Shown here: positions 1 to 64,000 of the stretch, one piece after another
Position numbering within the stretch: the first letter of the stretch is position 1
Layout: every line of letters starts with the position of its first letter
Assembly: GCF_004343035.1 (NCBI RefSeq)
Contig: NZ_SMCQ01000006.1
Coordinates: 1-64,000 of the forward strand
Length of the DNA stretch: 64,000 nt
Origin: Longibaculum muris
Lineage (GTDB): Bacteria > Bacillota_I > Bacilli_A > Erysipelotrichales > Coprobacillaceae
Direction of reading: 5' to 3'
The notes under the pieces: model-generated
Told to the model about the DNA's origin: nothing
What the model saw: the letters and a program-made list of their open reading frames with translations, nothing else
The model's database searches: none
Program-made: the position numbers and the translations under genes

Positions 1-23
1 ACAATATTAGCTACATAAAAAAA

Positions 24-48
24 TGAAGTTGTCTTATCGACAACTTCA
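24..48 (-). terminator. Terminator after the MATE gene
   Basis: Perfect 10-base inverted repeat (24-33 and 39-48) with a 5-base loop. On the minus strand it is followed by seven T residues, directly after the stop codon of the MATE gene ending at 62. Confidence 0.85.
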
Positions 49-61
49 ATAATAATTTTAA

Positions 62-1438
62 TTATTTCACCTGTCTACTTGACAGGGGCGGTTCATATTC
101 TATAGGTTTTTTTGTAAGCTTTTTTATAACAAATATAAAACAAATCGTAATCACAACACCTTTTAAAATACTTGATAAAGAAATAGACCACCAAATTCCA
201 TTTAAACCTAATGCCGTTGCTGATAAAATCATTACCAATGGAATCCTTGCAGCTGTTAATGTTACAGAAATAAACGATGGAATAAAGGTTTTCCCTAGAC
301 CATTTAAAGTTCCAGCAAGCGTACTTTCAATACACATAAATAATTGTGATAAAGCAAGAATCTGTAAATAATCTACCCCTAAAGGAATAACATCCTTTTC
401 ACTAATAAATATTTGGAAAATAAATTGCGGAAAGAAATACAAAACACAAGTTGTAAAGATTCCCCAAAGAACACATGTCTTTAAAGCTGAATATGTTCCC
501 TTTTTCACACGTTCAATATTGTTCGCTCCATAGTTTTGTGCAACAAAAGCATTTAATGCACTCCCAAAACCATCTGCACTCATCCAAGAAATAGATTCAA
601 TTTGTGACCCTACTTTTTGTACCGCAATAGCTACATCACCATAACCTGCAATAAATCTTGCTATAACCATTGAAATGAAAGTAAAACATAGACTTTGTAA
701 ACCCGTTGGTAAACCAATCTTTAATATTCTTGAAAAAACAGGTTTTGTATATTTCTTTTTTAATTTTACTTCATCAAATAACAAAGTATCTTTTTTAGCA
801 TAATAAATCATCATAAGTAAAACTATGATTTGTGAAATAACAGTTGCTACAGCAGCTCCTAAGACTCCCATTTCAAAAGCAAAAATAAAGAGCGGATCTA
901 AGAAAATATTTAAAATCAAACCAATGGTTGTGGCAATAAAGGGATGATGACTATTTCCAATCGCGGTCATTAAACTTGTATATATCTGATTTAAAAAGTT
1001 AATCACTACAAATCCACATGTCACAATCAAATAAATTTCAGCCTGATGAATAACTTCCTTAGAAGTCAAATGAAAAAAACCAATCATTGGCTGATAAAAC
1101 AAAAATGTCACCAAACCAAAAATAATTCCAAATAAAATTCCTAGCTGAATAGTTGCTCCGGCATAATTCGTAGCTTCTTGCTTTTGATGAGAACCAAGCG
1201 ATTGTCCAACACAAACTTGTCCACCCATTCTTGCTAGTGCACTAATGCCATTAGATAGCCACATATACATACCAGCACTTCCCACTGCTGCCACTGCACT
1301 TGCTCCTAATTTCCCTATCCAGATCATATCTATTAAATTATAAGCCATTTGTATTAAAGAAGTCCCCATGATTGGTAAAGCTAATTTCATCAAGGTTTGA
1401 AAGATTGGTCCTTCTAATAAATTTGTTGATTTCTTCAT
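62..1438 (-). CDS. MATE family multidrug/cation antiporter
   Basis: Polytopic membrane protein of about 458 residues with the pattern of twelve hydrophobic segments of the MATE (NorM/DinF) family, which exports cationic drugs or metabolites in exchange for Na+ or H+. The N-terminal PIFQTLMKLALPIMG stretch and the repeated pseudo-symmetric halves are typical. The start is placed at 1438 (MKKSTNLLEG) because AAGGAGG lies just upstream. The reading frame is open further upstream, but that extension would run into the parB terminator. It follows parB on the same strand with a hairpin between, so it is probably expressed only by read-through or from its own weak promoter. Substrate cannot be inferred. 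A second, unrelated MATE gene lies at 37502-38800. Confidence 0.9.
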   Translation of the reverse strand: MKKSTNLLEGPIFQTLMKLALPIMGTSLIQMAYNLIDMIWIGKLGASAVAAVGSAGMYMWLSNGISALARMGGQVCVGQSLGSHQKQEATNYAGATIQLGILFGIIFGLVTFLFYQPMIGFFHLTSKEVIHQAEIYLIVTCGFVVINFLNQIYTSLMTAIGNSHHPFIATTIGLILNIFLDPLFIFAFEMGVLGAAVATVISQIIVLLMMIYYAKKDTLLFDEVKLKKKYTKPVFSRILKIGLPTGLQSLCFTFISMVIARFIAGYGDVAIAVQKVGSQIESISWMSADGFGSALNAFVAQNYGANNIERVKKGTYSALKTCVLWGIFTTCVLYFFPQFIFQIFISEKDVIPLGVDYLQILALSQLFMCIESTLAGTLNGLGKTFIPSFISVTLTAARIPLVMILSATALGLNGIWWSISLSSILKGVVITICFIFVIKKLTKKPIEYEPPLSSRQVK

Positions 1439-1458
1439 AAATTCCTCCTTAGCAAAAA

Positions 1459-1478
1459 GAAGAACTCTAGAGTTCTTC
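1459..1478 (-). terminator. Terminator overlapping the parB stop
   Basis: A perfect 20-base palindrome (stem 8 bp, CTAG loop) contains the parB stop codon. On the minus strand it is followed by TTTTTG, so it looks like an intrinsic terminator for parA-parB immediately before the MATE ribosome binding site. Confidence 0.7.
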
Positions 1479-2363
1479 CTCAATAACACCCATTAATTCT
1501 AGGATTCTGTTTAAATCTTTTGTATCACTATATTTAATCGTAATAGCATTATCATCAACTTTAATCTTTGTACGATATTTTTTTCTTAATAAACCTTCAA
1601 CATAAACATATTCCTTAGGTTTCACTTCTTTAGGTTTAGCTTTTCTTGCTGCCTGTAATTTAATTCCCTTAACAATATCTTCAACTTCTCTTACTGATAA
1701 TTGTTGAGCAATTGCTTTTTGAGCAACTTCTAAAGCTTTATCTTCATCTATTGTAATCAATGGTTTAATATGTCCCATTGTTAATTCACCATCTAAAACA
1801 TAATTTTGAAGCTTCTTAGGCATTTTCAAAAGTCTTACCGTATTCGCAATATGTGCTCTAGATTTTCCCACACGCTTTGCAAGTTCCTCTTGTGTTAAAT
1901 TAAGCTTTTTCATCATTGTTGCATAAGCTTGAGCTTCTTCAATCGCATTTAAATCTTCTCTTTGAATATTCTCTAATAAAGCAATTTCCATCATTTGCTG
2001 ATCAGTAAAATCAACAATAATCGCTGGAACATTCTCTAAACCAACAATTGAAGCAGCACGATAACGTCTTTCTCCAGCTACAATCTCATAACCTTGAACA
2101 GATTCTTTTAAGATAATTGGTTGAAAAATTCCATGTTCTTTTATAGATTGTGCTAATTCATTCAACTTTTCTTCATCAAAATGTTTTCTTGGTTGATAAG
2201 GGTTAGGACGAATATCTTTTAATGGCACTTCAACATGATTAAGTGATGGTGCTTTTTTCTCAATTGCATTAATAACTGATTGTAAATCTCCACCTTGAGA
2301 AGCATCACCAAAGATAGCATCTAATCCTTTTCCTAATTTTTTACTTTTCTTACTAGTTGCCAT
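1467..2363 (-). CDS. parB: Chromosome partitioning protein ParB (Spo0J-like)
   Basis: A 298-residue ParB/Spo0J protein. An N-terminal basic tail is followed by the ParB/Srx CTP-binding domain (about 45-135), with the NPYQPRKHF and GERRYRA motifs that form the nucleotide pocket. Next is a helix-turn-helix DNA-binding region (about 140-215: LTQEELAKRVGKSRAHIAN, then TVRLLKMP) and a C-terminal dimerisation domain. Family knowledge: ParB binds parS sites, spreads as a CTP-dependent clamp and loads SMC. Its start codon lies inside the end of parA (11-base overlap), so the two genes are translationally coupled. I found no perfect 16-base parS palindrome in this window by eye, so the site is presumably elsewhere. 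Confidence 0.96.
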   Translation of the reverse strand: MATSKKSKKLGKGLDAIFGDASQGGDLQSVINAIEKKAPSLNHVEVPLKDIRPNPYQPRKHFDEEKLNELAQSIKEHGIFQPIILKESVQGYEIVAGERRYRAASIVGLENVPAIIVDFTDQQMMEIALLENIQREDLNAIEEAQAYATMMKKLNLTQEELAKRVGKSRAHIANTVRLLKMPKKLQNYVLDGELTMGHIKPLITIDEDKALEVAQKAIAQQLSVREVEDIVKGIKLQAARKAKPKEVKPKEYVYVEGLLRKKYRTKIKVDDNAITIKYSDTKDLNRILELMGVIEEEL

Positions 2364-3123
2364 TTCGTCTCACCACTTCCTTAGCTAATTTCGCATATGC
2401 TTTTGCACCTTCAGATGTCTTATCATAATCAAAAATATTCAATCCTTCAGAAGGTGCTTCTGATAATTTAATATTTCTTGGAATCACAACATCATATACC
2501 TTTTCTCTAAAGTATTTTCTAACTTCTTGTGAAACTTCAATTCCTAAATTTGTACGAGAATCTAACATTGTTAATAAAACACCTTCAATTGTTAAATCTT
2601 CATTAAAGACTTTTTGAGTTAATAAGATTGTATTTAATAATTGAGTCAATCCCTCTAAGGCATAATATTCACATTGAACTGGTATTAAAACAGCATCTGA
2701 AGCTGTTAAAGCATTTGTATTTAATAACCCCAATGCTGGTGGACAATCAATAATCACAAAATCATATTTATCCTTTTCAGCAATCAAAGCATTTTTTAAT
2801 CTTTGTTCCCTTCCTGATTTCACTTGAGAAAGTTCAATTTCAACTCCAGCTAAATCAATATTCGCTGGAACAATTGATAATCCTTCTACATCTGTAGAAA
2901 TAATAATATCTTTAAGTGGCGTATTTTGAGTAATAGCGTCATAAACAGTTAAGTCTAATTCTGAACGATCAACACCAATACCTTGAGTGGCATTTGCTTG
3001 AGGATCAATATCAATTAATAGCACTTTTTTTCCCATATATGCGAGTGCAGCACTTAAATTGACACTTGTTGTTGTCTTTCCTACACCACCCTTTTGATTT
3101 GTAACTGCTATAACTTTTGACAT
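2353..3123 (-). CDS. parA: Chromosome partitioning ATPase ParA (Soj)
   Basis: A 256-residue Soj/ParA Walker-type ATPase. The deviant Walker A motif KGGVGKTTT is at residues 11-19, Walker A' is LLIDIDPQ, and Walker B is FVIIDCPP. Length and motifs are those of the chromosomal Soj group, which lacks the N-terminal HTH of plasmid ParA. ATP-dimers bind DNA non-specifically and interact with ParB to segregate origins; in Bacillus the protein also influences DnaA. It is the first gene of a two-gene operon with parB. The ribosome binding site GAGGAGGAAAG precedes the ATG at a normal distance. Confidence 0.96.
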   Translation of the reverse strand: MSKVIAVTNQKGGVGKTTTSVNLSAALAYMGKKVLLIDIDPQANATQGIGVDRSELDLTVYDAITQNTPLKDIIISTDVEGLSIVPANIDLAGVEIELSQVKSGREQRLKNALIAEKDKYDFVIIDCPPALGLLNTNALTASDAVLIPVQCEYYALEGLTQLLNTILLTQKVFNEDLTIEGVLLTMLDSRTNLGIEVSQEVRKYFREKVYDVVIPRNIKLSEAPSEGLNIFDYDKTSEGAKAYAKLAKEVVRRNGN

Positions 3124-3158
3124 CTTACTTTCCTCCTCATATTTCCTGCGTTGCTATT

Positions 3159-4031
3159 TTAACACATACTCTTTTGTTTGACACCTATTTTTTCACCCAT
3201 CAGAACTCTTGTTTCATGATGAGTCTTAGAATTTTCAATAATATCTTGGTCAAGTTGAACAATGCCTTTTTTAAATAACACAACAATTGTTGAACCACCA
3301 AATTCAAAATAACCTTTTTCTTCACCTTTTTTAAAGCTTTTTATTGGATGATTGACAATCTTACCAACCATCATTGCTCCAACTTCCATATAAATCACAT
3401 CATCAAAATTTTTAGTATGTAATAATGAATAAGAACGAGCATTTTGTTTATATATAGGATAATAATCATTGGCAATTGGATTAACAGTATGAAACTTACC
3501 TGGAATATAGTGTTCTCCTTCTAAATCACCATCATCAATAAAACAATAACGATGATAATCATCAACTGTTAAACGGAAAATCAGACAATCTCCACCATGA
3601 TATTCTTTTGCTAATGTTTCATCTTGTAATAAATCAGATAACGAATAAAGAGAATCTTTAATCAATAAATGAGTATCTTCTCTAATAGGATAATATGTTA
3701 ATTTAGAATCAGCAGGAGCAATCAATTGATCTTCCTGCATTTCAATAGGTCTTTTTTCTGGTATAATTTTTCTCGTAAAAAAATCGTTATAACTATGATA
3801 GTCTTGTTTAACATATTGACTCATATCTATATGATTATGTTCAATAAATGAAGCAATCTTATGCTTAGATAAAGAACTATTCATATACATACCACCAATA
3901 TGAGTAATAAAAGGAAGGGTTAACACTTTCAGTGCGCATCTTCCTAATACATGACTATATAGCAATTTTAATAAATTGTTTTGACTTTGGTCAACAATAA
4001 TTTCTTGACCTTGACGATCATAGATTTTCAT
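3159..4031 (-). CDS. psd: Phosphatidylserine decarboxylase
   Basis: A 290-residue PSD proenzyme that decarboxylates phosphatidylserine to phosphatidylethanolamine at the membrane. Family features seen: the APADSK motif (about residue 105), which supplies the catalytic Asp; the DDYHRYCFIDDG His motif; and a C-terminal FGGST sequence, equivalent to the LGST self-cleavage site that generates the pyruvoyl cofactor. Here Leu is replaced by Gly, a substitution found in long-type PSDs. Its ATG shares one base with the stop of pssA (TAATG), so the two successive enzymes of phosphatidylethanolamine synthesis are coupled. Confidence 0.95.
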   Translation of the reverse strand: MKIYDRQGQEIIVDQSQNNLLKLLYSHVLGRCALKVLTLPFITHIGGMYMNSSLSKHKIASFIEHNHIDMSQYVKQDYHSYNDFFTRKIIPEKRPIEMQEDQLIAPADSKLTYYPIREDTHLLIKDSLYSLSDLLQDETLAKEYHGGDCLIFRLTVDDYHRYCFIDDGDLEGEHYIPGKFHTVNPIANDYYPIYKQNARSYSLLHTKNFDDVIYMEVGAMMVGKIVNHPIKSFKKGEEKGYFEFGGSTIVVLFKKGIVQLDQDIIENSKTHHETRVLMGEKIGVKQKSMC

Positions 4032-4648
4032 TACAATAATATCAATCCTATAAAAATAAATACACCAACAACACCCATTGCTAAAATACCCTTTAATCCA
4101 GGTTTAATCACTTTAAAATCAATTACAAAAGCAAGAGCAACCACTAACATCATAATTCCATAAATTCCTTGCATTGTTCCAAGTCCAACAGCTGCTTTTA
4201 ATAAATAAACCGCAGGAAAGATCAAAGAAGAACTTGTTACTGGTAATCCTTGATAATATTTTCTTTTTTCAGTTGTTTCTTTTTGTCTCATTTCTTCGGC
4301 AACATTAAAATATCCAAGTCGACTTACAGCACAAATTGCATATAAGGCAAAAATAGCGAACCATAGCCATCCATTAAGTCCCATTGTATATCCAATAATA
4401 GCTGGAAAAATCCCAAAACTAAACATATCTACAAGGGAATCAATTTGGATTCCAAATTTCTTTTCTTCTTCTGTTCTACCTTTTTTTGTACGAGCAACCA
4501 TTCCATCAAAGGAATCAAATGCCCCACATAAAAGAAGGCAAATTAAAGCGCCAACAGGTTCTCCTCTAAAAGCCAAATGTGTCCCAAATAAGGCACTAAT
4601 CAGACTTAAATACGTCAATATAACCGTATAATTATAATAACCAATCAT
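4031..4648 (-). CDS. pssA: CDP-diacylglycerol-serine O-phosphatidyltransferase
   Basis: A 205-residue CDP-alcohol phosphatidyltransferase with about six to seven membrane segments. The family signature is visible at residues 45-75: DGMVAR, then G and two spaced Asp residues (KFGIQIDSLVDM) that bind Mg2+ and CDP. It joins serine to CDP-diacylglycerol to make phosphatidylserine, the substrate of Psd encoded immediately downstream. The type II (membrane-integral) Gram-positive PssA assignment rests on the signature plus the neighbour. Alone, PgsA would be the alternative. Confidence 0.93.
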   Translation of the reverse strand: MIGYYNYTVILTYLSLISALFGTHLAFRGEPVGALICLLLCGAFDSFDGMVARTKKGRTEEEKKFGIQIDSLVDMFSFGIFPAIIGYTMGLNGWLWFAIFALYAICAVSRLGYFNVAEEMRQKETTEKRKYYQGLPVTSSSLIFPAVYLLKAAVGLGTMQGIYGIMMLVVALAFVIDFKVIKPGLKGILAMGVVGVFIFIGLILL

Positions 4649-4750
4649 ATTTTTCTCCCGACTTCTAATCTAACGTTTGTATTATAGCATACTTCTACAA
4701 ATTTTTATAGGACTTTTCTACTTTAGATAAAATTCTCATACATAAAGAAA

Positions 4751-4781
4751 GGAAGAATGAACTTTAGTTAGTTATTCTTCC
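4751..4781 (-). terminator. Terminator of the sortase operon
   Basis: Eight-base inverted repeat (4751-4758 and 4774-4781) with a partly paired inner loop, followed on the minus strand by TTTCTTT. The stop codon of the membrane protein ending at 4764 lies in its loop. Confidence 0.6.
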
Positions 4782-5588
4782 CTTTTTTTGGAATAATACA
4801 ACAAGAATCCCAATAATAAACAACAATCCACCACACAACAACAAACTATTTAAATAACCTTTTAAATATTGCACAATAAACAAATAATAAGCTTCGGGAG
4901 ATAAATGAATGTGTTCAATATATTGACCTAATAAAATAAACAAAGGTATTCCGGTTATCATAAATGCACTGCCAAAACAAATACTACTTATATAAACCGC
5001 TTTCCACTTCCCTTTTAACTTTAATAGATATAAAAACACAATCGCAAATAATACAATTATTAAACACGCTATTAAAATAAAAGGAATGACTTGATCAAGC
5101 ATATCAAAAGCCATTATCAAATATTGCATAAAAGGAAATGAAAGATATTGTTGATAACCTTTAACATTTATTTGAATATACTGATTTAATCTTTCTTCAT
5201 CTTGTTGAGTTAATTGTAGATTTTGTTTTTTAGCATAATCATGTAAATATTCATATAATCGTTTTTCAAAAGCATCAGTATGGATAGAGGCTTGTTTATG
5301 AGTATAGAAATTTTGAATATAATCTTGAGACATTTTTTTGACTTCTTTGCTACTGACAAAATTCTTATAGATATCTGGTTCAAATCCTGCAGCCCCCGCT
5401 GATTGCATAAAATCTTCATTGAGCTCATTGGCAATAGCCTGATAATAGTCAACTTTCTCTAGTGTTTTGAAAAGATAATTTTCATTCATTAAAGTTAATT
5501 TTGTGATTGTCACAAATAATCCTAAAAACATAAAGAAAGCAATAAAGAAACTAAAAAGGCATGCTAGTAAATGATTTGTTTTTTTCAT
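4764..5588 (-). CDS. Membrane protein of the sortase operon, function unknown
   Basis: A 274-residue protein: an N-terminal membrane segment (about 8-33), an extracytoplasmic region of about 115 residues rich in charged and Tyr/Gln residues, then three membrane segments (about 160-190, 198-222, 240-265). The topology resembles the DUF1461-type integral membrane proteins, but I do not recognise a diagnostic motif. Its ATG overlaps the sortase stop by four bases (ATGA), and it is the last gene of a three-gene unit with the sortase and its likely substrate. A role in surface-protein anchoring or assembly is inferred from context only. Confidence 0.75.
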   Translation of the reverse strand: MKKTNHLLACLFSFFIAFFMFLGLFVTITKLTLMNENYLFKTLEKVDYYQAIANELNEDFMQSAGAAGFEPDIYKNFVSSKEVKKMSQDYIQNFYTHKQASIHTDAFEKRLYEYLHDYAKKQNLQLTQQDEERLNQYIQINVKGYQQYLSFPFMQYLIMAFDMLDQVIPFILIACLIIVLFAIVFLYLLKLKGKWKAVYISSICFGSAFMITGIPLFILLGQYIEHIHLSPEAYYLFIVQYLKGYLNSLLLCGGLLFIIGILVVLFQKKGRITN

Positions 5589-6253
5589 TTGATTTCACCT
5601 ACCACTGTTGGTCCACTTATCTTATCAGCATAAACAAAGAAACGATCTTCTTTCTCACCTAATCCTTCCACTGGATAACAAGTAAATAAAATCAATTGTT
5701 CTTTATTCTGTAATAAATCATAAGCCTGTGTATCAGTTGCCTTTGCTATCTTTGAACCTGTCATTTTATATTCAAAAATCCCATAATATGTTGTTATTTT
5801 TATAGTATCCCCTTTTTCCATCTTAATTAAATCTTTGAAATAAGGAATGGTATGTGCTCCAATCATAACAGGTTTATCAAAACCTGGCATTTGTGATTGA
5901 ATCCTTTGTCCTGCTCCCATATGTAAACACTTTGTCGTTGCACCATAGATTAAAGGAACATGGATTTGTACTGAATCAATATCAATTTTTCCATATTGAT
6001 CAGTTATTTTCATTTTGGTTAATGTTGATGCGTCTATCATTCCACTTGTAGGTAATTGTTTTTCCTGATTATAAAGCTGTCTGGCTTCTTTTAAAAAATC
6101 TGGGGTTTGATTTTGCGATATCATAGCATATATCGAATGAAGTGGTCTTATATAAGGAAATGCCAATGCTCCTAAAATCCCATACCCCACAACAAGAAAA
6201 CATAATGGAAGCAATAGGCTTACCATTATGTTCTTTATTTTTGCTTTTAGCAT
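5585..6253 (-). CDS. Sortase family transpeptidase
   Basis: A 222-residue sortase: one N-terminal membrane anchor (about 10-32) and a C-terminal beta-barrel catalytic domain. The triad is visible as His134 (IGAHT), Cys192 (LFTCYP) and Arg204 (EDRFFVYA). Sortases cleave a C-terminal sorting signal on surface proteins and attach them to the peptidoglycan precursor or to pilin lysines. The subclass is uncertain: the single N-terminal anchor and lack of a C-terminal membrane segment argue against class C pilin sortase and fit class A or D. The gene upstream encodes a small secreted protein with a sorting-signal-like tail, LERTG rather than LPxTG, its probable dedicated substrate. Confidence 0.92.
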   Translation of the reverse strand: MLKAKIKNIMVSLLLPLCFLVVGYGILGALAFPYIRPLHSIYAMISQNQTPDFLKEARQLYNQEKQLPTSGMIDASTLTKMKITDQYGKIDIDSVQIHVPLIYGATTKCLHMGAGQRIQSQMPGFDKPVMIGAHTIPYFKDLIKMEKGDTIKITTYYGIFEYKMTGSKIAKATDTQAYDLLQNKEQLILFTCYPVEGLGEKEDRFFVYADKISGPTVVGEIK

Positions 6254-6870
6254 TCAATAAATTCTTTCTTCTTTAAAACAAATAATCCAGCACCAACAAG
6301 CACAACCATTAAACTACCAATAATTGTATATGTACTTGTGAAGTTTTCACCAGTACGTTCAAGTTTTGTTCCTTGTGTAGGTTTTGTCATTTGATCTTTG
6401 ATTTGAGTTGCTTCTTTTAAAACATTTTCTAATTTATAGATTTCATCTCCATCAGCACTCATAATTGTTAAAATATCTTTAGCAGCATTATAGTATGCTT
6501 TCAATCCAAAGATATCTAAGGCTGGTGAAGCAAGTGATAAAACATGAGTTAAAATAGCATGTGTCATTTGAGTATCGGCTGGTAGTGATTTGGCATAAGC
6601 TAAAATATTTTTAGCTGAATCTTTGATTGTGTTGACATTTTCTTCACTTAAATTAACTTGTTGACTTGCTAAGATGGTTTTTAAATTGTTGTATTCTTCA
6701 CTACCAACTTTCCAACTTATAACTTGTCCATCTACTTCTATACCCTTTTCAACATAATCTAATAATCTTTGTTCTTGGGCATTAATACTTTCATCTAATG
6801 CTTTGGTTGGTGCTAATGTTGTCATAAAAACAAAAGCTCCACAAATAAAAGCGACTAATAATTTTTTCAT
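6247..6870 (-). CDS. Secreted surface protein with atypical LERTG sorting signal
   Basis: A 207-residue exported protein. It has a signal peptide (MKKLLVAFICGAFVFMTTLA, cleavage probably near residue 24), a mainly helical mature domain, a short Thr/Pro linker, LERTG at residue 170, an 18-residue hydrophobic segment and a KKK tail. This is the three-part architecture of a sortase substrate, but with Glu in place of the usual Pro. The start at 6870 is chosen because GAGGGAA precedes it and a good promoter lies at 6904-6932, inside the apparent N-terminal extension. The stop overlaps the sortase start by seven bases. I do not recognise the mature domain. Confidence 0.8.
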   Translation of the reverse strand: MKKLLVAFICGAFVFMTTLAPTKALDESINAQEQRLLDYVEKGIEVDGQVISWKVGSEEYNNLKTILASQQVNLSEENVNTIKDSAKNILAYAKSLPADTQMTHAILTHVLSLASPALDIFGLKAYYNAAKDILTIMSADGDEIYKLENVLKEATQIKDQMTKPTQGTKLERTGENFTSTYTIIGSLMVVLVGAGLFVLKKKEFIEC

Positions 6871-6903
6871 ATGTTCCCTCTTTTCGTTTTTTGTTATACA
6901 CGT

Positions 6904-6932
6904 ATTGTAGCTAGCTTTATTATTTTTAACAA
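6904..6932 (-). promoter_or_regulatory. Promoter of the sortase operon
   Basis: On the minus strand TTGTTA (-35, 6927-6932), a 17-base spacer and TACAAT (-10, 6904-6909), 34 bases before the chosen start codon of the surface protein. Confidence 0.6.
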
Positions 6933-7032
6933 TACTCATACCTGATTTCGTATGAATTTCATACTTATACACTACGCATATATTTGTATATTTTGCAGAT
7001 TGCTTTTGTTTTATACACAGTTTTGTCGAGAT

Positions 7033-8076
7033 TTATATAACTCTTGTTCCAACGGTTGTTGCAAAATCTTTAAAGAGTGGGTCTGAGGGATTGATTCCTT
7101 TACATTCAGGGAGATATGATGCCATAACTTGCAAAATAAGACTTGTTGTAAAAACTGCTTTTGTTTTTGATAAATAGGGAACATATAAATCAGCTTTTAC
7201 TTTTTGATTATCTTCTATAACAATGAGGTGAGCATTTTGTTGATGAGCAAAGTCGATCAATTGACTCATTAAATCATAACCTTCACCATTGACATGAAGA
7301 AAAATAAGATAACTATCTTCCGTAATTGTTCGATGTGCACCATGCATAAATTCTTCTAACTCATAACACATTGCTGGTATTTGCATGGTTTCTAATAATT
7401 TTAAATTTCCTTCACAAGCTACACCAAATTGGATTCCATAACCAATAACTGATACACAAGAAGCTTTTGCCCATTCTTGATGATTCATTAAAAAATTTTC
7501 TGTTGCTTCAATTGTTTGATTGAAAAGTTTTATTTCTTGTAACCATTCCTTCATAAAATCTTTTTTTTGATATGTAAAATCATGATTGTTTTTTAGTAAT
7601 TGAAATAAGACAAGAAATAATGTTAAACATGTGGCCATGTAACCTTTTGTCTTAGGTCCAATTGGTTCATCACCACAACCAATATCAATATTATAATCAC
7701 ATGTTTGTGTTAATGGTGAATCCATATAGCCAGTTATACCGATTGTTGTGATACCGTGATCATGGGCGATTTTAGCACAGTCTAAAGTTCCTTTACTTTT
7801 ACCTGTATGAGAAATTGCTATGACTAAATCTGAAGTCTCTAACAAACGTGAACAATGTTGTAATTGAAAAGGGGTTTCTACATTCATTTGAATATTTGCT
7901 TTTGTTAAAGCAGCTTTTACCACTAAAGCTGCATTTTTAGATGTTCCTGAAGCGGCAATGGTTATTTGATGTTTATTCTTTATTGATGATAAAACATCAA
8001 AATCACTATGTTCTAAAATATGAGACAGTATATCAGCCTGTTCTCTGATATACTGTTTCATTACATTTTGGCTCAT
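7033..8076 (-). CDS. SIS domain protein (sugar isomerase/deglycase type)
   Basis: A 347-residue protein with two SIS domains, the fold of GlmS isomerase, AgaS and FrlB-type deglycases. Sugar-phosphate binding segments are visible in the first domain (ASGTSKNAA, about 43-51, and AISHTGKSKGT, about 88-98) and the second (ELEEFMHGAHR, about 240). No N-terminal glutaminase domain is present, so it is not a glucosamine synthase. Its ATG overlaps the stop of the GH4 gene by four bases. With a PTS permease and GH4 hydrolase in the operon, it probably deaminates, isomerises or deglycates an amino-sugar or fructosamine 6-phosphate. The exact substrate is not readable from sequence. Confidence 0.85.
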   Translation of the reverse strand: MSQNVMKQYIREQADILSHILEHSDFDVLSSIKNKHQITIAASGTSKNAALVVKAALTKANIQMNVETPFQLQHCSRLLETSDLVIAISHTGKSKGTLDCAKIAHDHGITTIGITGYMDSPLTQTCDYNIDIGCGDEPIGPKTKGYMATCLTLFLVLFQLLKNNHDFTYQKKDFMKEWLQEIKLFNQTIEATENFLMNHQEWAKASCVSVIGYGIQFGVACEGNLKLLETMQIPAMCYELEEFMHGAHRTITEDSYLIFLHVNGEGYDLMSQLIDFAHQQNAHLIVIEDNQKVKADLYVPYLSKTKAVFTTSLILQVMASYLPECKGINPSDPLFKDFATTVGTRVI

Positions 8077-9344
8077 TTTTTAAAGAATTGTGGTAAATAA
8101 TCTTTATGTGCTTCTAACATTTCATCTAATAATGGTTTAGCAATATCATATTCTCGAATTAATGGATGTGCTAGCATTGCTTTTAACGCTGTATCATAAT
8201 CACCTGTTAAGGCAGCTTCAACCGTCAATGATTCATAATTTTTAACAGCAGAAATCAAACCAATAACTTCTGTTGGATAATTCTTTAAATTCAATGGTTT
8301 TATTCCATCACGGCTCACAAAGCAGGCTGTTTCAATGACTGCCTCATCATCCAGGAATTGAATTGTCCCATTGTTAGGAACATTAATAACCATCCATTTT
8401 CCCGTATCATTATAAACAGCTTCCATCACACCTACTGCAATTCGTGAATATCCGCCACCACCACGTTTAGCAAGTGTTTTTGGTTTATCATCATTTTCCG
8501 GATTTGAATACTCACGCCAAATTTGTTTTTCTAATTCTAAAATAGCTTCACCTCGTGTTTTATCCTGACTCTTAAGCTGGGATAATATTTTTGATGTATG
8601 AAAATAATATTGTGTATATTGACTTGGAATAAGACGAAGTTTATGGATAAGATCTTGTGAAACAGTTGCACATTTTTTAGCGACTTTACTAAATTGTTCA
8701 TCAGTGATAGGTTTACCATCAATTGTGATATTATAAGTAAAATTCATATGATTCAAACCGATATAATCATAATATACACTTTCTTCGCTGACTTCTAAAG
8801 CTTCTTCACACCACCAACGAGGACGCATTCCCCCAGCACACAAACCAGCCATTTTTACATGACAAACTTTTAAAACTGCTTCAGTCACTAAGCCAGTTGG
8901 ATTTGAATAATTGACAATCCAAGCATCAGGACAATATTTTTCAACATCTTTAGCAATTTCAATCATAACTGGAATTGTACGTAAGGCATTAAACATTCCA
9001 CCTACACCTGTCGTTTCTTGTCCAATAACACCATATTTTAAAGGAATTTTTTCATCATAAATACGTTGTTTATTTCCACCAACTCTAATTTGGCAAGCAA
9101 TGAAATCGGCTCCAACAAAGGCCTCTTGACGAGATGTTGTCGAAGAAATTTCAACGTCATAATCCAAATGACGACAATAACGATGAACAAAACCATCCAT
9201 AATCTCTAATCTTTCTTCATTAATATCTACTAAAACAATTTCTTTGACCGGTAAGACATTTCTATGTTCACTCAACCCTTCAATCAACTCAGGAGTATAT
9301 GAACTTCCCGCTCCAATAATAACAACTTTTAATTCTTTTTTCAT
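8073..9344 (-). CDS. GH4 family 6-phospho-glycosidase
   Basis: A 423-residue NAD- and metal-dependent glycoside hydrolase family 4 enzyme. A Rossmann motif (VVIIGAGSSYTPELIEG) is near the N terminus, then NYSNPTGLVTEA, the metal-ligand Cys in AGLCAGG and the His in GLNHMNF. The family cleaves phosphorylated disaccharides by oxidation-elimination at C3. The closest well-known relatives are 6-phospho-beta-glucosidases (LicH/CelF). From memory those enzymes have Cys-Asn at the metal site, whereas Cys-Ala is seen here, so this may be a subfamily with another substrate. It lies between the PTS IIC gene (3-base gap) and the SIS gene (overlap), so it acts on the imported phosphorylated sugar. Confidence 0.9.
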   Translation of the reverse strand: MKKELKVVIIGAGSSYTPELIEGLSEHRNVLPVKEIVLVDINEERLEIMDGFVHRYCRHLDYDVEISSTTSRQEAFVGADFIACQIRVGGNKQRIYDEKIPLKYGVIGQETTGVGGMFNALRTIPVMIEIAKDVEKYCPDAWIVNYSNPTGLVTEAVLKVCHVKMAGLCAGGMRPRWWCEEALEVSEESVYYDYIGLNHMNFTYNITIDGKPITDEQFSKVAKKCATVSQDLIHKLRLIPSQYTQYYFHTSKILSQLKSQDKTRGEAILELEKQIWREYSNPENDDKPKTLAKRGGGGYSRIAVGVMEAVYNDTGKWMVINVPNNGTIQFLDDEAVIETACFVSRDGIKPLNLKNYPTEVIGLISAVKNYESLTVEAALTGDYDTALKAMLAHPLIREYDIAKPLLDEMLEAHKDYLPQFFKK

Positions 9345-9347
9345 ATT

Positions 9348-10589
9348 TTATTTTTCCTTTCCTGCTTCTAATTCTAATCTCTGTTTTTCCATAATCTTAA
9401 AGAATGGATAATAAATAGCACCTGCTACAAATAAAGAAATAACACCCCAAATGGCTGCACGCCAATCTCCACCAGTTAAGAAATACTGTGCAAGTACTGG
9501 TGGCATTGTCCACGGTATGTTGACAAGTGGTCTAGCAATAATATTGAAATACATGAGTCCATAAGTTACAAGTGATAAAATCTCAGTTGCTAAAACATAA
9601 GGAATCATCATAAGTGGATTCATAACCAATGGAACTCCAAAGACAACTGGTTCATTGATTTCAAAAATCCCCGGCGCTAAGCAAAGTTTTCCAAGTGATC
9701 TAAATCCTTTTTCTTTAGAACGCATCATTAAAAATACAAGTGGTAAAGTTGCTCCACCGCCACCTAGGAAAACAAAATACATAAATCCAGAAGCGGTAAT
9801 ATAAGGAAGTGGTGTTCCAGCTGCAGCAGCGGCAATATTATCACCTAACATAACTAAGAATATTGGATCAGCAATGGCCAAAACAGCACCACCATGAATA
9901 CCTACACACCACAATAAAGAACGAAGCAACATAAAGATTAAGAATCCTGGTAATGTATTTAACGCAAAGACAGCAGGTTCAAAAATTTTCATTAATGTAG
10001 AATTAATATTAAACCCAAGTATAACACGTAATACCCAAACAATAAGAAGTACTGCTAACGCTGGGACTAATGACATAAATGATTCAGAAACAAGGGGTGG
10101 AACTGAATCAGGGAAATGAATGACTAAATTACGTTTATAAAAGAAATGTAAAATTGTTGTTGATAGTAAAGCAATAACAACCGCTGTAAATAGTCCTTTT
10201 GTTCCAAATAACGAGGTATCAATTGTCCATTCATTACTCAATGTAGCAAGAAGGAAGGCTGTCATTGAAATGACACTACATGTTAATGAATTAAGATTTG
10301 TATCTCGATAAGTTTTTGCAAAGAAATATGCTACTGATCCTGCTGCAACTAAACCTACAATATCTATTGTAATTGCTGAAACAGCATTAAACCAAGGGGC
10401 ATAAGGTTCGATAAACTTTATCCAAGCATCAATTGGAAAGTTAGGTATAAGTACAAAGAAACTTCCAATGATGGTTAATGGAATAACACTAATCATTCCA
10501 TCTTTAATTGCACTTAAATGTCTTTCTTCACCTAATTTTTCTAAAGGTGGCGCTAATTTAAGTTCAATAAAATCCATAAATTTTTTCAT
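9348..10589 (-). CDS. PTS sugar transporter subunit IIC (lactose/cellobiose type)
   Basis: A 413-residue polytopic EIIC permease of the lactose/diacetylchitobiose/cellobiose family (CelB-like). It has about ten membrane segments and the typical GGGGATLPL and APGIFEINEPVVFG motifs around the substrate site. It carries a sugar across the membrane while it is phosphorylated by EIIB. No EIIA or EIIB gene lies next to it, so it must borrow these from another locus. First gene of the IIC-GH4-SIS operon, with the PRD regulator encoded just upstream on the same strand. Confidence 0.93.
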   Translation of the reverse strand: MKKFMDFIELKLAPPLEKLGEERHLSAIKDGMISVIPLTIIGSFFVLIPNFPIDAWIKFIEPYAPWFNAVSAITIDIVGLVAAGSVAYFFAKTYRDTNLNSLTCSVISMTAFLLATLSNEWTIDTSLFGTKGLFTAVVIALLSTTILHFFYKRNLVIHFPDSVPPLVSESFMSLVPALAVLLIVWVLRVILGFNINSTLMKIFEPAVFALNTLPGFLIFMLLRSLLWCVGIHGGAVLAIADPIFLVMLGDNIAAAAAGTPLPYITASGFMYFVFLGGGGATLPLVFLMMRSKEKGFRSLGKLCLAPGIFEINEPVVFGVPLVMNPLMMIPYVLATEILSLVTYGLMYFNIIARPLVNIPWTMPPVLAQYFLTGGDWRAAIWGVISLFVAGAIYYPFFKIMEKQRLELEAGKEK

Positions 10590-10698
10590 ATTATCATCCT
10601 TTCTTTTCTCCTTCTTTTGACACTTTTATCTTACAAAATAACTAAAGAAAGATGAATAGCGTAATTGTTCACTTCAAAGTGGAAGTTAGTGCACAAAA

Positions 10699-10718
10699 GG
10701 CATCCTATAAAGGATGCC
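10699..10718 (-). terminator. Terminator between the PRD regulator and the PTS operon
   Basis: Seven-base GC-containing inverted repeat GGCATCC/GGATGCC with a 6-base loop, followed on the minus strand by TTTTG. It overlaps the regulator stop codon (TAG, 10718-10720). Confidence 0.75.
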
Positions 10719-12589
10719 TAATGATATCTACTTAGAAATTCTTCAACTTCTTTAGTCTTTTGAAAACTCAATATCTTTTCAATGGCTTCTTGATCCATAA
10801 CTAACTTTTGTAATAAAGAATAATATCCTTGATACCTTAAAAAGAATCTCTTAGGTAAAGAAACAAATAAAACACATTGAATAAACTCATGATCCCAGAT
10901 AATTGGCTTATTAAATGTTATTAACATTTCTTCAACAATATCACTATATCCTATCATTTGTGGTATCGCAATATGCCCTTCCATCGCCATATTTCCAACA
11001 TTCTCTTTAAGATCTAATTCACTAAATGAAAGCTGAAATACTTTAGAAATATATTGTAATACTTCTGTTTTAGATTCCATTGAACTATTTAATAATATAT
11101 TTTTAGGTTTTATGAAATCCCCTAATGAATAATGTTCTATCTGCATAAAATAATTTCTTATCTTATGAATTGATGTTTGATCTAATATAGGTGATATTTG
11201 AATGAATGGAATTGTTGCTTGTGAAATTGCTGATGTCGAGATGACTAAATCATATTTTTCCATATGAATATCTTCCAATTGTCTAATATGAATACTATCG
11301 ACAATTTCCATAAACTCATCAAATTCTTGTAATAGCTCATAACTTAATAATTCTGTTGATGAAGAATTAAGATTATTAATTAATAAGACTCTTTTTTTAT
11401 TTTTAAGATGATTTCTCATCAATGAATACTGAATATGAATAGTAAAATAAGCAATCTCATCTTCACTATAAATAACATTTAATTCAGGATGTAAAAATAA
11501 CCAGATATCAACACTTATCAAATAAGCTAATAAATAATTCTTTTTAATCATCTTCAACATTGGATTTTTAAGATAAGTATCAAATCTCATTCGATTTTCC
11601 ATTGCTAAAATATGCACACCCAAGGCCTTCTTTAAATAAAAATCATCAGAAAAATCAATTCCATAAATTTCATTTAAATATAAAAAAAGTTTCATCATCT
11701 TATTTTCTATTCTTTCAGGCAAAACATCAACCAAACAACTTTCAATATCACTAATATAATTAATTCTCTTACCAATTAAATGAACAGTTAAAAAACAAAT
11801 TTCTTCTTCATTAATCTTTATATCATAATATGTTTTAATAAAATCAACAATATCTCTAGCCACCTGATATTCATATTCACTTTTAAGCAATGTTTTTTCT
11901 TCTTCTGACATTTTTACACAATGATTTTCATTAATTCTTAACATCATAATAGACAAATACTTAACCATATCATCTAAAGATGCATCTGTCATTGAAATTC
12001 CATCACGATCCAATATTTCACTCATTTGTTGTTTTATATCAATCTCTATATTGATTAATTGATCAAGACTGTATTGATTAAAGATATCTTCCATACAAAG
12101 TCTTTTATGTAATTCATCACCAATAATATAATTTCCTTTACCTACTTTATATTCAACTTTAAGATGAAATTTTGATAAATATTCTCTAACATATTTCATA
12201 TCTCGACTTACTGACGTACGATCAATATACATTTGTGTAGATAATTCTTCAATGCGAATAGGTTGATCATTGAGAAGAAGTTGACGCATAATATAATATG
12301 AACGTTGAATTGAATTATCTAATAATTCTCCTTCCTGACGTAAATATTTATCTTTTTCTGATTTATATTTTGGAGATAAGATATGAAGATAATAGCCTTT
12401 CCCTGGTTTGGATAAGATTTGAGCATTTGATTGTAAAAAGGTATTGATATCATGGATATCTGAACGTATTGTTTTGGTTGAAACATCACATAATTTTGAT
12501 AGTTCTGTTCCGGTTACATATGTTTGTTCATCTAATTTTTCTAAACAATCTAATATTTTCTGATGTCTTTTTAAATATGTTATCTTCAT
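10718..12589 (-). CDS. PRD-domain transcriptional regulator (LicR/MtlR type)
   Basis: A 623-residue multidomain PTS-responsive activator. It has an N-terminal HTH_11 domain (about 5-60), an Mga-like HTH (about 85-165), two PRD domains (about 190-290 and 300-405), an EIIB-like domain (about 405-480) and an EIIA-like domain (about 490-623). Candidate PRD phospho-histidines are in FLTVHLIG, ALGVHILA and YFTIHIQY; the first expected PRD1 His appears to be Tyr. The EIIA phosphorylation site, normally AIPH, reads AIPQ (Gln544), and the EIIB-like domain lacks the usual Cys in LLINNLN. This suggests loss of phosphorylation control at those domains. It probably regulates the downstream PTS/GH4/SIS operon. 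Confidence 0.9.
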   Translation of the reverse strand: MKITYLKRHQKILDCLEKLDEQTYVTGTELSKLCDVSTKTIRSDIHDINTFLQSNAQILSKPGKGYYLHILSPKYKSEKDKYLRQEGELLDNSIQRSYYIMRQLLLNDQPIRIEELSTQMYIDRTSVSRDMKYVREYLSKFHLKVEYKVGKGNYIIGDELHKRLCMEDIFNQYSLDQLINIEIDIKQQMSEILDRDGISMTDASLDDMVKYLSIMMLRINENHCVKMSEEEKTLLKSEYEYQVARDIVDFIKTYYDIKINEEEICFLTVHLIGKRINYISDIESCLVDVLPERIENKMMKLFLYLNEIYGIDFSDDFYLKKALGVHILAMENRMRFDTYLKNPMLKMIKKNYLLAYLISVDIWLFLHPELNVIYSEDEIAYFTIHIQYSLMRNHLKNKKRVLLINNLNSSSTELLSYELLQEFDEFMEIVDSIHIRQLEDIHMEKYDLVISTSAISQATIPFIQISPILDQTSIHKIRNYFMQIEHYSLGDFIKPKNILLNSSMESKTEVLQYISKVFQLSFSELDLKENVGNMAMEGHIAIPQMIGYSDIVEEMLITFNKPIIWDHEFIQCVLFVSLPKRFFLRYQGYYSLLQKLVMDQEAIEKILSFQKTKEVEEFLSRYH

Positions 12590-12679
12590 CCTATCACCTC
12601 ATTTCATTTAATAACATTATAACTTTTTAAACCTTATTTATCTACAATTATCATATTTTTTATAATTCGACAAAAAAAT

Positions 12680-12710
12680 ATAGCGAAACCATTCAAAATG
12701 ATTTCGCTAT
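12680..12710 (-). terminator. Terminator after dut
   Basis: Inverted repeat with nine-base outer arms (12680-12688 and 12702-12710) and further imperfect pairing inside. Minus-strand continuation is ATTTTTTTG, just after the dUTPase stop at 12714. Confidence 0.75.
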
Positions 12711-12713
12711 TTC

Positions 12714-13223
12714 TTATTTTGTAGTACTGCCAAAACCACCATTACGTGTTTCACTTACATCATCATCTTCAACAATCCCATATTGCATAAAGATTCCTTG
12801 GGCTATCCCCTGCCCAGCTTTAACATCAACAATTTTTCCTTCATTAGAATCATTCGTCATTTTAATGAAGATATGACCTTCGTTATCTGAATTAAAATAA
12901 TCACTGTCAATAACCCCTACTGTATTATTTAACTGTAAACGATATTTAAATCCTAATCCACTTCTAGGATAGATCATTAAAACCCAGCTTTCATTCATTT
13001 CACATCTTATTCCAGTTGGAATTTTTAATGTTTCCCCTGGTTTTAAGACAACATCAATAGGTGTGTAAAAATCATATCCTGCTGAACCTTTGGTTGCTCG
13101 TTTTGGTAATTTTAATGCATCATAAGCAGCTTGTATTTCAGCTTGATTAGCTTGTGGTTGACAATCTAAATACCCTTCTTCAAATTGTTGATAAGATACT
13201 TTGTAAAACTTTGCTTTTTCCAT
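12714..13223 (-). CDS. dut: dUTP diphosphatase
   Basis: A 169-residue trimeric-type dUTPase hydrolysing dUTP to dUMP and diphosphate, keeping uracil out of DNA and feeding dTMP synthesis. All five family motifs are visible: KGSAGYDFY, YPRSGLGFKY, TVGVIDSDYF, GQGIAQGIF and the C-terminal GGFGSTTK arm that closes the site. It carries an extra N-terminal segment of about 40 residues compared with the minimal enzyme. It follows the VanY-like peptidase gene by eight bases and is likely co-transcribed with it. Confidence 0.95.
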   Translation of the reverse strand: MEKAKFYKVSYQQFEEGYLDCQPQANQAEIQAAYDALKLPKRATKGSAGYDFYTPIDVVLKPGETLKIPTGIRCEMNESWVLMIYPRSGLGFKYRLQLNNTVGVIDSDYFNSDNEGHIFIKMTNDSNEGKIVDVKAGQGIAQGIFMQYGIVEDDDVSETRNGGFGSTTK

Positions 13224-13231
13224 AAATTCTC

Positions 13232-14146
13232 CTATGCCTCTTTATAATATTCCTCTAAAGTTATTCCTTGTTTATGTAATTTCTTTGCTAAATCTACCCC
13301 TACATAACGAATATGCCAAGGTTCATAACCATAGTTTGTAATTGATACTTTATCTTTTGGATATCTTAATATAAATCCATATTTATATGCATCACTTTCA
13401 ATAAATTTCCCAATATCACTTGATGCTACTTTTTCAGTCAGATTATCGCCTTGATTCTTATATGAAATATCAATAGCTAGTCCTAATTGATGTTCACTTC
13501 TTCCTGGATATGCACTATATAAAGAAGCATATTCTTCACCAAAGACTTTTACTTGATTTTCCCAATTTATCTTTTGTTTTTGATAAGAACGATATGCTGA
13601 TACTGAATAAATTTCTATCCCTTTTGCTTTTGCTGCTTTATAAAATTTTGTAAAAGCTGCATTCGCTTCTTTTCTTAGATATCTAAACTTACTATCAATA
13701 ATTGGTTCTAAATCATTAGGTTCCCAATCTTGTGGTAATTGATGAACTTTATTCACAAGAACTGTTATATCTTCAGGATTTTTAACAATTTCTGGTTTGA
13801 CTTGAGTTGGACTAAAAATCTTGTTTTTAAAATACTTCACAACATCTACTATCATTGTCTGTTTTGTTTCATTTCCTGCTTTATCTTTAAGTGTATATGT
13901 AATTTCTTGTTGTCCTATTTGAGAAGTATCTATTTCATTATATTTAACAACAGAAATTAATTCACCATCTACCTCATCCATTGCTTTTTCAATAAAAGAT
14001 TGATAATCTACTTTCGAATTTAATTCTACTTGAATCCTTTTTTCTTTCAAAGTTAAAACCGGTGCTTCTTTATCTTCTTTCTTTTCCTTACTACACCCCG
14101 ATAACAACAATCCCATAACTAATATCACACTTACATAACGTTTCAT
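13232..14146 (-). CDS. D-alanyl-D-alanine carboxypeptidase, VanY family lipoprotein
   Basis: A 304-residue lipoprotein: signal sequence with lipobox LLLSGCS (Cys about 18), a bacterial Ig-like (DUF5011-type) domain (about 30-105), and a C-terminal VanY/LAS metallopeptidase domain (about 150-304). Zinc-site and catalytic motifs SAYRSYQKQ, GRSEHQLGLAIDIS (H, D) and EPWHIRYVG (E, H) are intact. Such enzymes trim the terminal D-Ala from peptidoglycan stem peptides outside the membrane. Despite the VanY name there is no adjacent vanHAX, so this is wall maturation rather than glycopeptide resistance. It sits between the DUF2207 gene and dut. Confidence 0.92.
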   Translation of the reverse strand: MKRYVSVILVMGLLLSGCSKEKKEDKEAPVLTLKEKRIQVELNSKVDYQSFIEKAMDEVDGELISVVKYNEIDTSQIGQQEITYTLKDKAGNETKQTMIVDVVKYFKNKIFSPTQVKPEIVKNPEDITVLVNKVHQLPQDWEPNDLEPIIDSKFRYLRKEANAAFTKFYKAAKAKGIEIYSVSAYRSYQKQKINWENQVKVFGEEYASLYSAYPGRSEHQLGLAIDISYKNQGDNLTEKVASSDIGKFIESDAYKYGFILRYPKDKVSITNYGYEPWHIRYVGVDLAKKLHKQGITLEEYYKEA

Positions 14147-14160
14147 AAACGCCTCCTTTC

Positions 14161-15933
14161 TTAGCGAACACCTCCGCCGCCTCCACCGGAGAAGCCACCG
14201 CCTCCACCACCAAATGAAGAACCGCCACCAAATCCTGAACTTGCTGATCGAGCAGCTGAAGCGGCTGCACGAGATGCCTGCATACTGTTATAAGCAAACA
14301 TATGTACCATATGCATTGTATAAATTGTATCTAAATTAGATTGTTGATTAAATGTTGGACACATTTCTCCCAATTGTTCTTGTACCTTATCAGCAATACC
14401 TAAAATAGATGCAAATATTAAATATTCTTCCCATAGTTTGACTTCAATAACTTCTTTTTCATTAATTAAACTCATTTCTTCTAAAAACATCTTTAATCCA
14501 ACAATATGTTCCATTTCTTCTCTAATAGAAGCATCAAACACATCTCTATCTTTAGATATTTTCATTCCCATAAAATGAGTATCGGTCTTTTCAATAGAAA
14601 TTAAACCTTTTCGACGATATTCTTCTTCAATAAAGGAATCAATATCATCAAACCATGAATCAATAGATGTATAATGATTTCTACACCATTTATCAAATTC
14701 CTTTGTTTCTAAACATCTATTTTCTCCAGCAGCTTCTCTAAAATATTGTAACATCTTACTATCTAAACGATTATGACAAGGAATTGATTTATCTAAATCA
14801 ATAGAAAATCCATCTTTCTTAAAGAATACCATATGTGATTCTTCTCTTTTATCAAAACGAATATATCCTTCCTGCACCCACTTCAAAATCAATGCAGCAA
14901 TCATTCCCCCACGATCATTTTCTCCAATTAAACCAGCCTTTTTAGCTAAATAATAAAATTCAAAAATATCTTTTTGACAAGGAATATCTCTAAACATATT
15001 GACATTTTTCGTACCAAAAGGAATATAATCACTGAATACAGATGGTTCTTGGCGATACTTCTTCGCCGCAAAAATCACTCCAAAAACTATCAAGCAAAAA
15101 AACATAACAAATGGTAAAAAGATAAATAAACCAACTGTTCGATTTGTTCGACTAATCATTCCAGGAATAAAATAATTATCATCATTTTCTTCATAATTGT
15201 TATAGCTATCGTAATCACTACCTTGTTTTGCATCTGCTAAAATATCATCAAAGTTTTCATTAGTTTGATAGGCATTTTCAAAAGTCCCATCATTAATACG
15301 CATGAGTAATTGCATTTTTCCACCACTCATAGAGTTTTCTGTCTCTAAAACAACTTTATCATCTTTAAAAACAACATTCCCATGATAACCAAATGCCCAA
15401 ATTAAGGCCGTATCTTCATTAAAAGGATGAGGAGATGCTACAGTTATCAAAGCATGTTCAATACTAATATCCATATCACTAAAAAATGCATAATTCAGTC
15501 CTTGATTATCTTGATACTGTTTTACAAAATGCGTCACATCATATTCAAATGTATAGGTTCTTTCACCATAATTACCAATCCCAAAACATAATTCGTAATT
15601 ATCATCTCTTTTTACTAAACCACATTTACCATTCTTTTGTTGACGCGTTGCATCAACATTCCAATCACCAATATTTTTATATACAAAACCTTTCTCATCC
15701 TGAACTTTCAAATTCTTAATTTGAGAAGGTCCCATATTATTCATAACCTTATATACTTCTGTTCCCCTTGTTATATTCATATCCCATATTTCTTTAATAT
15801 GTGCACTCCCATTTTCATTGATATAAACTTCAACATTCATATCTTTGATTATTGTTTCACTGGCATGAACAGGTGTTAAAGAAAATAATAAACATAACAA
15901 AAGAGAAGATATAAAATATATTCTCTTTTTCAT
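14161..15933 (-). CDS. DUF2207 membrane protein
   Basis: A 590-residue protein: signal peptide ending near VHASE (about 25), a large extracytoplasmic beta-rich DUF2207 region (about 28-255), one or two membrane segments around 268-292, then a cytoplasmic region. The C terminus is strikingly low-complexity (Ala/Ser-rich then poly-Gly, about 555-590). DUF2207 proteins have no established biochemical function. They are commonly paired with LemA, as here: the LemA gene is two bases upstream. The pair may form a membrane-associated complex involved in envelope function. Confidence 0.9.
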   Translation of the reverse strand: MKKRIYFISSLLLCLLFSLTPVHASETIIKDMNVEVYINENGSAHIKEIWDMNITRGTEVYKVMNNMGPSQIKNLKVQDEKGFVYKNIGDWNVDATRQQKNGKCGLVKRDDNYELCFGIGNYGERTYTFEYDVTHFVKQYQDNQGLNYAFFSDMDISIEHALITVASPHPFNEDTALIWAFGYHGNVVFKDDKVVLETENSMSGGKMQLLMRINDGTFENAYQTNENFDDILADAKQGSDYDSYNNYEENDDNYFIPGMISRTNRTVGLFIFLPFVMFFCLIVFGVIFAAKKYRQEPSVFSDYIPFGTKNVNMFRDIPCQKDIFEFYYLAKKAGLIGENDRGGMIAALILKWVQEGYIRFDKREESHMVFFKKDGFSIDLDKSIPCHNRLDSKMLQYFREAAGENRCLETKEFDKWCRNHYTSIDSWFDDIDSFIEEEYRRKGLISIEKTDTHFMGMKISKDRDVFDASIREEMEHIVGLKMFLEEMSLINEKEVIEVKLWEEYLIFASILGIADKVQEQLGEMCPTFNQQSNLDTIYTMHMVHMFAYNSMQASRAAASAARSASSGFGGGSSFGGGGGGFSGGGGGGVR

Positions 15934-15935
15934 TG

Positions 15936-16484
15936 TTAAAATTTAACCTCTGGAACTTTCTTATCTTCTGTTTCTACTTCAAAGAAGGCAAATGGTTTAA
16001 AGCCAAACATATTTGCTATTATAACTGATGGAAACATTTCTATCTTATTTTGATAAGCATATACACTATCATTGTAGAATTGTCTGGCAAAAGTAATTTT
16101 ATCTTCAGTTTCTTTTAAATCTTTTTGTAAAGAGACAAAATTTGTATTTGCTTTTAAATCTGGATATGCTTCACTTAACATCATTAATTTATTTAATGCT
16201 TGAGTTAATTCACCAGATGCTTCCATCTGTTCTTCAGGTAAAGAGGCATTTACATAAGTATTTCTTGCCTTAATGACTGCATCTAAAGTTTCCTTTTCAT
16301 GCTTTGCATAACCTTTCACTGTTTCTACTAAATTAGGAATCAAATCAGCACGTCTTTTTAAAACAACATCAATCTGTGCCCAATTTGTTTTGACTCTATT
16401 CCTTGCCTTAGTTAAAGCATTATAAGTCACTCCAATATAAAAAACTATTAATACAATGACTCCTAAAATTATCCACACTGCCAT
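15936..16484 (-). CDS. LemA family protein
   Basis: A 182-residue LemA protein: one N-terminal membrane segment (about 3-20), then a helical bundle with the family sequence YNALTKARNRVKTNWAQIDV and VLKRRADLIPNLVETVKGY. LemA proteins are membrane-anchored with no established enzymatic role. A GAGGAATATGT ribosome binding region precedes the ATG. It heads the LemA-DUF2207-VanY-dut gene string, all on the minus strand with gaps of 2 to 14 bases. Confidence 0.94.
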   Translation of the reverse strand: MAVWIILGVIVLIVFYIGVTYNALTKARNRVKTNWAQIDVVLKRRADLIPNLVETVKGYAKHEKETLDAVIKARNTYVNASLPEEQMEASGELTQALNKLMMLSEAYPDLKANTNFVSLQKDLKETEDKITFARQFYNDSVYAYQNKIEMFPSVIIANMFGFKPFAFFEVETEDKKVPEVKF

Positions 16485-16580
16485 ACATATTCCTCCTATC
16501 TACTTGTTCCTATTATAAACTAAATTCACTAAAAATTCCTTAACATTCGCTTAATTTTTACATTTGTTTCATCAAATTAG

Positions 16581-16609
16581 TTGACTATGTCAGTTATCAG
16601 CCATATAAT
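16581..16609 (+). promoter_or_regulatory. Promoter of the MarR-flavodoxin pair
   Basis: TTGACT (16581-16586), 17-base spacer, TATAAT (16604-16609), 30 bases before the MarR start codon. CTATG at 16585 and CATAG at 16613 form a short inverted repeat around the -10 that could be part of a MarR operator. Confidence 0.75.
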
Positions 16610-16639
16610 GAGCATAGAAAGATATAGGACGGTGATATT

Positions 16640-17071
16640 ATGTTTCACTCTTTTGCCTTCTATGCAGTCTTAATGCAAAGGCAATTTAGAGAATATTGTC
16701 AAAAAGAATTACGTGATGCTGGTCTATCTTCTGGCTTGTTATTCTTTATTCTTTACATTGGTAAACATCCTGGATGTAATGTAAAAGCACTTATCACAGC
16801 TTTGAAACTTGATAGTGGTCATGCTACTCGTTCTCTAGCAAAACTTGAACAAAATCATTTTATTCAACAAAATATTAATCCCAATGATAAACGTTCACGA
16901 ATTTTGTATTTAACGAATAAAGGTCAAGAAATTTTTCAATTAAGTCATGATTTCTTTAGAAATTGGGATCAAAGCGTTTTAGCATGTTTATCGTATGAAG
17001 AAAAAGAAAATCTGTTTCAAACATTAGACAAAATTGCAGATTATTCAAATATGTTAACACATCTAAAATGA
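16640..17071 (+). CDS. MarR family transcriptional regulator
   Basis: A 143-residue winged-helix regulator of the MarR family. The recognition region KALITALKLDSGHATRSLAKLEQNHFI and wing sequence NPNDKRSRILYLT are typical; the N- and C-terminal helices would form the dimer interface. MarR repressors usually respond to small phenolic ligands or oxidation and control an adjacent gene. Here the flavodoxin gene follows after 13 bases, so the two are probably an autoregulated operon. Divergent from LemA. Confidence 0.93.
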   Translation: MFHSFAFYAVLMQRQFREYCQKELRDAGLSSGLLFFILYIGKHPGCNVKALITALKLDSGHATRSLAKLEQNHFIQQNINPNDKRSRILYLTNKGQEIFQLSHDFFRNWDQSVLACLSYEEKENLFQTLDKIADYSNMLTHLK

Positions 17072-17084
17072 GGAGGAATTAATA

Positions 17085-17582
17085 ATGAAATATGCAATTG
17101 TTTATTCTAGCAAAACTGGCAATACTGCACAGTTAGCTAATTATATTAGAGATTTTTATATAGATGAAGAATGTGTTTATTTTGGTCATCCGAATTATGA
17201 TGAAATAAAAGCTGACATCATATTTGTTGGCTTTTGGACTGATAAAGGAGTTTGTGATGAAAGTGTACAGACATTTTTAAAATCTCTACACCAACAAAAA
17301 ATATTCCTCTTTGGAACTGCTGGATTTGGTGGTAGTCAAGCATATTTTGAAGCGATTTTAAATCGCAACAAAGCTTTTATAGATGAATCTAATTTGGTAG
17401 TTGGGACCTATATGTGTCAAGGCAAAATGCCAATAGCTGTTAAAAGACGTTATCAAGAATTGGCTAAAAAGGATCCTCAGAAATTTAATCCCATGATTGA
17501 AAATTTTGATCACGCACTCTCTCATCCAGATTTGAAAGATTTTCAGTCACTTTCTGAGACCTTGAAATCCACTCCTATATAA
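17085..17582 (+). CDS. Flavodoxin family protein
   Basis: A 165-residue flavodoxin-fold protein. The N-terminal FMN-phosphate loop SSKTGNTAQLA (about 8-18), VGFWTDKG and LFGTAGFGGS correspond to the three FMN-contact loops. It is likely a low-potential electron carrier in an anaerobe. AGGAGG precedes the ATG and the MarR gene is 13 bases upstream. The sequence resembles the BilS-type flavodoxins that accompany bilirubin reductase genes, but no old-yellow-enzyme reductase gene is present here, so that role is not supported. Confidence 0.85.
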   Translation: MKYAIVYSSKTGNTAQLANYIRDFYIDEECVYFGHPNYDEIKADIIFVGFWTDKGVCDESVQTFLKSLHQQKIFLFGTAGFGGSQAYFEAILNRNKAFIDESNLVVGTYMCQGKMPIAVKRRYQELAKKDPQKFNPMIENFDHALSHPDLKDFQSLSETLKSTPI

Positions 17583-17603
17583 CACATATTTCCTTTCTAT
17601 AGA

Positions 17604-17623
17604 GCCATGATTAAAATCATGGC
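17604..17623 (+). terminator. Terminator after the flavodoxin gene
   Basis: GCCATGAT/ATCATGGC hairpin with a 4-base loop, followed by TTTTATTTTTTT on the plus strand. Confidence 0.85.
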
Positions 17624-17639
17624 TTTTATTTTTTTCAAA

Positions 17640-18600
17640 AATAAAAAGAAAAATTAGATTTTTTTGCGTATATAAGTAGTAGGGAAGGTTTTTTTGTACA
17701 TGTGATCTTAAGGACTCTTTTTATGTTTCCTATATCTATTTACTATAAGCAAATATTGTTGTATAATCTTTGTATGAGAGATCCTTCCCTAGAAAGAAGG
17801 TGTTCTATGACCACAAGTGTTCTAGAAAAAAGTTTGTCCTATGATGATCTCATTGCCTCGCTTAGACTGATCGATGATGACTTTATGAGAATCATCTTCA
17901 AGAATCAGGATTGTATTCAGCTCCTCTTGGATATTATCCTTGATGAGCATGTGGAAATCATTGAGAATGATTCCCAGTATGACCTTAAGAATCTCCTTGG
18001 CAGATCACTGACAATTGATGTATTGGTTAAAGACAATAGGGGTCATTACATCAATATCGAAGTACAGAGAGATGAAGCGGATGCCCATCCCAAGCGGGCA
18101 AGGTATCATCAGAGTCTGATTGATTCATTTCTAAGCTTTCCAAATGAAAAATGGAGAGAGATTCCAAAGACAATCGTTATATTTATAACGGAAGAAGATG
18201 TATTGGGATATGATCTACCTATCTATCATGTGAGAAGAAGGATTGTTGAAAATGGAGAGAGCTTTGATGATGAAACAGAAATCATCTATGTGAATGCATC
18301 AATACAGGATGATGGTGAACTAGGGAGACTGATGCATGACTTTATGTGCAAAGAAGTTGAGAGTATGAATTATGAAGTGTTGAAGAAACAGGTAGGGTAT
18401 TACAAAGAGAGTGAAGGAGGAAAGAGAGAGATGTGTGAAATCTGGCAGAAGATAAGAGATGAAGGTTATTTGAATGGGAAAGAAGAAGGATACATTGAAG
18501 GAGAGATGAATAAAACGATTGAATTTATAAAGAAGTTAACTACGAATAATGGTTGTACTATTGAAGATGCTATGGAATTATTAGATATTCCGATGTTAGA
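17640..18600 (+). repeat. Inverted repeat unit 1 (Rpn nuclease locus)
   Basis: About 960 bases nearly identical to the reverse complement of 33345-34285. The shared segment includes about 165 bases of upstream DNA with the promoter and runs to about 35 bases before the stop codon, where the copies diverge. No terminal inverted repeats or target duplication are seen. Confidence 0.85.
17739..17767 (+). promoter_or_regulatory. Promoter of Rpn copy 1
   Basis: TTTACT (17739-17744), 17-base spacer, TATAAT (17762-17767). The same sequence is exactly conserved in the second copy. Since it lies downstream of the first possible ATG (17702), it rules that ATG out. Confidence 0.65.
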
Positions 18601-18634
18601 AAGACCAAAATATATTCATAAAATTTTATCTTAA
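17807..18634 (+). CDS. Rpn family PD-(D/E)XK nuclease, copy 1
   Basis: A 275-residue protein of the Rpn/PD-(D/E)XK nuclease family (often annotated as transposase-like). The nuclease core is visible as TIDVLVKD (Asp71) and YINIEVQRDE (Glu85-x-Gln87), with a following Arg/Tyr-rich helix, ARYHQSLID. The C-terminal third is charged and Gly/Glu-repetitive and ends in a small helical domain. Family knowledge: Rpn proteins are DNA endonucleases linked to recA-independent recombination and phage defence. The start at 17807 follows AGAAGG and the promoter at 17739-17767. The gene contains a strong internal ribosome binding site before in-frame Met209 (see 18431-18634). An almost identical gene lies inverted at 33303-34118. 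Confidence 0.88.
   Translation: MTTSVLEKSLSYDDLIASLRLIDDDFMRIIFKNQDCIQLLLDIILDEHVEIIENDSQYDLKNLLGRSLTIDVLVKDNRGHYINIEVQRDEADAHPKRARYHQSLIDSFLSFPNEKWREIPKTIVIFITEEDVLGYDLPIYHVRRRIVENGESFDDETEIIYVNASIQDDGELGRLMHDFMCKEVESMNYEVLKKQVGYYKESEGGKREMCEIWQKIRDEGYLNGKEEGYIEGEMNKTIEFIKKLTTNNGCTIEDAMELLDIPMLERPKYIHKILS
18431..18634 (+). CDS. Possible intragenic Rpn C-terminal protein (RpnS-like), copy 1
   Basis: An in-frame internal start inside the Rpn gene: AAGGAGG at 18414-18420, ten bases, then ATG at 18431. It would give a 67-residue protein identical to the C terminus of Rpn (MCEIWQKIRDEG... to the shared stop), without the nuclease core. In Escherichia coli, Rpn genes make a short C-terminal product (RpnS) from an internal start that neutralises the toxic full-length nuclease. 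The arrangement here matches that, and the site is conserved in copy 2. Expression is inferred, not shown; the spacing is slightly longer than optimal. Confidence 0.5.
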   Translation: MCEIWQKIRDEGYLNGKEEGYIEGEMNKTIEFIKKLTTNNGCTIEDAMELLDIPMLERPKYIHKILS

Positions 18635-18642
18635 TCTAGATT

Positions 18643-18676
18643 AAGATTCAAAATCATTTAAAAGATTTTGAATCTT
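18643..18676 (+). terminator. Terminator after Rpn copy 1
   Basis: Thirteen-base perfect inverted repeat (18643-18655, 18664-18676) followed by TTCTTTT on the plus strand, nine bases after the stop. Confidence 0.8.
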
Positions 18677-18681
18677 TTCTT

Positions 18682-18731
18682 TTGACAAGTATACTTGACA
18701 TGGTATAATATATGTAAAGAATACTTGTCAA
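18682..18731 (+). promoter_or_regulatory. Promoter with three copies of an operator motif
   Basis: TTGACA (18682-18687), 16-base spacer, TATAAT (18704-18709). The motif ATACTTGTCA occurs three times: reversed over the -35 (18682-18692), with one change in the spacer (18691-18700), and just after the expected transcription start (18721-18731). The first and third are perfect 11-base inverted repeats of each other. Likely operator for the XRE regulator encoded at the end of the operon. Confidence 0.7.
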
Positions 18732-18776
18732 TAATAAATCAAGATATCTAAAAATGATGTACAAGGAGGAAATTTT

Positions 18777-19094
18777 ATGGATAAAAATGAAGTTTTAAAA
18801 AGAAGTCAGTTAGAAAAGAATGATGAAATTAATGAATATATTGATAATAAAACAACTCAATATTCTTCTATTATTTTTGTTATTTCTTGTATTTTAATGA
18901 TGATCTTGTCTTTTCAAAGTTCAAAACAAGCTGAAATATTTTATACATCTGCTACTCTCTTTTCGACTTTTCTTTGTATTTATGGTTGGACACGTTATTA
19001 TTATATAAGGAATAAATGGAGTTTTATTCTTGGACTTATGTTTTTTATTGTAACATGTTTTACTATTGCTAAAGTATGGATGATTATATGGTAG
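18777..19094 (+). CDS. DUF6442 family small membrane protein
   Basis: A 105-residue protein with a short charged N terminus (MDKNEVLKRSQLEKNDE) and four hydrophobic segments (about 30-48, 53-70, 78-95 and the C-terminal end). The N-terminal pattern and topology are those of DUF6442 proteins, which often come with a small XRE regulator; no function is established. AAGGAGG precedes the ATG. It is the first gene of a three-gene operon with a paralogue and an XRE regulator. Confidence 0.8.
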   Translation: MDKNEVLKRSQLEKNDEINEYIDNKTTQYSSIIFVISCILMMILSFQSSKQAEIFYTSATLFSTFLCIYGWTRYYYIRNKWSFILGLMFFIVTCFTIAKVWMIIW

Positions 19095-19105
19095 GAGGCT
19101 AAACA

Positions 19106-19420
19106 ATGAATAAAGAAGAAATTTTAAGACGATATCAAAATGAAAAGGATGAAGGAAAAGTGTTTTTTGAAAGTAGAGCTTTATTTAAGGGTTTTACAAT
19201 GATGATGTTGATTGCTATGTTTTTGATGATAATGGCTTTTCTTTTAAGTGGTGATACAATTATAACTGATATTTGCTTTTTATTAATTATTCCTTTTCTT
19301 TTTTGTTTTTATGGTATTAAAGGTTATTATACTAAAGATAAAACAACTATCTTTATATCAGCTGTTTGGATTTTCTTATATATTATGCGTTTTATTGATA
19401 TTATGAAAGTGTTATTTTAG
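19106..19420 (+). CDS. DUF6442-like small membrane protein, second copy
   Basis: A 104-residue paralogue of the preceding protein, sharing the N-terminal MNKEEILRRYQNEKDEGK charged head and a multi-spanning hydrophobic body (about 28-46, 51-69, 80-98). It begins 11 bases after the first copy with AGGAGG upstream. The tandem pair suggests a small membrane complex, but no function can be read from the sequence. Confidence 0.78.
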   Translation: MNKEEILRRYQNEKDEGKVFFESRALFKGFTMMMLIAMFLMIMAFLLSGDTIITDICFLLIIPFLFCFYGIKGYYTKDKTTIFISAVWIFLYIMRFIDIMKVLF

Positions 19421-19429
19421 GAATATGAT

Positions 19430-19639
19430 ATGAATAATAAATTAATCTTAAGAAATCACTTAAAAGAAGCTAGAAGTGAAAAAAATATATCACAAAGTCA
19501 ATTAGCACAAATGGTAGGTGTTTCTAGACAAACAATCAGTTCAATTGAAACTGGGCAATTTAATCCAACAGCCAAACTAGCCTTAATCTTGTGTATTGCA
19601 TTAGATAAAACTTTTGAAGAACTTTTCTATTTTGAGTAA
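19430..19639 (+). CDS. XRE family transcriptional regulator (small, Cro/YozG type)
   Basis: A 69-residue single-domain helix-turn-helix protein: LKEARSEKNISQSQLAQMV, VSRQTISSIETGQFNP and ALDKTFEELFYFE are the classic residues of the small Cro-like family. Third gene of the DUF6442 operon, nine bases after the preceding stop. It is the natural candidate to bind the triple motif at 18682-18731 and repress its own operon. Confidence 0.92.
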   Translation: MNNKLILRNHLKEARSEKNISQSQLAQMVGVSRQTISSIETGQFNPTAKLALILCIALDKTFEELFYFE

Positions 19640-19642
19640 AAG

Positions 19643-19666
19643 AAAAAGGATCAATTGATCCTTTTT
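19643..19666. terminator. Bidirectional terminator
   Basis: Perfect 24-base palindrome (AAAAAGGATCAA and its complement) with A/T runs on both sides, between the convergent XRE gene and the last gene of the dlt-like operon. Confidence 0.85.
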
Positions 19667-19668
19667 TG

Positions 19669-20163
19669 CTATTTTGTAATAGCTGTATAAGTAATAGCAC
19701 TTACACTATCACCATCAAAGATAAATTCTAGTTCTGATTTACCTTTTGTATAAACATATCCTCCTGATTTTTCTTTAAAATCTTTTCCATATTTTTCAAC
19801 AACCTGATCTTTACTATCACCAATACAGATACCTTCAGCTGTTTTAACTGTATCATCTGTTAAAACAATCGCATTCACGTAATCTACTTCATCTTTTGGA
19901 TAAGTTTTTAATTGGAAACCAGCATATGTATATGTTTTATCCAATCCCTTAAATGCACAACTAGGTGCTTCAAAATATTCTAATTCTTTTCCCAATGATT
20001 TTATAAAATCATCAGTTTTTTCATTCATCGCAATATCTACATCTTTAACTTTAAATACATATCCTTGACTTTCATTTGTTTTTGATGTTGTTGTTTTCTT
20101 ATCTTGAGAACATCCCACTAAGAAAAACACTGAAACGACTAATAAACAAATTATTTTTTTCAT
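19669..20163 (-). CDS. Lipoprotein at the end of the dlt-like operon
   Basis: A 164-residue lipoprotein: signal sequence MKKIICLLVVSVFFLVGCSQ with lipobox LVGC (Cys18), a Lys/Thr/Ser linker, then a compact domain of about 125 residues with a repeat-like pattern (ICIGDSKDQVVEKYGKDF). I do not recognise a named family. Its ATG overlaps the stop of the SGNH gene by four bases, so it belongs to the dlt-like operon and probably acts on the outer face of the membrane. Confidence 0.8.
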   Translation of the reverse strand: MKKIICLLVVSVFFLVGCSQDKKTTTSKTNESQGYVFKVKDVDIAMNEKTDDFIKSLGKELEYFEAPSCAFKGLDKTYTYAGFQLKTYPKDEVDYVNAIVLTDDTVKTAEGICIGDSKDQVVEKYGKDFKEKSGGYVYTKGKSELEFIFDGDSVSAITYTAITK

Positions 20164-21245
20164 TCTTCTTTTCCTCCTTGAGTTTTTGCCCCATAACCTT
20201 TTAGATAACCGTATTTTTTAATTTGAGCATATTGATCATCTTTCATTTTGTTATAGTCTGAAACTTTCTCTTGCCAAATTTGACGAATTGATTCATCATT
20301 TTGACGATTCTTTAAATTAAAGTTATCTTGTAAAATCTTACCAAAATAATGTGATAATTTTTCAGCACCACTTAAATTTAAATGTAATCCTCTATCATAT
20401 GTATCATGATTGAAATCCAAACCAATTTCTTCAATACTATCCAAGAAATTCACATATAATAAATCATTCTTTTTAGCATAATCAACCATTTGTTTATCCC
20501 ATTCATCGTACCAACTTGGATATAAACTTGGAGCTTTCATTAAAACCAGCTTAATTCCATTCTCTTTACATAACTTCACCATTCTATCTAAGTATTCATA
20601 ACATGTTTTTGAAAACTGATAATCTGATAAAGGTTGATCTTTAGGAATTGTTTTAACTGGTAATTCATCAGCACGCATGATAAATCCATTATGCGAAACT
20701 AATGGTTTTTTAGCAAACATATATTGAAAATCTTCGCTTGTTAATTCTGACCATCTTTGATGATAACGAAGAAGTGGAAAAAGATAATCAATCATTGACT
20801 CCTCATCAGTCATTGATGCTTCAATTGCATTCCATTTGCTTTTTGACCATTTCATTCCATCAAGATTCAAACGATTATAAGCCTCGTTTTGCGGCTCTCC
20901 ATATTTCATTGATAATACGTTGAAAACAAAAACATCTGGTTTTTCATAACGTAATGTATCTTCCATGAGATAATATGATTGCCAAATCAATTGTTGAGCA
21001 CTACCTCGAATATAACTACTTATACCATAATCTTTCCATAATTGAACAGGTGAAATATTTTCATAAACTTCACAATCACCTATGAAAACAACATCATGAT
21101 CAAAAACTTTTTCATTGTAATATTCTTCAATTAAACTTCCTTCAGGAACATCACTTATATATTTAGGAATAAGTAACTTTTGAAGAAGAAAGAATGATGT
21201 CAATATAAGGCATAATGATAGCATAAGTATAATAACTTTTTTCAT
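20160..21245 (-). CDS. SGNH/GDSL-like protein, DltD counterpart
   Basis: A 361-residue membrane-anchored protein (hydrophobic N terminus about 4-24) with an extracytoplasmic SGNH-type fold. Block I reads FIGDCEVYENISP, so the usual nucleophilic Ser is replaced by Cys; the C-terminal block DRGLHLNLSGAEKLS supplies Asp and His. Between them are IRGSAQQLIW and KPDVFVFNVLSMKYGEP. In dlt systems DltD helps move the aminoacyl group onto the cell-wall polymer, and this gene takes that position in the operon, after the MBOAT gene. Alternatively it could be a DHHW-type assembly factor of polysaccharide acylation. Confidence 0.82.
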   Translation of the reverse strand: MKKVIILMLSLCLILTSFFLLQKLLIPKYISDVPEGSLIEEYYNEKVFDHDVVFIGDCEVYENISPVQLWKDYGISSYIRGSAQQLIWQSYYLMEDTLRYEKPDVFVFNVLSMKYGEPQNEAYNRLNLDGMKWSKSKWNAIEASMTDEESMIDYLFPLLRYHQRWSELTSEDFQYMFAKKPLVSHNGFIMRADELPVKTIPKDQPLSDYQFSKTCYEYLDRMVKLCKENGIKLVLMKAPSLYPSWYDEWDKQMVDYAKKNDLLYVNFLDSIEEIGLDFNHDTYDRGLHLNLSGAEKLSHYFGKILQDNFNLKNRQNDESIRQIWQEKVSDYNKMKDDQYAQIKKYGYLKGYGAKTQGGKEE

Positions 21246-21256
21246 TCCTCTCCTCC

Positions 21257-22843
21257 TTAAAATTGATTATAGATAAATTGACTTGCATCATAGCCAATAC
21301 TATAAGCTCCAAATAAAACAATAACAAAAATTAAAACATAATCAACCACAAAACTTACTATTGGTTTTTGATTTAATTTTTCCCTAACACTACCTTTTCT
21401 TTGAATAAGACTAAATGTTATTAAAATAATCACACCAACAATTAAAATCATATAATCAATATGACTTAATCCCAGTTGCAATAAAGCATCACCAGTCAAC
21501 TCTGAAATATGAAAATCAGTAAACATTGATCCAAACATAGAAAAAGATAATGGTACATTTCTATAACAATCTAATATTCTTAATGAACTCATCAATAAGA
21601 ATGTTCTCATAACTTGAAATAATCTAAAATATAACTTACCTGAAACATGAAAATGTTCATGGAACCATTTATAAAATGGTTTAAATTCCTCACTTACACA
21701 AATAACCAAACAGTTTAATAATCCCCAGACTATAAAGTTCCAACTTGCTCCATGCCAAATCCCAGTCGCAAACCAAACAATAAAACTAGAAACATAAACT
21801 GGTACTCTTTTTCCTAATCCTCCTGGCATATGTTTCCTACACCAAGTCGAAAAATGTAGCATACTCTTATGAATTGATAATGGATAAAAGATATAATCCT
21901 TAAACCAAGTTCCCATAGTGATATGCCATCTACGCCAATATTCAGCAATATCTTTAGAGAAATATGGTCGTTCAAAGTTCTCAGTTAAATGAACTCCAAA
22001 CATTTGAGCAACCCCAATCGTAATATCAATTCCTCCAGTAAAATCTGCATATAACTCAATAGCATAGAAAACCATTCCAACCAAAACAAAGATACCGTCA
22101 TAAGTTGATGGATCACCAATCAAAGTATTTACAGCAACTAAAATACGATCAGCAATCACCAATTTCTTAAAATATCCCCATAAAACTCTTTGAAATCCAA
22201 AATGAATTTGACGTAAATCAAAATCATGTTCTTGATAAAGGGTTTGTGATAAATCATTAAAACGGCTAATTGGTCCTTGAATAACCTGTGGAAAGAAAGA
22301 AACAAATAAACCTAATTTAAAGACATTATCTTCAACCTGACAAGTTCCTCGATAAACATCAATAATATAACTCATTGTCTGGAAAGTATAAAAAGATATT
22401 CCCATTGGTAAAGCAAAATTCATAAAAGATAATGGTTGACCATTAAATAAACCAATAATCCCATTGATATTTCCAATCATAAAATCAGTATATTTAACAA
22501 CGGCTAAAACACCAAAATTAAATAATAAACATAAAAGCAAATAATGCCACTGTTTTGCCTTCATGGCTTCTTTATATTGACGTTTTTCTTGCTTTGTTAA
22601 TTCTTCTTTATGTTGTGACATATATTCTTTTTGTCTTTGTTTTACAACTTTAATTCTTTGTGAAATCAAATATGTTGAAAGAGTTGTAGTTAAAAAGTAA
22701 AATAAATAACTCACTCCTGCATAAGCATAAAACAAATAACTGCCAATAAGTAAAATAATCCATTGATATTTTTTATTCACTAGATAATAAATGACAAATA
22801 AAACAAAAACAAATAAAGCAAATTGATAAGTCGTAAATAACAT
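21257..22843 (-). CDS. MBOAT O-acyltransferase, DltB-like
   Basis: A 528-residue polytopic membrane protein with about eleven segments. Typical MBOAT sequences are PMGISFYTFQTMSYIIDVYRG, FFPQVIQGPI, ERPYFSKDIAEYWRRWHITM and TGIWHGASWNFIVWGLLN, the last holding the catalytic His. Such proteins take an acyl group from a carrier protein on the inside and transfer it across the membrane. DltB does this for D-Ala and AlgI for acetate. The neighbouring carrier protein and adenylating enzyme point to an aminoacyl substrate. It starts two bases before the carrier-protein stop ends. Confidence 0.9.
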   Translation of the reverse strand: MLFTTYQFALFVFVLFVIYYLVNKKYQWIILLIGSYLFYAYAGVSYLFYFLTTTLSTYLISQRIKVVKQRQKEYMSQHKEELTKQEKRQYKEAMKAKQWHYLLLCLLFNFGVLAVVKYTDFMIGNINGIIGLFNGQPLSFMNFALPMGISFYTFQTMSYIIDVYRGTCQVEDNVFKLGLFVSFFPQVIQGPISRFNDLSQTLYQEHDFDLRQIHFGFQRVLWGYFKKLVIADRILVAVNTLIGDPSTYDGIFVLVGMVFYAIELYADFTGGIDITIGVAQMFGVHLTENFERPYFSKDIAEYWRRWHITMGTWFKDYIFYPLSIHKSMLHFSTWCRKHMPGGLGKRVPVYVSSFIVWFATGIWHGASWNFIVWGLLNCLVICVSEEFKPFYKWFHEHFHVSGKLYFRLFQVMRTFLLMSSLRILDCYRNVPLSFSMFGSMFTDFHISELTGDALLQLGLSHIDYMILIVGVIILITFSLIQRKGSVREKLNQKPIVSFVVDYVLIFVIVLFGAYSIGYDASQFIYNQF

Positions 22844-22844
22844 A

Positions 22845-23072
22845 CTATTCTTCTTCCAAACGTTCGATTAATGCATATAAACTTTTTGCTGAATTAAAGT
22901 TTTCTGGTTTTAATTCTTCGGCAGGAATTTGAACATCAAAAACATTATTCACTTCCGCTACAATTGTCACAATATCAAAAGAATCTAAAATCTTATCATC
23001 TATTAAAGTTGTGCAAGTTGTAAAATCAACATCATCATGTAAATCCTCTAAAATTTCTAACAATTCATCCAT
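22845..23072 (-). CDS. Acyl/aminoacyl carrier protein, DltC-like
   Basis: A 75-residue carrier protein with the phosphopantetheine attachment site at Ser31 in KILDSFDIVTI. The acidic helical composition and length match DltC. It would be charged by the adenylating enzyme encoded immediately upstream (no intergenic base) and read by the MBOAT protein encoded immediately downstream. Confidence 0.9.
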   Translation of the reverse strand: MDELLEILEDLHDDVDFTTCTTLIDDKILDSFDIVTIVAEVNNVFDVQIPAEELKPENFNSAKSLYALIERLEEE

Positions 23073-24593
23073 TTAAATTTTCCCCTTTTCTTTATATAGT
23101 TTTTTTAAATAATTTCTATCTATTTTACCGTTTGGTGTGAGTGGCATTTGTTCTAATTTAATCACACGATTTGGTAACATATAACGTGGTAATTTAGCTT
23201 TTAAATAAGCTTTTACTTCTTTCGTTTCTTTATTACCCACGTAATATAAAATAATTTTTTCTTGGTCTTGGTCATAAATACAACAATTATGAACCGTTCC
23301 TTCTAACTCATGAACATTTAATTCAATTTCCCCTAGTTCAATACGATGACCCATATGCTTAATTTGATAATCTTTTCTTGAAATAAAAATCAAATCATGT
23401 TCATCATTATAACAAGCCAAATCACCAGTACGATAAATAATATCAATATACGCCTGATTTAAAGGATTTTGAACAAATGCTTCTTTTGTCTTTTCTGGAT
23501 TATTATAATAACCCAATGTAACAGCAGTTCCACGAATACAAATTTCTCCAACCTCATGACCTTTTGCTAGGGTATTGTCATCTTTGAGAAGTAAGATTTC
23601 TGTATTATGGAAAGGTTTTCCAATAGGAATGACTTCATCAATAGAAAACTCTTTATTAACTTCATAATAACAACTCATCCCTGTTGCTTCTGTAGGTCCA
23701 TACAGATTAATAAATCTAGCATTTGGTAAGACTCTTTTCCATTCGTTATATTGTTTAATTGGAAACACTTCACTACCAAAAGCAACTGTTCTTAAATATT
23801 TAGGAGTTACTGTCTCAAAAGTTTTAAAACCAGAAACAAGTGATAATGCTGAAGCAACCCAACAAATAGTATTAATTTTATGTTCATTTAAATATTCAAT
23901 CAATTGAACAGGGAACATAAATAACTTCTTTGGCACTAGATATGTTGTTGCTCCAAATTTAAGTGTTGGATAAAGTTCTTTTAAACAAGCGTCAAAATAA
24001 AGTGGAGCTTGATTACCAAAAACTGTATCACTTTGAATTTGTAAGACTTCTGATAAGTTTTCAATATAATCAATAACACTTCTATGACAGGCTACAACCC
24101 CTTTAGGAACTCCTGTTGATCCAGAAGTAAAAACTATATAGAGTGGATCAATATCCAAAGTTTGTTCTTTAATATGTTGTAATTGTAACATATCAATTGT
24201 ATATGTTTTAATATCATCAAATAAACAAACTTTTCCACTATAATTCATTTCATCTAAATAAGCTTTTGTATTATCATCACATATAACCATTTGTGGTTGT
24301 AATGTATCAAAAATTAATTTAACTCGATATTGTGGCATTTCTTCATCTATCGGTACATAATGATTACCACTATAAACAACACCAAAGAAAGCACTAATGG
24401 CTGATGGTGATTTTTCCATGTAAACAACAATTGGTTGTTTACATAAATGAAAAGATGCAATATATGAACCAATTGACTTAGCTGAGTTATAAACCTCAAT
24501 AAAGGTTAATGATTCTTTTTCATTTGCATATGCTATTTTATTTGGCACAAGTTTTACTGTTTTTTCTAAATAATCTAATACATTTGTTTGCAT
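23073..24593 (-). CDS. Amino-acid adenylating enzyme, DltA-like
   Basis: A 506-residue ANL-family adenylation protein. Core motifs in order: VFTSGSTGVPKGV (about 155-167), NLYGPTEATG (about 295), YRTGDLA (about 388) and the catalytic Lys in NGKIDRNYLKK near the C terminus. DltA would activate D-Ala and load it on DltC. Here the substrate pocket differs: the segment that reads FCGE in DltA reads FGSE. From memory that Cys helps select D-Ala, so the substrate may not be D-Ala. An amino-acid racemase gene lies nine bases upstream. Orthology to dltA in the strict sense is therefore uncertain. Confidence 0.88.
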   Translation of the reverse strand: MQTNVLDYLEKTVKLVPNKIAYANEKESLTFIEVYNSAKSIGSYIASFHLCKQPIVVYMEKSPSAISAFFGVVYSGNHYVPIDEEMPQYRVKLIFDTLQPQMVICDDNTKAYLDEMNYSGKVCLFDDIKTYTIDMLQLQHIKEQTLDIDPLYIVFTSGSTGVPKGVVACHRSVIDYIENLSEVLQIQSDTVFGNQAPLYFDACLKELYPTLKFGATTYLVPKKLFMFPVQLIEYLNEHKINTICWVASALSLVSGFKTFETVTPKYLRTVAFGSEVFPIKQYNEWKRVLPNARFINLYGPTEATGMSCYYEVNKEFSIDEVIPIGKPFHNTEILLLKDDNTLAKGHEVGEICIRGTAVTLGYYNNPEKTKEAFVQNPLNQAYIDIIYRTGDLACYNDEHDLIFISRKDYQIKHMGHRIELGEIELNVHELEGTVHNCCIYDQDQEKIILYYVGNKETKEVKAYLKAKLPRYMLPNRVIKLEQMPLTPNGKIDRNYLKKLYKEKGKI

Positions 24594-24602
24594 ATTTTCC
24601 CC

Positions 24603-25316
24603 TTATTTAATCAAATATTGATATTCTTTTTTTATTGGTATTTGACATTTTTGTAAAGCTACCGCTGATAATAATTCCATTGCATCTAAATACAATGAAT
24701 CTAGCTTTTCTTCTTTATTGACGATTGATAATTCTGTACATCCTAAAATAATTAAATCTGCTCCCTTTAACAATAAATCCTTTTCTATTCCATAAAAACA
24801 ATTCATTTCAATCGCTTTTCCACATTTCACATTATCATAGATAATATGCATTACATCTTTTTGATATTCAATACTTGGAATACAACAATCAATATTATAC
24901 TCCTTTAATTCTTTTTGAAAAATTTGACTTTGAATTGTTCCATCAGTTGCCATAATTCCAACTTTTTTCACTTGTTTTCTTAAGATATAGTTTCTTACTT
25001 CTTGAATCAAATGAATAATTGGAATATCTACTACCTGAGATAATTCCTCATGAAAATAATGTGCAGTAATACATGGAATAGCTATCATATCAACACCAGC
25101 AGCTTCTAACTCCTTTGCAACTTGAATAAGCTCAAGAATAGGACTAGGCTTATGATGATCTAATATATATTCTGTACGATCTGGAATCCGTGGACAAGAG
25201 TGTAGATATATTTCTAAATGTTCTTGATCATGATGAACATCACTCATTTTTGTTAAAAGTTCATAAAAATATGAGGAGGCTAAAGGCCCTAAACCACCTA
25301 TAATTCCTAATTTCAT
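24603..25316 (-). CDS. Aspartate/glutamate racemase family protein
   Basis: A 237-residue cofactor-independent amino-acid racemase of the Asp/Glu (YgeA/RacX-like) family. Both catalytic cysteines are present: Cys82 in AIPCITAH and Cys193 in ILGCTE. The N-terminal GIIGGLGPLAS is typical. The family interconverts L- and D- forms of Asp, Glu or broader sets of amino acids. It sits inside the dlt-like operon with nine-base gaps on each side, suggesting that it makes the D-amino acid used by the adenylating enzyme. Strict D-Ala supply would normally use a PLP-dependent alanine racemase. Confidence 0.88.
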   Translation of the reverse strand: MKLGIIGGLGPLASSYFYELLTKMSDVHHDQEHLEIYLHSCPRIPDRTEYILDHHKPSPILELIQVAKELEAAGVDMIAIPCITAHYFHEELSQVVDIPIIHLIQEVRNYILRKQVKKVGIMATDGTIQSQIFQKELKEYNIDCCIPSIEYQKDVMHIIYDNVKCGKAIEMNCFYGIEKDLLLKGADLIILGCTELSIVNKEEKLDSLYLDAMELLSAVALQKCQIPIKKEYQYLIK

Positions 25317-25325
25317 ATAATCAAC

Positions 25326-26531
25326 CTAACGTTTTGCAGAGGCTGGTTTACTGGCAGTATCATATGAAAAACAGTTATCATTTTTCACTGAATAGCTATT
25401 CATCCAAGCATCTGTTCTTAAGCATAAATTTGGATGATCCCATCTAGGTGTTGTATCAAAGTGATACCAGCCTTCTTCAACCTTTACAAAGTTCCAATAA
25501 TGTTTATGTTTTGTAGCCTTTAAATCAATATTTTCAATTCCAGCTCTAGTAAGCAATGCTTTACTCATTGCAAAATAGTTATAACAATCTCCTCTACGAT
25601 TATTAAAACCATCCATAGCTCCTTTTGTCCAAGATGATTTATCAGAATAATCAACATATCCTATATGTCCATGAATCCAATTATAAATTTTTTGACATTT
25701 TTGTCTTTGGGTCATATTGTCATTAATAATCCCTTTTAATATTGCATCTGCTGTTTTATAAACAGTTTCTAAATTATATGCTTTAGGTACAGGTGCTTCA
25801 ACAGTTACTTTAATTTCTTTTTTTGTTGTATTTCCAGCTTTATCTGTAGCTTTATAAACAACTTTATAACTTCCAACCTTATTTAGATTTACTTTTGAAG
25901 AATCAATTTCTAGTTCAATATCTTTATCAACATTATCACTAACAGTAACTCCTTTTTTATAAGAAGCTGTCTTTCCTTTTGTCACAATAATATCTTTTGT
26001 TCCTTTAATCACTGGAGGTGTTTTATCTTTCATAATATTTAATTCACCTGTGACTTCACTTTTGTTTTTTGCTTGATCTTCTAAAATGAGTGTAACTTTA
26101 TGTTGACCAAGACTTGATGTCTTGACCTCATCTTTAAACTTAATACTAACTTTGGAAACATCTTGAACTTCTTTAATAAACATTTTTGGTTCAATCTTTT
26201 GATTTTGATAGATTTTTACTGTTTGAAGAACAGCTTTTGGAGCTGTAGTATCTTTCACATTCACTGCACATGTATATTCTTTATCATCAACGATAACTTG
26301 AATTTCATATTCTCCTACTGTCTTTAACTGTTCAGTTGTTAGATTATTTTTAATCACAGCCTTAGCATCTTGATCTTCTAAAACATCTGAAACCTTTAAT
26401 TCTTTTGCCCCAGCTTCTATCTCAATATGTGATTTTACTGGGTGATAAGTAAAAATACGAACAAATAAAAATCCAATCAAAACGATAACTAAACAACCAA
26501 TGATATACTTTCCCTTTTTCAAATATTTCAT
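25326..26531 (-). CDS. Membrane-anchored transglutaminase-like protein with Ig-like domains
   Basis: A 401-residue protein: an N-terminal membrane segment (about 8-26), two or three bacterial Ig-like/DUF5011 domains (about 35-245, ending VTVEAPVP) and a C-terminal transglutaminase-like domain (about 255-390). The papain-like triad is visible as Cys in RRGDCYNYF, His in KHKHYWNFV and Asp in YHFDTTPRW. It probably acts on extracellular peptide or wall bonds. First gene of the seven-gene dlt-like operon; a strong promoter lies just upstream. Confidence 0.87.
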   Translation of the reverse strand: MKYLKKGKYIIGCLVIVLIGFLFVRIFTYHPVKSHIEIEAGAKELKVSDVLEDQDAKAVIKNNLTTEQLKTVGEYEIQVIVDDKEYTCAVNVKDTTAPKAVLQTVKIYQNQKIEPKMFIKEVQDVSKVSIKFKDEVKTSSLGQHKVTLILEDQAKNKSEVTGELNIMKDKTPPVIKGTKDIIVTKGKTASYKKGVTVSDNVDKDIELEIDSSKVNLNKVGSYKVVYKATDKAGNTTKKEIKVTVEAPVPKAYNLETVYKTADAILKGIINDNMTQRQKCQKIYNWIHGHIGYVDYSDKSSWTKGAMDGFNNRRGDCYNYFAMSKALLTRAGIENIDLKATKHKHYWNFVKVEEGWYHFDTTPRWDHPNLCLRTDAWMNSYSVKNDNCFSYDTASKPASAKR

Positions 26532-26575
26532 TTTTTCTTCCTCTAATCATCTTTTTTAGAAATTAATACTTCCAT

Positions 26576-26604
26576 ATTATACTGAAATATTAAAATATAG
26601 TCAA
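26576..26604 (-). promoter_or_regulatory. Promoter of the dlt-like operon
   Basis: On the minus strand TTGACT (26599-26604), 17-base spacer, TATAAT (26576-26581), followed by a 5' leader of about 40 bases. Confidence 0.8.
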
Positions 26605-26645
26605 CATTTCACCAGTTTCTGGCAATATAAGCTATCTTTTCAAAC

Positions 26646-26674
26646 AAAAAAGTCACATAAACTGTGACTTTTTT
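26646..26674. terminator. Terminator after carB
   Basis: Perfect 12-base inverted repeat (26646-26657, 26663-26674) including A6/T6 ends, just after the carB stop. It would work in both directions, but only carB points into it. Confidence 0.85.
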
Positions 26675-26679
26675 GATAA

Positions 26680-29600
26680 TTATTTAATTGCTTTGTGATA
26701 TTCTTGTAATGATTTGACTTCATGGCTACCATGAATCTTCATTTCCATAATACCTTCTAATGATGCTTTTGCAGCAGCAATATTTGTCATATATGGAATT
26801 CTCATCTTGATAGCTGTTTTACGGATATAACTATCATCATGAGCACTTTGTTTACCATGAGGTGTATTGACGATCATTGCTAAATCTCCATTGATTAAAG
26901 CATCTGAGATATTTGGTTGTCCTTCATGAATTTTCTTAATCTTAGTTACTGGAATTCCTGCTTCATTAATTAATTTATAAGTATTTCCAGTAGCTACAAT
27001 TTCAAATCCAGCATCATAATATCCTCTTGCTAAATCAACGATTTGAGGTTTATCTAAATCATTAACACTGAATAAAACTTTTCCTTCAGTTGGTAAGATT
27101 GTTTTAGCACCTTCTTCAGCCTTGTACATTGCTGCACCATAAGAACTTGCAAGTCCTAAAACTTCACCTGTAGATCTCATTTCAGGTCCTAAGATAGGAT
27201 CGACTTCAGGGAACATATTGAATGGGAAGACTGCTTGTTTAACCCCAATATGAGGAATTTTCTTTTCTGTTAATGTAGGAACTGGAGAATCTCTACCAGT
27301 TAATTCTCTTGTTACGATATCAGTTGCAATCTTAACCATGTTGATGTTACATACTTTTGATACCAAAGGTACTGTTCTTGAAGCTCTTGGATTAGCTTCT
27401 AAGACATAAACTTTATCATCGGCAATTGCATATTGCATGTTCATTAAACCACGAACATTCATTTCTTTTGCAATTTTCTTTGTATATTCTTTAATTGTTG
27501 CTAAGTGTCTCATTGGGATATGACGAGATGGTAAGATACATGCTGAATCTCCTGAGTGGATACCAGCTAATTCGATATGTTCCATAACTGCTGGAACAAA
27601 GACATTTTCACCATCACTAATAGCATCTGCTTCACATTCCATTGCATTATTTAAGAATCTATCAATTAAGATTGGTCTATCAGGTGTAACTCCAACAGCA
27701 GCTTTCATGTATTGTTCTAATGATTCATCATCATAAACAACTTCCATTCCTCTACCACCTAATACGTAAGAAGGTCTTACCATTAGTGGATAACCAATAC
27801 GTTTAGCAATTTCTAATGCTTCTTCTACATTGACTGCCATTCCTGATTCTGGCATAGGAATATTTAATTTTTCCATCATAGCATTGAATAAATCTCTATC
27901 TTCTGCCATATCAATTGTTTCAGGAGTTGTTCCTAAGATATTGACACCATTTTCTTTTAATTGAGAAGCTAAGTTTAATGGTGTTTGTCCACCAAATTGA
28001 GCAATAACCCCAACTGGTTTTTCTTTATCATGAATACTTAATACATCTTCTAATGTTAATGGTTCAAAGTATAATTTATCAGATGTATCGTAGTCTGTTG
28101 AAACTGTTTCTGGATTACAGTTAACAATAATTGTTTCAAATCCTAATTTCTTTAATGCTAAGGCAGCATGTACACAGCAATAGTCAAATTCAATTCCTTG
28201 ACCAATTCTGTTTGGACCTCCACCTAAGATCATAATCTTTTGTTTATCATGATGGATATCACTATGATCTTCGGCATTATATGTTGAATAGTAATATGAA
28301 CTATTTTCTGTACCACTGACATGCACTGGTTCCCAAGCTTGATTAATACCATTAGCTAATCTTTCATCTCTAATTGTTTTTTCTTCTACATTTAAGATTT
28401 GACTTAAATATTTATCAGAGAATCCATCTTTCTTTGCTTGTCTTAAAACATCTACAGGTAAATCTTTTCCTTGGTATGTTTTAATCATTTCTTCTTCTTC
28501 AACTAATTCTTTCATTTGTTCAATGAAATAATGTTTGATTTGAGTTAATTCAAATAATTCTTCAACTGTTGCTCCTTTTCTTAAAGCTTCATACATAATA
28601 AATTGTCTTTGGCTTGTAGGAACAGTTAACATCTTTAATAATTCTTCTTTTGATAATTCATTGAAGTTTTTAGCATATCCTAATCCGTATTGACCAATTT
28701 CAAGAGAACGGATAGCTTTTTGGAAAGCTTCTTTATAAGTCTTACCAATACTCATAACTTCTCCAACAGCTTTCATTTGTGTACCAAGTTTATCTTCAGC
28801 ACCTTTGAATTTTTCAAATGCCCATCTTGCAAACTTAATCACAACATAATCACCATCAGGTTCATATTTATCTAATGTTCCATATTTTCCACATGGGATT
28901 TCATCTAATGTTAATCCAGCAGCTAACATAGCTGATACTAAAGCAATTGGGAATCCTGTTGCTTTAGAGGCTAAAGCTGAAGAACGAGATGTTCTTGGAT
29001 TGATTTCAATAACACAAATTCTATCTGTGACTGGGTCATGGGCGAATTGTACGTTTGTTCCACCAATAACACCAATTGATTCAACAATTCTAAATGCTTG
29101 ATCTTTTAAACGATCTTGACATTCTTGAGAAATTGTTAACATTGGAGCACTACAGAAAGAATCTCCAGTATGTACACCTAATGGGTCAATATTTTCAATG
29201 AAGCAAACAGTAATCATGTTGTTTTTAGCATCTCTAACTACTTCGACTTCTAATTCTTCCCATCCTAAGATTGATTCTTCAATCAAACATTGATGAACTA
29301 AACTTGCTTGTAAACCACGAGAAACAACTGTTTTCAATTCTTCAACATTGTAAACAAGTCCTCCTCCGGCACCACCCATTGTATAAGCAGGTCTAACAAC
29401 AACAGGATAACCAAGTCTTTCAGCAATTGCTAAAGCTTCATCTACCGTATTAGCAATTTCACTTTTTGCCATTTCAATTCCTAGTTCATTCATAGCCTTC
29501 TTGAACTCTAAACGGTCCTCACCACGTTCAATCGCATCAACTTGAACTCCTAAGACTTGCACATTATATTTTTCTAAAATGCCAGCTTCATTTAATTCAG

Positions 29601-29898
29601 AACATAAGTTTAATGCTGATTGCCCACCTAAGTTAGGAAGTAATGCATCTGGTCTTTCTTTTTCAATAATTTGAGTTAATCTTTCTAAATTTAATGGTTC
29701 AATATAAGTGACATCGGCAGTTTCTGGGTCTGTCATGATTGTTGCTGGATTGGAATTCACTAACACAATCTTATAACCTAAACTTCTTAAAGCTTTACAT
29801 GCTTGTGTCCCTGAATAATCAAACTCACAAGCTTGTCCAATGATGATTGGACCTGATCCAATCACTAATACAGTATTAATGTCATCTCTTTTTGGCAT
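26680..29898 (-). CDS. carB: Carbamoyl-phosphate synthase large subunit
   Basis: A 1072-residue CarB making carbamoyl phosphate from bicarbonate, ammonia and two ATP for pyrimidines and arginine. Two ATP-grasp halves are visible (about 1-400 and 550-930) with the duplicated IGSGPIIIGQACEFDYSG / LGGGPNRIGQGIEFDYC motifs. An oligomerisation region lies between them and a C-terminal MGS-like allosteric domain spans about 935-1072. Length is normal. The small glutaminase subunit CarA, usually encoded directly upstream, is absent: the upstream neighbour is an unrelated membrane protein, so carA must be elsewhere. A leader of about 180 bases with a terminator hairpin precedes the gene. Confidence 0.97.
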   Translation of the reverse strand: MPKRDDINTVLVIGSGPIIIGQACEFDYSGTQACKALRSLGYKIVLVNSNPATIMTDPETADVTYIEPLNLERLTQIIEKERPDALLPNLGGQSALNLCSELNEAGILEKYNVQVLGVQVDAIERGEDRLEFKKAMNELGIEMAKSEIANTVDEALAIAERLGYPVVVRPAYTMGGAGGGLVYNVEELKTVVSRGLQASLVHQCLIEESILGWEELEVEVVRDAKNNMITVCFIENIDPLGVHTGDSFCSAPMLTISQECQDRLKDQAFRIVESIGVIGGTNVQFAHDPVTDRICVIEINPRTSRSSALASKATGFPIALVSAMLAAGLTLDEIPCGKYGTLDKYEPDGDYVVIKFARWAFEKFKGAEDKLGTQMKAVGEVMSIGKTYKEAFQKAIRSLEIGQYGLGYAKNFNELSKEELLKMLTVPTSQRQFIMYEALRKGATVEELFELTQIKHYFIEQMKELVEEEEMIKTYQGKDLPVDVLRQAKKDGFSDKYLSQILNVEEKTIRDERLANGINQAWEPVHVSGTENSSYYYSTYNAEDHSDIHHDKQKIMILGGGPNRIGQGIEFDYCCVHAALALKKLGFETIIVNCNPETVSTDYDTSDKLYFEPLTLEDVLSIHDKEKPVGVIAQFGGQTPLNLASQLKENGVNILGTTPETIDMAEDRDLFNAMMEKLNIPMPESGMAVNVEEALEIAKRIGYPLMVRPSYVLGGRGMEVVYDDESLEQYMKAAVGVTPDRPILIDRFLNNAMECEADAISDGENVFVPAVMEHIELAGIHSGDSACILPSRHIPMRHLATIKEYTKKIAKEMNVRGLMNMQYAIADDKVYVLEANPRASRTVPLVSKVCNINMVKIATDIVTRELTGRDSPVPTLTEKKIPHIGVKQAVFPFNMFPEVDPILGPEMRSTGEVLGLASSYGAAMYKAEEGAKTILPTEGKVLFSVNDLDKPQIVDLARGYYDAGFEIVATGNTYKLINEAGIPVTKIKKIHEGQPNISDALINGDLAMIVNTPHGKQSAHDDSYIRKTAIKMRIPYMTNIAAAKASLEGIMEMKIHGSHEVKSLQEYHKAIK

Positions 29899-29937
29899 AA
29901 TTCGTCCTCCTTAAATTGATTAATGACTTTCATAAAA

Positions 29938-30063
29938 AAACATATCAAATAAAATGATATGTTTATGAAACAAATATAAAAAATGGGAAAAAAGGACTTT
30001 TTTTAACAACACTGAATTGATTAAAGCTACTTTTAAAAAGAGTGTTTTTTGTCATTTTTCCTC
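29938..30063 (-). promoter_or_regulatory. Structured carB leader with attenuator
   Basis: In transcript order: a long imperfect helix between 30051-30063 and 29985-29997 encloses a hairpin (30041-30046 with 30008-30013). Then comes a perfect 10-bp terminator stem (29955-29964 with 29938-29947) followed by seven T residues. The carB ribosome binding site comes after it. The layout is that of an attenuated leader (ligand-, protein- or translation-controlled). I could not match it to a known riboswitch or to the PyrR loop consensus. Confidence 0.6.
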
Positions 30064-30084
30064 ATTCCTTCCTTATTCCTATAT

Positions 30085-30113
30085 AGTATAGTAGAAATAT
30101 CTATAATATTCAA
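30085..30113 (-). promoter_or_regulatory. carB promoter
   Basis: On the minus strand TTGAAT (30108-30113), 17-base spacer, TATACT (30085-30090). Transcription from here gives a leader of about 180 bases. Confidence 0.7.
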
Positions 30114-30163
30114 GAAAAAAATACATGAAATGCAAAATTTATTCAATCACTATATTCGCTTTT

Positions 30164-31240
30164 TTATCCTCCCATACGTATCACATAAATGAACATCAAT
30201 ATAATAAACATAGCGACAGCTAATAAACAAAGTTTATAACTTGATTTTATAGCTTTTGGATATATCCATAAGATTCCCATTGATGTTAAAGCATTACTTA
30301 TAGAGATAACTATGTCCATAGAAAGTTGACTAGACATGAGAAGATTAAAAATAACAATACTTCCTAAACCTATAGCTATAATAATACTTGCATATTTATT
30401 TTTTAAACTGTATATAGCTAAACCAGTTAGAACAATTGATGATTGTCTAATGAATTCATTGAAAATAAGAAGTGAATTATGATGGATTGGAAGAATATAA
30501 ACATTTAAAATCATAAAGATAATAACAAAGATGATGCCTTGATAGATTTGATATTTTTTGGGAAGAACAAATCTCATAAATTCAATGAAACATAATGTCA
30601 AAAGATGGACGCATGTAATCAATATAATATCTGTTGTATAACCTTGTAGTAAGATAGTGATGATAACAACTAATATTAATAAGTGAATCATTATATCTTT
30701 CTTTTCAACTTGATGATGTTCTTGTAAGCAATTTAACCAAAACAACATAATCAATTGTGCAATTCCAACTCCAATAAAATGTAAAGTACTATTTAGTTGA
30801 TACTCAATAAAGGTTATTCCAATAATCACTAAACAAATCATTATCAATAAATAATGATAATTTATTGATATGCCTTTCTTCTTCAACCATAATCCAGCAT
30901 TAAATAATATCATACTTATAAGATAACTATCTCTTACTAAATATAAATCATTCATTGTAGAAAAAGCTGTGTTATTAATAAATAGATTTAAGACAAGTAA
31001 TAAAATACAAGTCAATATCATTGTTTGTATATCTTTTATGTTGACTTCATATTTTTGTACAATAATAAAGTACACAATCATTAAGAATAATCCAAATTGG
31101 ATATTAAATATTGTATTTGTAAACATTGATAACATTGATATAATGAGGGGACTTGATGAAGTACTTATTGTTATGAGTAAGCTTGCAATAACAAAGATAC
31201 TCAAAAATTTCTTCATAGTCTGACTCATACTTCTAAACAA
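30164..31240 (-). CDS. Polytopic membrane protein, function unknown
   Basis: A 358-residue, very hydrophobic Ile/Leu-rich protein with about ten membrane segments and almost no soluble domain. I recognise no family motif. Its start overlaps the end of the histidine kinase gene by 16 bases, and it closes a three-gene operon with the kinase and a LytTR response regulator. It could be a signal sensor, transporter or signal-production protein for that system; this is positional inference only. Confidence 0.75.
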   Translation of the reverse strand: MFRSMSQTMKKFLSIFVIASLLITISTSSSPLIISMLSMFTNTIFNIQFGLFLMIVYFIIVQKYEVNIKDIQTMILTCILLLVLNLFINNTAFSTMNDLYLVRDSYLISMILFNAGLWLKKKGISINYHYLLIMICLVIIGITFIEYQLNSTLHFIGVGIAQLIMLFWLNCLQEHHQVEKKDIMIHLLILVVIITILLQGYTTDIILITCVHLLTLCFIEFMRFVLPKKYQIYQGIIFVIIFMILNVYILPIHHNSLLIFNEFIRQSSIVLTGLAIYSLKNKYASIIIAIGLGSIVIFNLLMSSQLSMDIVISISNALTSMGILWIYPKAIKSSYKLCLLAVAMFIILMFIYVIRMGG

Positions 31241-32439
31241 ATCTCCACATATAATTTATGATCAGTATAACGCATTTCAATAGCCCCCTTATACTTATAA
31301 ACAATTTCATGGATAATCTTTAAACCATAACCATGATTATCCTCATGTGATGTAAAATCAGGTTCTTCATAACAATCATTACTTACATTAATCAAAAGAT
31401 TTCCTTGATTATAAATCATTTGTAATTCTACACTTCCTTGAACTTTCATAGCTGCTGTTGCGCCATTATCTAATAAATTAAATAAGAGCGAACATAAATC
31501 AGTACATGGCATATTTAAATCCTGCACTTGTAAATCCCATTGAAATTTAACTTCGGGATATGTTTGTTTTTTAATATTTAAGCAAGCATCAATATATGGG
31601 TTCCCACTAAGTGTTTCTTGGTTTTCTAAAAGTAATGGCATATTTGATGATAATTGATCTAAATATTCATGAATTTGTTGAGTATTATCTAAGTTCTTTA
31701 ATATGAATAGATGATTTTTTAAATCATGTCTTAGTTTTCTTATTTGTTCATGACTTTGCATATAACGCATAACATAATCTTCAACATTTTGGTTATACAT
31801 ATTCATGACTTTTAATTCTGCTTTTTCTTTCGCCAAACAAAAACTTCGACTCATTATCATCAGTAAATAAATCCATAAACTCATTAATAATAGATAAATA
31901 AAGATAATATATCTACTTTGTAATGAACTTCCTTTAAAACTATAAAAGATATAAACAATGGATATCATTAAAAAATTAATTAAATCATAAATAAGTTCAT
32001 GTTCTTGAACCAATTTATAATCTGCCATCATATGATATTGATTCAAAATCTTGATTTCTACAACAATAATTACATTAGCAAGTAAACTAACAAATAAAAC
32101 TGGTTGTAAATGAACTGTTCTTAAAACTTGAGTTATTATACTAAAAACTATAAGATACTGACATAGATAAAAAGTTGTATAAAACATAATCCATTTTTCC
32201 AGCTTACCATAAAGCCAACTCATCATTAACCAATCTAGTAGAATGGTTAATACATAAATGAGGACACTTTGTTCAAATATTAAGATTGTTTGACTGATAA
32301 GAAAATAAAGAATTGAATAAACACATAGTAATATAATAATTTGTAGAACTGATCGTTTTTGATGAAGGAAAGGATAAACACTAAATGTTAAACCTAAAAC
32401 ATAAAATAACCCACTGATATAAAATATGAGGTATGTCAT
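31225..32439 (-). CDS. GHKL-type sensor histidine kinase (AgrC/VirS-like)
   Basis: A 404-residue kinase with about six N-terminal membrane segments (1-200), a short coiled linker, and a cytoplasmic kinase core. The phospho-acceptor region reads IRKLRHDLKNHLFILKNL, typical of the AgrC/SpoOB-type kinases; the ATPase has LLFNLLDNGATAA (N box) and HGYGLKIIHEIV (G box). Such kinases usually sense peptides or membrane signals. Its ATG overlaps the response regulator stop by four bases. Confidence 0.9.
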   Translation of the reverse strand: MTYLIFYISGLFYVLGLTFSVYPFLHQKRSVLQIIILLCVYSILYFLISQTILIFEQSVLIYVLTILLDWLMMSWLYGKLEKWIMFYTTFYLCQYLIVFSIITQVLRTVHLQPVLFVSLLANVIIVVEIKILNQYHMMADYKLVQEHELIYDLINFLMISIVYIFYSFKGSSLQSRYIIFIYLLLMSLWIYLLMIMSRSFCLAKEKAELKVMNMYNQNVEDYVMRYMQSHEQIRKLRHDLKNHLFILKNLDNTQQIHEYLDQLSSNMPLLLENQETLSGNPYIDACLNIKKQTYPEVKFQWDLQVQDLNMPCTDLCSLLFNLLDNGATAAMKVQGSVELQMIYNQGNLLINVSNDCYEEPDFTSHEDNHGYGLKIIHEIVYKYKGAIEMRYTDHKLYVEICLEV

Positions 32440-33113
32440 TTTCTTTTCCTCCTCAAGAAGATATCTTTAACTTCTTTTTGCCTTCTTGAACTTATAATTA
32501 ATTTTTGATGAATATCTTTTAAGATTACTTGATTATTAACAATTCCAATCACATGATCCATATTAATAAAAGTATCTCTATCAATAAAATAAAATCCATC
32601 ACCTAACATTTCAACAAACTCTTTAAACGTTTTTCCTTTATAAATATACGATTTTTGATTAACTACAAAACTAATTCTACGATCTGATAAATATTGTCCA
32701 TAAACAATATCTTTCAAATAAAATTGAAAACAACCTAAATCAGTCTTTAATTCAATAGTTCTTTCTTGTTTTAATTCCTTAATCACTTCAATAACCTTTT
32801 GACACAATTCTTCTTTTAAATGATCTTTTTCTACAAAACCATAAACATTATATCCAAATGCTTCTTTCATTCTTTGACCTTGACTTGTTACAAAAATAAT
32901 CTTCATATCACGATGTTCTTTAGAATAAGTAATCCCATCACAGTCAGGCATATCTATATCCAATAATAATAAATCAATAGGAACTCTTGCTTTTTGCATA
33001 TCTTGAATACTTGTAAAGCTGTATGTTTCAATATCTTTATCATGAATATATTGGAGTTGTTTTTGTATGATATTTAAAATCATTGGTTCATCATCCACAA
33101 TAACAATGTTCAT
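32436..33113 (-). CDS. LytTR-family response regulator (AgrA-like)
   Basis: A 225-residue response regulator. The N-terminal receiver (1-115) has the acidic pair DDE (about 7-9), the phospho-Asp in LLLLDIDMPDCDG and the Thr/Lys-equivalent VTS; the C-terminal LytTR DNA-binding domain (about 125-220) ends in FINMDHVIGIVNNQVILK. Partner of the kinase encoded downstream. AAGGAGGACA lies before the ATG. Target genes are not evident in the window. Confidence 0.9.
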   Translation of the reverse strand: MNIVIVDDEPMILNIIQKQLQYIHDKDIETYSFTSIQDMQKARVPIDLLLLDIDMPDCDGITYSKEHRDMKIIFVTSQGQRMKEAFGYNVYGFVEKDHLKEELCQKVIEVIKELKQERTIELKTDLGCFQFYLKDIVYGQYLSDRRISFVVNQKSYIYKGKTFKEFVEMLGDGFYFIDRDTFINMDHVIGIVNNQVILKDIHQKLIISSRRQKEVKDIFLRRKRK

Positions 33114-33257
33114 ATCATTGTCCTCCTTATATATTCATTTTAACACATTCACAATCCATTGGTCTCATCCCTTTCCTAAATTCATTATATTCTTTTTATT
33201 CTTTTATGTTTGTGATTCTCTTTAAACGTCATGTTTTTCTCTTTATATGATTAAAAA

Positions 33258-33294
33258 AAGATTCAAATAACTTTAAATAGTCTATTTGAATCTT
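33258..33294 (-). terminator. Terminator after Rpn copy 2
   Basis: Perfect 12-base inverted repeat (33258-33269, 33283-33294) followed on the minus strand by TTTTTTAAT. Confidence 0.8.
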
Positions 33295-33302
33295 ATTATT
33301 AT

Positions 33303-33494
33303 TTATGAAACAATTCTTTGTCGGTATTGTTGACGTTCAACTGGTGGAATATCCAATAATTCCATGGCATCTTCAATAGTACAACCATTCTTCGTAGTTA
33401 ACTTCTTTATAAATTCAATCGTTTTATTCATCTCTCCCTCGACGTAGCCTTCCATTTTTCCTTCATCTCTTATCTTCTGCCAGATTTCACACAT
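33303..33494 (-). CDS. Possible intragenic Rpn C-terminal protein (RpnS-like), copy 2
   Basis: In-frame ATG at 33494 preceded by AAGGAGG (33505-33511) ten bases upstream, as in copy 1. It would give a 63-residue C-terminal protein beginning MCEIWQKIRDEG. Conservation of the site in two copies and the parallel with RpnS intragenic antitoxins of E. coli are the support; no expression evidence exists here. Confidence 0.5.
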   Translation of the reverse strand: MCEIWQKIRDEGKMEGYVEGEMNKTIEFIKKLTTKNGCTIEDAMELLDIPPVERQQYRQRIVS

Positions 33495-34118
33495 CTCTCT
33501 CTTTCCTCCTTCACTCTCTTTGTAATACCCTACCCGTTTCTTTAATACTTCATAATTCATACTCTCAACTTCTTTGCACATAAAGTCATGCATCAGTTTC
33601 CCTAGCTCAGTATCATCCTGTATCGATGCATTCACATAGATGATTTCTGTTTCATCATCAAAGCTCTCTCCATTTTCAACAATCCTTCTTCTCACATGAT
33701 AGATAGGTAGATCATATCCCAATACATCTTCTTCCGTTATGAATATGACAATTGTCTTTGGAATCTCTCTCCATTTCTCATTTGGAAAGCTTAGAAATGA
33801 ATCAATCAGACTCTGATGATACCTTGCCCGCTTGGGATGGGCACCTGCTTCATCTCTCTGTACTTCGATATTGATGTAATTTCCTTTATTGTCTTTAACC
33901 AATACATCAATTGTCAGTGACCTGCCAAGGAGATTCTTAAGGTCATACTGGGAATCATTCTCAATGATTTCCACATGCTCATCAAGGATGATATCCAAGA
34001 GGAGCTGAATACAATCCTGATTCTTGAAGATGATTCTCATAAAGTCATCATCAATCAGCCTAAGCGAGGCAATGAGATCATCATAGGACAAACTTTTTTC
34101 TAGAACACTTGTGGTCAT
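33303..34118 (-). CDS. Rpn family PD-(D/E)XK nuclease, copy 2
   Basis: A 271-residue near-duplicate of the gene at 17807-18634, with the same nuclease core (Asp71, Glu85-x-Gln87). Most differences fall in the C-terminal third: the EG-rich hinge reads DEGKMEGYVEGE (shorter by four residues) and the last 15 residues diverge (PPVERQQYRQRIVS). The start at 34118 is chosen as in copy 1: AGAAGG upstream and a conserved promoter at 34158-34186. The internal ribosome binding site and in-frame Met209 are also conserved. Concentrated divergence at the C terminus fits the idea that this part has its own function. Confidence 0.88.
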   Translation of the reverse strand: MTTSVLEKSLSYDDLIASLRLIDDDFMRIIFKNQDCIQLLLDIILDEHVEIIENDSQYDLKNLLGRSLTIDVLVKDNKGNYINIEVQRDEAGAHPKRARYHQSLIDSFLSFPNEKWREIPKTIVIFITEEDVLGYDLPIYHVRRRIVENGESFDDETEIIYVNASIQDDTELGKLMHDFMCKEVESMNYEVLKKRVGYYKESEGGKREMCEIWQKIRDEGKMEGYVEGEMNKTIEFIKKLTTKNGCTIEDAMELLDIPPVERQQYRQRIVS

Positions 34119-34285
34119 AGAACACCTTCTTTCTAGGGAAGGATCTCTTATACAAAGATTATACAACAATATTTGCTTATAGTAAATAGATATAAAAAAC
34201 ATAAAAAGAGTGCTAAAGATCATATGTACAAAAAAACCTTCCCTACTACTTATATACGCAAAAAAATTCAATTTTTCTTTTTATT
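33345..34285 (-). repeat. Inverted repeat unit 2 (Rpn nuclease locus)
   Basis: Near-identical, opposite-orientation copy of 17640-18600, including promoter and upstream sequence. The two units bound a segment of about 14.7 kb. Confidence 0.85.
34158..34186 (-). promoter_or_regulatory. Promoter of Rpn copy 2
   Basis: On the minus strand TTTACT (34181-34186), 17-base spacer, TATAAT (34158-34163); identical to the copy 1 promoter. Confidence 0.65.
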
Positions 34286-34294
34286 TAAAAAAAA

Positions 34295-34325
34295 GATTCA
34301 AATCTGTTAAAAAGATTTGAACCTT
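34295..34325 (-). terminator. Terminator after threonine dehydratase
   Basis: Twelve-base inverted repeat with one G-T pair (34295-34306, 34314-34325) followed on the minus strand by a T run, between ilvA and Rpn copy 2. Confidence 0.75.
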
Positions 34326-34335
34326 TATCAAATAA

Positions 34336-35538
34336 TTAATTAATTCTTGTGATTGTATAACCTTGTTCATTAAATGTATCAATGATTTTTTGAATATGAC
34401 TTTCCCCATTTGTTTCACAAGTAACACGTAATTCTACTTCAGAGAAACGAGCAAAGTTTTTAAATTGGTTATGATCAACCCCAATAACATTCGCATTACA
34501 TTGAGCTAACACTTTAGCAACATATTCTAGTTGACCAGGTTTATCTGGTAATTGTACAGAGAATGTAAAGATTCTACCTCTAGCAATCAACCCTTTATTA
34601 ATCATTGATGAGATAGTCATTACATCAATATTTCCACCACTAATTAAAGAAACAACTTTTTTATTTTTTTCATTTAATTTTTTCAATGCTGCTAGTGATA
34701 AAATACCAGAATTTTCTGCTACAAGTTTATGCTTTTCAACCAATAACAAAAATGCATCCATCAATTCATAATCAGAGACAGTAATAATTCCATCAACAAA
34801 TTCTTTAATATAATCAAACGTTACTTCCCCAATTTGTTTAACTGCTGTTCCATCAGCAATTGTTATTGCTTCTTTTAAAGCAACAACTTGATCTTCATTA
34901 ATTGCTGCTAAAGCACTAGCTGCACCTTCTGGTTCTACCCCAATAATCTTAATTGTTGGTTTGATTAATTTTGCGGCACAAGCAATCCCAGAAATTAATC
35001 CACCACCACCAATTGGTACTAAAATAATATCAGTATCAGGTAATTCTTCTAAAATCTCTAATGCAATTGTTCCTTGCCCCTCAATAACATCTTCATCATT
35101 AAAAGGATGTACGAAAGTATAACCATGTTTCTTTTGTAAATCACAAGCTGCTTGATAAGCTTCATCATAAACCTCTCCAGCTAAAACAACATCTGCACCA
35201 TGAGATTGTGTCGCTTCAACCTTAATCAAAGGTGTATGTTTTGGCATAACAATAGTTGCCTTAACGCCTAATTTATGTGCTGCATAGGCAACACCTTGAG
35301 CATGATTTCCAGCCGATGAGGCAATTAAACCTTTTGCCTTAGATTCATCATCCATCTTGACAATCTTATTGTAGGCTCCCCTAATTTTAAATGCCCCTGT
35401 TCTTTGTAAGTTTTCTGGTTTAATATATACTTCATTCTTACATTCTTTTGAAAAAGCTTCACTATATATTAAGGGAGTTGGAATAATGACTTCATCGACT
35501 CTCTTTTTTGCTTCTTGAAACTGTTCTAATTTTAACAT
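34336..35538 (-). CDS. ilvA: Threonine ammonia-lyase
   Basis: A 400-residue PLP enzyme deaminating threonine to 2-oxobutanoate. The PLP Lys is in RTGAFKIRGAYNKI, with SSAGNHAQGVAYAA and VPIGGGGLISGIA (phosphate loop), then a single C-terminal ACT domain (about 325-400). One ACT domain and 400 residues match the short tdcB/ilvA-type enzyme rather than the 500-residue biosynthetic form. No other ile/val genes are nearby, so a catabolic (TdcB-like) role is possible. The start at 35538 (MLKLEQF) is preferred over an upstream GTG because GGAGG lies eight bases before it. Confidence 0.92.
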   Translation of the reverse strand: MLKLEQFQEAKKRVDEVIIPTPLIYSEAFSKECKNEVYIKPENLQRTGAFKIRGAYNKIVKMDDESKAKGLIASSAGNHAQGVAYAAHKLGVKATIVMPKHTPLIKVEATQSHGADVVLAGEVYDEAYQAACDLQKKHGYTFVHPFNDEDVIEGQGTIALEILEELPDTDIILVPIGGGGLISGIACAAKLIKPTIKIIGVEPEGAASALAAINEDQVVALKEAITIADGTAVKQIGEVTFDYIKEFVDGIITVSDYELMDAFLLLVEKHKLVAENSGILSLAALKKLNEKNKKVVSLISGGNIDVMTISSMINKGLIARGRIFTFSVQLPDKPGQLEYVAKVLAQCNANVIGVDHNQFKNFARFSEVELRVTCETNGESHIQKIIDTFNEQGYTITRIN

Positions 35539-35585
35539 ATTCTTATCCTCCACTTATTTTCCCCAATTATAGCACAGCTTAAAAT

Positions 35586-35759
35586 TTATTTGAACTGATT
35601 TTTTTCAAAATCATAAATATAGTCTATCGATTTTAGTTTTTCTACAATTTCTTCCTTAGAAATATCTAAATCGTCACATAAATCATCTAAAGAAGCATAT
35701 TGATCTCTTAATTTCATATTCACATAACTCAACAACATCGCTGGATCTTGTGGTAACAT
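35586..35759 (-). CDS. DUF4250 domain protein
   Basis: A 57-residue protein too short for routine ORF calls: MLPQDPAMLLSYVNMKLRD, then YASLDDLCDDLDIS and a C-terminal YIYDFEKNQFK. This matches the DUF4250 family pattern (PxDPxMLLSxVNxKLRDxYxSLDxLC), small proteins of unknown function common in Firmicutes. Its ATG shares one base with the stop of the upstream HAD gene (TAATG), so it is translationally coupled. Confidence 0.85.
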   Translation of the reverse strand: MLPQDPAMLLSYVNMKLRDQYASLDDLCDDLDISKEEIVEKLKSIDYIYDFEKNQFK

Positions 35760-36577
35760 TAATATTCAACCCCTTCAAATTCTTGTGATAAAATATAGGC
35801 AATTCCATCTTCATCATTAGATTTTGTAATAACATTCGCTCTTTCTTTAACCCCTTCAACAGCATTTTCCATCGCAACCCCAAGACCAGCATATTCAATC
35901 ATACTTAAATCATTGAAGCCATCACCAAATGCCATAACTTCTTCTTGTTTAATTCCTAATGATTGAGCAAGTCTATCTAAAGACGCTGCTTTATCAATTC
36001 CTTGAGCCATAACTTCAATAAAGAAAGGAGCACTTCGATAAATACTTAAAGTATCCCCAAATGGTTGCTTAAATTCTTCCTCAATACTTGCTACATAATC
36101 TGGCTTTCCAGTTAATAAGACTTTATGAATAGGATCTTTTAAACAAGCTTTAAAAGATTCAACTTTTTGTTTTTCAATATCATTGATTTTAGCTTCAACA
36201 CAAACATATTCATCACCAATATCTTCGGTTAAAATTGTATCTTGACTATATGTCATACATGCAAGATTAAATTCTTTAGCACGATCATAAGCCTTTTTAG
36301 CTTCTTCAACAGTTAATGTTTGTTCATAAATTGTATCTTTTGTTTTAACATCAACAACTCTTGCACCATTAAAAGATAAAATATATCCCTCATATTTTTC
36401 TAATTCCAATTCATTAGCTTCATGACGTAATCCTGGTGTAGGTCTCCCACTAGCTAAAACAATTTTTACTCCTAATTCTTGAACTTTAATTAAAGCATTC
36501 TTTGTTTTTTCAGTAATTTCATTATTGGAATTTTTTAATGTTCCATCTAAATCTAACGCTATTAATTTATACTTCAT
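35759..36577 (-). CDS. Cof-type HAD-IIB phosphatase
   Basis: A 272-residue HAD-superfamily hydrolase of the Cof/YidA class. Motif I is ALDLDGTLKN (Asp9, Asp11), motif II LASGRP, and the C-terminal motifs are Lys in GIDKAAS and MAFGDGFNDLSMIEYAG. A type IIB cap lies between motifs II and III. The family dephosphorylates sugar phosphates, flavin precursors or PLP; substrate is not predictable. Coupled downstream to the DUF4250 gene. A related HAD is at 50358-51206. Confidence 0.9.
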   Translation of the reverse strand: MKYKLIALDLDGTLKNSNNEITEKTKNALIKVQELGVKIVLASGRPTPGLRHEANELELEKYEGYILSFNGARVVDVKTKDTIYEQTLTVEEAKKAYDRAKEFNLACMTYSQDTILTEDIGDEYVCVEAKINDIEKQKVESFKACLKDPIHKVLLTGKPDYVASIEEEFKQPFGDTLSIYRSAPFFIEVMAQGIDKAASLDRLAQSLGIKQEEVMAFGDGFNDLSMIEYAGLGVAMENAVEGVKERANVITKSNDEDGIAYILSQEFEGVEY

Positions 36578-36613
36578 AATCTTCCTCCATTTTTTATCAT
36601 ATTAAATGATTTT

Positions 36614-37441
36614 TTATTTTTTGTCTACTTGAATAGATAAAGAAATTAAATATTGATCTTGATCTAATGAAGTAAAATAACTATGAATTTCATATTCATA
36701 AGCATCCCCAATAATCTGATAACCTTCTTTTTCAATATAATCAAATAATATATGAAAAGATTCATCAATCGTATCATAAAACCCTTCATGTAAAATAGTT
36801 GCATACATTCCTTGAGGCTTCAACCAGTAACGAGGATCATCAAAAGCTTGATTTAATCTCACATAATATCTATTTTCCTGATAATTCTTTTGTAATAATT
36901 GTGATTGATAAATAATTGTTCCTAAAGGTAATTCCTCAGTTAAATGGTGACTATGACAATATTCAAGATGTTCACTTACATAATCCATCATTTCTCGATC
37001 AGTTAATTCTTTATTAGGTACAGCAATTGTTAAAAGATGTTCAGCTTCACATTCTTCAATAAATGGTACCATATGTTGCATTTCCATTCCATATTCTGTC
37101 ATTTGAATAGCTTGTTGAATACGATATTGCATATTATCAATTCGTTTCTTTTCATTTTCTAATTCCTGTGATTTTTCTCGTAAAATATTAACAAAGTTTT
37201 GATTATTTCTTTGTATCATAAATGCTTTTATTTCTTTTAAAGACATATTTGCTTCTTGTAAGACTTTAATTAAATCAAATTCAAAATATTGAATAGATAA
37301 ATAATAACGATAGCCATTGTCTTTAATCATTTTGGGTTTTAATAAGCCTATTTCATCATAATGAAATAAGGTTTCTTTAGTTGTATGACAAAGTTTAGCA
37401 AATTCACCAGTTGTATAATAGGTTTGATAGTATTGTGACAT
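36614..37441 (-). CDS. MerR family regulator with effector-binding domain
   Basis: A 275-residue MerR regulator: N-terminal winged helix (TTGEFAKLCHTTKETLFHYDEIGLL, about 10-75), a dimerisation coiled coil (about 80-125) and a C-terminal GyrI-like effector-binding domain (about 130-275). BmrR/Mta-type MerR proteins bind drugs and twist a 19-base-spacer promoter into activity. It is divergent from a MATE exporter, and the shared gap holds exactly such a promoter (37453-37483), so it probably induces the exporter in response to its substrate. Confidence 0.92.
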   Translation of the reverse strand: MSQYYQTYYTTGEFAKLCHTTKETLFHYDEIGLLKPKMIKDNGYRYYLSIQYFEFDLIKVLQEANMSLKEIKAFMIQRNNQNFVNILREKSQELENEKKRIDNMQYRIQQAIQMTEYGMEMQHMVPFIEECEAEHLLTIAVPNKELTDREMMDYVSEHLEYCHSHHLTEELPLGTIIYQSQLLQKNYQENRYYVRLNQAFDDPRYWLKPQGMYATILHEGFYDTIDESFHILFDYIEKEGYQIIGDAYEYEIHSYFTSLDQDQYLISLSIQVDKK

Positions 37442-37452
37442 AAAATTTCTCC

Positions 37453-37483
37453 TTGACTATAGGGTTAGACTATAGTTTATTAT
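37453..37483 (+). promoter_or_regulatory. MerR-type promoter of the MATE gene
   Basis: TTGACT (37453-37458), a long 19-base spacer, TATTAT (37478-37483). The spacer holds the perfect inverted repeat ACTATAG / CTATAGT (37456-37462 and 37470-37476). The over-long spacer with centred dyad is the hallmark of MerR-activated promoters. Confidence 0.8.
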
Positions 37484-37501
37484 AGCATAGGGAGGTGGCT
37501 T

Positions 37502-38800
37502 ATGAAAAGACAATTCATATTTTTAAAGTATGTGAGTTTTAATATGTTAAGTATGATTGGTTTATCTTGTTATATCCTTGCAGATACTTTATTTATTGCC
37601 AATGGGGTTGGAAGTATGGGTTTGGCTGCTTTAAATCTTATTATTCCTTTATATAATGTTATTACAGGGATTGGTTTGTTAATTGGAGTGGGAAGTGCCA
37701 CGCATTTTTCTATCTTAAAAGTACAAAACAAAGCGAAAGAAGCTTCTTTATATTTTAGTATCGCTATGAAGCTAGCTTTGATGATTTCTATACCTATTGC
37801 TGTTATGGGATTCTTGTTTGCTGAAAACATCATGCATTTTATGGGTGCTAATCAAGAAATTATTCCGATTGCTTCAGCATATTTAAAGGCTTATATTATT
37901 TTTACCCCATTTTTTATCTTACAGCAGATTGTTGTGGCATTTATTAGAAATGACAACAATCCAAGATTGGCTAGTATAGCAATGTTACTTGGAACATTAT
38001 TCAATATTGTCTTTGATTATATATTAGTTTTTCCATGTCAATTAGGAATGGTAGGTGCTGCCTTAGCAACTGGTTTTTCTCCTATTATAACTTTATTGAT
38101 TTGTGGTTTACATATTTTATGGAAACAAAATTATTTTCATTATCTTCCTTGTCAAATTAATAAGAATAAGGTTTATCAGATAATAAGTGTTGGAATTCCT
38201 TCTTTTATTACTGAGTTATCTGGTGGGATTATTGTTTTTGTATTTAATATGGTTATTTTATCTATTGGTGGTAATATTGCGGTGGCAAGTTATGGTATTA
38301 TTAGTAATTTAGCTTTGGTTGTTACTTCTTTATATACGGGGATTGCTCAAGGGGTACAGCCATTACTTAGTCAAAGTCATGGCCAAAAGAATACTTCGTT
38401 GATGTCAGCTTATTTACGTTATTCTTTAATGACTTCTTTCATTGTTTCTATGCTTGTTTATAGTTGCATTATGCTTTTCCCTCAACGGATTATTTCTATC
38501 TTTAACAGTGAGAATAATTTTATGATGATGAACATTGCGATACAAGGCTTACCTTTATATTTCTTTGGGTTCTTTTTTGCAGGTATTAATATGATTTTTG
38601 TTTCTTATTTTGCTTCTGTTCAAAAGTTTAAGCCTTCATTTTTTATTTCTTTATTAAGAGGTGGTTTGATAGTTATTCCTTTAGTTATGATCTTATCAAT
38701 ATTATTCTCATTAACTGGTGTTTGGTTATCATTTCCTATCAGTGAATGTCTTATTACCCTTATCTGTTTATTTTTATATCGAAAAAAAGAACGAGCATGA
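37502..38800 (+). CDS. MATE family exporter under MerR control
   Basis: A 432-residue MATE transporter with twelve predicted membrane segments (MepA-like: YILADTLFIANGVGSMGLAALNL at the N terminus). Divergent from the MerR regulator, with GGGAGGTGG as ribosome binding site. MepA-type pumps expel cationic compounds; the MerR link suggests inducible drug or toxicant export. Ends in a hairpin shared with the convergent diguanylate cyclase gene. Confidence 0.92.
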   Translation: MKRQFIFLKYVSFNMLSMIGLSCYILADTLFIANGVGSMGLAALNLIIPLYNVITGIGLLIGVGSATHFSILKVQNKAKEASLYFSIAMKLALMISIPIAVMGFLFAENIMHFMGANQEIIPIASAYLKAYIIFTPFFILQQIVVAFIRNDNNPRLASIAMLLGTLFNIVFDYILVFPCQLGMVGAALATGFSPIITLLICGLHILWKQNYFHYLPCQINKNKVYQIISVGIPSFITELSGGIIVFVFNMVILSIGGNIAVASYGIISNLALVVTSLYTGIAQGVQPLLSQSHGQKNTSLMSAYLRYSLMTSFIVSMLVYSCIMLFPQRIISIFNSENNFMMMNIAIQGLPLYFFGFFFAGINMIFVSYFASVQKFKPSFFISLLRGGLIVIPLVMILSILFSLTGVWLSFPISECLITLICLFLYRKKERA

Positions 38801-38811
38801 TGTTCGTTCTT
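38787..38811. terminator. Bidirectional terminator
   Basis: Eight-base inverted repeat AAGAACGA/TCGTTCTT with a 9-base loop containing the MATE stop codon, and A/T runs on both sides, between two convergent genes. Confidence 0.7.
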
Positions 38812-38818
38812 TTCTATT

Positions 38819-41242
38819 CTATAAATCATTAGCAATTCTACAGCCATTACGACCATGATTTTTTACATCATATAAAGCATTATCAGCTTTTCGATAAATA
38901 TCATCATAGCTCATTCCTTGTTTAGAAAATGCAACTCCAATACTAATTGTTGTAAGGATATCATCATATTGTTCTAGCTTATTAATAATACTTTGATAAT
39001 AATCAAAGATAACTTCTTCACTCTGTGGTTCTTTAATCGCAATAATAAATTCATCGCCACCCACACGACCAACAATATCATCTAAGTAAACAACACTTGA
39101 TAACACTTGAGCTAATCGTTGTAAAGCCAAGTCCCCAGAATAATGTCCATATTGATCATTAATATTCTTAAAGTTATCTACATCAATAATCATTAATGCA
39201 ATTGCATTATCAGGAGCATCTTTTAATAATTTCTCAACTTGTTCACGACTAGCAGAAGAATTATACAGATTTGTTAATCCATCCTTTTGCGCTAATTCTT
39301 TCCACAATAATTGTTCTTCTTTTTCACTTTGAATATCCGTAGCTTTTCCAATAACACGATTGACATGACCATTATCATCTAAAATAGGCTGAAGTATAAT
39401 TTTAAGCCAATGTCTTGATCCATCAACAAATGAAACATATTCTTCTACAACAATTCCTTTATGAGTCTGAATACATCTTTCAACTTGTTCATATCCAATC
39501 GCTTTCTTTTCAATATATTGTTCATATGTTGATTCAGGATAAATCAACTTAGCTCCCCCACCACTTAATGTTAAACAATCACTTTTCACGTTGTATTCAA
39601 TAAAACAATCTTTTGATAAATCACTGATTTGTTGGAAACGCTCATATTCTCTTAGAATTTTCTTACTGTTTTTCTTATTCATATAATATCTAAAAAAGAC
39701 ACTCAAACCTAAAATAATAGTAATCGTTAATAAAAATTGCTCAGGATTATTTTTAACATAATCACTAAATGATGTATTATCTTTAACATATGTTGCATTT
39801 CTAAAAATAATATCCTGCATTTTATAAGATGATGCATCAATACCTTTATTAATAATACTTAATAGTGTTGTTCCTGTACTTTTATGAATAGAGAAACAAA
39901 TATTTTGTTTGTGATTCTTTTCTTGTGGAAGAATACTTATATCATTTGACTGAAAATAACTGTTATAAAATTCAGCAATATAACTATTTATATAAGCATA
40001 ATCTGCATCTTGATTCATGACAGCTTTAAATGCTTCTAATGTTGATTCATAATATTCTATCTCACCTTGAAATTCACCATTATATTGCAAACCTTTGATT
40101 GAAGCTTGTTTTTTTCCTTTTAAATCACTACTTGATACTTTATCATTAATAACCAAAGACATGTTCGCTTCTAAAAAAGATTTTGATAAAGAGTAGTCTT
40201 GACTCCAATCTGAATAAGGATAAGTTACTCCAGCTTGTATTAAATAAGTCTTTTTAGCTAAAAGTTCCTGATACTCATCATACGTTTCAGCATAATCATA
40301 ATGAAACTTTAATCCACTTAACTTACCTATATTATCCAATAGTTCAATTGTAATCCCATTCAATTTTCCATTATTATCTTTAGATTGATAAGGTGCTCTC
40401 CCACCTAATACAGCAACATCAATCACTGGATTATCTTTCACAAACTTTTCTTCTAGTTCTGTTAAATTAAATTCAACATTCTTCATAGAAAAATATTCTT
40501 CATGCAATTCACTCATAAAATTAGGTTGTTCCTTATTTAAATCCATCATTGCACTATTTAATTTAGAAATAAGACTCGTTTTCCCTTTCGTTGTTACAAA
40601 ATAGAAAGAACGTGGAAAAAACTTAGCAATAATACGATAGTTCCCACTTAAAATAGATAAATCAGTTCCTACCATTGCATCAATCTTACCAGCTTGCAAA
40701 CCTTTAATCATATCTTCAATATTTGAATAAAACACTTGCTTAAACTTTATTCCATTTGTTTCACCAAATTCTGTTAAATTCTTGTTTTCTACCTTCTTTG
40801 TAGAAACAACTCCAGCTGTTAATTCTTTTGCTGAATAAATACTTGTTTCATTTAATTCAGCTTTATCAGAGGTTACATATAAAACCATATTACTTGTTCC
40901 ATAATTAGTAGCTGTATAATCATAAGTATCTGTCATAGATTCACTATAAACCATACCACCCATGATATCAACTTTCCCTTTAGCTACATCATCCATAGCC
41001 TCAACAATATTATCATTAACATCTTCTTTATCATAAACAACAAATTCAAATTCAAAATTTGTAAAACGTTCTAATTCTTTTAAATAATCATACGTATATC
41101 CTGTAAATTCCCCATCTTGTGTTAATTCAGTCAACCCCGGCTGAATTGGAAAAGCAACTTTTATTTTCTCTTTTGCTTGTATGGGTATGGTATTCAACAG
41201 CAAAACGAAGCAGCAAATCAATGTTGTTATAACTTTCCTCAT
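38819..41242 (-). CDS. Diguanylate cyclase with two periplasmic-type solute-binding domains
   Basis: An 807-residue signalling protein: signal/membrane start (1-23), two tandem family-3 solute-binding (SBP_bac_3) domains outside the membrane (about 25-245 and 270-490), one membrane segment (about 507-527), a PAS-like domain (about 535-645) and a GGDEF domain (about 650-807). The active-site GGDEF is intact at 728-732. The inhibitory RxxD site five residues upstream is absent (YLDD), so product inhibition may be lacking. It would make cyclic di-GMP in response to an extracellular amino acid or similar ligand. Its own mRNA starts with a c-di-GMP-I riboswitch and terminator, implying feedback by its product. 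Confidence 0.93.
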   Translation of the reverse strand: MRKVITTLICCFVLLLNTIPIQAKEKIKVAFPIQPGLTELTQDGEFTGYTYDYLKELERFTNFEFEFVVYDKEDVNDNIVEAMDDVAKGKVDIMGGMVYSESMTDTYDYTATNYGTSNMVLYVTSDKAELNETSIYSAKELTAGVVSTKKVENKNLTEFGETNGIKFKQVFYSNIEDMIKGLQAGKIDAMVGTDLSILSGNYRIIAKFFPRSFYFVTTKGKTSLISKLNSAMMDLNKEQPNFMSELHEEYFSMKNVEFNLTELEEKFVKDNPVIDVAVLGGRAPYQSKDNNGKLNGITIELLDNIGKLSGLKFHYDYAETYDEYQELLAKKTYLIQAGVTYPYSDWSQDYSLSKSFLEANMSLVINDKVSSSDLKGKKQASIKGLQYNGEFQGEIEYYESTLEAFKAVMNQDADYAYINSYIAEFYNSYFQSNDISILPQEKNHKQNICFSIHKSTGTTLLSIINKGIDASSYKMQDIIFRNATYVKDNTSFSDYVKNNPEQFLLTITIILGLSVFFRYYMNKKNSKKILREYERFQQISDLSKDCFIEYNVKSDCLTLSGGGAKLIYPESTYEQYIEKKAIGYEQVERCIQTHKGIVVEEYVSFVDGSRHWLKIILQPILDDNGHVNRVIGKATDIQSEKEEQLLWKELAQKDGLTNLYNSSASREQVEKLLKDAPDNAIALMIIDVDNFKNINDQYGHYSGDLALQRLAQVLSSVVYLDDIVGRVGGDEFIIAIKEPQSEEVIFDYYQSIINKLEQYDDILTTISIGVAFSKQGMSYDDIYRKADNALYDVKNHGRNGCRIANDL

Positions 41243-41264
41243 TCTATCTCTCCTCTATTTTATT

Positions 41265-41296
41265 AAAAAAGTGAACATATGAATTTATATGTCCAC
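41265..41296 (-). terminator. Riboswitch terminator before the diguanylate cyclase
   Basis: Ten-base inverted repeat with one G-T pair (41287-41296 with 41271-41280), 6-base loop, followed by six T residues (41265-41270) and then the cyclase ribosome binding site. The upstream sequence CACTACAA...TTGTCGTG can form an alternative hairpin sharing the first arm, a plausible antiterminator. Confidence 0.8.
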
Positions 41297-41314
41297 GACA
41301 AAATCATTATTGTA

Positions 41315-41396
41315 GTGCAACTGGCTGTCATACTTAAAAAGTTTAGACCCTATAGTTTTGCGTCATTGTTTTTCAACAACTTTGCCTTGTTTGTAC
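41315..41396 (-). ncRNA. Cyclic di-GMP-I (GEMM-I) riboswitch aptamer
   Basis: Read on the minus strand, the conserved GEMM-I elements appear in order: AAGGCAAA; a hairpin capped by the GAAA tetraloop (GTTGTTGAAAAACAAT); the strongly conserved GACGCAAA; CTATAGGGTCTAAA; and the 3' strand TGACAGCCAGTTGC. A closing P1 helix pairs GTACAAAC with GTTGCAC. This aptamer class binds cyclic di-GMP. It is transcribed from the promoter at 41401-41429 and followed by a terminator, 70 bases before the diguanylate cyclase start codon. Confidence 0.92.
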
Positions 41397-41400
41397 TTTT

Positions 41401-41429
41401 ATTTTAACGTTGACATCTTCAACTGTCAA
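41401..41429 (-). promoter_or_regulatory. Promoter of the riboswitch and diguanylate cyclase
   Basis: On the minus strand TTGACA (41424-41429), 17-base spacer, TAAAAT (41401-41406), positioned so that the RNA begins a few bases before the aptamer. Confidence 0.8.
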
Positions 41430-41447
41430 TATTTATCAAATTTTTAT

Positions 41448-41891
41448 TTAAAAATCACTTGTTTTTATCACTGTTTTTTCTAAAACATCCAAAAATCTAT
41501 CACAATCTTCTTTTGTTCTGGCTGAAGGACCTTTTAAACGTTGACGAGCTTTTCTTTGTTTAGCCGCAATAAAGCGACTCATAAGAAAACTATCAATATT
41601 ATGTTCATCTATAATCATACCTTTAGGATGAATCACTGTTGCTCCTTTAGCAAGTAATAAACTCGCTAACCCGTAATCCTGAGTAATCGCAATATCTCCT
41701 ACTTGAACATCTTTGATCATCACTAAATCTACACTATCATGCCCTATTGCACATTGAATCACTTCATAATAATCGTTAACTAATTCATGGGCATAATCAA
41801 TATAAACAAGCATAGGAATGTGATACTTTTTTGCTAAGGCTGCTATCTCTGTTTTATTGGGACAAGCATCGCCATCAACTAATATTCTCAT
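41448..41891 (-). CDS. YaiI/YqxD family protein (DUF188)
   Basis: A 147-residue PIN-like DUF188 protein, recognised by MRILVDGDACPNKTEIA at the N terminus and ITQDYGLASLLLAKGA. The conserved acidic residues suggest a nuclease-like fold, but activity has not been established for the family. Its ATG overlaps the rhomboid stop by four bases, so the two are co-translated. Confidence 0.93.
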   Translation of the reverse strand: MRILVDGDACPNKTEIAALAKKYHIPMLVYIDYAHELVNDYYEVIQCAIGHDSVDLVMIKDVQVGDIAITQDYGLASLLLAKGATVIHPKGMIIDEHNIDSFLMSRFIAAKQRKARQRLKGPSARTKEDCDRFLDVLEKTVIKTSDF

Positions 41892-42460
41892 ACAATCCTC
41901 AATGCTAATAAAATAACAATTGCAACAATCCCACCAATAAGACCACCTAAATGCCCAGTCTTAGAAATCTGGCGATCAAACAAGGTATAAGCTAAGTTAA
42001 TTAAAATGACATAAGCAAAACTCTCTAATAAAGACATAAATGGTCCACCTACTAAATATCCTAAAGCAATAATAGCACCAAAGAAACCATAGACAACCCC
42101 TGATGCCCCTATTGTCATTGTATAATAATATCGCGATGATATTTGTGAAGCACTATAACAAAGCAATGAACTTAAAAGCATTGACACTAAAATCAAAAAC
42201 AAATAACAGACACTTCCCAATAATGCTTCAAAGAATCTTCCTAATTGATAGAAAGCATAAGCATTCATTAAAAAATGGAAAATCTCAACATGTATAAAAT
42301 GACATGTTATAAAACGCCAATATTGATGATCCTCGACAATAGCTGGTGGATAAAAAGCCCCTAACTTTATAGCCGTAGCCATCATATCATCTTTTTGAAT
42401 AAATCGAATATAAACAAACACTCCTGCACAAATCAATAAAAATATATTAGTTATCATCAT
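41888..42460 (-). CDS. Rhomboid family intramembrane serine protease
   Basis: A 190-residue membrane protein with six segments. The catalytic dyad is visible as Ser in TIGASGVVYGFFGAI and His in KTGHLGGLIGGIVA; the HFIHVEIFHFLMNAYAFYQLG motif in the second segment is typical. Rhomboids cleave membrane proteins within the bilayer. It overlaps the upstream Ig-like protein gene by 14 bases. Confidence 0.93.
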   Translation of the reverse strand: MMITNIFLLICAGVFVYIRFIQKDDMMATAIKLGAFYPPAIVEDHQYWRFITCHFIHVEIFHFLMNAYAFYQLGRFFEALLGSVCYLFLILVSMLLSSLLCYSASQISSRYYYTMTIGASGVVYGFFGAIIALGYLVGGPFMSLLESFAYVILINLAYTLFDRQISKTGHLGGLIGGIVAIVILLALRIV

Positions 42461-43241
42461 TTTCTAAAACAGTTACCTTTCTTACAGCTTTTCCTATATT
42501 ACCATCTTTATCACTGACTGTATATACAATTTGATAAACGCCTGGAACTTGATTATTCACTTCACCACTGATAATCATTCTTGAAGTAATATCTCCTTCA
42601 ATATCATCAATTGCCTTAACACCTTTCTTTAAATCCAATACCTCACCAATTTGAATTTCTTCATCTTTTACCCCACTAATAATTGGTAAAACTTTATTAG
42701 CTTCAACAACAATCTTGACACGTAAAGCAGCTGATTGATTCCCATGAGCATCTTCTACAATAATTTTTTCAATATATGATTTTTCAGTATAAAATGTTTT
42801 ACTCTTTGATTTTTTTTGTGTTTCTTCATCATAGAAATAGACAGTTGTTTTTGATTGATCATCAATTTTCTTAATCAAATCTTTAGCTTTGATTGTTTGT
42901 CCTACTTCAATATTAAATTGAACTTGTTTTAATTGTACTTTTGGTTTAATCGTATCAACAACTTGAATTTGAAAACTTTGTTTTTTACCAAAGTACTCAA
43001 TTGTAGCAGGATAAGTCCCTACTTCTTTAGAAACAGAAGATAAATCTAATTTGACATTTTGTAAAACCGATGGATTGGCATTCACATATTCTGCAACATC
43101 AACAGGAATTTCTTCACCATATTGATAAACAAAACTTTCTCTTTTTAATCTGATTGGTGAAATTGTCAATACAAGATATATCAAAAGAGCATCTATTAAA
43201 ATAAAAGCTGTTAATATAGAAATAATAAGTCTATTTTGCAT
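42447..43241 (-). CDS. Secreted/membrane-anchored Ig-like (DUF5011) protein
   Basis: A 264-residue protein with an N-terminal membrane anchor (about 5-27) and two to three bacterial Ig-like/DUF5011 domains (the last: PGVYQIVYTVSDKDGNIGKAVRKVTVLE). No catalytic domain follows, unlike the related domains in the VanY-type peptidase and the transglutaminase-like protein in this window. The start at 43241 follows GGAGGTGAATGTC. It may be a wall-exposed structural or binding protein. Coupled with the rhomboid gene downstream. Confidence 0.85.
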   Translation of the reverse strand: MQNRLIISILTAFILIDALLIYLVLTISPIRLKRESFVYQYGEEIPVDVAEYVNANPSVLQNVKLDLSSVSKEVGTYPATIEYFGKKQSFQIQVVDTIKPKVQLKQVQFNIEVGQTIKAKDLIKKIDDQSKTTVYFYDEETQKKSKSKTFYTEKSYIEKIIVEDAHGNQSAALRVKIVVEANKVLPIISGVKDEEIQIGEVLDLKKGVKAIDDIEGDITSRMIISGEVNNQVPGVYQIVYTVSDKDGNIGKAVRKVTVLENDDN

Positions 43242-43374
43242 GACATTCACCTCCAATGTTAATTATATCACTTGAATATGAAATCTTTGTGTCCAACTCA
43301 TCTTTTTTTCTCACGGGATTATCACAAATTTCAACATAACATTACATTTTTTTCATAGTTTTATAAAAGAAAAA

Positions 43375-43392
43375 GAATAGCCAAGGCTATTC
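43375..43392 (-). terminator. Terminator after gltX
   Basis: GAATAGCC/GGCTATTC hairpin followed on the minus strand by TTTTTCTTTT; the last arm base is the final base of the gltX stop codon. Confidence 0.8.
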
Positions 43393-44831
43393 TATAATCT
43401 TGATAATACTTTTTCTTTACCCAATAACATAATTGAACTTGCTAAATCAGGACCATGCATAATCCCTGTTGTCGCAATACGGATTGGCATATATAACATT
43501 TTCCCTTTAGCTTTCGCTTCTTTTTGAGTTGCTTTAATACATGCTTGGATATTGTCTTTTGTAAAATCAGCATCAGATAATTCTTCTAATTTTGATTTAA
43601 AGACAGCTAATGTATTTGGAATTGATTCATCTTTCATAAACTCTTGAGCTTCTTCGTCTATTTGTAATTCATCTTCAAAGAATAATGAAACAAGTTCAAC
43701 AATTTCTTTGCCATATGATAATTGATCATGATATACAGCGACTAAATCTTTAACCCATTGTTCACTATGATTTGATAAATCATAAGCATCACTTAAAAAT
43801 GGTAAGCATAAATCAACTACTTCTTCTAAAGATCTTTCTTTGATATAACGGTTGTTCACCCATTTTAATTTTTCTTTATCAAACATAGATGGTGATTTAG
43901 ATAAACGTTTTTCACTAAATTCTTTAATTAAATCATCATGATTAAAGATTTCTTGTTCTCCTTCTGGAGACCAACCTAATAATGCCATAAAGTTAAACAT
44001 TGCATCAGGTAAGTATCCTTCTTCTTTATATTGAGAAACAAATTGCATGATTGATTCATCACGTTTTGATAATTTCTTTCTATCTTCATTAACAATTAAT
44101 GTCATATGACCATAAGTTGGCGCACTCCATCCTAACATTTCATAAATCATTAATTGTTTAGGGGTATTACTTAAATGTTCTTCACCTCTAAAAACATGTG
44201 TAATATCCATACAATGATCATCAATGACAACTGCAAAGTTATATGTTGGAATCCCATTGGCTTTAATTAAAACCCAGTCACCAATATCTTCTGATTCAAA
44301 AGACACATGTCCTCTAATCATATCATCAAATTCATATGTTTTCCCTGCTGGTACTTTCACTCTGATTGTATAAGGTAACCCAGCTTCTTCTTTTGCTTTG
44401 ACTTCTTCTGGTGTTAAATCACAACATTTTCGGTTATATTTAGGTGCAATTCCTGCAGCCACTTGTCTTTCATGTTCTGCATCTAATTCTTCTGGAGTAC
44501 AGAAACATTTATAGGCATATCCTTTTTCAAGTAAGATATCAATATATTTTTTATAGATATCTAATCTTTCCATTTGACGATATGGTGCATATTTTGGATT
44601 TGGATTTAAAGGTGATTCATCAGGAATAATTCCTAACCATTTTAAGTTTTCTAATTGGCTAGCTTCTCCACCTTCGATATTTCTTTCAATATCAGTATCT
44701 TCTAATCTGAAAATAAAATCTCCGTTATAATGTTTTGCAAACAAATAATTAAATAATGCTGTTCTGGCACCACCAATATGTAAATGTCCTGTAGGACTTG
44801 GTGCATATCTTACTCTTACTTTATCCATCAT
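43392..44831 (-). CDS. gltX: Glutamyl-tRNA synthetase
   Basis: A 479-residue class I aminoacyl-tRNA synthetase. The ATP-binding HIGH motif appears as HLHIGGART near residue 16 and KMSKS as KKLSKRD (about 248). Length, the [13 protein letters not shown] start and the helical C-terminal anticodon-binding domain identify GluRS rather than GlnRS. It charges tRNA-Glu, one copy of which is encoded at 62568-62643. In most Bacillota it also mischarges tRNA-Gln for amidation. It starts directly after ispF. Confidence 0.96.
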
Positions 44832-45314
44832 TTATAACCCTTCCTTATTTAATAGCACAACACTTTGAGAAACAATGCCTTCTTTTCTTCCCACAAAACC
44901 AAGTTTCTCTCCACGTGTTGCTTTGATATTCACTTGTGTGATATCACAATGTAAAACTTCAGCAACATTTTGACGCATTTGCATAATATGAGGAGCCATC
45001 TTTGGTTCTTCACACATAATAATGCTGTCAATATTCCCAATTGTATAACCTTCTTTTTTCATCATCTCATAAGTATGTTCTAGTAAAATCATTGATGATA
45101 TTCCTTTATAGCGAGGATCTGTATCTGGGAAATGTTTACCAATATCCCCTAATCCCATCGCCCCAATGATGCTTTCAATAATTGCATGTAACAAAACATC
45201 TGCATCACTATGACCTTTCAAGCCTTTTTCATATGGAATTTCAACACCACCTAAAATTAACTTACGATTTTCTACTAATTGATGAATATCTATAGATTGC
45301 CCAATTCTCATCAT
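44832..45314 (-). CDS. ispF: 2-C-methyl-D-erythritol 2,4-cyclodiphosphate synthase
   Basis: A 160-residue IspF of the non-mevalonate isoprenoid pathway, converting CDP-methylerythritol 2-phosphate to the cyclic diphosphate. The zinc ligands are visible in DIHQL and in [10 protein letters not shown], followed by [12 protein letters not shown] and the C-terminal [11 protein letters not shown]. The start at 45314 is chosen for its spacing from AGGAAGG. Directly adjacent to gltX (no intergenic base), a common ispF neighbour in Firmicutes. Confidence 0.95.
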
Positions 45315-45393
45315 GTTTATCACCCTTCCTGCCCTATTCTAGCACAATTTCTATGAATATACAAAAGCAACTTACACTATTCATAGAAAAAAT

Positions 45394-46797
45394 CTATCCT
45401 CTGATGGCCGGAATATAAATTGGTCCTAAATTTTCATTTTCTTTCGTTATACAGTTAAAAACATAGACTGGCTGCATAAAGCCTTTTGTATCTTTTCGAT
45501 AAGTTAATCGTACTTTAGATATAATTAAATCTTGAGGTAAGTATTTCATATAATCACTAATAAATGAACCATCTAATATTTTTTGATAAGCTTCTTTTTC
45601 TGAAAGAATATCCACTTGCTTATAAGGCATATATGTTATGAGTCCATTTTGAAGATTAGCCAACTTTCCGTTATTTACTACACAAGTTAAAGTTCCATTC
45701 AAATATACATCATTAACCTTTGTCATATAAGCAATAATTTCATATGTTCCTTCTGTTTCACTAAAACTGACCTGATCTGGAATCATCACATCATATTTTT
45801 TTAATATTTTTTGAATATCTTTTAAGGATAAACCTTTATCTTTTTGATCAAACAATGAAAAATCATTATAATTTATAAATCCATCTATATAATCAATTGA
45901 TATACAATGGGTTTTGTTAACTGAATAAAAATAGACTGTTTCATCATAATACTCATTTAAAGATTCATCTATTGTCACTCCAATCATTTGAAAAAAGCTT
46001 TTAGCCTTTTCTAAACATTGTTCTTGTGTATAGCTTTGACTTTGATAAGTATAAACTTTTTCTTTTTTATCTGATAAAGATATTTGCGTTTCAACATGAA
46101 TATCATTCATATTTATATGAGAACTCGGATAATCTCTAAGATTCCCATATTCTTGATATTTATAAGTCATAAAAATTCCGGTAAAAAGACAAACGGCTAA
46201 TAAAGTAGGAATTTGTTTTAACAAAGTTGGTAAAATCTTTACTTTTTTCTTTTGAAAACAACCATATATCAAAACAAATAGTGCATAAATCCCAAAACCA
46301 ATCATGCATCCAACAGCATTATTCATTATATCATCAACTTCAAAAACCCCTAGATGAAAAATCAATTGACTTAACTCAATAAAAACCGTCAAACCTAATC
46401 CTGCTAAATAAGTTTTCCACCATGTCTTAAAACTTTCATGAACCAAAGGTAATAAAAAACCTAAAGGCACAAACATGAGGATATTTAAAATGATATTACG
46501 CCATTCAACTATTGAAAAATTATTCCAAGCATAGTGATATGAACTAAATAATTCTAAACTTATCCCATATTGTATTACACGTGCACGACCTGCTAATGTG
46601 ACTAACAAAACAACAATGATATATCCGATTAAAAGAATATTTATGATAAATTTCTTCTTTTTTATTTGAATTGATTTTTTAAAAACATATTTTTGAATAA
46701 AACAATAGAATCCATAAAATATACATATCCCTAAAATAAATAATCCAGCAAGTATCAAACATTCTTTCCCTAAATTTATAATAGATGATAATCTCAT
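45394..46797 (-). CDS. VanZ-like membrane protein with extracytoplasmic C-terminal domain
   Basis: A 467-residue protein. The N-terminal half (about 1-180) has five or so membrane segments and the VanZ-like pattern (NILMFVPLGFLLPL, ELSQLIFHLGVFEVDDIMNNAVG). A further membrane segment (about 195-212) leads to a soluble C-terminal region of about 250 residues that I do not recognise. VanZ proteins can raise teicoplanin tolerance, but the biochemical role is unknown. The extra C-terminal domain makes it about three times the length of classical VanZ. No van operon is adjacent. Confidence 0.85.
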   Translation of the reverse strand: MRLSSIINLGKECLILAGLFILGICIFYGFYCFIQKYVFKKSIQIKKKKFIINILLIGYIIVVLLVTLAGRARVIQYGISLELFSSYHYAWNNFSIVEWRNIILNILMFVPLGFLLPLVHESFKTWWKTYLAGLGLTVFIELSQLIFHLGVFEVDDIMNNAVGCMIGFGIYALFVLIYGCFQKKKVKILPTLLKQIPTLLAVCLFTGIFMTYKYQEYGNLRDYPSSHINMNDIHVETQISLSDKKEKVYTYQSQSYTQEQCLEKAKSFFQMIGVTIDESLNEYYDETVYFYSVNKTHCISIDYIDGFINYNDFSLFDQKDKGLSLKDIQKILKKYDVMIPDQVSFSETEGTYEIIAYMTKVNDVYLNGTLTCVVNNGKLANLQNGLITYMPYKQVDILSEKEAYQKILDGSFISDYMKYLPQDLIISKVRLTYRKDTKGFMQPVYVFNCITKENENLGPIYIPAIRG

Positions 46798-46847
46798 AAA
46801 AATACCTCCATTGTTTATTATACATAATATTATGGAGAGATTGTGAA

Positions 46848-47465
46848 TTATTTTTTTAGTTCCTGAGATATTTTTTGCATTTCTAAATCAACCTCGGCCA
46901 TCTTTCGAGCACATTTTTTGAGCCTTTCGCGTATTTCTATATCAATAGGTTGCTCACTTTTATAAGATAAAACATGTTCTAGGCTTGCCCATGAATCCAT
47001 TGAAATCGTTCTTAATTGAATTTCTACAGGGACATAAGTTACTCCTGTTTTTAAATAGATTGGAACTTTCACTACCAAATGTAAAGAACGATAACCACTT
47101 TCTTTAGGATAATCAATATAGTTTTCTTTTTTAATGAGTTGAATATCTTCATTCATAATAAATAATTGTGATATGTATTGAATATCATTGATATAGTGAC
47201 ATACAACCCTTAAACCTGCAATATCATTAAGTTGGTTTAAACCTTCTAAGGTGATAGGTAGCTTTTTTCTTTTGAGTTTATCTATAATGCTTTGTGGCGT
47301 TTTGATTCTTGATTGAATATTGTGAATGGGGCTATAACCATTTTCACATTTTAATTCATCATCAATATTATGTAATTTTGTTGTTACAACTTCAATTGCA
47401 CTACGGTAAGGATGCATTAGCTTCCTTGTTTCCTTTATATTATCAAATATTTCCATTAATTCCAT
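46848..47465 (-). CDS. Small alarmone (p)ppGpp synthetase, RelQ/YjbM type
   Basis: A protein of about 205 residues with a RelA/SpoT synthetase domain only: IHNIQSRIKTPQSIIDKLKRK, LNDIAGLRVVCHYI, DYPKESGYRSLHLVVKV and VEIQLRTISMDSWASLEH are the substrate and metal motifs. No hydrolase, TGS or ACT domains. It makes (p)ppGpp from ATP and GDP/GTP under stress. The start at 47465 is chosen because GGTGAT lies just upstream; an in-frame ATG at 47519 exists without a ribosome binding site. Divergent from the gene at 47555. Confidence 0.9.
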   Translation of the reverse strand: MELMEIFDNIKETRKLMHPYRSAIEVVTTKLHNIDDELKCENGYSPIHNIQSRIKTPQSIIDKLKRKKLPITLEGLNQLNDIAGLRVVCHYINDIQYISQLFIMNEDIQLIKKENYIDYPKESGYRSLHLVVKVPIYLKTGVTYVPVEIQLRTISMDSWASLEHVLSYKSEQPIDIEIRERLKKCARKMAEVDLEMQKISQELKK

Positions 47466-47554
47466 AACATCACCATTTTCATTATATTCCTTAAAATATG
47501 ATAAATTTTCTATCTTCATTGTGAAAATATGTTATGATAAAAAAGGTGATGACA

Positions 47555-48271
47555 ATGAAAAGTAATTTACAACAATTAAAACAAAGAGGTCAATTTGATG
47601 AACAAGAATATAATCAATTTCTTGATTTATCCAAAGCAGATTTAATTTCTCACTTACATGACTTTGCATCTATAAGAACAGCTTGTATTCGTATATTATC
47701 CCAAAACTATCATCAAGATGAAGATTACACCTCTATTTTACTTCAACAATTACATAAAGAAAAAGCTCTCTATACGAAAATAGAGATTCAAAATCAATTA
47801 ACTCAATATGGTGATATTCCCATGATGTGTCAGTATTTAGGAAAAATTGGACATAACCAATATCGACAATTGCCAGTTAAAGGTTCACTAAAAAAGAGTT
47901 ACCCTTTACCTAGAGATATTATTGCGAGAAGTTTGGCATATATTTCTATTGAAAAGTTTAATTTATTTTTCGATTGTTTAAACTCACTTTCAAGAGAACA
48001 GTTACTAGAAGCCATTGATGCCTTAGGTTTTCTTTGCTTCTATCACCAAGAACTCGCAAATGAAGAAACCTATTCTTTTGTCTGTCAACAAATTGAAAAA
48101 TATTCACAAGATGATTTAATGATGTTTAAACTGATAACTTGTTTAAGTGCTTTTCCACAAAGTCAACCTCTTTTATTAGAACTCTTACAGACAAAAAAAC
48201 ACCCTACTTTAATAAAAGAAGTAGAGCGTTCTTTGAAAATTATTCACCAATCAAATAATCATTTAAATTAA
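47555..48271 (+). CDS. Protein of unknown function (HEAT-like helical)
   Basis: A 238-residue, probably all-helical cytoplasmic protein with the feel of alpha-helical repeats (ADLISHLHDFASIRTACIRIL, YTSILLQQLHKEKALYTKIEIQ); no signal or membrane segment. I do not recognise a family. AAAGGTGAT precedes the ATG at 47555. Divergent from the alarmone synthetase. Its last 32 bases overlap the end of the convergent MerR-like gene. Confidence 0.7.
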   Translation: MKSNLQQLKQRGQFDEQEYNQFLDLSKADLISHLHDFASIRTACIRILSQNYHQDEDYTSILLQQLHKEKALYTKIEIQNQLTQYGDIPMMCQYLGKIGHNQYRQLPVKGSLKKSYPLPRDIIARSLAYISIEKFNLFFDCLNSLSREQLLEAIDALGFLCFYHQELANEETYSFVCQQIEKYSQDDLMMFKLITCLSAFPQSQPLLLELLQTKKHPTLIKEVERSLKIIHQSNNHLN

Positions 48272-49256
48272 TACCATTTTTCATTGCATAGAGGATATTC
48301 TTTTTATCGTCTATGTTTTTTATTTTATCTTCTAAAATACAAGCAATCATTCTTATATCATCGCCTAAAATCATCGGCCAAAAGAAATAGAAATCTTTAC
48401 CGTCTTTAAAATAAAAGTGGAAATCTGGCACAAACACTTCATAAGCTAGTGGTGAACCTATTTTCATATATCTTTTTACTGTTCGAATCTCAACACTTAC
48501 AATATCTTCATAACGATAATAAGACATATATTTTTCATCTTTATTCAACAATACAGCAATAAAATACTTTAGGTTATGAACAAAACCAGTAAATTGATAA
48601 TAACGAATCCCATCATTTAAAAATTCGACTGATTGATTCATAGAATTATCCAGCATCAAAGAGGTTGTTTGTCTAAATGCACTGGCTATAAATAGTACTT
48701 CAAATATCATTGCAATAATGATTATACATATTGTTTTAGCAAAGAGATCATCGAAGAAAAAAGTTGCTAATATCCACCCTAAAGTTAATGACGCTATCAT
48801 AGCATAAATAATCTGTCTCAATGCCCAAGAGCGTGTTAATTTTCTACCTAGAGAAACATTTGATGTTGTTTTTTGAAAACCAAGTTTAGATTTGGTTGAC
48901 TGTATTTGAAATTCATTAAGAGCAGGAATTAAAGGAACGTTTTTTTCTTGATAATAATCTACCGTTTGTTTGACTTCTTTAATACTTTCTAATTGTTGAC
49001 TGAGGTAATCTTGATTCATTTTTAAACATTCTTGAAAATTTAAATCTCCACTTAAAATAGCTTTAACATCATCAATCGAGATTTCTAAACTTCTTAAAAA
49101 TTTGACTAATTTGAGTGTTTGTACATCTTCATCACGATAATCACGATATCCGTTTTCATCTCTATGAGGTTGAATGAAGCCTTCTTTTTCATAGTAACGA
49201 ATGGTATGTTTTGATAATCCTAACAATTTTTCTAAATCACTTGTTTTCATGCTCAT
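48240..49256 (-). CDS. Membrane-anchored MerR family regulator
   Basis: A 338-residue protein: N-terminal MerR winged helix (MKTSDLEKLLGLSKHTIRYYEKEGFIQP, to about 75), a coiled-coil helix (about 80-115), then two hydrophobic segments (about 155-172 and 177-197) and a C-terminal PH-like or sensor region of about 140 residues (YYRYEDIVSVEIRTVKRY). MerR regulators are normally soluble, so this looks like a transcription factor tethered to the membrane. Its promoter has the 19-base spacer with a dyad (49274-49304), indicating autoregulation. Confidence 0.87.
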   Translation of the reverse strand: MSMKTSDLEKLLGLSKHTIRYYEKEGFIQPHRDENGYRDYRDEDVQTLKLVKFLRSLEISIDDVKAILSGDLNFQECLKMNQDYLSQQLESIKEVKQTVDYYQEKNVPLIPALNEFQIQSTKSKLGFQKTTSNVSLGRKLTRSWALRQIIYAMIASLTLGWILATFFFDDLFAKTICIIIIAMIFEVLFIASAFRQTTSLMLDNSMNQSVEFLNDGIRYYQFTGFVHNLKYFIAVLLNKDEKYMSYYRYEDIVSVEIRTVKRYMKIGSPLAYEVFVPDFHFYFKDGKDFYFFWPMILGDDIRMIACILEDKIKNIDDKKNILYAMKNGINLNDYLIGE

Positions 49257-49273
49257 TCCTTCTTTCTAACTCC

Positions 49274-49304
49274 ATTAAACACTATAGAGTCACTCTACAG
49301 TCAA
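49274..49304 (-). promoter_or_regulatory. MerR-type autoregulatory promoter
   Basis: On the minus strand TTGACT (49299-49304), 19-base spacer, TTTAAT (49274-49279). The spacer region holds a near-perfect dyad, ACTGTAGAGT and ACTCTATAGT, overlapping the -35 edge, the layout recognised by MerR proteins. Confidence 0.75.
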
Positions 49305-49314
49305 GAAAAAAGCA

Positions 49315-50310
49315 CTAAATGTGCTTTTCATCAGCTGGGAAGATAACCCCTGCTTTTCTTCTTGCAATTGTTTGAACTTCAGTTACAATCATACTATGTT
49401 CTAACATTTCATAACATTGTTGATAATCATTATTTTGATACATCTTAACAAATGCCATAAATTCTTCATACATTCTATGGACATCTTTATTGTCATTGAT
49501 TATTTCTTTTGTTCCATCATTTAATAATAATTCCATTGAACCAATATAACTTAATGGTGTTGGAACATGTAAACATCCTTGATCACCTTGAATATTATTA
49601 GAAAGTGGAGCTTTACAATCTTTTGCTCCGATACATACACATTGGAATGTTTCATATTCAAGAATAAGGATACCTGATGTATCGATATGATTTTCTATAT
49701 TTGGATAATAGTGAACATCTTTTGGTTTGCCAAATAATCCCACAACAAAATGGATATTATAAATATTTAAATCCATTAATGCTCCACCTGATTTTGTATA
49801 ATCAAAAGCAGGTAAGATATTTCCTTCTTTAAAAGCATTATAACGTGATGAGTATTGTGAATAATTACATTCTACTACCTTAATTTTGCCTAAATCTTTT
49901 AATAATGATTTGATTTTATAATAATTTGGTAAATATTGATTAGTTATGGCTTCCCATAAGAATAAACGATTTGAAGTTGCGACACGTTGTAACTCTTTGG
50001 CTTCTTCAATATTTGATGTCATTGGTTTTTCTAAGATGACATTTTTTTGTGCTTCTAGTGCTTGCAAGGCATATGTGTAATGCAAGTGATTTGGTAAAGC
50101 AATATAGATTGTATCTACTTGTTCATCATTAAGTAATTCATCATATGATGTAGAATATCTTTGAAAATGATGTTCTTGATAAATTGTTCTTAATTTTTCT
50201 TCACTACGTTTTGTTCCCGAAATATGCACCAATTCAATTTCTGGAATTTGTTCAATAAACGATAATAAATCACCAACAATCATACCACTACCTACAATTC
50301 CTAATTTCAT
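49315..50310 (-). CDS. Gfo/Idh/MocA family NAD(P)-dependent oxidoreductase
   Basis: A 331-residue oxidoreductase with an N-terminal Rossmann fold (KLGIVGSGMIVGDLLSF), TIYIALPNHLHYTYALQALEAQKNVILEKPMTSN containing the EKP catalytic Lys, and a C-terminal alpha/beta substrate domain (SGGALMDLNIYNIHFV). The family oxidises sugars, inositols or related polyols. No pathway partner is adjacent, so the substrate is open. The start at 50310 follows GGAGGTG. Confidence 0.9.
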   Translation of the reverse strand: MKLGIVGSGMIVGDLLSFIEQIPEIELVHISGTKRSEEKLRTIYQEHHFQRYSTSYDELLNDEQVDTIYIALPNHLHYTYALQALEAQKNVILEKPMTSNIEEAKELQRVATSNRLFLWEAITNQYLPNYYKIKSLLKDLGKIKVVECNYSQYSSRYNAFKEGNILPAFDYTKSGGALMDLNIYNIHFVVGLFGKPKDVHYYPNIENHIDTSGILILEYETFQCVCIGAKDCKAPLSNNIQGDQGCLHVPTPLSYIGSMELLLNDGTKEIINDNKDVHRMYEEFMAFVKMYQNNDYQQCYEMLEHSMIVTEVQTIARRKAGVIFPADEKHI

Positions 50311-50357
50311 AATAAACACCTCCACTATCCATTTTATCACTTTTTTAATTTATTTGT

Positions 50358-51206
50358 TTAGACTATTTCAGGCATATGTTTATATAATGATGCAGCTATT
50401 CCATCTTCATCATGGGATAAAGTCACTTCATCAGCAATAGCCTTTAAATCATCCACAGCATTCGCCATAGCTACACCAATTCCTGCATAATTCACCATTG
50501 AAGCATCATTGTGTCCATCTCCAAAAGCAATCATTTCTTCCCTACGATATCCCATAGGTGATAATACAGTATCTAAAGCTTTGGCTTTATCAATGCCTTG
50601 AGCAGTAAATTCAAAATAGAAATCTCCTGTAAACATACAACTTAATGTATCTTTAAAAGGTTCCATCATTTCTTTATAATGAGCTTGTAAATATTCAGGA
50701 TCACTTGTTGTTAAAATTTTATTTAAAGGGAAATCAACAAATGCTGCTAAATCATCTATTTCACATAATTTAAACTTACCACCACGTGATTCATATTGAA
50801 TGACATCAAAAGGTTCCCCTTTCCATGTAATCCAATTATCATAAACATTGTTAACATACATGTACTCACCTTTATCAATCATTGGTCTTACACGCTCAAA
50901 CTTCTTCATATGTTCTAAGACAGCTTTTCCTTCTTCAACACTTAAAGCTTGATTAAATAATGTTTCATTTGTTTTACAATCAATAACCTTTGAACCATTA
51001 TAAGCTACTAATAAACCATGATATTGATCCATTTTCAATTCTCTTGCTAAATCCATTAAACCAGATGTTGGTCTTCCTGATGCTAATATTAAAATTGCTC
51101 CTTTTTCTTCTGCTTTTAATAAAGCTTCTTTTGTTTTTGGTGTCACCACTTTTTTTGAATTGGTAAGGGTTCCATCCACATCCATAATAATTACTTTTAT
51201 TGCCAT
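50358..51206 (-). CDS. Cof-type HAD-IIB phosphatase, second copy
   Basis: A 282-residue HAD-IIB hydrolase, paralogous to the one at 35759-36577. Motif I is IMDVDGTLTN, motif II LASGRPTSG, then GIDKAKAL and IAFGDGHNDASMVNYAG. Substrate unknown; small sugar phosphates are the usual family targets. GGAGG before 51206 fixes the start. Located between the Gfo/Idh oxidoreductase and another HAD gene. Confidence 0.9.
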   Translation of the reverse strand: MAIKVIIMDVDGTLTNSKKVVTPKTKEALLKAEEKGAILILASGRPTSGLMDLARELKMDQYHGLLVAYNGSKVIDCKTNETLFNQALSVEEGKAVLEHMKKFERVRPMIDKGEYMYVNNVYDNWITWKGEPFDVIQYESRGGKFKLCEIDDLAAFVDFPLNKILTTSDPEYLQAHYKEMMEPFKDTLSCMFTGDFYFEFTAQGIDKAKALDTVLSPMGYRREEMIAFGDGHNDASMVNYAGIGVAMANAVDDLKAIADEVTLSHDEDGIAASLYKHMPEIV

Positions 51207-51296
51207 AATTATACCTCCATTATTCATCATACATGATTTTTAAACGAATGAATTAAACTTTGCAGAAATTGAAAAAAATCAAGTCAAATGACTTGA

Positions 51297-51950
51297 TTAT
51301 AAATATTGAAAAACATCTAGTAATGATTCAAGTGATTGAATATCAGGATCATCTGTTTTTTCTTTTCCAATTAAGAAAGCTCTTATTCCTACAGCCTTTG
51401 CTGCTTCCATATCTTTATTTAAACTATCACCAATATAAATAGCTTCATCAGCATTAAGCTTTGTGATTGCTAATGCTTTTTCAAACATTTCTTTAGCTGG
51501 TTTATAATAATGTGTTGTTTCACTAGAAATAATACCCTTTGGTTTTAATTCTAACAATTTCATACTTTCTTCAACATAACAAGTATCATTATTTGTAATA
51601 ATATAAATTGGTAATGGACATTGTTCAAAGAAATCATAAGCATCATCATAAGCAGGTGTATGAAGCCAATGTTGAACTAATAAATCACAATATTCATGAC
51701 TATCTCCTTCAAGATTAATTTCTGCCTTTAAATCATCAAAAGCTTCTAAAACAATATCATATTCTTTTTTAAAGTTCTCACCATTATATTTCTTTAATAA
51801 TGCATCATGCTTCTTTTGCCATAAATCAGCAATCTTTTGAGGATCCTTTTCATCTGAATGTTCAACACATTTTTTTAATAATGCTTCTAAATATTCACTT
51901 TGTTCATATACCAAAGTTCCCATATGATCAATAAATATAGCTTTTAACAT
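51297..51950 (-). CDS. HAD family protein with altered motif I
   Basis: A 217-residue HAD-superfamily protein with an alpha-helical cap (about 15-90). Motif I reads FIDHMGTLVYE: the nucleophile Asp8 is kept but the second Asp, the general acid/base of phosphatases, is Met10. Motif II is IITNNDT, Lys is in HYYKPAKEMFEKA, and motif IV is IYIGDSLNKDMEAAKAVG. Replacement of the second Asp is known in HAD dehalogenases and phosphonatases, so it may not be a phosphatase. The start at 51950 is chosen for spacing from AGGAGG. Confidence 0.85.
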   Translation of the reverse strand: MLKAIFIDHMGTLVYEQSEYLEALLKKCVEHSDEKDPQKIADLWQKKHDALLKKYNGENFKKEYDIVLEAFDDLKAEINLEGDSHEYCDLLVQHWLHTPAYDDAYDFFEQCPLPIYIITNNDTCYVEESMKLLELKPKGIISSETTHYYKPAKEMFEKALAITKLNADEAIYIGDSLNKDMEAAKAVGIRAFLIGKEKTDDPDIQSLESLLDVFQYL

Positions 51951-51962
51951 TTTCATTACCTC

Positions 51963-52709
51963 CTAAAAAAGTTCATTTTCCTTTGCTTGTTGACATGCTT
52001 TCTTTAATTTTTGAACTGAAGCTGCCAATAAAACAGGATTATTTTTTCTTGCGTGTGTTGGACATACTGCAATACAACGCATACATGATATACATTTATC
52101 TTTATCTGTTTGTTGAGGATGTTTGATATCTATTGCTTGAACTGGACATGATTTTGCACAAATCCCACATTCAATACATTTTTTTGAAGCTGTTGGTTTT
52201 AATGGAATCCCATGATATTCTTTATAAGGTCTTTGACCTGGAACTTCTATTTCAGTAAGTTCTTTGGTTAATCTTTCTTTTATATTTTTCGTAAAGTGAA
52301 TAATTTGTTGTTGATCTTGTTGATTGGGTCTCCCTTGTCCAAATTGATGCATAATAGAATGTTCACAAACACAGGCCATTGCACTAAAAGGAAGAAAACC
52401 TTGTTGTTTTAAAGTATCTTTCAATTCTAATAAAGTATCTTCATAAGCACGATTCCCATAAGTTACAATCATGCAAACAGGTGTTTGATGAGCCTTCATC
52501 ATAGCTAATCTTTCAATCGCAATCGCAGGAACACGTCCTCCAAATGAAGGTACCCCAACAATACAAAAATCATCTTGATTAAATTCATATTGACTAAAAT
52601 CTTCAATTAAAGATAAATCAATATCTTTAACTGGTGAAAATTGTTCTGAAACCAAACTTGTTACTTTTTTAGTCCCACCTGTAGGACTAAAATAAATATT
52701 ATAATTCAT
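51963..52709 (-). CDS. EFR1 family ferredoxin (flavodoxin-like plus two 4Fe-4S)
   Basis: A 248-residue protein with an N-terminal flavodoxin-like domain (YFSPTGGTKKVTSLV, GVPSFGGRVPA) and a C-terminal dicluster 4Fe-4S ferredoxin (CIECGICAKSCPVQAI and CISCMRCIAVCPTHA, about 178-222). EFR1 proteins are likely electron-transfer or reductase components in anaerobes. The gene begins directly after the ArsR-type regulator stop, so the regulator probably controls it. Confidence 0.9.
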   Translation of the reverse strand: MNYNIYFSPTGGTKKVTSLVSEQFSPVKDIDLSLIEDFSQYEFNQDDFCIVGVPSFGGRVPAIAIERLAMMKAHQTPVCMIVTYGNRAYEDTLLELKDTLKQQGFLPFSAMACVCEHSIMHQFGQGRPNQQDQQQIIHFTKNIKERLTKELTEIEVPGQRPYKEYHGIPLKPTASKKCIECGICAKSCPVQAIDIKHPQQTDKDKCISCMRCIAVCPTHARKNNPVLLAASVQKLKKACQQAKENELF

Positions 52710-53078
52710 TTATTTCCCTCCTTCACATATACGATTTTGACATGTTTCACATTTATCATCTTGAACTTCTTCAATCTTACGAAATAATTTGACTAAAGAA
52801 GCCATACGTCGACTCCGATAATTCAAGTAGTAAAAATTCTTTGTACCTTCTTCTCTCATCGCAACAATACCACTTTCTTTTAATATTTTTAAATGATGGG
52901 ATAAAGCTGTTCTAGAAATATGAATCACTGAAGATAACTCTCCTACTCGCATACCTCCACATTGAATATTTTCTAATAAACATAAAATAATACTTTGCCG
53001 TGTTGTGTCCCCTAATACTGAAAGGATTGGACGACATTCATTAAATTCCTTAGCTAAGTCTTTTCTTGTCTGGCCCAT
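52710..53078 (-). CDS. ArsR family transcriptional regulator
   Basis: A 122-residue winged-helix regulator: LSVLGDTTRQSIILCLLE, MRVGELSSVIHISRTALSHHLKILKESGIV. A Cys-rich tail (CETCQNRICEGG) and an internal Cys pair could bind metal or sense redox state. The promoter at 53109-53140 places transcription start next to an upstream ATG, so the Met at 53078, with AAAGG before it, is the real start. Adjacent to the EFR1 ferredoxin gene with no intergenic base. Confidence 0.9.
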   Translation of the reverse strand: MGQTRKDLAKEFNECRPILSVLGDTTRQSIILCLLENIQCGGMRVGELSSVIHISRTALSHHLKILKESGIVAMREEGTKNFYYLNYRSRRMASLVKLFRKIEEVQDDKCETCQNRICEGGK

Positions 53079-53098
53079 ATCATCAATCCTTTCGTCAA

Positions 53099-53140
53099 AG
53101 TTCATTGACCATTATATCTTTAAATGCGTGAACTATCAAT
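53099..53140 (-). promoter_or_regulatory. Promoter and possible operator of arsR-EFR1
   Basis: On the minus strand TTGATA (53135-53140), 17-base spacer, TATAAT (53112-53117). AGTTCA at 53099-53104 and TGAACT at 53129-53134 form an inverted repeat that brackets the -10. The -35 overlaps the stop codon of the broken acetyltransferase gene. Confidence 0.7.
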
Positions 53141-53604
53141 ATTGGTTAAGCAAATCGTTACCATTAATATCCAATTTCATATACACCAAAGGATAAGGAT
53201 TCCCTTGTTCATCATATTCACTTCTTTTGTAAACATGAAATCCTAAATGCTCATAAAAAACCTTTAGCTTGAGGATTTTGTTCATTAACACAAACCTCAT
53301 TTGCTCCATAATCTTGAATTGCTATTTGAATTAATTTTTTTCCAATTCCCCGACCCTGACAAATAGGATCAATAAATAACATTTCTATTCTTTCTCCATC
53401 AATTCCCATAAAAGCAACTGGCTTTTGTTCTTCATAGCTCACAATGAAATGTGGGACGTTTTCAAAAGCACTTGGTACATATTGAGAAATTGTAACAATT
53501 TCTTCCTCACTTAAAAAATGATGTGTACTTCTAACTGATTTTTGCCAAACCTCTAATAATGGTTCTATAATTTCTGTTCTTTGTGTCACTTCTTTTATTT
53601 CCAT
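53136..53604 (-). pseudogene. GNAT acetyltransferase, frameshifted
   Basis: The open frame 53251-53604 encodes the first 117 residues of a GNAT N-acetyltransferase (AFMGIDGERIEMLFIDPICQGRGIGKKLI is the acetyl-CoA loop) and stops at AKGFL. Removing one T from the T6 run at 53255-53260 restores a normal C terminus, KGFYEHLGFHVYKRSEYDE then GNPYPLVYMKLD, ending at 53136. So there is a one-base insertion in a homopolymer: a true pseudogene, a phase-variable switch, or a sequencing error. The intact product would be about 155 residues. Confidence 0.88.
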
Positions 53605-53634
53605 AAACCTATCTTCCTTTCAATTCAAGTTATT

Positions 53635-54081
53635 TCACATTCTCCCAATCTTTTGATAAGCTTCTGGTTTGACATCTCCACTTAAATAGAGAACTTCATT
53701 CCTTTTATCATAATACATCTCTACTCCATCTTCATAATACCCTAACACGGTATGTTTTCCATTTATAAACTGTCCAATAAAAACAAAATGTTGTTGTTGA
53801 GATAAATCATATCCCTTAATCATTGTTGTTATTGAGAAACCTGGTCTCCCTGATGAAGGATTTGTTAATCGATAAAGAACTTTTAAAACATCTTCAAAAC
53901 TTGTCCAATCTTTTAAATCAATTGGTAAATATGTATTATTTTCATGTTTATGTAATTTTGTGATATCAAATGTATAATATTTTCGAGAATGATATTGAAA
54001 TAATTCTTGAATATTTGTTTGTGCTAAAGTTTTAAAAACAAAATATGAATCTTTAATATTTTCCATGTTATGTTTATTCAT
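53635..54081 (-). CDS. Protein of unknown function
   Basis: A 148-residue, probably cytoplasmic protein. It is rich in aromatic residues (YHSRKYYTFDITKLHKHENN, GYYEDGVEMYYDKRNEVLYL) with an antiparallel beta-like pattern in the second half; no membrane segment, no metal motif. I do not recognise a family. AAGGAGAT precedes 54081. It lies directly after pyrG on the same strand, ending 30 bases before the acetyltransferase gene. Confidence 0.7.
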   Translation of the reverse strand: MNKHNMENIKDSYFVFKTLAQTNIQELFQYHSRKYYTFDITKLHKHENNTYLPIDLKDWTSFEDVLKVLYRLTNPSSGRPGFSITTMIKGYDLSQQQHFVFIGQFINGKHTVLGYYEDGVEMYYDKRNEVLYLSGDVKPEAYQKIGRM

Positions 54082-54135
54082 AATAAATCTCCTTTGTTCT
54101 ATTTTACCCTTTTTTAGACAAAAAGAAAATGGCAA

Positions 54136-55737
<1,602 letters not shown>

Positions 55738-55757
55738 TTATCTCCTTTCAACTCAAT

Positions 55758-55791
55758 AAAAAATGCACTCAATGGAAGATTCTGAGTGCCC
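55758..55791 (-). promoter_or_regulatory. pyrG leader attenuator (GGGC start)
   Basis: The predicted transcript starts GGGC (55791-55788). It forms the hairpin GCACTCA/TGAGTGC (55783-55789 with 55765-55771) followed by six T residues (55758-55763). In Bacillus and Lactococcus pyrG, low CTP makes RNA polymerase add extra G at this GGGC start; the G tract then pairs with the terminator arm and prevents termination. Start bases, hairpin position and gene match that system. Confidence 0.8.
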
Positions 55792-55797
55792 TTTATT

Positions 55798-55826
55798 ATT
55801 CTAACAAAAAATTATTATCAAATCAA
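55798..55826 (-). promoter_or_regulatory. pyrG promoter
   Basis: On the minus strand TTGATT (55821-55826), 17-base spacer, TAGAAT (55798-55803), then six bases to the GGG start. Confidence 0.8.
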
Positions 55827-55927
55827 TTATTTTCTATCATATCAATAACATCTTCCTTTTTTAAGTATGAACTATCTCATTTATTCTATACAACCTTATA
55901 AAAATAACCTTCAAGAAAAGAAATAGG

Positions 55928-55955
55928 TTGTCGTTTTTCTATTTTTCTTTATAAT
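55928..55955 (+). promoter_or_regulatory. Promoter of the OmpR-type two-component system
   Basis: TTGTCG (55928-55933), 16-base spacer, TATAAT (55950-55955), 22 bases before the response regulator start at 55978. Confidence 0.65.
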
Positions 55956-55977
55956 GAATATGAAGGAGGATGATAGA

Positions 55978-56673
55978 ATGGATGTACCTCATATTTTAGT
56001 TGTAGATGATGAAAAAGAAATTACTGATTTAATAGAAATTTATTTAACTCAAGAAGGATATCAAGTTGAAAAAAGATATAATGCTTTGACTTTATTAGAT
56101 GATATTGAAGCTTTTCATATTGATCTTGTCATATTGGATGTGATGATGCCTGAGATTGATGGTATTCAAGCTTTAAAAATGATTAGAGAAAAATATAATA
56201 TTCCTGTAATCATTGTTTCAGCAAAGACTGCTGATACTGATAAGATTGAAGGCCTTTTAACCGGAGCTGATGATTATGTAAGTAAACCTTTTAATGCGAT
56301 GGAATTAGTTGCCCGTGTTAAATCACAAATACGTCGTGCTCAAGTTTTTAATAAACCAATCAATGATTCAACACATATTATTGAAGCGAATGATTTACTC
56401 ATTGATACACAAAAGAAGTCTGTTACTTTAGATGGTGTTGCTTTATCACTAACAAGAATTGAATATGAGATTCTTATTTTACTAGCAAGTGCTCCTGGTA
56501 CAGTTTTTTCAATTGAAGATATTTTTGAAAAAATATGGCATGAGAAGTCAACAAATTCTAATAATACAATTATGGTTCATATTAGAAAACTTCGTGAAAA
56601 GGTAGAAAGGCAACCAAGAAATCCTCGACATATTAAGACAGTTTGGGGGATTGGTTATAAATTTGACTTATGA
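55978..56673 (+). CDS. OmpR/PhoB family response regulator
   Basis: A 231-residue response regulator with a receiver domain (VDDEKEITDLIEIYL, phospho-Asp in LVILDVMMPEIDG, VSAKTADTDKIEGLLTGADDYVSKPF) and a C-terminal winged helix (LSLTRIEYEILILLA, NTIMVHIRKLREKVE, VWGIGYKF). It resembles VanR/PhoP-type regulators. The start at 55978 follows AAGGAGGATGATAGA. Its stop overlaps the kinase start by four bases. Targets are not evident. Confidence 0.94.
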   Translation: MDVPHILVVDDEKEITDLIEIYLTQEGYQVEKRYNALTLLDDIEAFHIDLVILDVMMPEIDGIQALKMIREKYNIPVIIVSAKTADTDKIEGLLTGADDYVSKPFNAMELVARVKSQIRRAQVFNKPINDSTHIIEANDLLIDTQKKSVTLDGVALSLTRIEYEILILLASAPGTVFSIEDIFEKIWHEKSTNSNNTIMVHIRKLREKVERQPRNPRHIKTVWGIGYKFDL

Positions 56674-57794
56674 TGAATAAAATAAGAAGATTATTTATGA
56701 GCAGTTTTCGTTGGAGACTGTTCATTAATTTAGTTGTGACTTATATTTTAACGTTTTTAGTTTATAGTGCAATTGTGATTATTTTAGAGAGTTTTAATAT
56801 TTTTGGAATGTCAATTGAAGTGAAATACTTCTTAGCTTTTGTCATTTCTTTAGTTATTTTCTTAGTGATCTTTTTTGATTTAATGAATATTACTTTAAAA
56901 TATATTAGTGTCTTAAGTGGAACAATACAAGAAGTAACGGCTGGGTATTATGATGTGGAAGCACCGATTGAATATGATGATGAGCTTGGTTTATTAGCGG
57001 CTAATATTAATGCTTTAGCAAAGACTTTAAAAGATAAAGAAAGAGAAAGTGAAATTTTAAAGGAAAATGAAAGATTAGCTTTTGATGCAGAAAGAAATGC
57101 TGAAAAGCAAAAAAATGACTTGATTACAAATGTTGCTCATGACTTAAGAACACCACTTACGACTATTGTGGGATATTTGGAATTGATTAAAAATAATGAA
57201 CATTTATCTAAAGAAGATATTCAAAAATATTCTACTGTGGCTTATGAAAAGTCAAAGAGATTACAAGGAATGATGGATGATTTGTTTGAATTTACAAGTT
57301 TAGATCAAGCCAATGTTAAAGTTCATATGACAACAATCAATATTTCTGAATTGGTTTTACAGATGGTTGATGAGTTTTATCCAACTTTTCAAGAACATCT
57401 TTTAACTCCTGTTATTAGAATTAGTCAACCTAATCTTTTTATTAAAGGTGATGGTCAATTAATTGCAAGAGTTTTTGATAATTTGTTGTCAAATGCTGTG
57501 AAATATGGTCAAGATAATCATGAGATTAAAATTGAAGTTCTTAATGATGATGAAACTGTAACCATTAAGATTATGAATTATGGAAATCCTATTTCTCAAG
57601 AAGATTTACCTTATATTTTTGATAAGTTTTATCGTTCTGATTCGTCTCGTTCATCTTCTACTGGTGGTACGGGTTTAGGACTTGCGATTGCTAAAAATAT
57701 TATTCATATTCATAATGGACAAATCTTTGCCACTAGTCATAAAGAAAAAACAACCTTTGTTGTTGTTTTAAATAGATTACAAGTTCCAGATTAA
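56670..57794 (+). CDS. Sensor histidine kinase (VanS/PhoR type)
   Basis: A 374-residue HisKA kinase with two membrane segments (about 16-40 and 53-75) and almost no extracellular loop, then a HAMP-like linker, a coiled coil (KDKERESEILKENERLAFDAERNAEKQKND), and the H box NVAHDLRTPLTTIVGYLELI. The ATPase has RVFDNLLSNAVKYG, DLPYIFDKFYRSD and TGGTGLGLAIAKNII. The tiny loop suggests intramembrane sensing, often cell-envelope stress. Partner of the upstream regulator. Confidence 0.94.
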   Translation: MMNKIRRLFMSSFRWRLFINLVVTYILTFLVYSAIVIILESFNIFGMSIEVKYFLAFVISLVIFLVIFFDLMNITLKYISVLSGTIQEVTAGYYDVEAPIEYDDELGLLAANINALAKTLKDKERESEILKENERLAFDAERNAEKQKNDLITNVAHDLRTPLTTIVGYLELIKNNEHLSKEDIQKYSTVAYEKSKRLQGMMDDLFEFTSLDQANVKVHMTTINISELVLQMVDEFYPTFQEHLLTPVIRISQPNLFIKGDGQLIARVFDNLLSNAVKYGQDNHEIKIEVLNDDETVTIKIMNYGNPISQEDLPYIFDKFYRSDSSRSSSTGGTGLGLAIAKNIIHIHNGQIFATSHKEKTTFVVVLNRLQVPD

Positions 57795-57820
57795 AAGAAG
57801 CTGAATTCAGCTTCTTTTAA
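57791..57820. terminator. Bidirectional terminator
   Basis: Perfect 30-base palindrome (centre CTGAATTCAG) containing the stop codons of both convergent genes, the kinase (57792-57794) and the rubrerythrin fusion (57817-57819), with A/T-rich ends. Confidence 0.85.
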
Positions 57821-58860
57821 TAATTTTCACTCATTCTTTCAAAATAAGCTTGAGGATATCCACAAGTTGGACATCTTTTTGGTGCTTCTTCTCCTTCATA
57901 GATAAATCCACATTGTCGACATTTCCATCTTATAGGAGTATCTGCTTTGAAAGTTTGGCCTTCTCTATAATTCTTTAATAATCTTAAATAACGAGCTTCA
58001 TGTGATTTTTCCACTTTTGCAACATTTTCAAATTGAATAGCTAATTCATCAAAACCTTCTGCCCTTGCTTCTTTAGCCATTCTTGCATACATATCCGTCC
58101 ATTCTTCATGTTCACCAGCAGCTGCTACTTCTAAGTTTTCATCGGTTGAACCAATGCCATGAAATTCACTAAACCACATTTTTGCATGTTGTTTTTCCTG
58201 ATTGGCAGTTTCTTCAAAAATTGCAGCAATTTGTTCTAATCCTTCTTTTCTTGCCATTTGTGCAAAATATGTATATTTATTTCTTGCTTGAGATTCTCCA
58301 GCAAATGCTTCCATTAAATTTTTTTCAGTTTTTGTTCCAGCATATTTTGAACAATCTTGTTTTTGATCATTGATAGGAAGTGATTCTAAAAGTTCTTGAG
58401 CTATCTTTTTTATATTTTCATCTTCAGCATTTTCAACAATTAATGTGAGTAAATCATGAGTATTTTGACTTTGTGGTAACATATAACCAGCTTCTCTGGC
58501 TAAATCTTCACCCATAACACGATTAGATGTTTCCATTGCTTGAGCTAATTGAGCAACAATTGGCTGATTGGTATGTGTCTTTAAATAATGTAAAGAAGAA
58601 ACTTGTTTTGCTTTACTTGAAATTAAACGATGTAAATCATCAAGGACTTCTTTTTCTTTTACTTGTTGAGGTGGATAAACATAGGGAACAAGTGATAAAG
58701 CATGGGATGGACAAGCTTGTACACACATTCCACACCCCGTACATTTGCTTGCATCTATTTGTCCATTTTCAGTATCACTCGCACCAGTTGGACAAACATA
58801 TAAACATAAACAATCTTTTGTACATAATCTAATATTACGTAACGCTCTTAATTCACTCAT
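57817..58860 (-). CDS. Ferredoxin-rubrerythrin fusion protein
   Basis: A 347-residue three-part protein. The N-terminal 4Fe-4S ferredoxin region has [14 protein letters not shown] and [15 protein letters not shown] (about 12-55). A helical linker with its own conserved stretch (about 65-165) follows. The rubrerythrin diiron four-helix bundle has [35 protein letters not shown] and [15 protein letters not shown]. The C-terminal rubredoxin is [10 protein letters not shown]...CPTCGYP. Rubrerythrins reduce hydrogen peroxide in anaerobes. The fused ferredoxin would supply electrons directly. Overlaps the rubredoxin gene by four bases. Confidence 0.93.
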
Positions 58861-59513
58861 ACAGCAATCCCTCTTTTCACTTCATGAATCTTTAAACTTG
58901 GAACTTTACAAACGGGACATATAGCTGGTGGTTGATCACCAATATAAACAAAGCCACAGATTTCACATACAAATACTTTTGTATCTTGTAACATTGCTTC
59001 TCTTTCTTTTTGATATCTTTCAATTAAAGAATTTAACATATTTGTTGATTTTTCACTCCAAACAATGGCTCGTTTTGCTCCACGATCTTTTTGGTTATCA
59101 GCACTTTGGTGAGCTAAAGGATAATTTTCATTGATATCTTTTGCTAAATCTTCTTGAATGTTTTCTAATGAATCGATTGGTAGATATTCATCTATTGCTT
59201 CATAATAATCAGCAAGTTGATTAAAAAGTTCTTGTTCATGTGAAAGGTATTGTTTTTCACAGCCTTTTGCTAGATTAGATAATAAGATACTCATTTCTAG
59301 ATTCGACCATTTTTGTTCAACTTTTTCTCGTTTTATTTCTTTTTTTACTGTTTCTTTTAATTCTTTAAAAGCACTTTTTGGAGCTTTACAAATCGGACAT
59401 ACCCAATTTTCATCTAAATCTTCCCATTTTGTATGAGCTGCAATATCAGATGCTGGTATTCCTACATCTTCATCATAAATAAATCCACAAACTGTACATA
59501 CATACTTTGCCAT
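58857..59513 (-). CDS. Double-rubredoxin-like protein
   Basis: A 218-residue protein: an N-terminal rubredoxin ([13 protein letters not shown]...[13 protein letters not shown], four Cys), a helical middle domain (about 60-175) resembling the helical domain of rubrerythrin-linked proteins, and a C-terminal second CxxC pair ([13 protein letters not shown]...AICPVCKVP). Likely an electron carrier in the peroxide/oxygen defence chain, coupled (ATGA overlap) to the ferredoxin-rubrerythrin fusion. Confidence 0.88.
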
Positions 59514-59567
59514 TATACTTCATCTCCATTTCTAGCAATTCTATGTAAACGCTTACTTCCCTATGTT

Positions 59568-59601
59568 AAAATATAGAGTCCTCTCAAAGACTCTATATTT
59601 T
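59568..59601 (-). terminator. Terminator after the flavin reductase-rubredoxin gene
   Basis: Perfect 13-base inverted repeat (59568-59580, 59589-59601), 8-base loop, ending in TTTT on the minus strand. The stop codon (TAG, 59593-59595) lies in its first arm. The rubredoxin gene downstream may be partly expressed by read-through. Confidence 0.75.
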
Positions 59602-60216
59602 ATGAAAATGACTCGCATCAACTTTACAAATTGGGCAAATATAATCTTCTGGTAGACTATCACCTTCATAGATATAACCACAAACATCGCAACGCCAACC
59701 TTGTTTCTTTGTTTCTTCGATATAAGATGGAGCACTTGGTGGAGTCGTACCTTTTTTCTTTTCATGATAAGCTGTATATGTTAAAACAGGTTCATTGCTT
59801 AAAGTTTTCGCATCACATACTTCTGAAATAAACATATAATGTGTTCCTACATCAACTTTTTGTTTAACTCGACATACAAACATAGCTGCACTATCTTGAG
59901 TCAAATATTTAACACCATGTTGGTCAGTATCATACTTAATGTTTTCAAATTTGTTAACATCTCTACCACTTTGAAAACCAAATTGACGAATTAAGTCCAT
60001 TGAAACATCATCCAATAAGACACTTACATTGAAAACACCGCTTTTTTCAATTAATTGAGTTGTATAATTCTCTTTATTAAGGGTAATACAAACCTGTGCT
60101 GGTTCAGCAGTTACTTGTGTCATGGTGTTCATAACACAACCACTTTCATGTTCTCCATCTTTGCTTGTAACAATATATAAGCCATAAGTAAGTTTAAAAA
60201 ATGCTGTTGTATCCAT
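59593..60216 (-). CDS. Flavin reductase-rubredoxin fusion (high-molecular-weight rubredoxin)
   Basis: A 207-residue protein: an N-terminal FMN-binding flavin-reductase-like domain (about 1-155: LTYGLYIVTSKDGEHESGCVMNTMTQVTAEPAQVCITLN) and a C-terminal rubredoxin (WRCDVCGYIYEGD...YICPICKVDASHF). This is the Hrb architecture, which passes electrons from NAD(P)H to flavodiiron proteins or rubrerythrin to remove oxygen and NO. A PerR-like palindrome lies in its promoter. It heads the oxidative-stress gene group 57817-60216. Confidence 0.93.
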   Translation of the reverse strand: MDTTAFFKLTYGLYIVTSKDGEHESGCVMNTMTQVTAEPAQVCITLNKENYTTQLIEKSGVFNVSVLLDDVSMDLIRQFGFQSGRDVNKFENIKYDTDQHGVKYLTQDSAAMFVCRVKQKVDVGTHYMFISEVCDAKTLSNEPVLTYTAYHEKKKGTTPPSAPSYIEETKKQGWRCDVCGYIYEGDSLPEDYICPICKVDASHFHKI

Positions 60217-60237
60217 AAAATACCTCCTCTTGTATTT

Positions 60238-60283
60238 ATTATACCACCTTTTTCTTAATTTAAATAGTAATTATTACTATTTA
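60238..60283 (-). promoter_or_regulatory. PerR/Fur-like operator and promoter of the peroxide-defence operon
   Basis: A perfect 23-base palindrome (11-1-11) at 60261-60283 whose core TAGTAATTATTACTA matches 11 of 15 positions of the PerR box TTATAATTATTATAA. It covers the expected -35 region of a promoter whose -10, TATAAT, is at 60238-60243. Confidence 0.65.
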
Positions 60284-60378
60284 TGTATATTTTTTGATTA
60301 TCTCTATTTTTGACATTGCATTTTACCCTTTGAAAGAGTACAATTACCTCAATTAATATAAATAGAGAGGGACAAATC

Positions 60379-61662
60379 ATGAAGAAATATACAAAATTAA
60401 ATCATGAAGAATTAATGTCAGTGCATGCTCAAGTATCTAAGGAATATGAAAGAATGAAAGCATTGAACGTAAATTTAAATATGGCAAGAGGGAAACCAGA
60501 TTTTGAACAAATTCATTTGTCTTTAGGGGTTTTAGATACTGTTGATAGTCATTATCCTTTTGGGGATAAAATTAATTATTGTAATTATGGTATCTTAGAT
60601 GGGATTGATGAAGCAAAGCAATTTTTTGCTAATATATTAGAAACATCACCTGATCAAGTCATTGTTTATGGAAATAGTAGTTTAACTATTATGTTTGATC
60701 AGATTAGTCGTGGTTATACCCATGGTTATTTAGGAAATAAACCTTGGTGTCAGTTAGATAAAATTAAGTTTTTATGCCCTGTACCAGGATATGATCGTCA
60801 TTTTGCAATTACGGAACATTTTGGTTTTGAAATGATCAATATTCCAATGGATGAAAATGGTCCAGATATGGATTTAGTTGAAGAATATGTTAATAATGAT
60901 GAAAGTGTTAAGGGTATATGGTGTGTACCACAATATTCTAATCCAACAGGTGTAACATATTCTGATGAAGTTGTGCAAAGATTTGCACATTTAAAACCAG
61001 CTGCTAAAGATTTTAGAATATTTTGGGATAATGCTTATGTTCTTCATCATTTACATACAAGTCCTAGAGCCCATGTTATGGATATTTTAAAGGCTTGTAA
61101 AGATGCTGGAAATCCAAATCTTGTATTTGAATTTTGTTCAACATCAAAAGTTACACTACCTGGGGCTGGAGTTGCAGCATTGGCAACATCTTTAGAAAAC
61201 AAAGCTGATATTTTAAAACATATGTCTATTCAATGTATTGGACATGATAAGATTAATCAATTAAGACATATTGAATTCTTTAAAAGACCTAATAGTTTAA
61301 ATAAACATATGGAAAAACAAGCAAGATTATTAAGACCTAAATTTGATACTGTTTCCATTGTATTATCACATGAATTAAGTCGTTTAAATATAGCAACATG
61401 GACAAAACCATTAGGTGGATATTTTGTTTCTTTCAATGCAATGGAAGGTTGTGCTAAAGAAATTGTCAAAAGATGTCAAGAAGCTGGTGTAACACTAACA
61501 AGTGCTGGAGCAACTTATCCTTATGGTAAAGATCCTCATGATAGTAATATTAGACTTGCACCATCTTATTTACCATTAGATGATTTACAATTAGCTACAG
61601 AAATCTTTACTATTTGTGTCAAATTGGTATCACTTGAAAAATTAATGGAACAAAAAGCTTAA
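60379..61662 (+). CDS. PLP-dependent aminotransferase (aspartate aminotransferase Ic group)
   Basis: A 427-residue fold-type I aminotransferase. The PLP Lys is in FCSTSKVTLPGAGVAAL, the NPTG motif in CVPQYSNPTGVTYS, the PLP-ring Asp in IFWDNAY, and the carboxylate Arg in SNIRLAPSY. Sequence pattern and length match the divergent AspT/Ic aspartate aminotransferase family rather than classical AspC. Probable reaction is Asp/2-oxoglutarate transamination; substrate is inferred from family. Monocistronic, with a terminator following. Confidence 0.9.
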   Translation: MKKYTKLNHEELMSVHAQVSKEYERMKALNVNLNMARGKPDFEQIHLSLGVLDTVDSHYPFGDKINYCNYGILDGIDEAKQFFANILETSPDQVIVYGNSSLTIMFDQISRGYTHGYLGNKPWCQLDKIKFLCPVPGYDRHFAITEHFGFEMINIPMDENGPDMDLVEEYVNNDESVKGIWCVPQYSNPTGVTYSDEVVQRFAHLKPAAKDFRIFWDNAYVLHHLHTSPRAHVMDILKACKDAGNPNLVFEFCSTSKVTLPGAGVAALATSLENKADILKHMSIQCIGHDKINQLRHIEFFKRPNSLNKHMEKQARLLRPKFDTVSIVLSHELSRLNIATWTKPLGGYFVSFNAMEGCAKEIVKRCQEAGVTLTSAGATYPYGKDPHDSNIRLAPSYLPLDDLQLATEIFTICVKLVSLEKLMEQKA

Positions 61663-61684
61663 GTACATTTGAAAAAATGTACTT
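61661..61684 (+). terminator. Terminator after the aminotransferase gene
   Basis: Ten-base perfect inverted repeat AAGTACATTT/AAATGTACTT with a 4-base loop, followed by seven T residues; it begins inside the stop codon. Confidence 0.85.
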
Positions 61685-61723
61685 TTTTTCTTGGTAAAGT
61701 GATTATTCTGTTGTATTTTTTAA

Positions 61724-61752
61724 TTGCATGCGGTGACTATCAGTGTTATAAT
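61724..61752 (+). promoter_or_regulatory. Upstream promoter before the tRNA cluster
   Basis: TTGCAT (61724-61729), 17-base spacer, TATAAT (61747-61752). It reads toward the tRNAs, about 130 bases before the first one. A long AT-rich inverted repeat follows at about 61804-61835. The region has no convincing gene. Confidence 0.5.
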
Positions 61753-61838
61753 AAACATTGTTTAAAGGGACTGGATTTATCTCATATGGAAACTTGTTTT
61801 CTTTTGAAAAAAATTTTACAATTTTTTTCAAAAAGTTA

Positions 61839-61867
61839 TTGACTAAAAGATAAAAACTTGTTATATT
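61839..61867 (+). promoter_or_regulatory. Promoter of the tRNA operon
   Basis: TTGACT (61839-61844), 17-base spacer, TATATT (61862-61867), 16 bases before the first tRNA. Confidence 0.75.
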
Positions 61868-61883
61868 ATATGAGCAACATTCT

Positions 61884-61959
61884 TGGGATATAGCCAAGCG
61901 GTAAGGCAACAGACTTTGACTCTGTCATTTCCCTGGTTCGAATCCAGGTATCCCAGCCA
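61884..61959 (+). tRNA. tRNA-Gln (TTG)
   Basis: Complete cloverleaf, TGGGATA/TATCCCA acceptor stem, anticodon loop CTTTGAC, encoded CCA. Confidence 0.97.
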
Positions 61960-61964
61960 ATTAT

Positions 61965-62040
61965 GGAGGTTTAGCTCAGTTGGGAGAGCATCTGCCTTAC
62001 AAGCAGAGGGTCAGCGGTTCGAGCCCGTTAACCTCCACCA
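61965..62040 (+). tRNA. tRNA-Val (TAC)
   Basis: Complete cloverleaf, GGAGGTT/AACCTCC acceptor stem, anticodon loop CTTACAA, encoded CCA. Confidence 0.97.
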
Positions 62041-62042
62041 TT

Positions 62043-62118
<76 letters not shown>

Positions 62119-62125
62119 TATTGAT

Positions 62126-62209
62126 GGGGAGGTAGCGAAGTGGCTAAACGCGGCTGACTGTAACTCAGTTCCTTTCGGTTCGGTGGTTCGAATCCGCCCC
62201 TCCCCACCA
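62126..62209 (+). tRNA. tRNA-Tyr (GTA)
   Basis: Class II tRNA with long variable arm; GGGGAGG/CCTCCCC acceptor stem, anticodon loop CTGTAAC, encoded CCA. Confidence 0.97.
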
Positions 62210-62216
62210 TTTCCAA

Positions 62217-62292
62217 GACCCGCTAGCTCAGTCGGTAGAGCATCTGACTTTTAATCAGAGGGTCAGGCGTTCGAGTCGCCTGCGGGTCACCA
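62217..62292 (+). tRNA. tRNA-Lys (TTT)
   Basis: Complete cloverleaf, GACCCGC/GCGGGTC acceptor stem, anticodon loop CTTTTAA, encoded CCA. Confidence 0.97.
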
Positions 62293-62306
62293 TTAAAAAT
62301 TGAATT

Positions 62307-62395
62307 GCCCAGGTGGCGAAATTGGTAGACGCACAGGACTTAAAATCCTGCGGACCTTAAAATCCGTGCCGGTTCGACTCCGGCCCTGGGCACCA
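62307..62395 (+). tRNA. tRNA-Leu (TAA)
   Basis: Class II tRNA with long variable arm; GCCCAGG/CCTGGGC acceptor stem, anticodon loop CTTAAAA, encoded CCA. Confidence 0.97.
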
Positions 62396-62402
62396 TTCTA
62401 AT

Positions 62403-62476
62403 GCGGATGTAGTTCAATGGTAGAACTTCAGCCTTCCAAGCTGACTACGTGGGTTCGATTCCCATCATCCGCTCCA
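62403..62476 (+). tRNA. tRNA-Gly (TCC)
   Basis: Complete cloverleaf, GCGGATG/CATCCGC acceptor stem, anticodon loop CTTCCAA, encoded CCA. Confidence 0.97.
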
Positions 62477-62484
62477 ATTTAAAC

Positions 62485-62560
62485 GCTTGAATAGCTCAGT
62501 TGGTAGAGCAATCGGCTGTTAACCGATCGGTCGTAGGTTCGAGTCCTACTTCAAGCGCCA
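62485..62560 (+). tRNA. tRNA-Asn (GTT)
   Basis: Complete cloverleaf, GCTTGAA/TTCAAGC acceptor stem with G discriminator, anticodon loop CTGTTAA, encoded CCA. Confidence 0.96.
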
Positions 62561-62567
62561 TTTTTGT

Positions 62568-62643
62568 GGCCTGTTGGAGAAACGGTTAACTCACATGCCT
62601 TTCACGCATGCATTCACGGGTTCGAATCCCGTACAGGTCACCA
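62568..62643 (+). tRNA. tRNA-Glu (TTC)
   Basis: Complete cloverleaf, GGCCTGT/ACAGGTC acceptor stem with one G-T pair, anticodon loop CTTTCAC, encoded CCA. Last tRNA of the array. Confidence 0.96.
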
Positions 62644-62653
62644 TTTAAAAATT

Positions 62654-62671
62654 AACGATCATCTGATCGTT
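62654..62671 (+). terminator. Terminator of the tRNA operon
   Basis: AACGATCA/TGATCGTT hairpin with a 2-base spacer, followed by TTTTA on the plus strand. Confidence 0.8.
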
Positions 62672-62692
62672 TTTTATTTATATAAAGATAAG

Positions 62693-62726
62693 AAAACAGA
62701 GATTGAATAAAAGCAATCTCTGTTTT
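62693..62726 (-). terminator. Terminator of the penicillin-binding protein gene
   Basis: Perfect 13-base inverted repeat (62693-62705, 62714-62726), 8-base loop, with A4/T4 ends; symmetrical enough to stop transcription from both sides. Confidence 0.8.
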
Positions 62727-62730
62727 TCTA

Positions 62731-64000
62731 TTATTTTATATAACTATCAAATGGTTGTTTCATACGATTAACAACATAATTACTTCCACCACGACCTTTG
62801 ACATCTTCCACCATAGAAGATATAACAATTGGATTCTTTGCATCAGTTGTCATTACTGTAAACCAACCAACTTCTTGACCTGTCGTATCATCTTGAGAAG
62901 CTTTAATTTCACCTGTTCCTGTCTTTCCTGCTAAAGTCATGCCATTATGATAAAATGAGTGTGCTGTCCCTTGACTATCACTAATAACTCCTATCAAAGC
63001 ATTTTTAATTTCATCAGCAACAGCTTTAGAGAAAGCTTCAGCCCAAACTTTTGTTTCTGTTGATTTAGCAATATGTGGCGTCATCATTTTTCCATCATTT
63101 ACAAATGCTCCATATATAGAAGCCATTTGTACTGGATTCATTAAAATCTGTCCTTGACCATATCCACTATCTGCAATTTGAATATCTTCACTAAAATCCT
63201 TGCTTGTATATTGAGATTTCTTCAATGATAATTCAAATGGAATTTCATCACCGATTTTCATCGCTTTATAACCTTTTACAAGATTATCTTTACCAATCTT
63301 TAATGCTGCTTTAGCAAAATAAACATTATCAGAATAAATCAAAGCATTCTTTAAATTATTTGGTTTAGGAGCATGTAAAGTTGTTACAAAATAACTTCCC
63401 CAACTAGAATCTTTTTGCCATTTCATTTGAGCATTGAAATCTTCAGAAGCATTTAATGATTGAGTATTTAAACCAATTGCTGCAGTTAAAGGTTTCATTG
63501 TTGAACCTGGAACCCATGCTTCTTTAAAACGATTAAGCAATGGTTTATTTGTATCATTATTCAAACTATCCCACTTTGTAGAACTTAATCCTAAAATAAA
63601 ATCATTACTATTAAAAGTTGGTGTACTCACTAATGCTAGAATTTCTCCATTTGTTGGATTCATAGCAACTGATGCACTTTTATCTTTTTTAAAAGATTGA
63701 TATAAATTATTTTGTAATTGAATATCAATTGTCAATGTTATATCTTGACCATCTTTCTTATCATGACTTGCTAGAGCAGTCTTTTTATTTCCTTGACTAT
63801 CTACAATATAAATAGATACACCATCTTGACCTTTTAATTCTTTTTCATAAGCAGCTTCAATTCCACTTCTTCCAATATAAGAGTTTTCATCATAACCCTC
63901 ACCTTTATGTTTTTCTAAATCTTCAGCTGTTACTTTTTGCATATAACCTACAAGATGAGATGTTGCTTCTCCATAAGGATAGCTTCGAACTGTTGTTGTA
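62731..64000 (-). CDS. Class B penicillin-binding protein (5' end outside the window)
   Basis: C-terminal 422 residues of a transpeptidase PBP; the frame stays open to the window edge (VRSYPYGEATSHLVGYMQK at the top), so the start lies beyond 64000. Active-site motifs are complete: STMK (PGSTMKPLT), SDN (YSDNVYFAK) and KTG (GKTGTGE). The RSYPYGEATSHLVGY region and a preceding NTF2-like domain would match the PBP2a/PbpH-like group of monofunctional transpeptidases, some of which have low beta-lactam affinity. It cross-links peptidoglycan outside the membrane. Convergent with the tRNA array. Confidence 0.93.
   Translation of the reverse strand, partial: TTTVRSYPYGEATSHLVGYMQKVTAEDLEKHKGEGYDENSYIGRSGIEAAYEKELKGQDGVSIYIVDSQGNKKTALASHDKKDGQDITLTIDIQLQNNLYQSFKKDKSASVAMNPTNGEILALVSTPTFNSNDFILGLSSTKWDSLNNDTNKPLLNRFKEAWVPGSTMKPLTAAIGLNTQSLNASEDFNAQMKWQKDSSWGSYFVTTLHAPKPNNLKNALIYSDNVYFAKAALKIGKDNLVKGYKAMKIGDEIPFELSLKKSQYTSKDFSEDIQIADSGYGQGQILMNPVQMASIYGAFVNDGKMMTPHIAKSTETKVWAEAFSKAVADEIKNALIGVISDSQGTAHSFYHNGMTLAGKTGTGEIKASQDDTTGQEVGWFTVMTTDAKNPIVISSMVEDVKGRGGSNYVVNRMKQPFDSYIK

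Follow-up and report, generated by a model that had tools for sequence, protein, structure and literature searches.

A c-di-GMP-I riboswitch of predicted OFF type upstream of a diguanylate cyclase gene in Longibaculum muris

Does a diguanylate cyclase gene stand under the control of the very molecule that its product is predicted to make and, if so, does this ligand switch the gene on or off? The question is raised by a leader on the minus strand of a 64,000-nucleotide stretch of Longibaculum muris DNA (the window), in which an earlier note had placed a c-di-GMP-I riboswitch with its own promoter and terminator ahead of a GGDEF gene, leaving the sign of the switch open. We propose, with a probability of roughly 0.78, that this leader is a transcriptional OFF c-di-GMP-I riboswitch of the Cd1 type acting on a membrane solute-sensing diguanylate cyclase, the product of which represses its own gene. 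Whereas the switch class and its mechanism are already known, the target is unusual: according to a review, c-di-GMP metabolism is rarely under c-di-GMP riboswitch control (PMC6366702), which makes a diguanylate cyclase an uncommon target.

To assign the RNA class, the leader was compared with the Rfam model RF01051, which returned a full-length c-di-GMP-I (GEMM-I) aptamer at 41396-41313 (model positions 1-87), scoring 72.7 bits (E 2.4e-12) and thus far above the gathering threshold of 35. RF01051 was the top scorer of its clan at this site, also in a permissive local search, and weaker overlapping clan relatives were discarded; nearby sub-threshold matches to CRISPR-DR65 and RyhB were at chance level. 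All of the conserved elements previously quoted for this leader were located in the window (AAGGCAAA, the GAAA tetraloop, GACGCAAA, GGTCTAA and TGACAGCC), and the GNRA-type tetraloop is accompanied by its receptor, CUAUAGGGUCUAA...AUGACAGCC. We take the G at 41386 to be the equivalent of G20 (Vc2 numbering), as in aptamers of the c-di-GMP and not of the cGAMP type, and the C at 41317 is presumably the equivalent of the ligand-contacting C92 of Vc2. P1 is predicted to be nearly absent, with just 2-3 weak pairs possible, so that ligand affinity could be lower; a first candidate for this helix (AGUACAA/UUGCACU) was dropped because it uses P3 bases and the ligand-contacting C. The Cd1 aptamer of C. 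difficile has no detectable P1, yet binds its ligand (PMC9262584).

Read along the minus strand from 41429 to 41242, the leader is composed of a promoter, the aptamer, a short hairpin, a six-U terminator, GAGGAG and the ATG (Table 1). The promoter claimed previously was found at 41429-41401, 18 bases beyond the end of the upstream neighbour, a DUF188/YaiI family gene (41448), and would start transcription at about 41394-41396, placing the 5' end of the transcript at or inside that of the aptamer. TTGACA-17-TAAAAT is the best of five promoter-like sites; as 5.4 are expected from shuffles, such sites are not enriched and the promoter is plausible rather than proven. An inverted repeat, TTGACA-N8-TGTCAA (41410-41429), covers the -35 box and part of the spacer and is a possible operator; it was not seen in the promoters of the orthologs described below. 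The terminator that had been attributed to the leader (41296-41265) is the sole intrinsic terminator in 1 kb, with 0.1 expected from shuffles, and its 10-bp stem has a folding energy of -9.8 kcal/mol. It begins 16 nt past the aptamer match and has no base in common with it; the two can coexist.

Table 1. Features of the leader and of the downstream gene (window coordinates)
Feature	Position	Strand	Basis
Sigma-70/A type promoter, TTGACA-17-TAAAAT	41401..41429	-	11/12 consensus; consensus match only
c-di-GMP-I (GEMM-I) aptamer	41313..41396	-	RF01051, 72.7 bits, E 2.4e-12
P2 hairpin with GAAA tetraloop, GUUGUU-GAAA-AACAAU	41365..41380	-	RF01051 alignment
P3 with tetraloop-receptor region; 3' strand AGCCAGUU	41319..41357	-	RF01051 alignment, pairs checked
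C, first base of CACTACAA	41317	-	sequence
Antiterminator 5' strand GUUGCACUACAA; shares bases with the P3 3' strand and includes the presumed ligand-contacting C	41310..41321	-	MFE of nascent RNA
Antiterminator 3' strand UUGUCGUGGAC; occupies 6/10 bases of terminator 5' arm	41291..41301	-	pairing probability 0.85
Intrinsic terminator, GTGGACATAT-N6-ATATGTTCAC-TTTTTT; RNA stem GUGGACAUAU / AUAUGUUCAC, UUUUUU at 41270-41265	41265..41296	-	
Shine-Dalgarno sequence GAGGAG, outside terminator	41250..41255	-	sequence
Predicted diguanylate cyclase of 807 aa with SBP_bac_3 (matched in two stretches), a weak PAS match and GGDEF	38819..41242	-	Pfam
C-terminal GGDEF domain; DVDNFKNINDQYGHYSGD and RVGGDEF intact	38846..39289	-	

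With regard to the sign of the switch, the earlier note had held that the choice between hairpins decides, and had proposed that a pairing of CACTACAA with TTGTCGTG next to P1 competes with the terminator. These strands do pair (with one U-C mismatch), and the pairing does take up bases of the terminator 5' arm; on the aptamer side, however, it competes with the 3' strand of P3 and the presumed C92 equivalent and is not beside a real P1 helix, as its first strand starts within P3. In its extended form the pairing reads GUU(G)CAC(U)ACAA / UUGU(C)GUGGAC. In a nascent RNA lacking the terminator 3' arm, the minimum free energy structure holds the last strand of the aptamer paired with the terminator 5' arm (probability 0.85). 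At this decision point the antiterminator state and the aptamer-constrained state lie only about 0.5 kcal/mol apart in nearest-neighbour energies, which leave out the tetraloop-receptor contact and the ligand, so that ligand energy could tip the balance. Since the terminator is clear of the aptamer and the competing hairpin overlaps it, as in the Cd1 arrangement, the sign that had been left open can be predicted, and the prediction is OFF.

According to this model, at low c-di-GMP GUUGCACUACAA, including the ligand-contacting C, would pair with UUGUCGUGGAC in the nascent RNA and cover the terminator 5' arm over its first 6 bases, allowing read-through into the gene for the cyclase. When c-di-GMP is high, ligand binding would keep the last strand of the aptamer in P3 and in contact with the ligand; the terminator, of 10 bp, would form and transcription would stop at 41270-41265, ahead of the Shine-Dalgarno sequence. 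The net effect would be negative feedback on c-di-GMP synthesis. That the product of the enzyme controls its own gene, as suggested earlier, is the straightforward reading predicted from this layout, the class, promoter, terminator, hairpin and target all having been borne out.

Orthologs of the window cyclase in G005 and G021, which represent another genus (47-49% identity), have kept the GEMM-I aptamer and the layout but differ in platform sequence, and share the neighbourhood of the window locus on the upstream side (G005) or the downstream side (G021). Their antiterminators are strong (shuffle P 0.005 each). No GEMM-I was found ahead of the G035 ortholog, which lies behind the same DUF188 gene; this riboswitch-less ortholog at the same locus offers a natural comparison. 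A second diguanylate cyclase lineage (C21 type) has kept GEMM-I in four genomes from three genera, the window genome included, at 47-77% protein identity; in this lineage the antiterminators do not stand out from shuffles (P 0.19-0.85). Across 40 separate-terminator switches of the order, several of which are orthologs and hence non-independent, the aptamer end pairs better with its own terminator arm than with swapped ones (permutation p 5e-5).

In the window itself, the antiterminator is borderline against shuffles (P 0.08; 0.09-0.15 in a separate shuffle test), and the duplex of the aptamer end with its own terminator arm alone is no better than that with swapped partners. Moreover, folding energies indicate that the complete terminator beats the antiterminator at equilibrium, so that any switching would be kinetic and could be leaky. 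Borderline shuffle values and a terminator that wins at equilibrium render the size of the regulation uncertain, and both would also fit a constitutive attenuator, in which the aptamer does bind its ligand, the weak antiterminator is a poor competitor, and termination is ligand-independent or barely regulated. We consider this unlikely, given that strong antiterminators accompany the conserved layout in two orthologs and that the aptamer is canonical over the full length of the model.

An ON switch, in which the ligand promotes read-through and thereby positive feedback on c-di-GMP synthesis, has precedents both in pilM (PMC9262584) and in the same order, where the terminator of some GEMM-I switches takes in the 3' strand of the aptamer. 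The window terminator, in contrast, starts beyond the aptamer match and nothing in the bound state would block it, making an ON response quite improbable here and favouring the OFF prediction.

The gene downstream of the leader (41242-38819) is the GGDEF gene named previously. Its 807-aa product matches Pfam GGDEF (1.1e-37), SBP_bac_3 (4.1e-16) and, below the cut-off, PAS_4 (0.0016), and the solved structures nearest to it are diguanylate cyclases. The GGDEF signature and the DxDxFKxxND..GHxxGD motif are present, consistent with a predicted cyclase activity, and the sensor region would respond to putative solute ligands. The allosteric I-site RxxD, an optional and not a defining feature, is absent (YLDD in its place); many active cyclases lack it. 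Specificity for cGAMP versus c-di-GMP follows the G20 position in the aptamer and, in the enzyme, D versus S in GHxxGD, S being found in Hypr enzymes. GEMM-I relatives include cGAMP sensors (PMC9262584), but with G at the G20 position and a cyclase carrying D instead of the Hypr S, another cyclic dinucleotide such as 3',3'-cGAMP is very improbable as the ligand of the window aptamer.

A protein-based search of the genome contigs returned only generic GGDEF relatives. Domain searches of the 3.17-Mb genome gave about 32 hits to GGDEF and 11 to EAL, which is a large c-di-GMP repertoire; of the three GEMM-I aptamers in this genome, two are immediately followed by a GGDEF gene. Among the GEMM-I units surveyed in the host's family, 7 of 28 precede a cyclase gene, which makes the family convenient for asking how a cell with such a repertoire buffers c-di-GMP. 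Two general rules were considered and rejected. A link between the riboswitch and the I-site was suggested by the lack of RxxD in all seven GEMM-I-linked cyclases of the family; as RxxD is scarce in any case among the distinct GGDEF signatures of the window genome (about 3 of 20), the link is not significant. A division into OFF switches linked to cyclases and ON switches linked to adhesins was suggested by separate terminators in 7/7 cyclase switches of the family, four of them set by hand because the script had missed them or chosen a longer hairpin; many non-cyclase switches also have separate terminators, and the layout therefore does not discriminate cyclase-linked switches. Tentatively, and with more doubt than confidence, riboswitch repression may constitute in this family a dedicated product feedback of two conserved I-site-less cyclase lineages. 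If so, RNA would do in these lineages what protein product inhibition does elsewhere.

The survey also yielded some side observations. In two genera, the gene downstream of a GEMM-I aptamer looks by eye like a 23S rRNA uracil methyltransferase of the RlmD/TrmA kind (G000:C4:92300-92382, L152; G014:C97:4273-4360, L155). At both loci the 5' strand of the aptamer, AUAUGUAAAUG, has a perfect 11-nt complement further downstream, CAUUUACAUAU, and the small hairpins between these strands differ; judged from sequence, this pairing is possibly a different switching layout. GEMM-I aptamers with A for G at the G20-equivalent position, an exchange linked to cGAMP sensing, were found upstream of large exported-looking proteins (G029:C51:9598, G011:C3:34225 and G021:C3:130152). 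Six genomes of genus g78 (G301, G302, G303, G304, G305 and G306) carry three or four GEMM-I aptamers arranged in tandem at a spacing of about 130 nt. In the window, nine tRNA genes are clustered at 61884-62643 on the plus strand.

Several known systems can be compared with the window switch. The second cyclase-linked switch of the same genome (G000:C21:33583) is similar in its aptamer, short platform, separate terminator and directly downstream GGDEF gene, and differs in the unrelated sensor region of its cyclase and in the response-regulator gene that comes next. At the protein level, Pseudomonas RmcA is a periplasmic solute-binding (VFT) cyclase that, like the window cyclase, combines extracytoplasmic solute-binding domains with GGDEF; unlike the window cyclase it also contains EAL, and we know of no riboswitch controlling it. 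The Geobacter pilM ON riboswitch (PMC9262584) shares the GEMM-I aptamer fold and transcriptional control, but its terminator contains an aptamer strand, rendering the two mutually exclusive, its ligand is cGAMP and its sign is opposite. The closest counterpart is Cd1 (Cdi-1-3) of the C. difficile flgB operon (PMC9262584, PMC6200980), which likewise combines a GEMM-I aptamer without clear P1 and a downstream aptamer-compatible terminator; its antiterminator is made from the aptamer end and a terminator arm, as is predicted for the window switch. Cd1 is OFF by experiment (PMC9262584, PMC6200980, PMC3649979), whereas the same sign is predicted here, and it controls flagellar genes where the window switch would control c-di-GMP synthesis.
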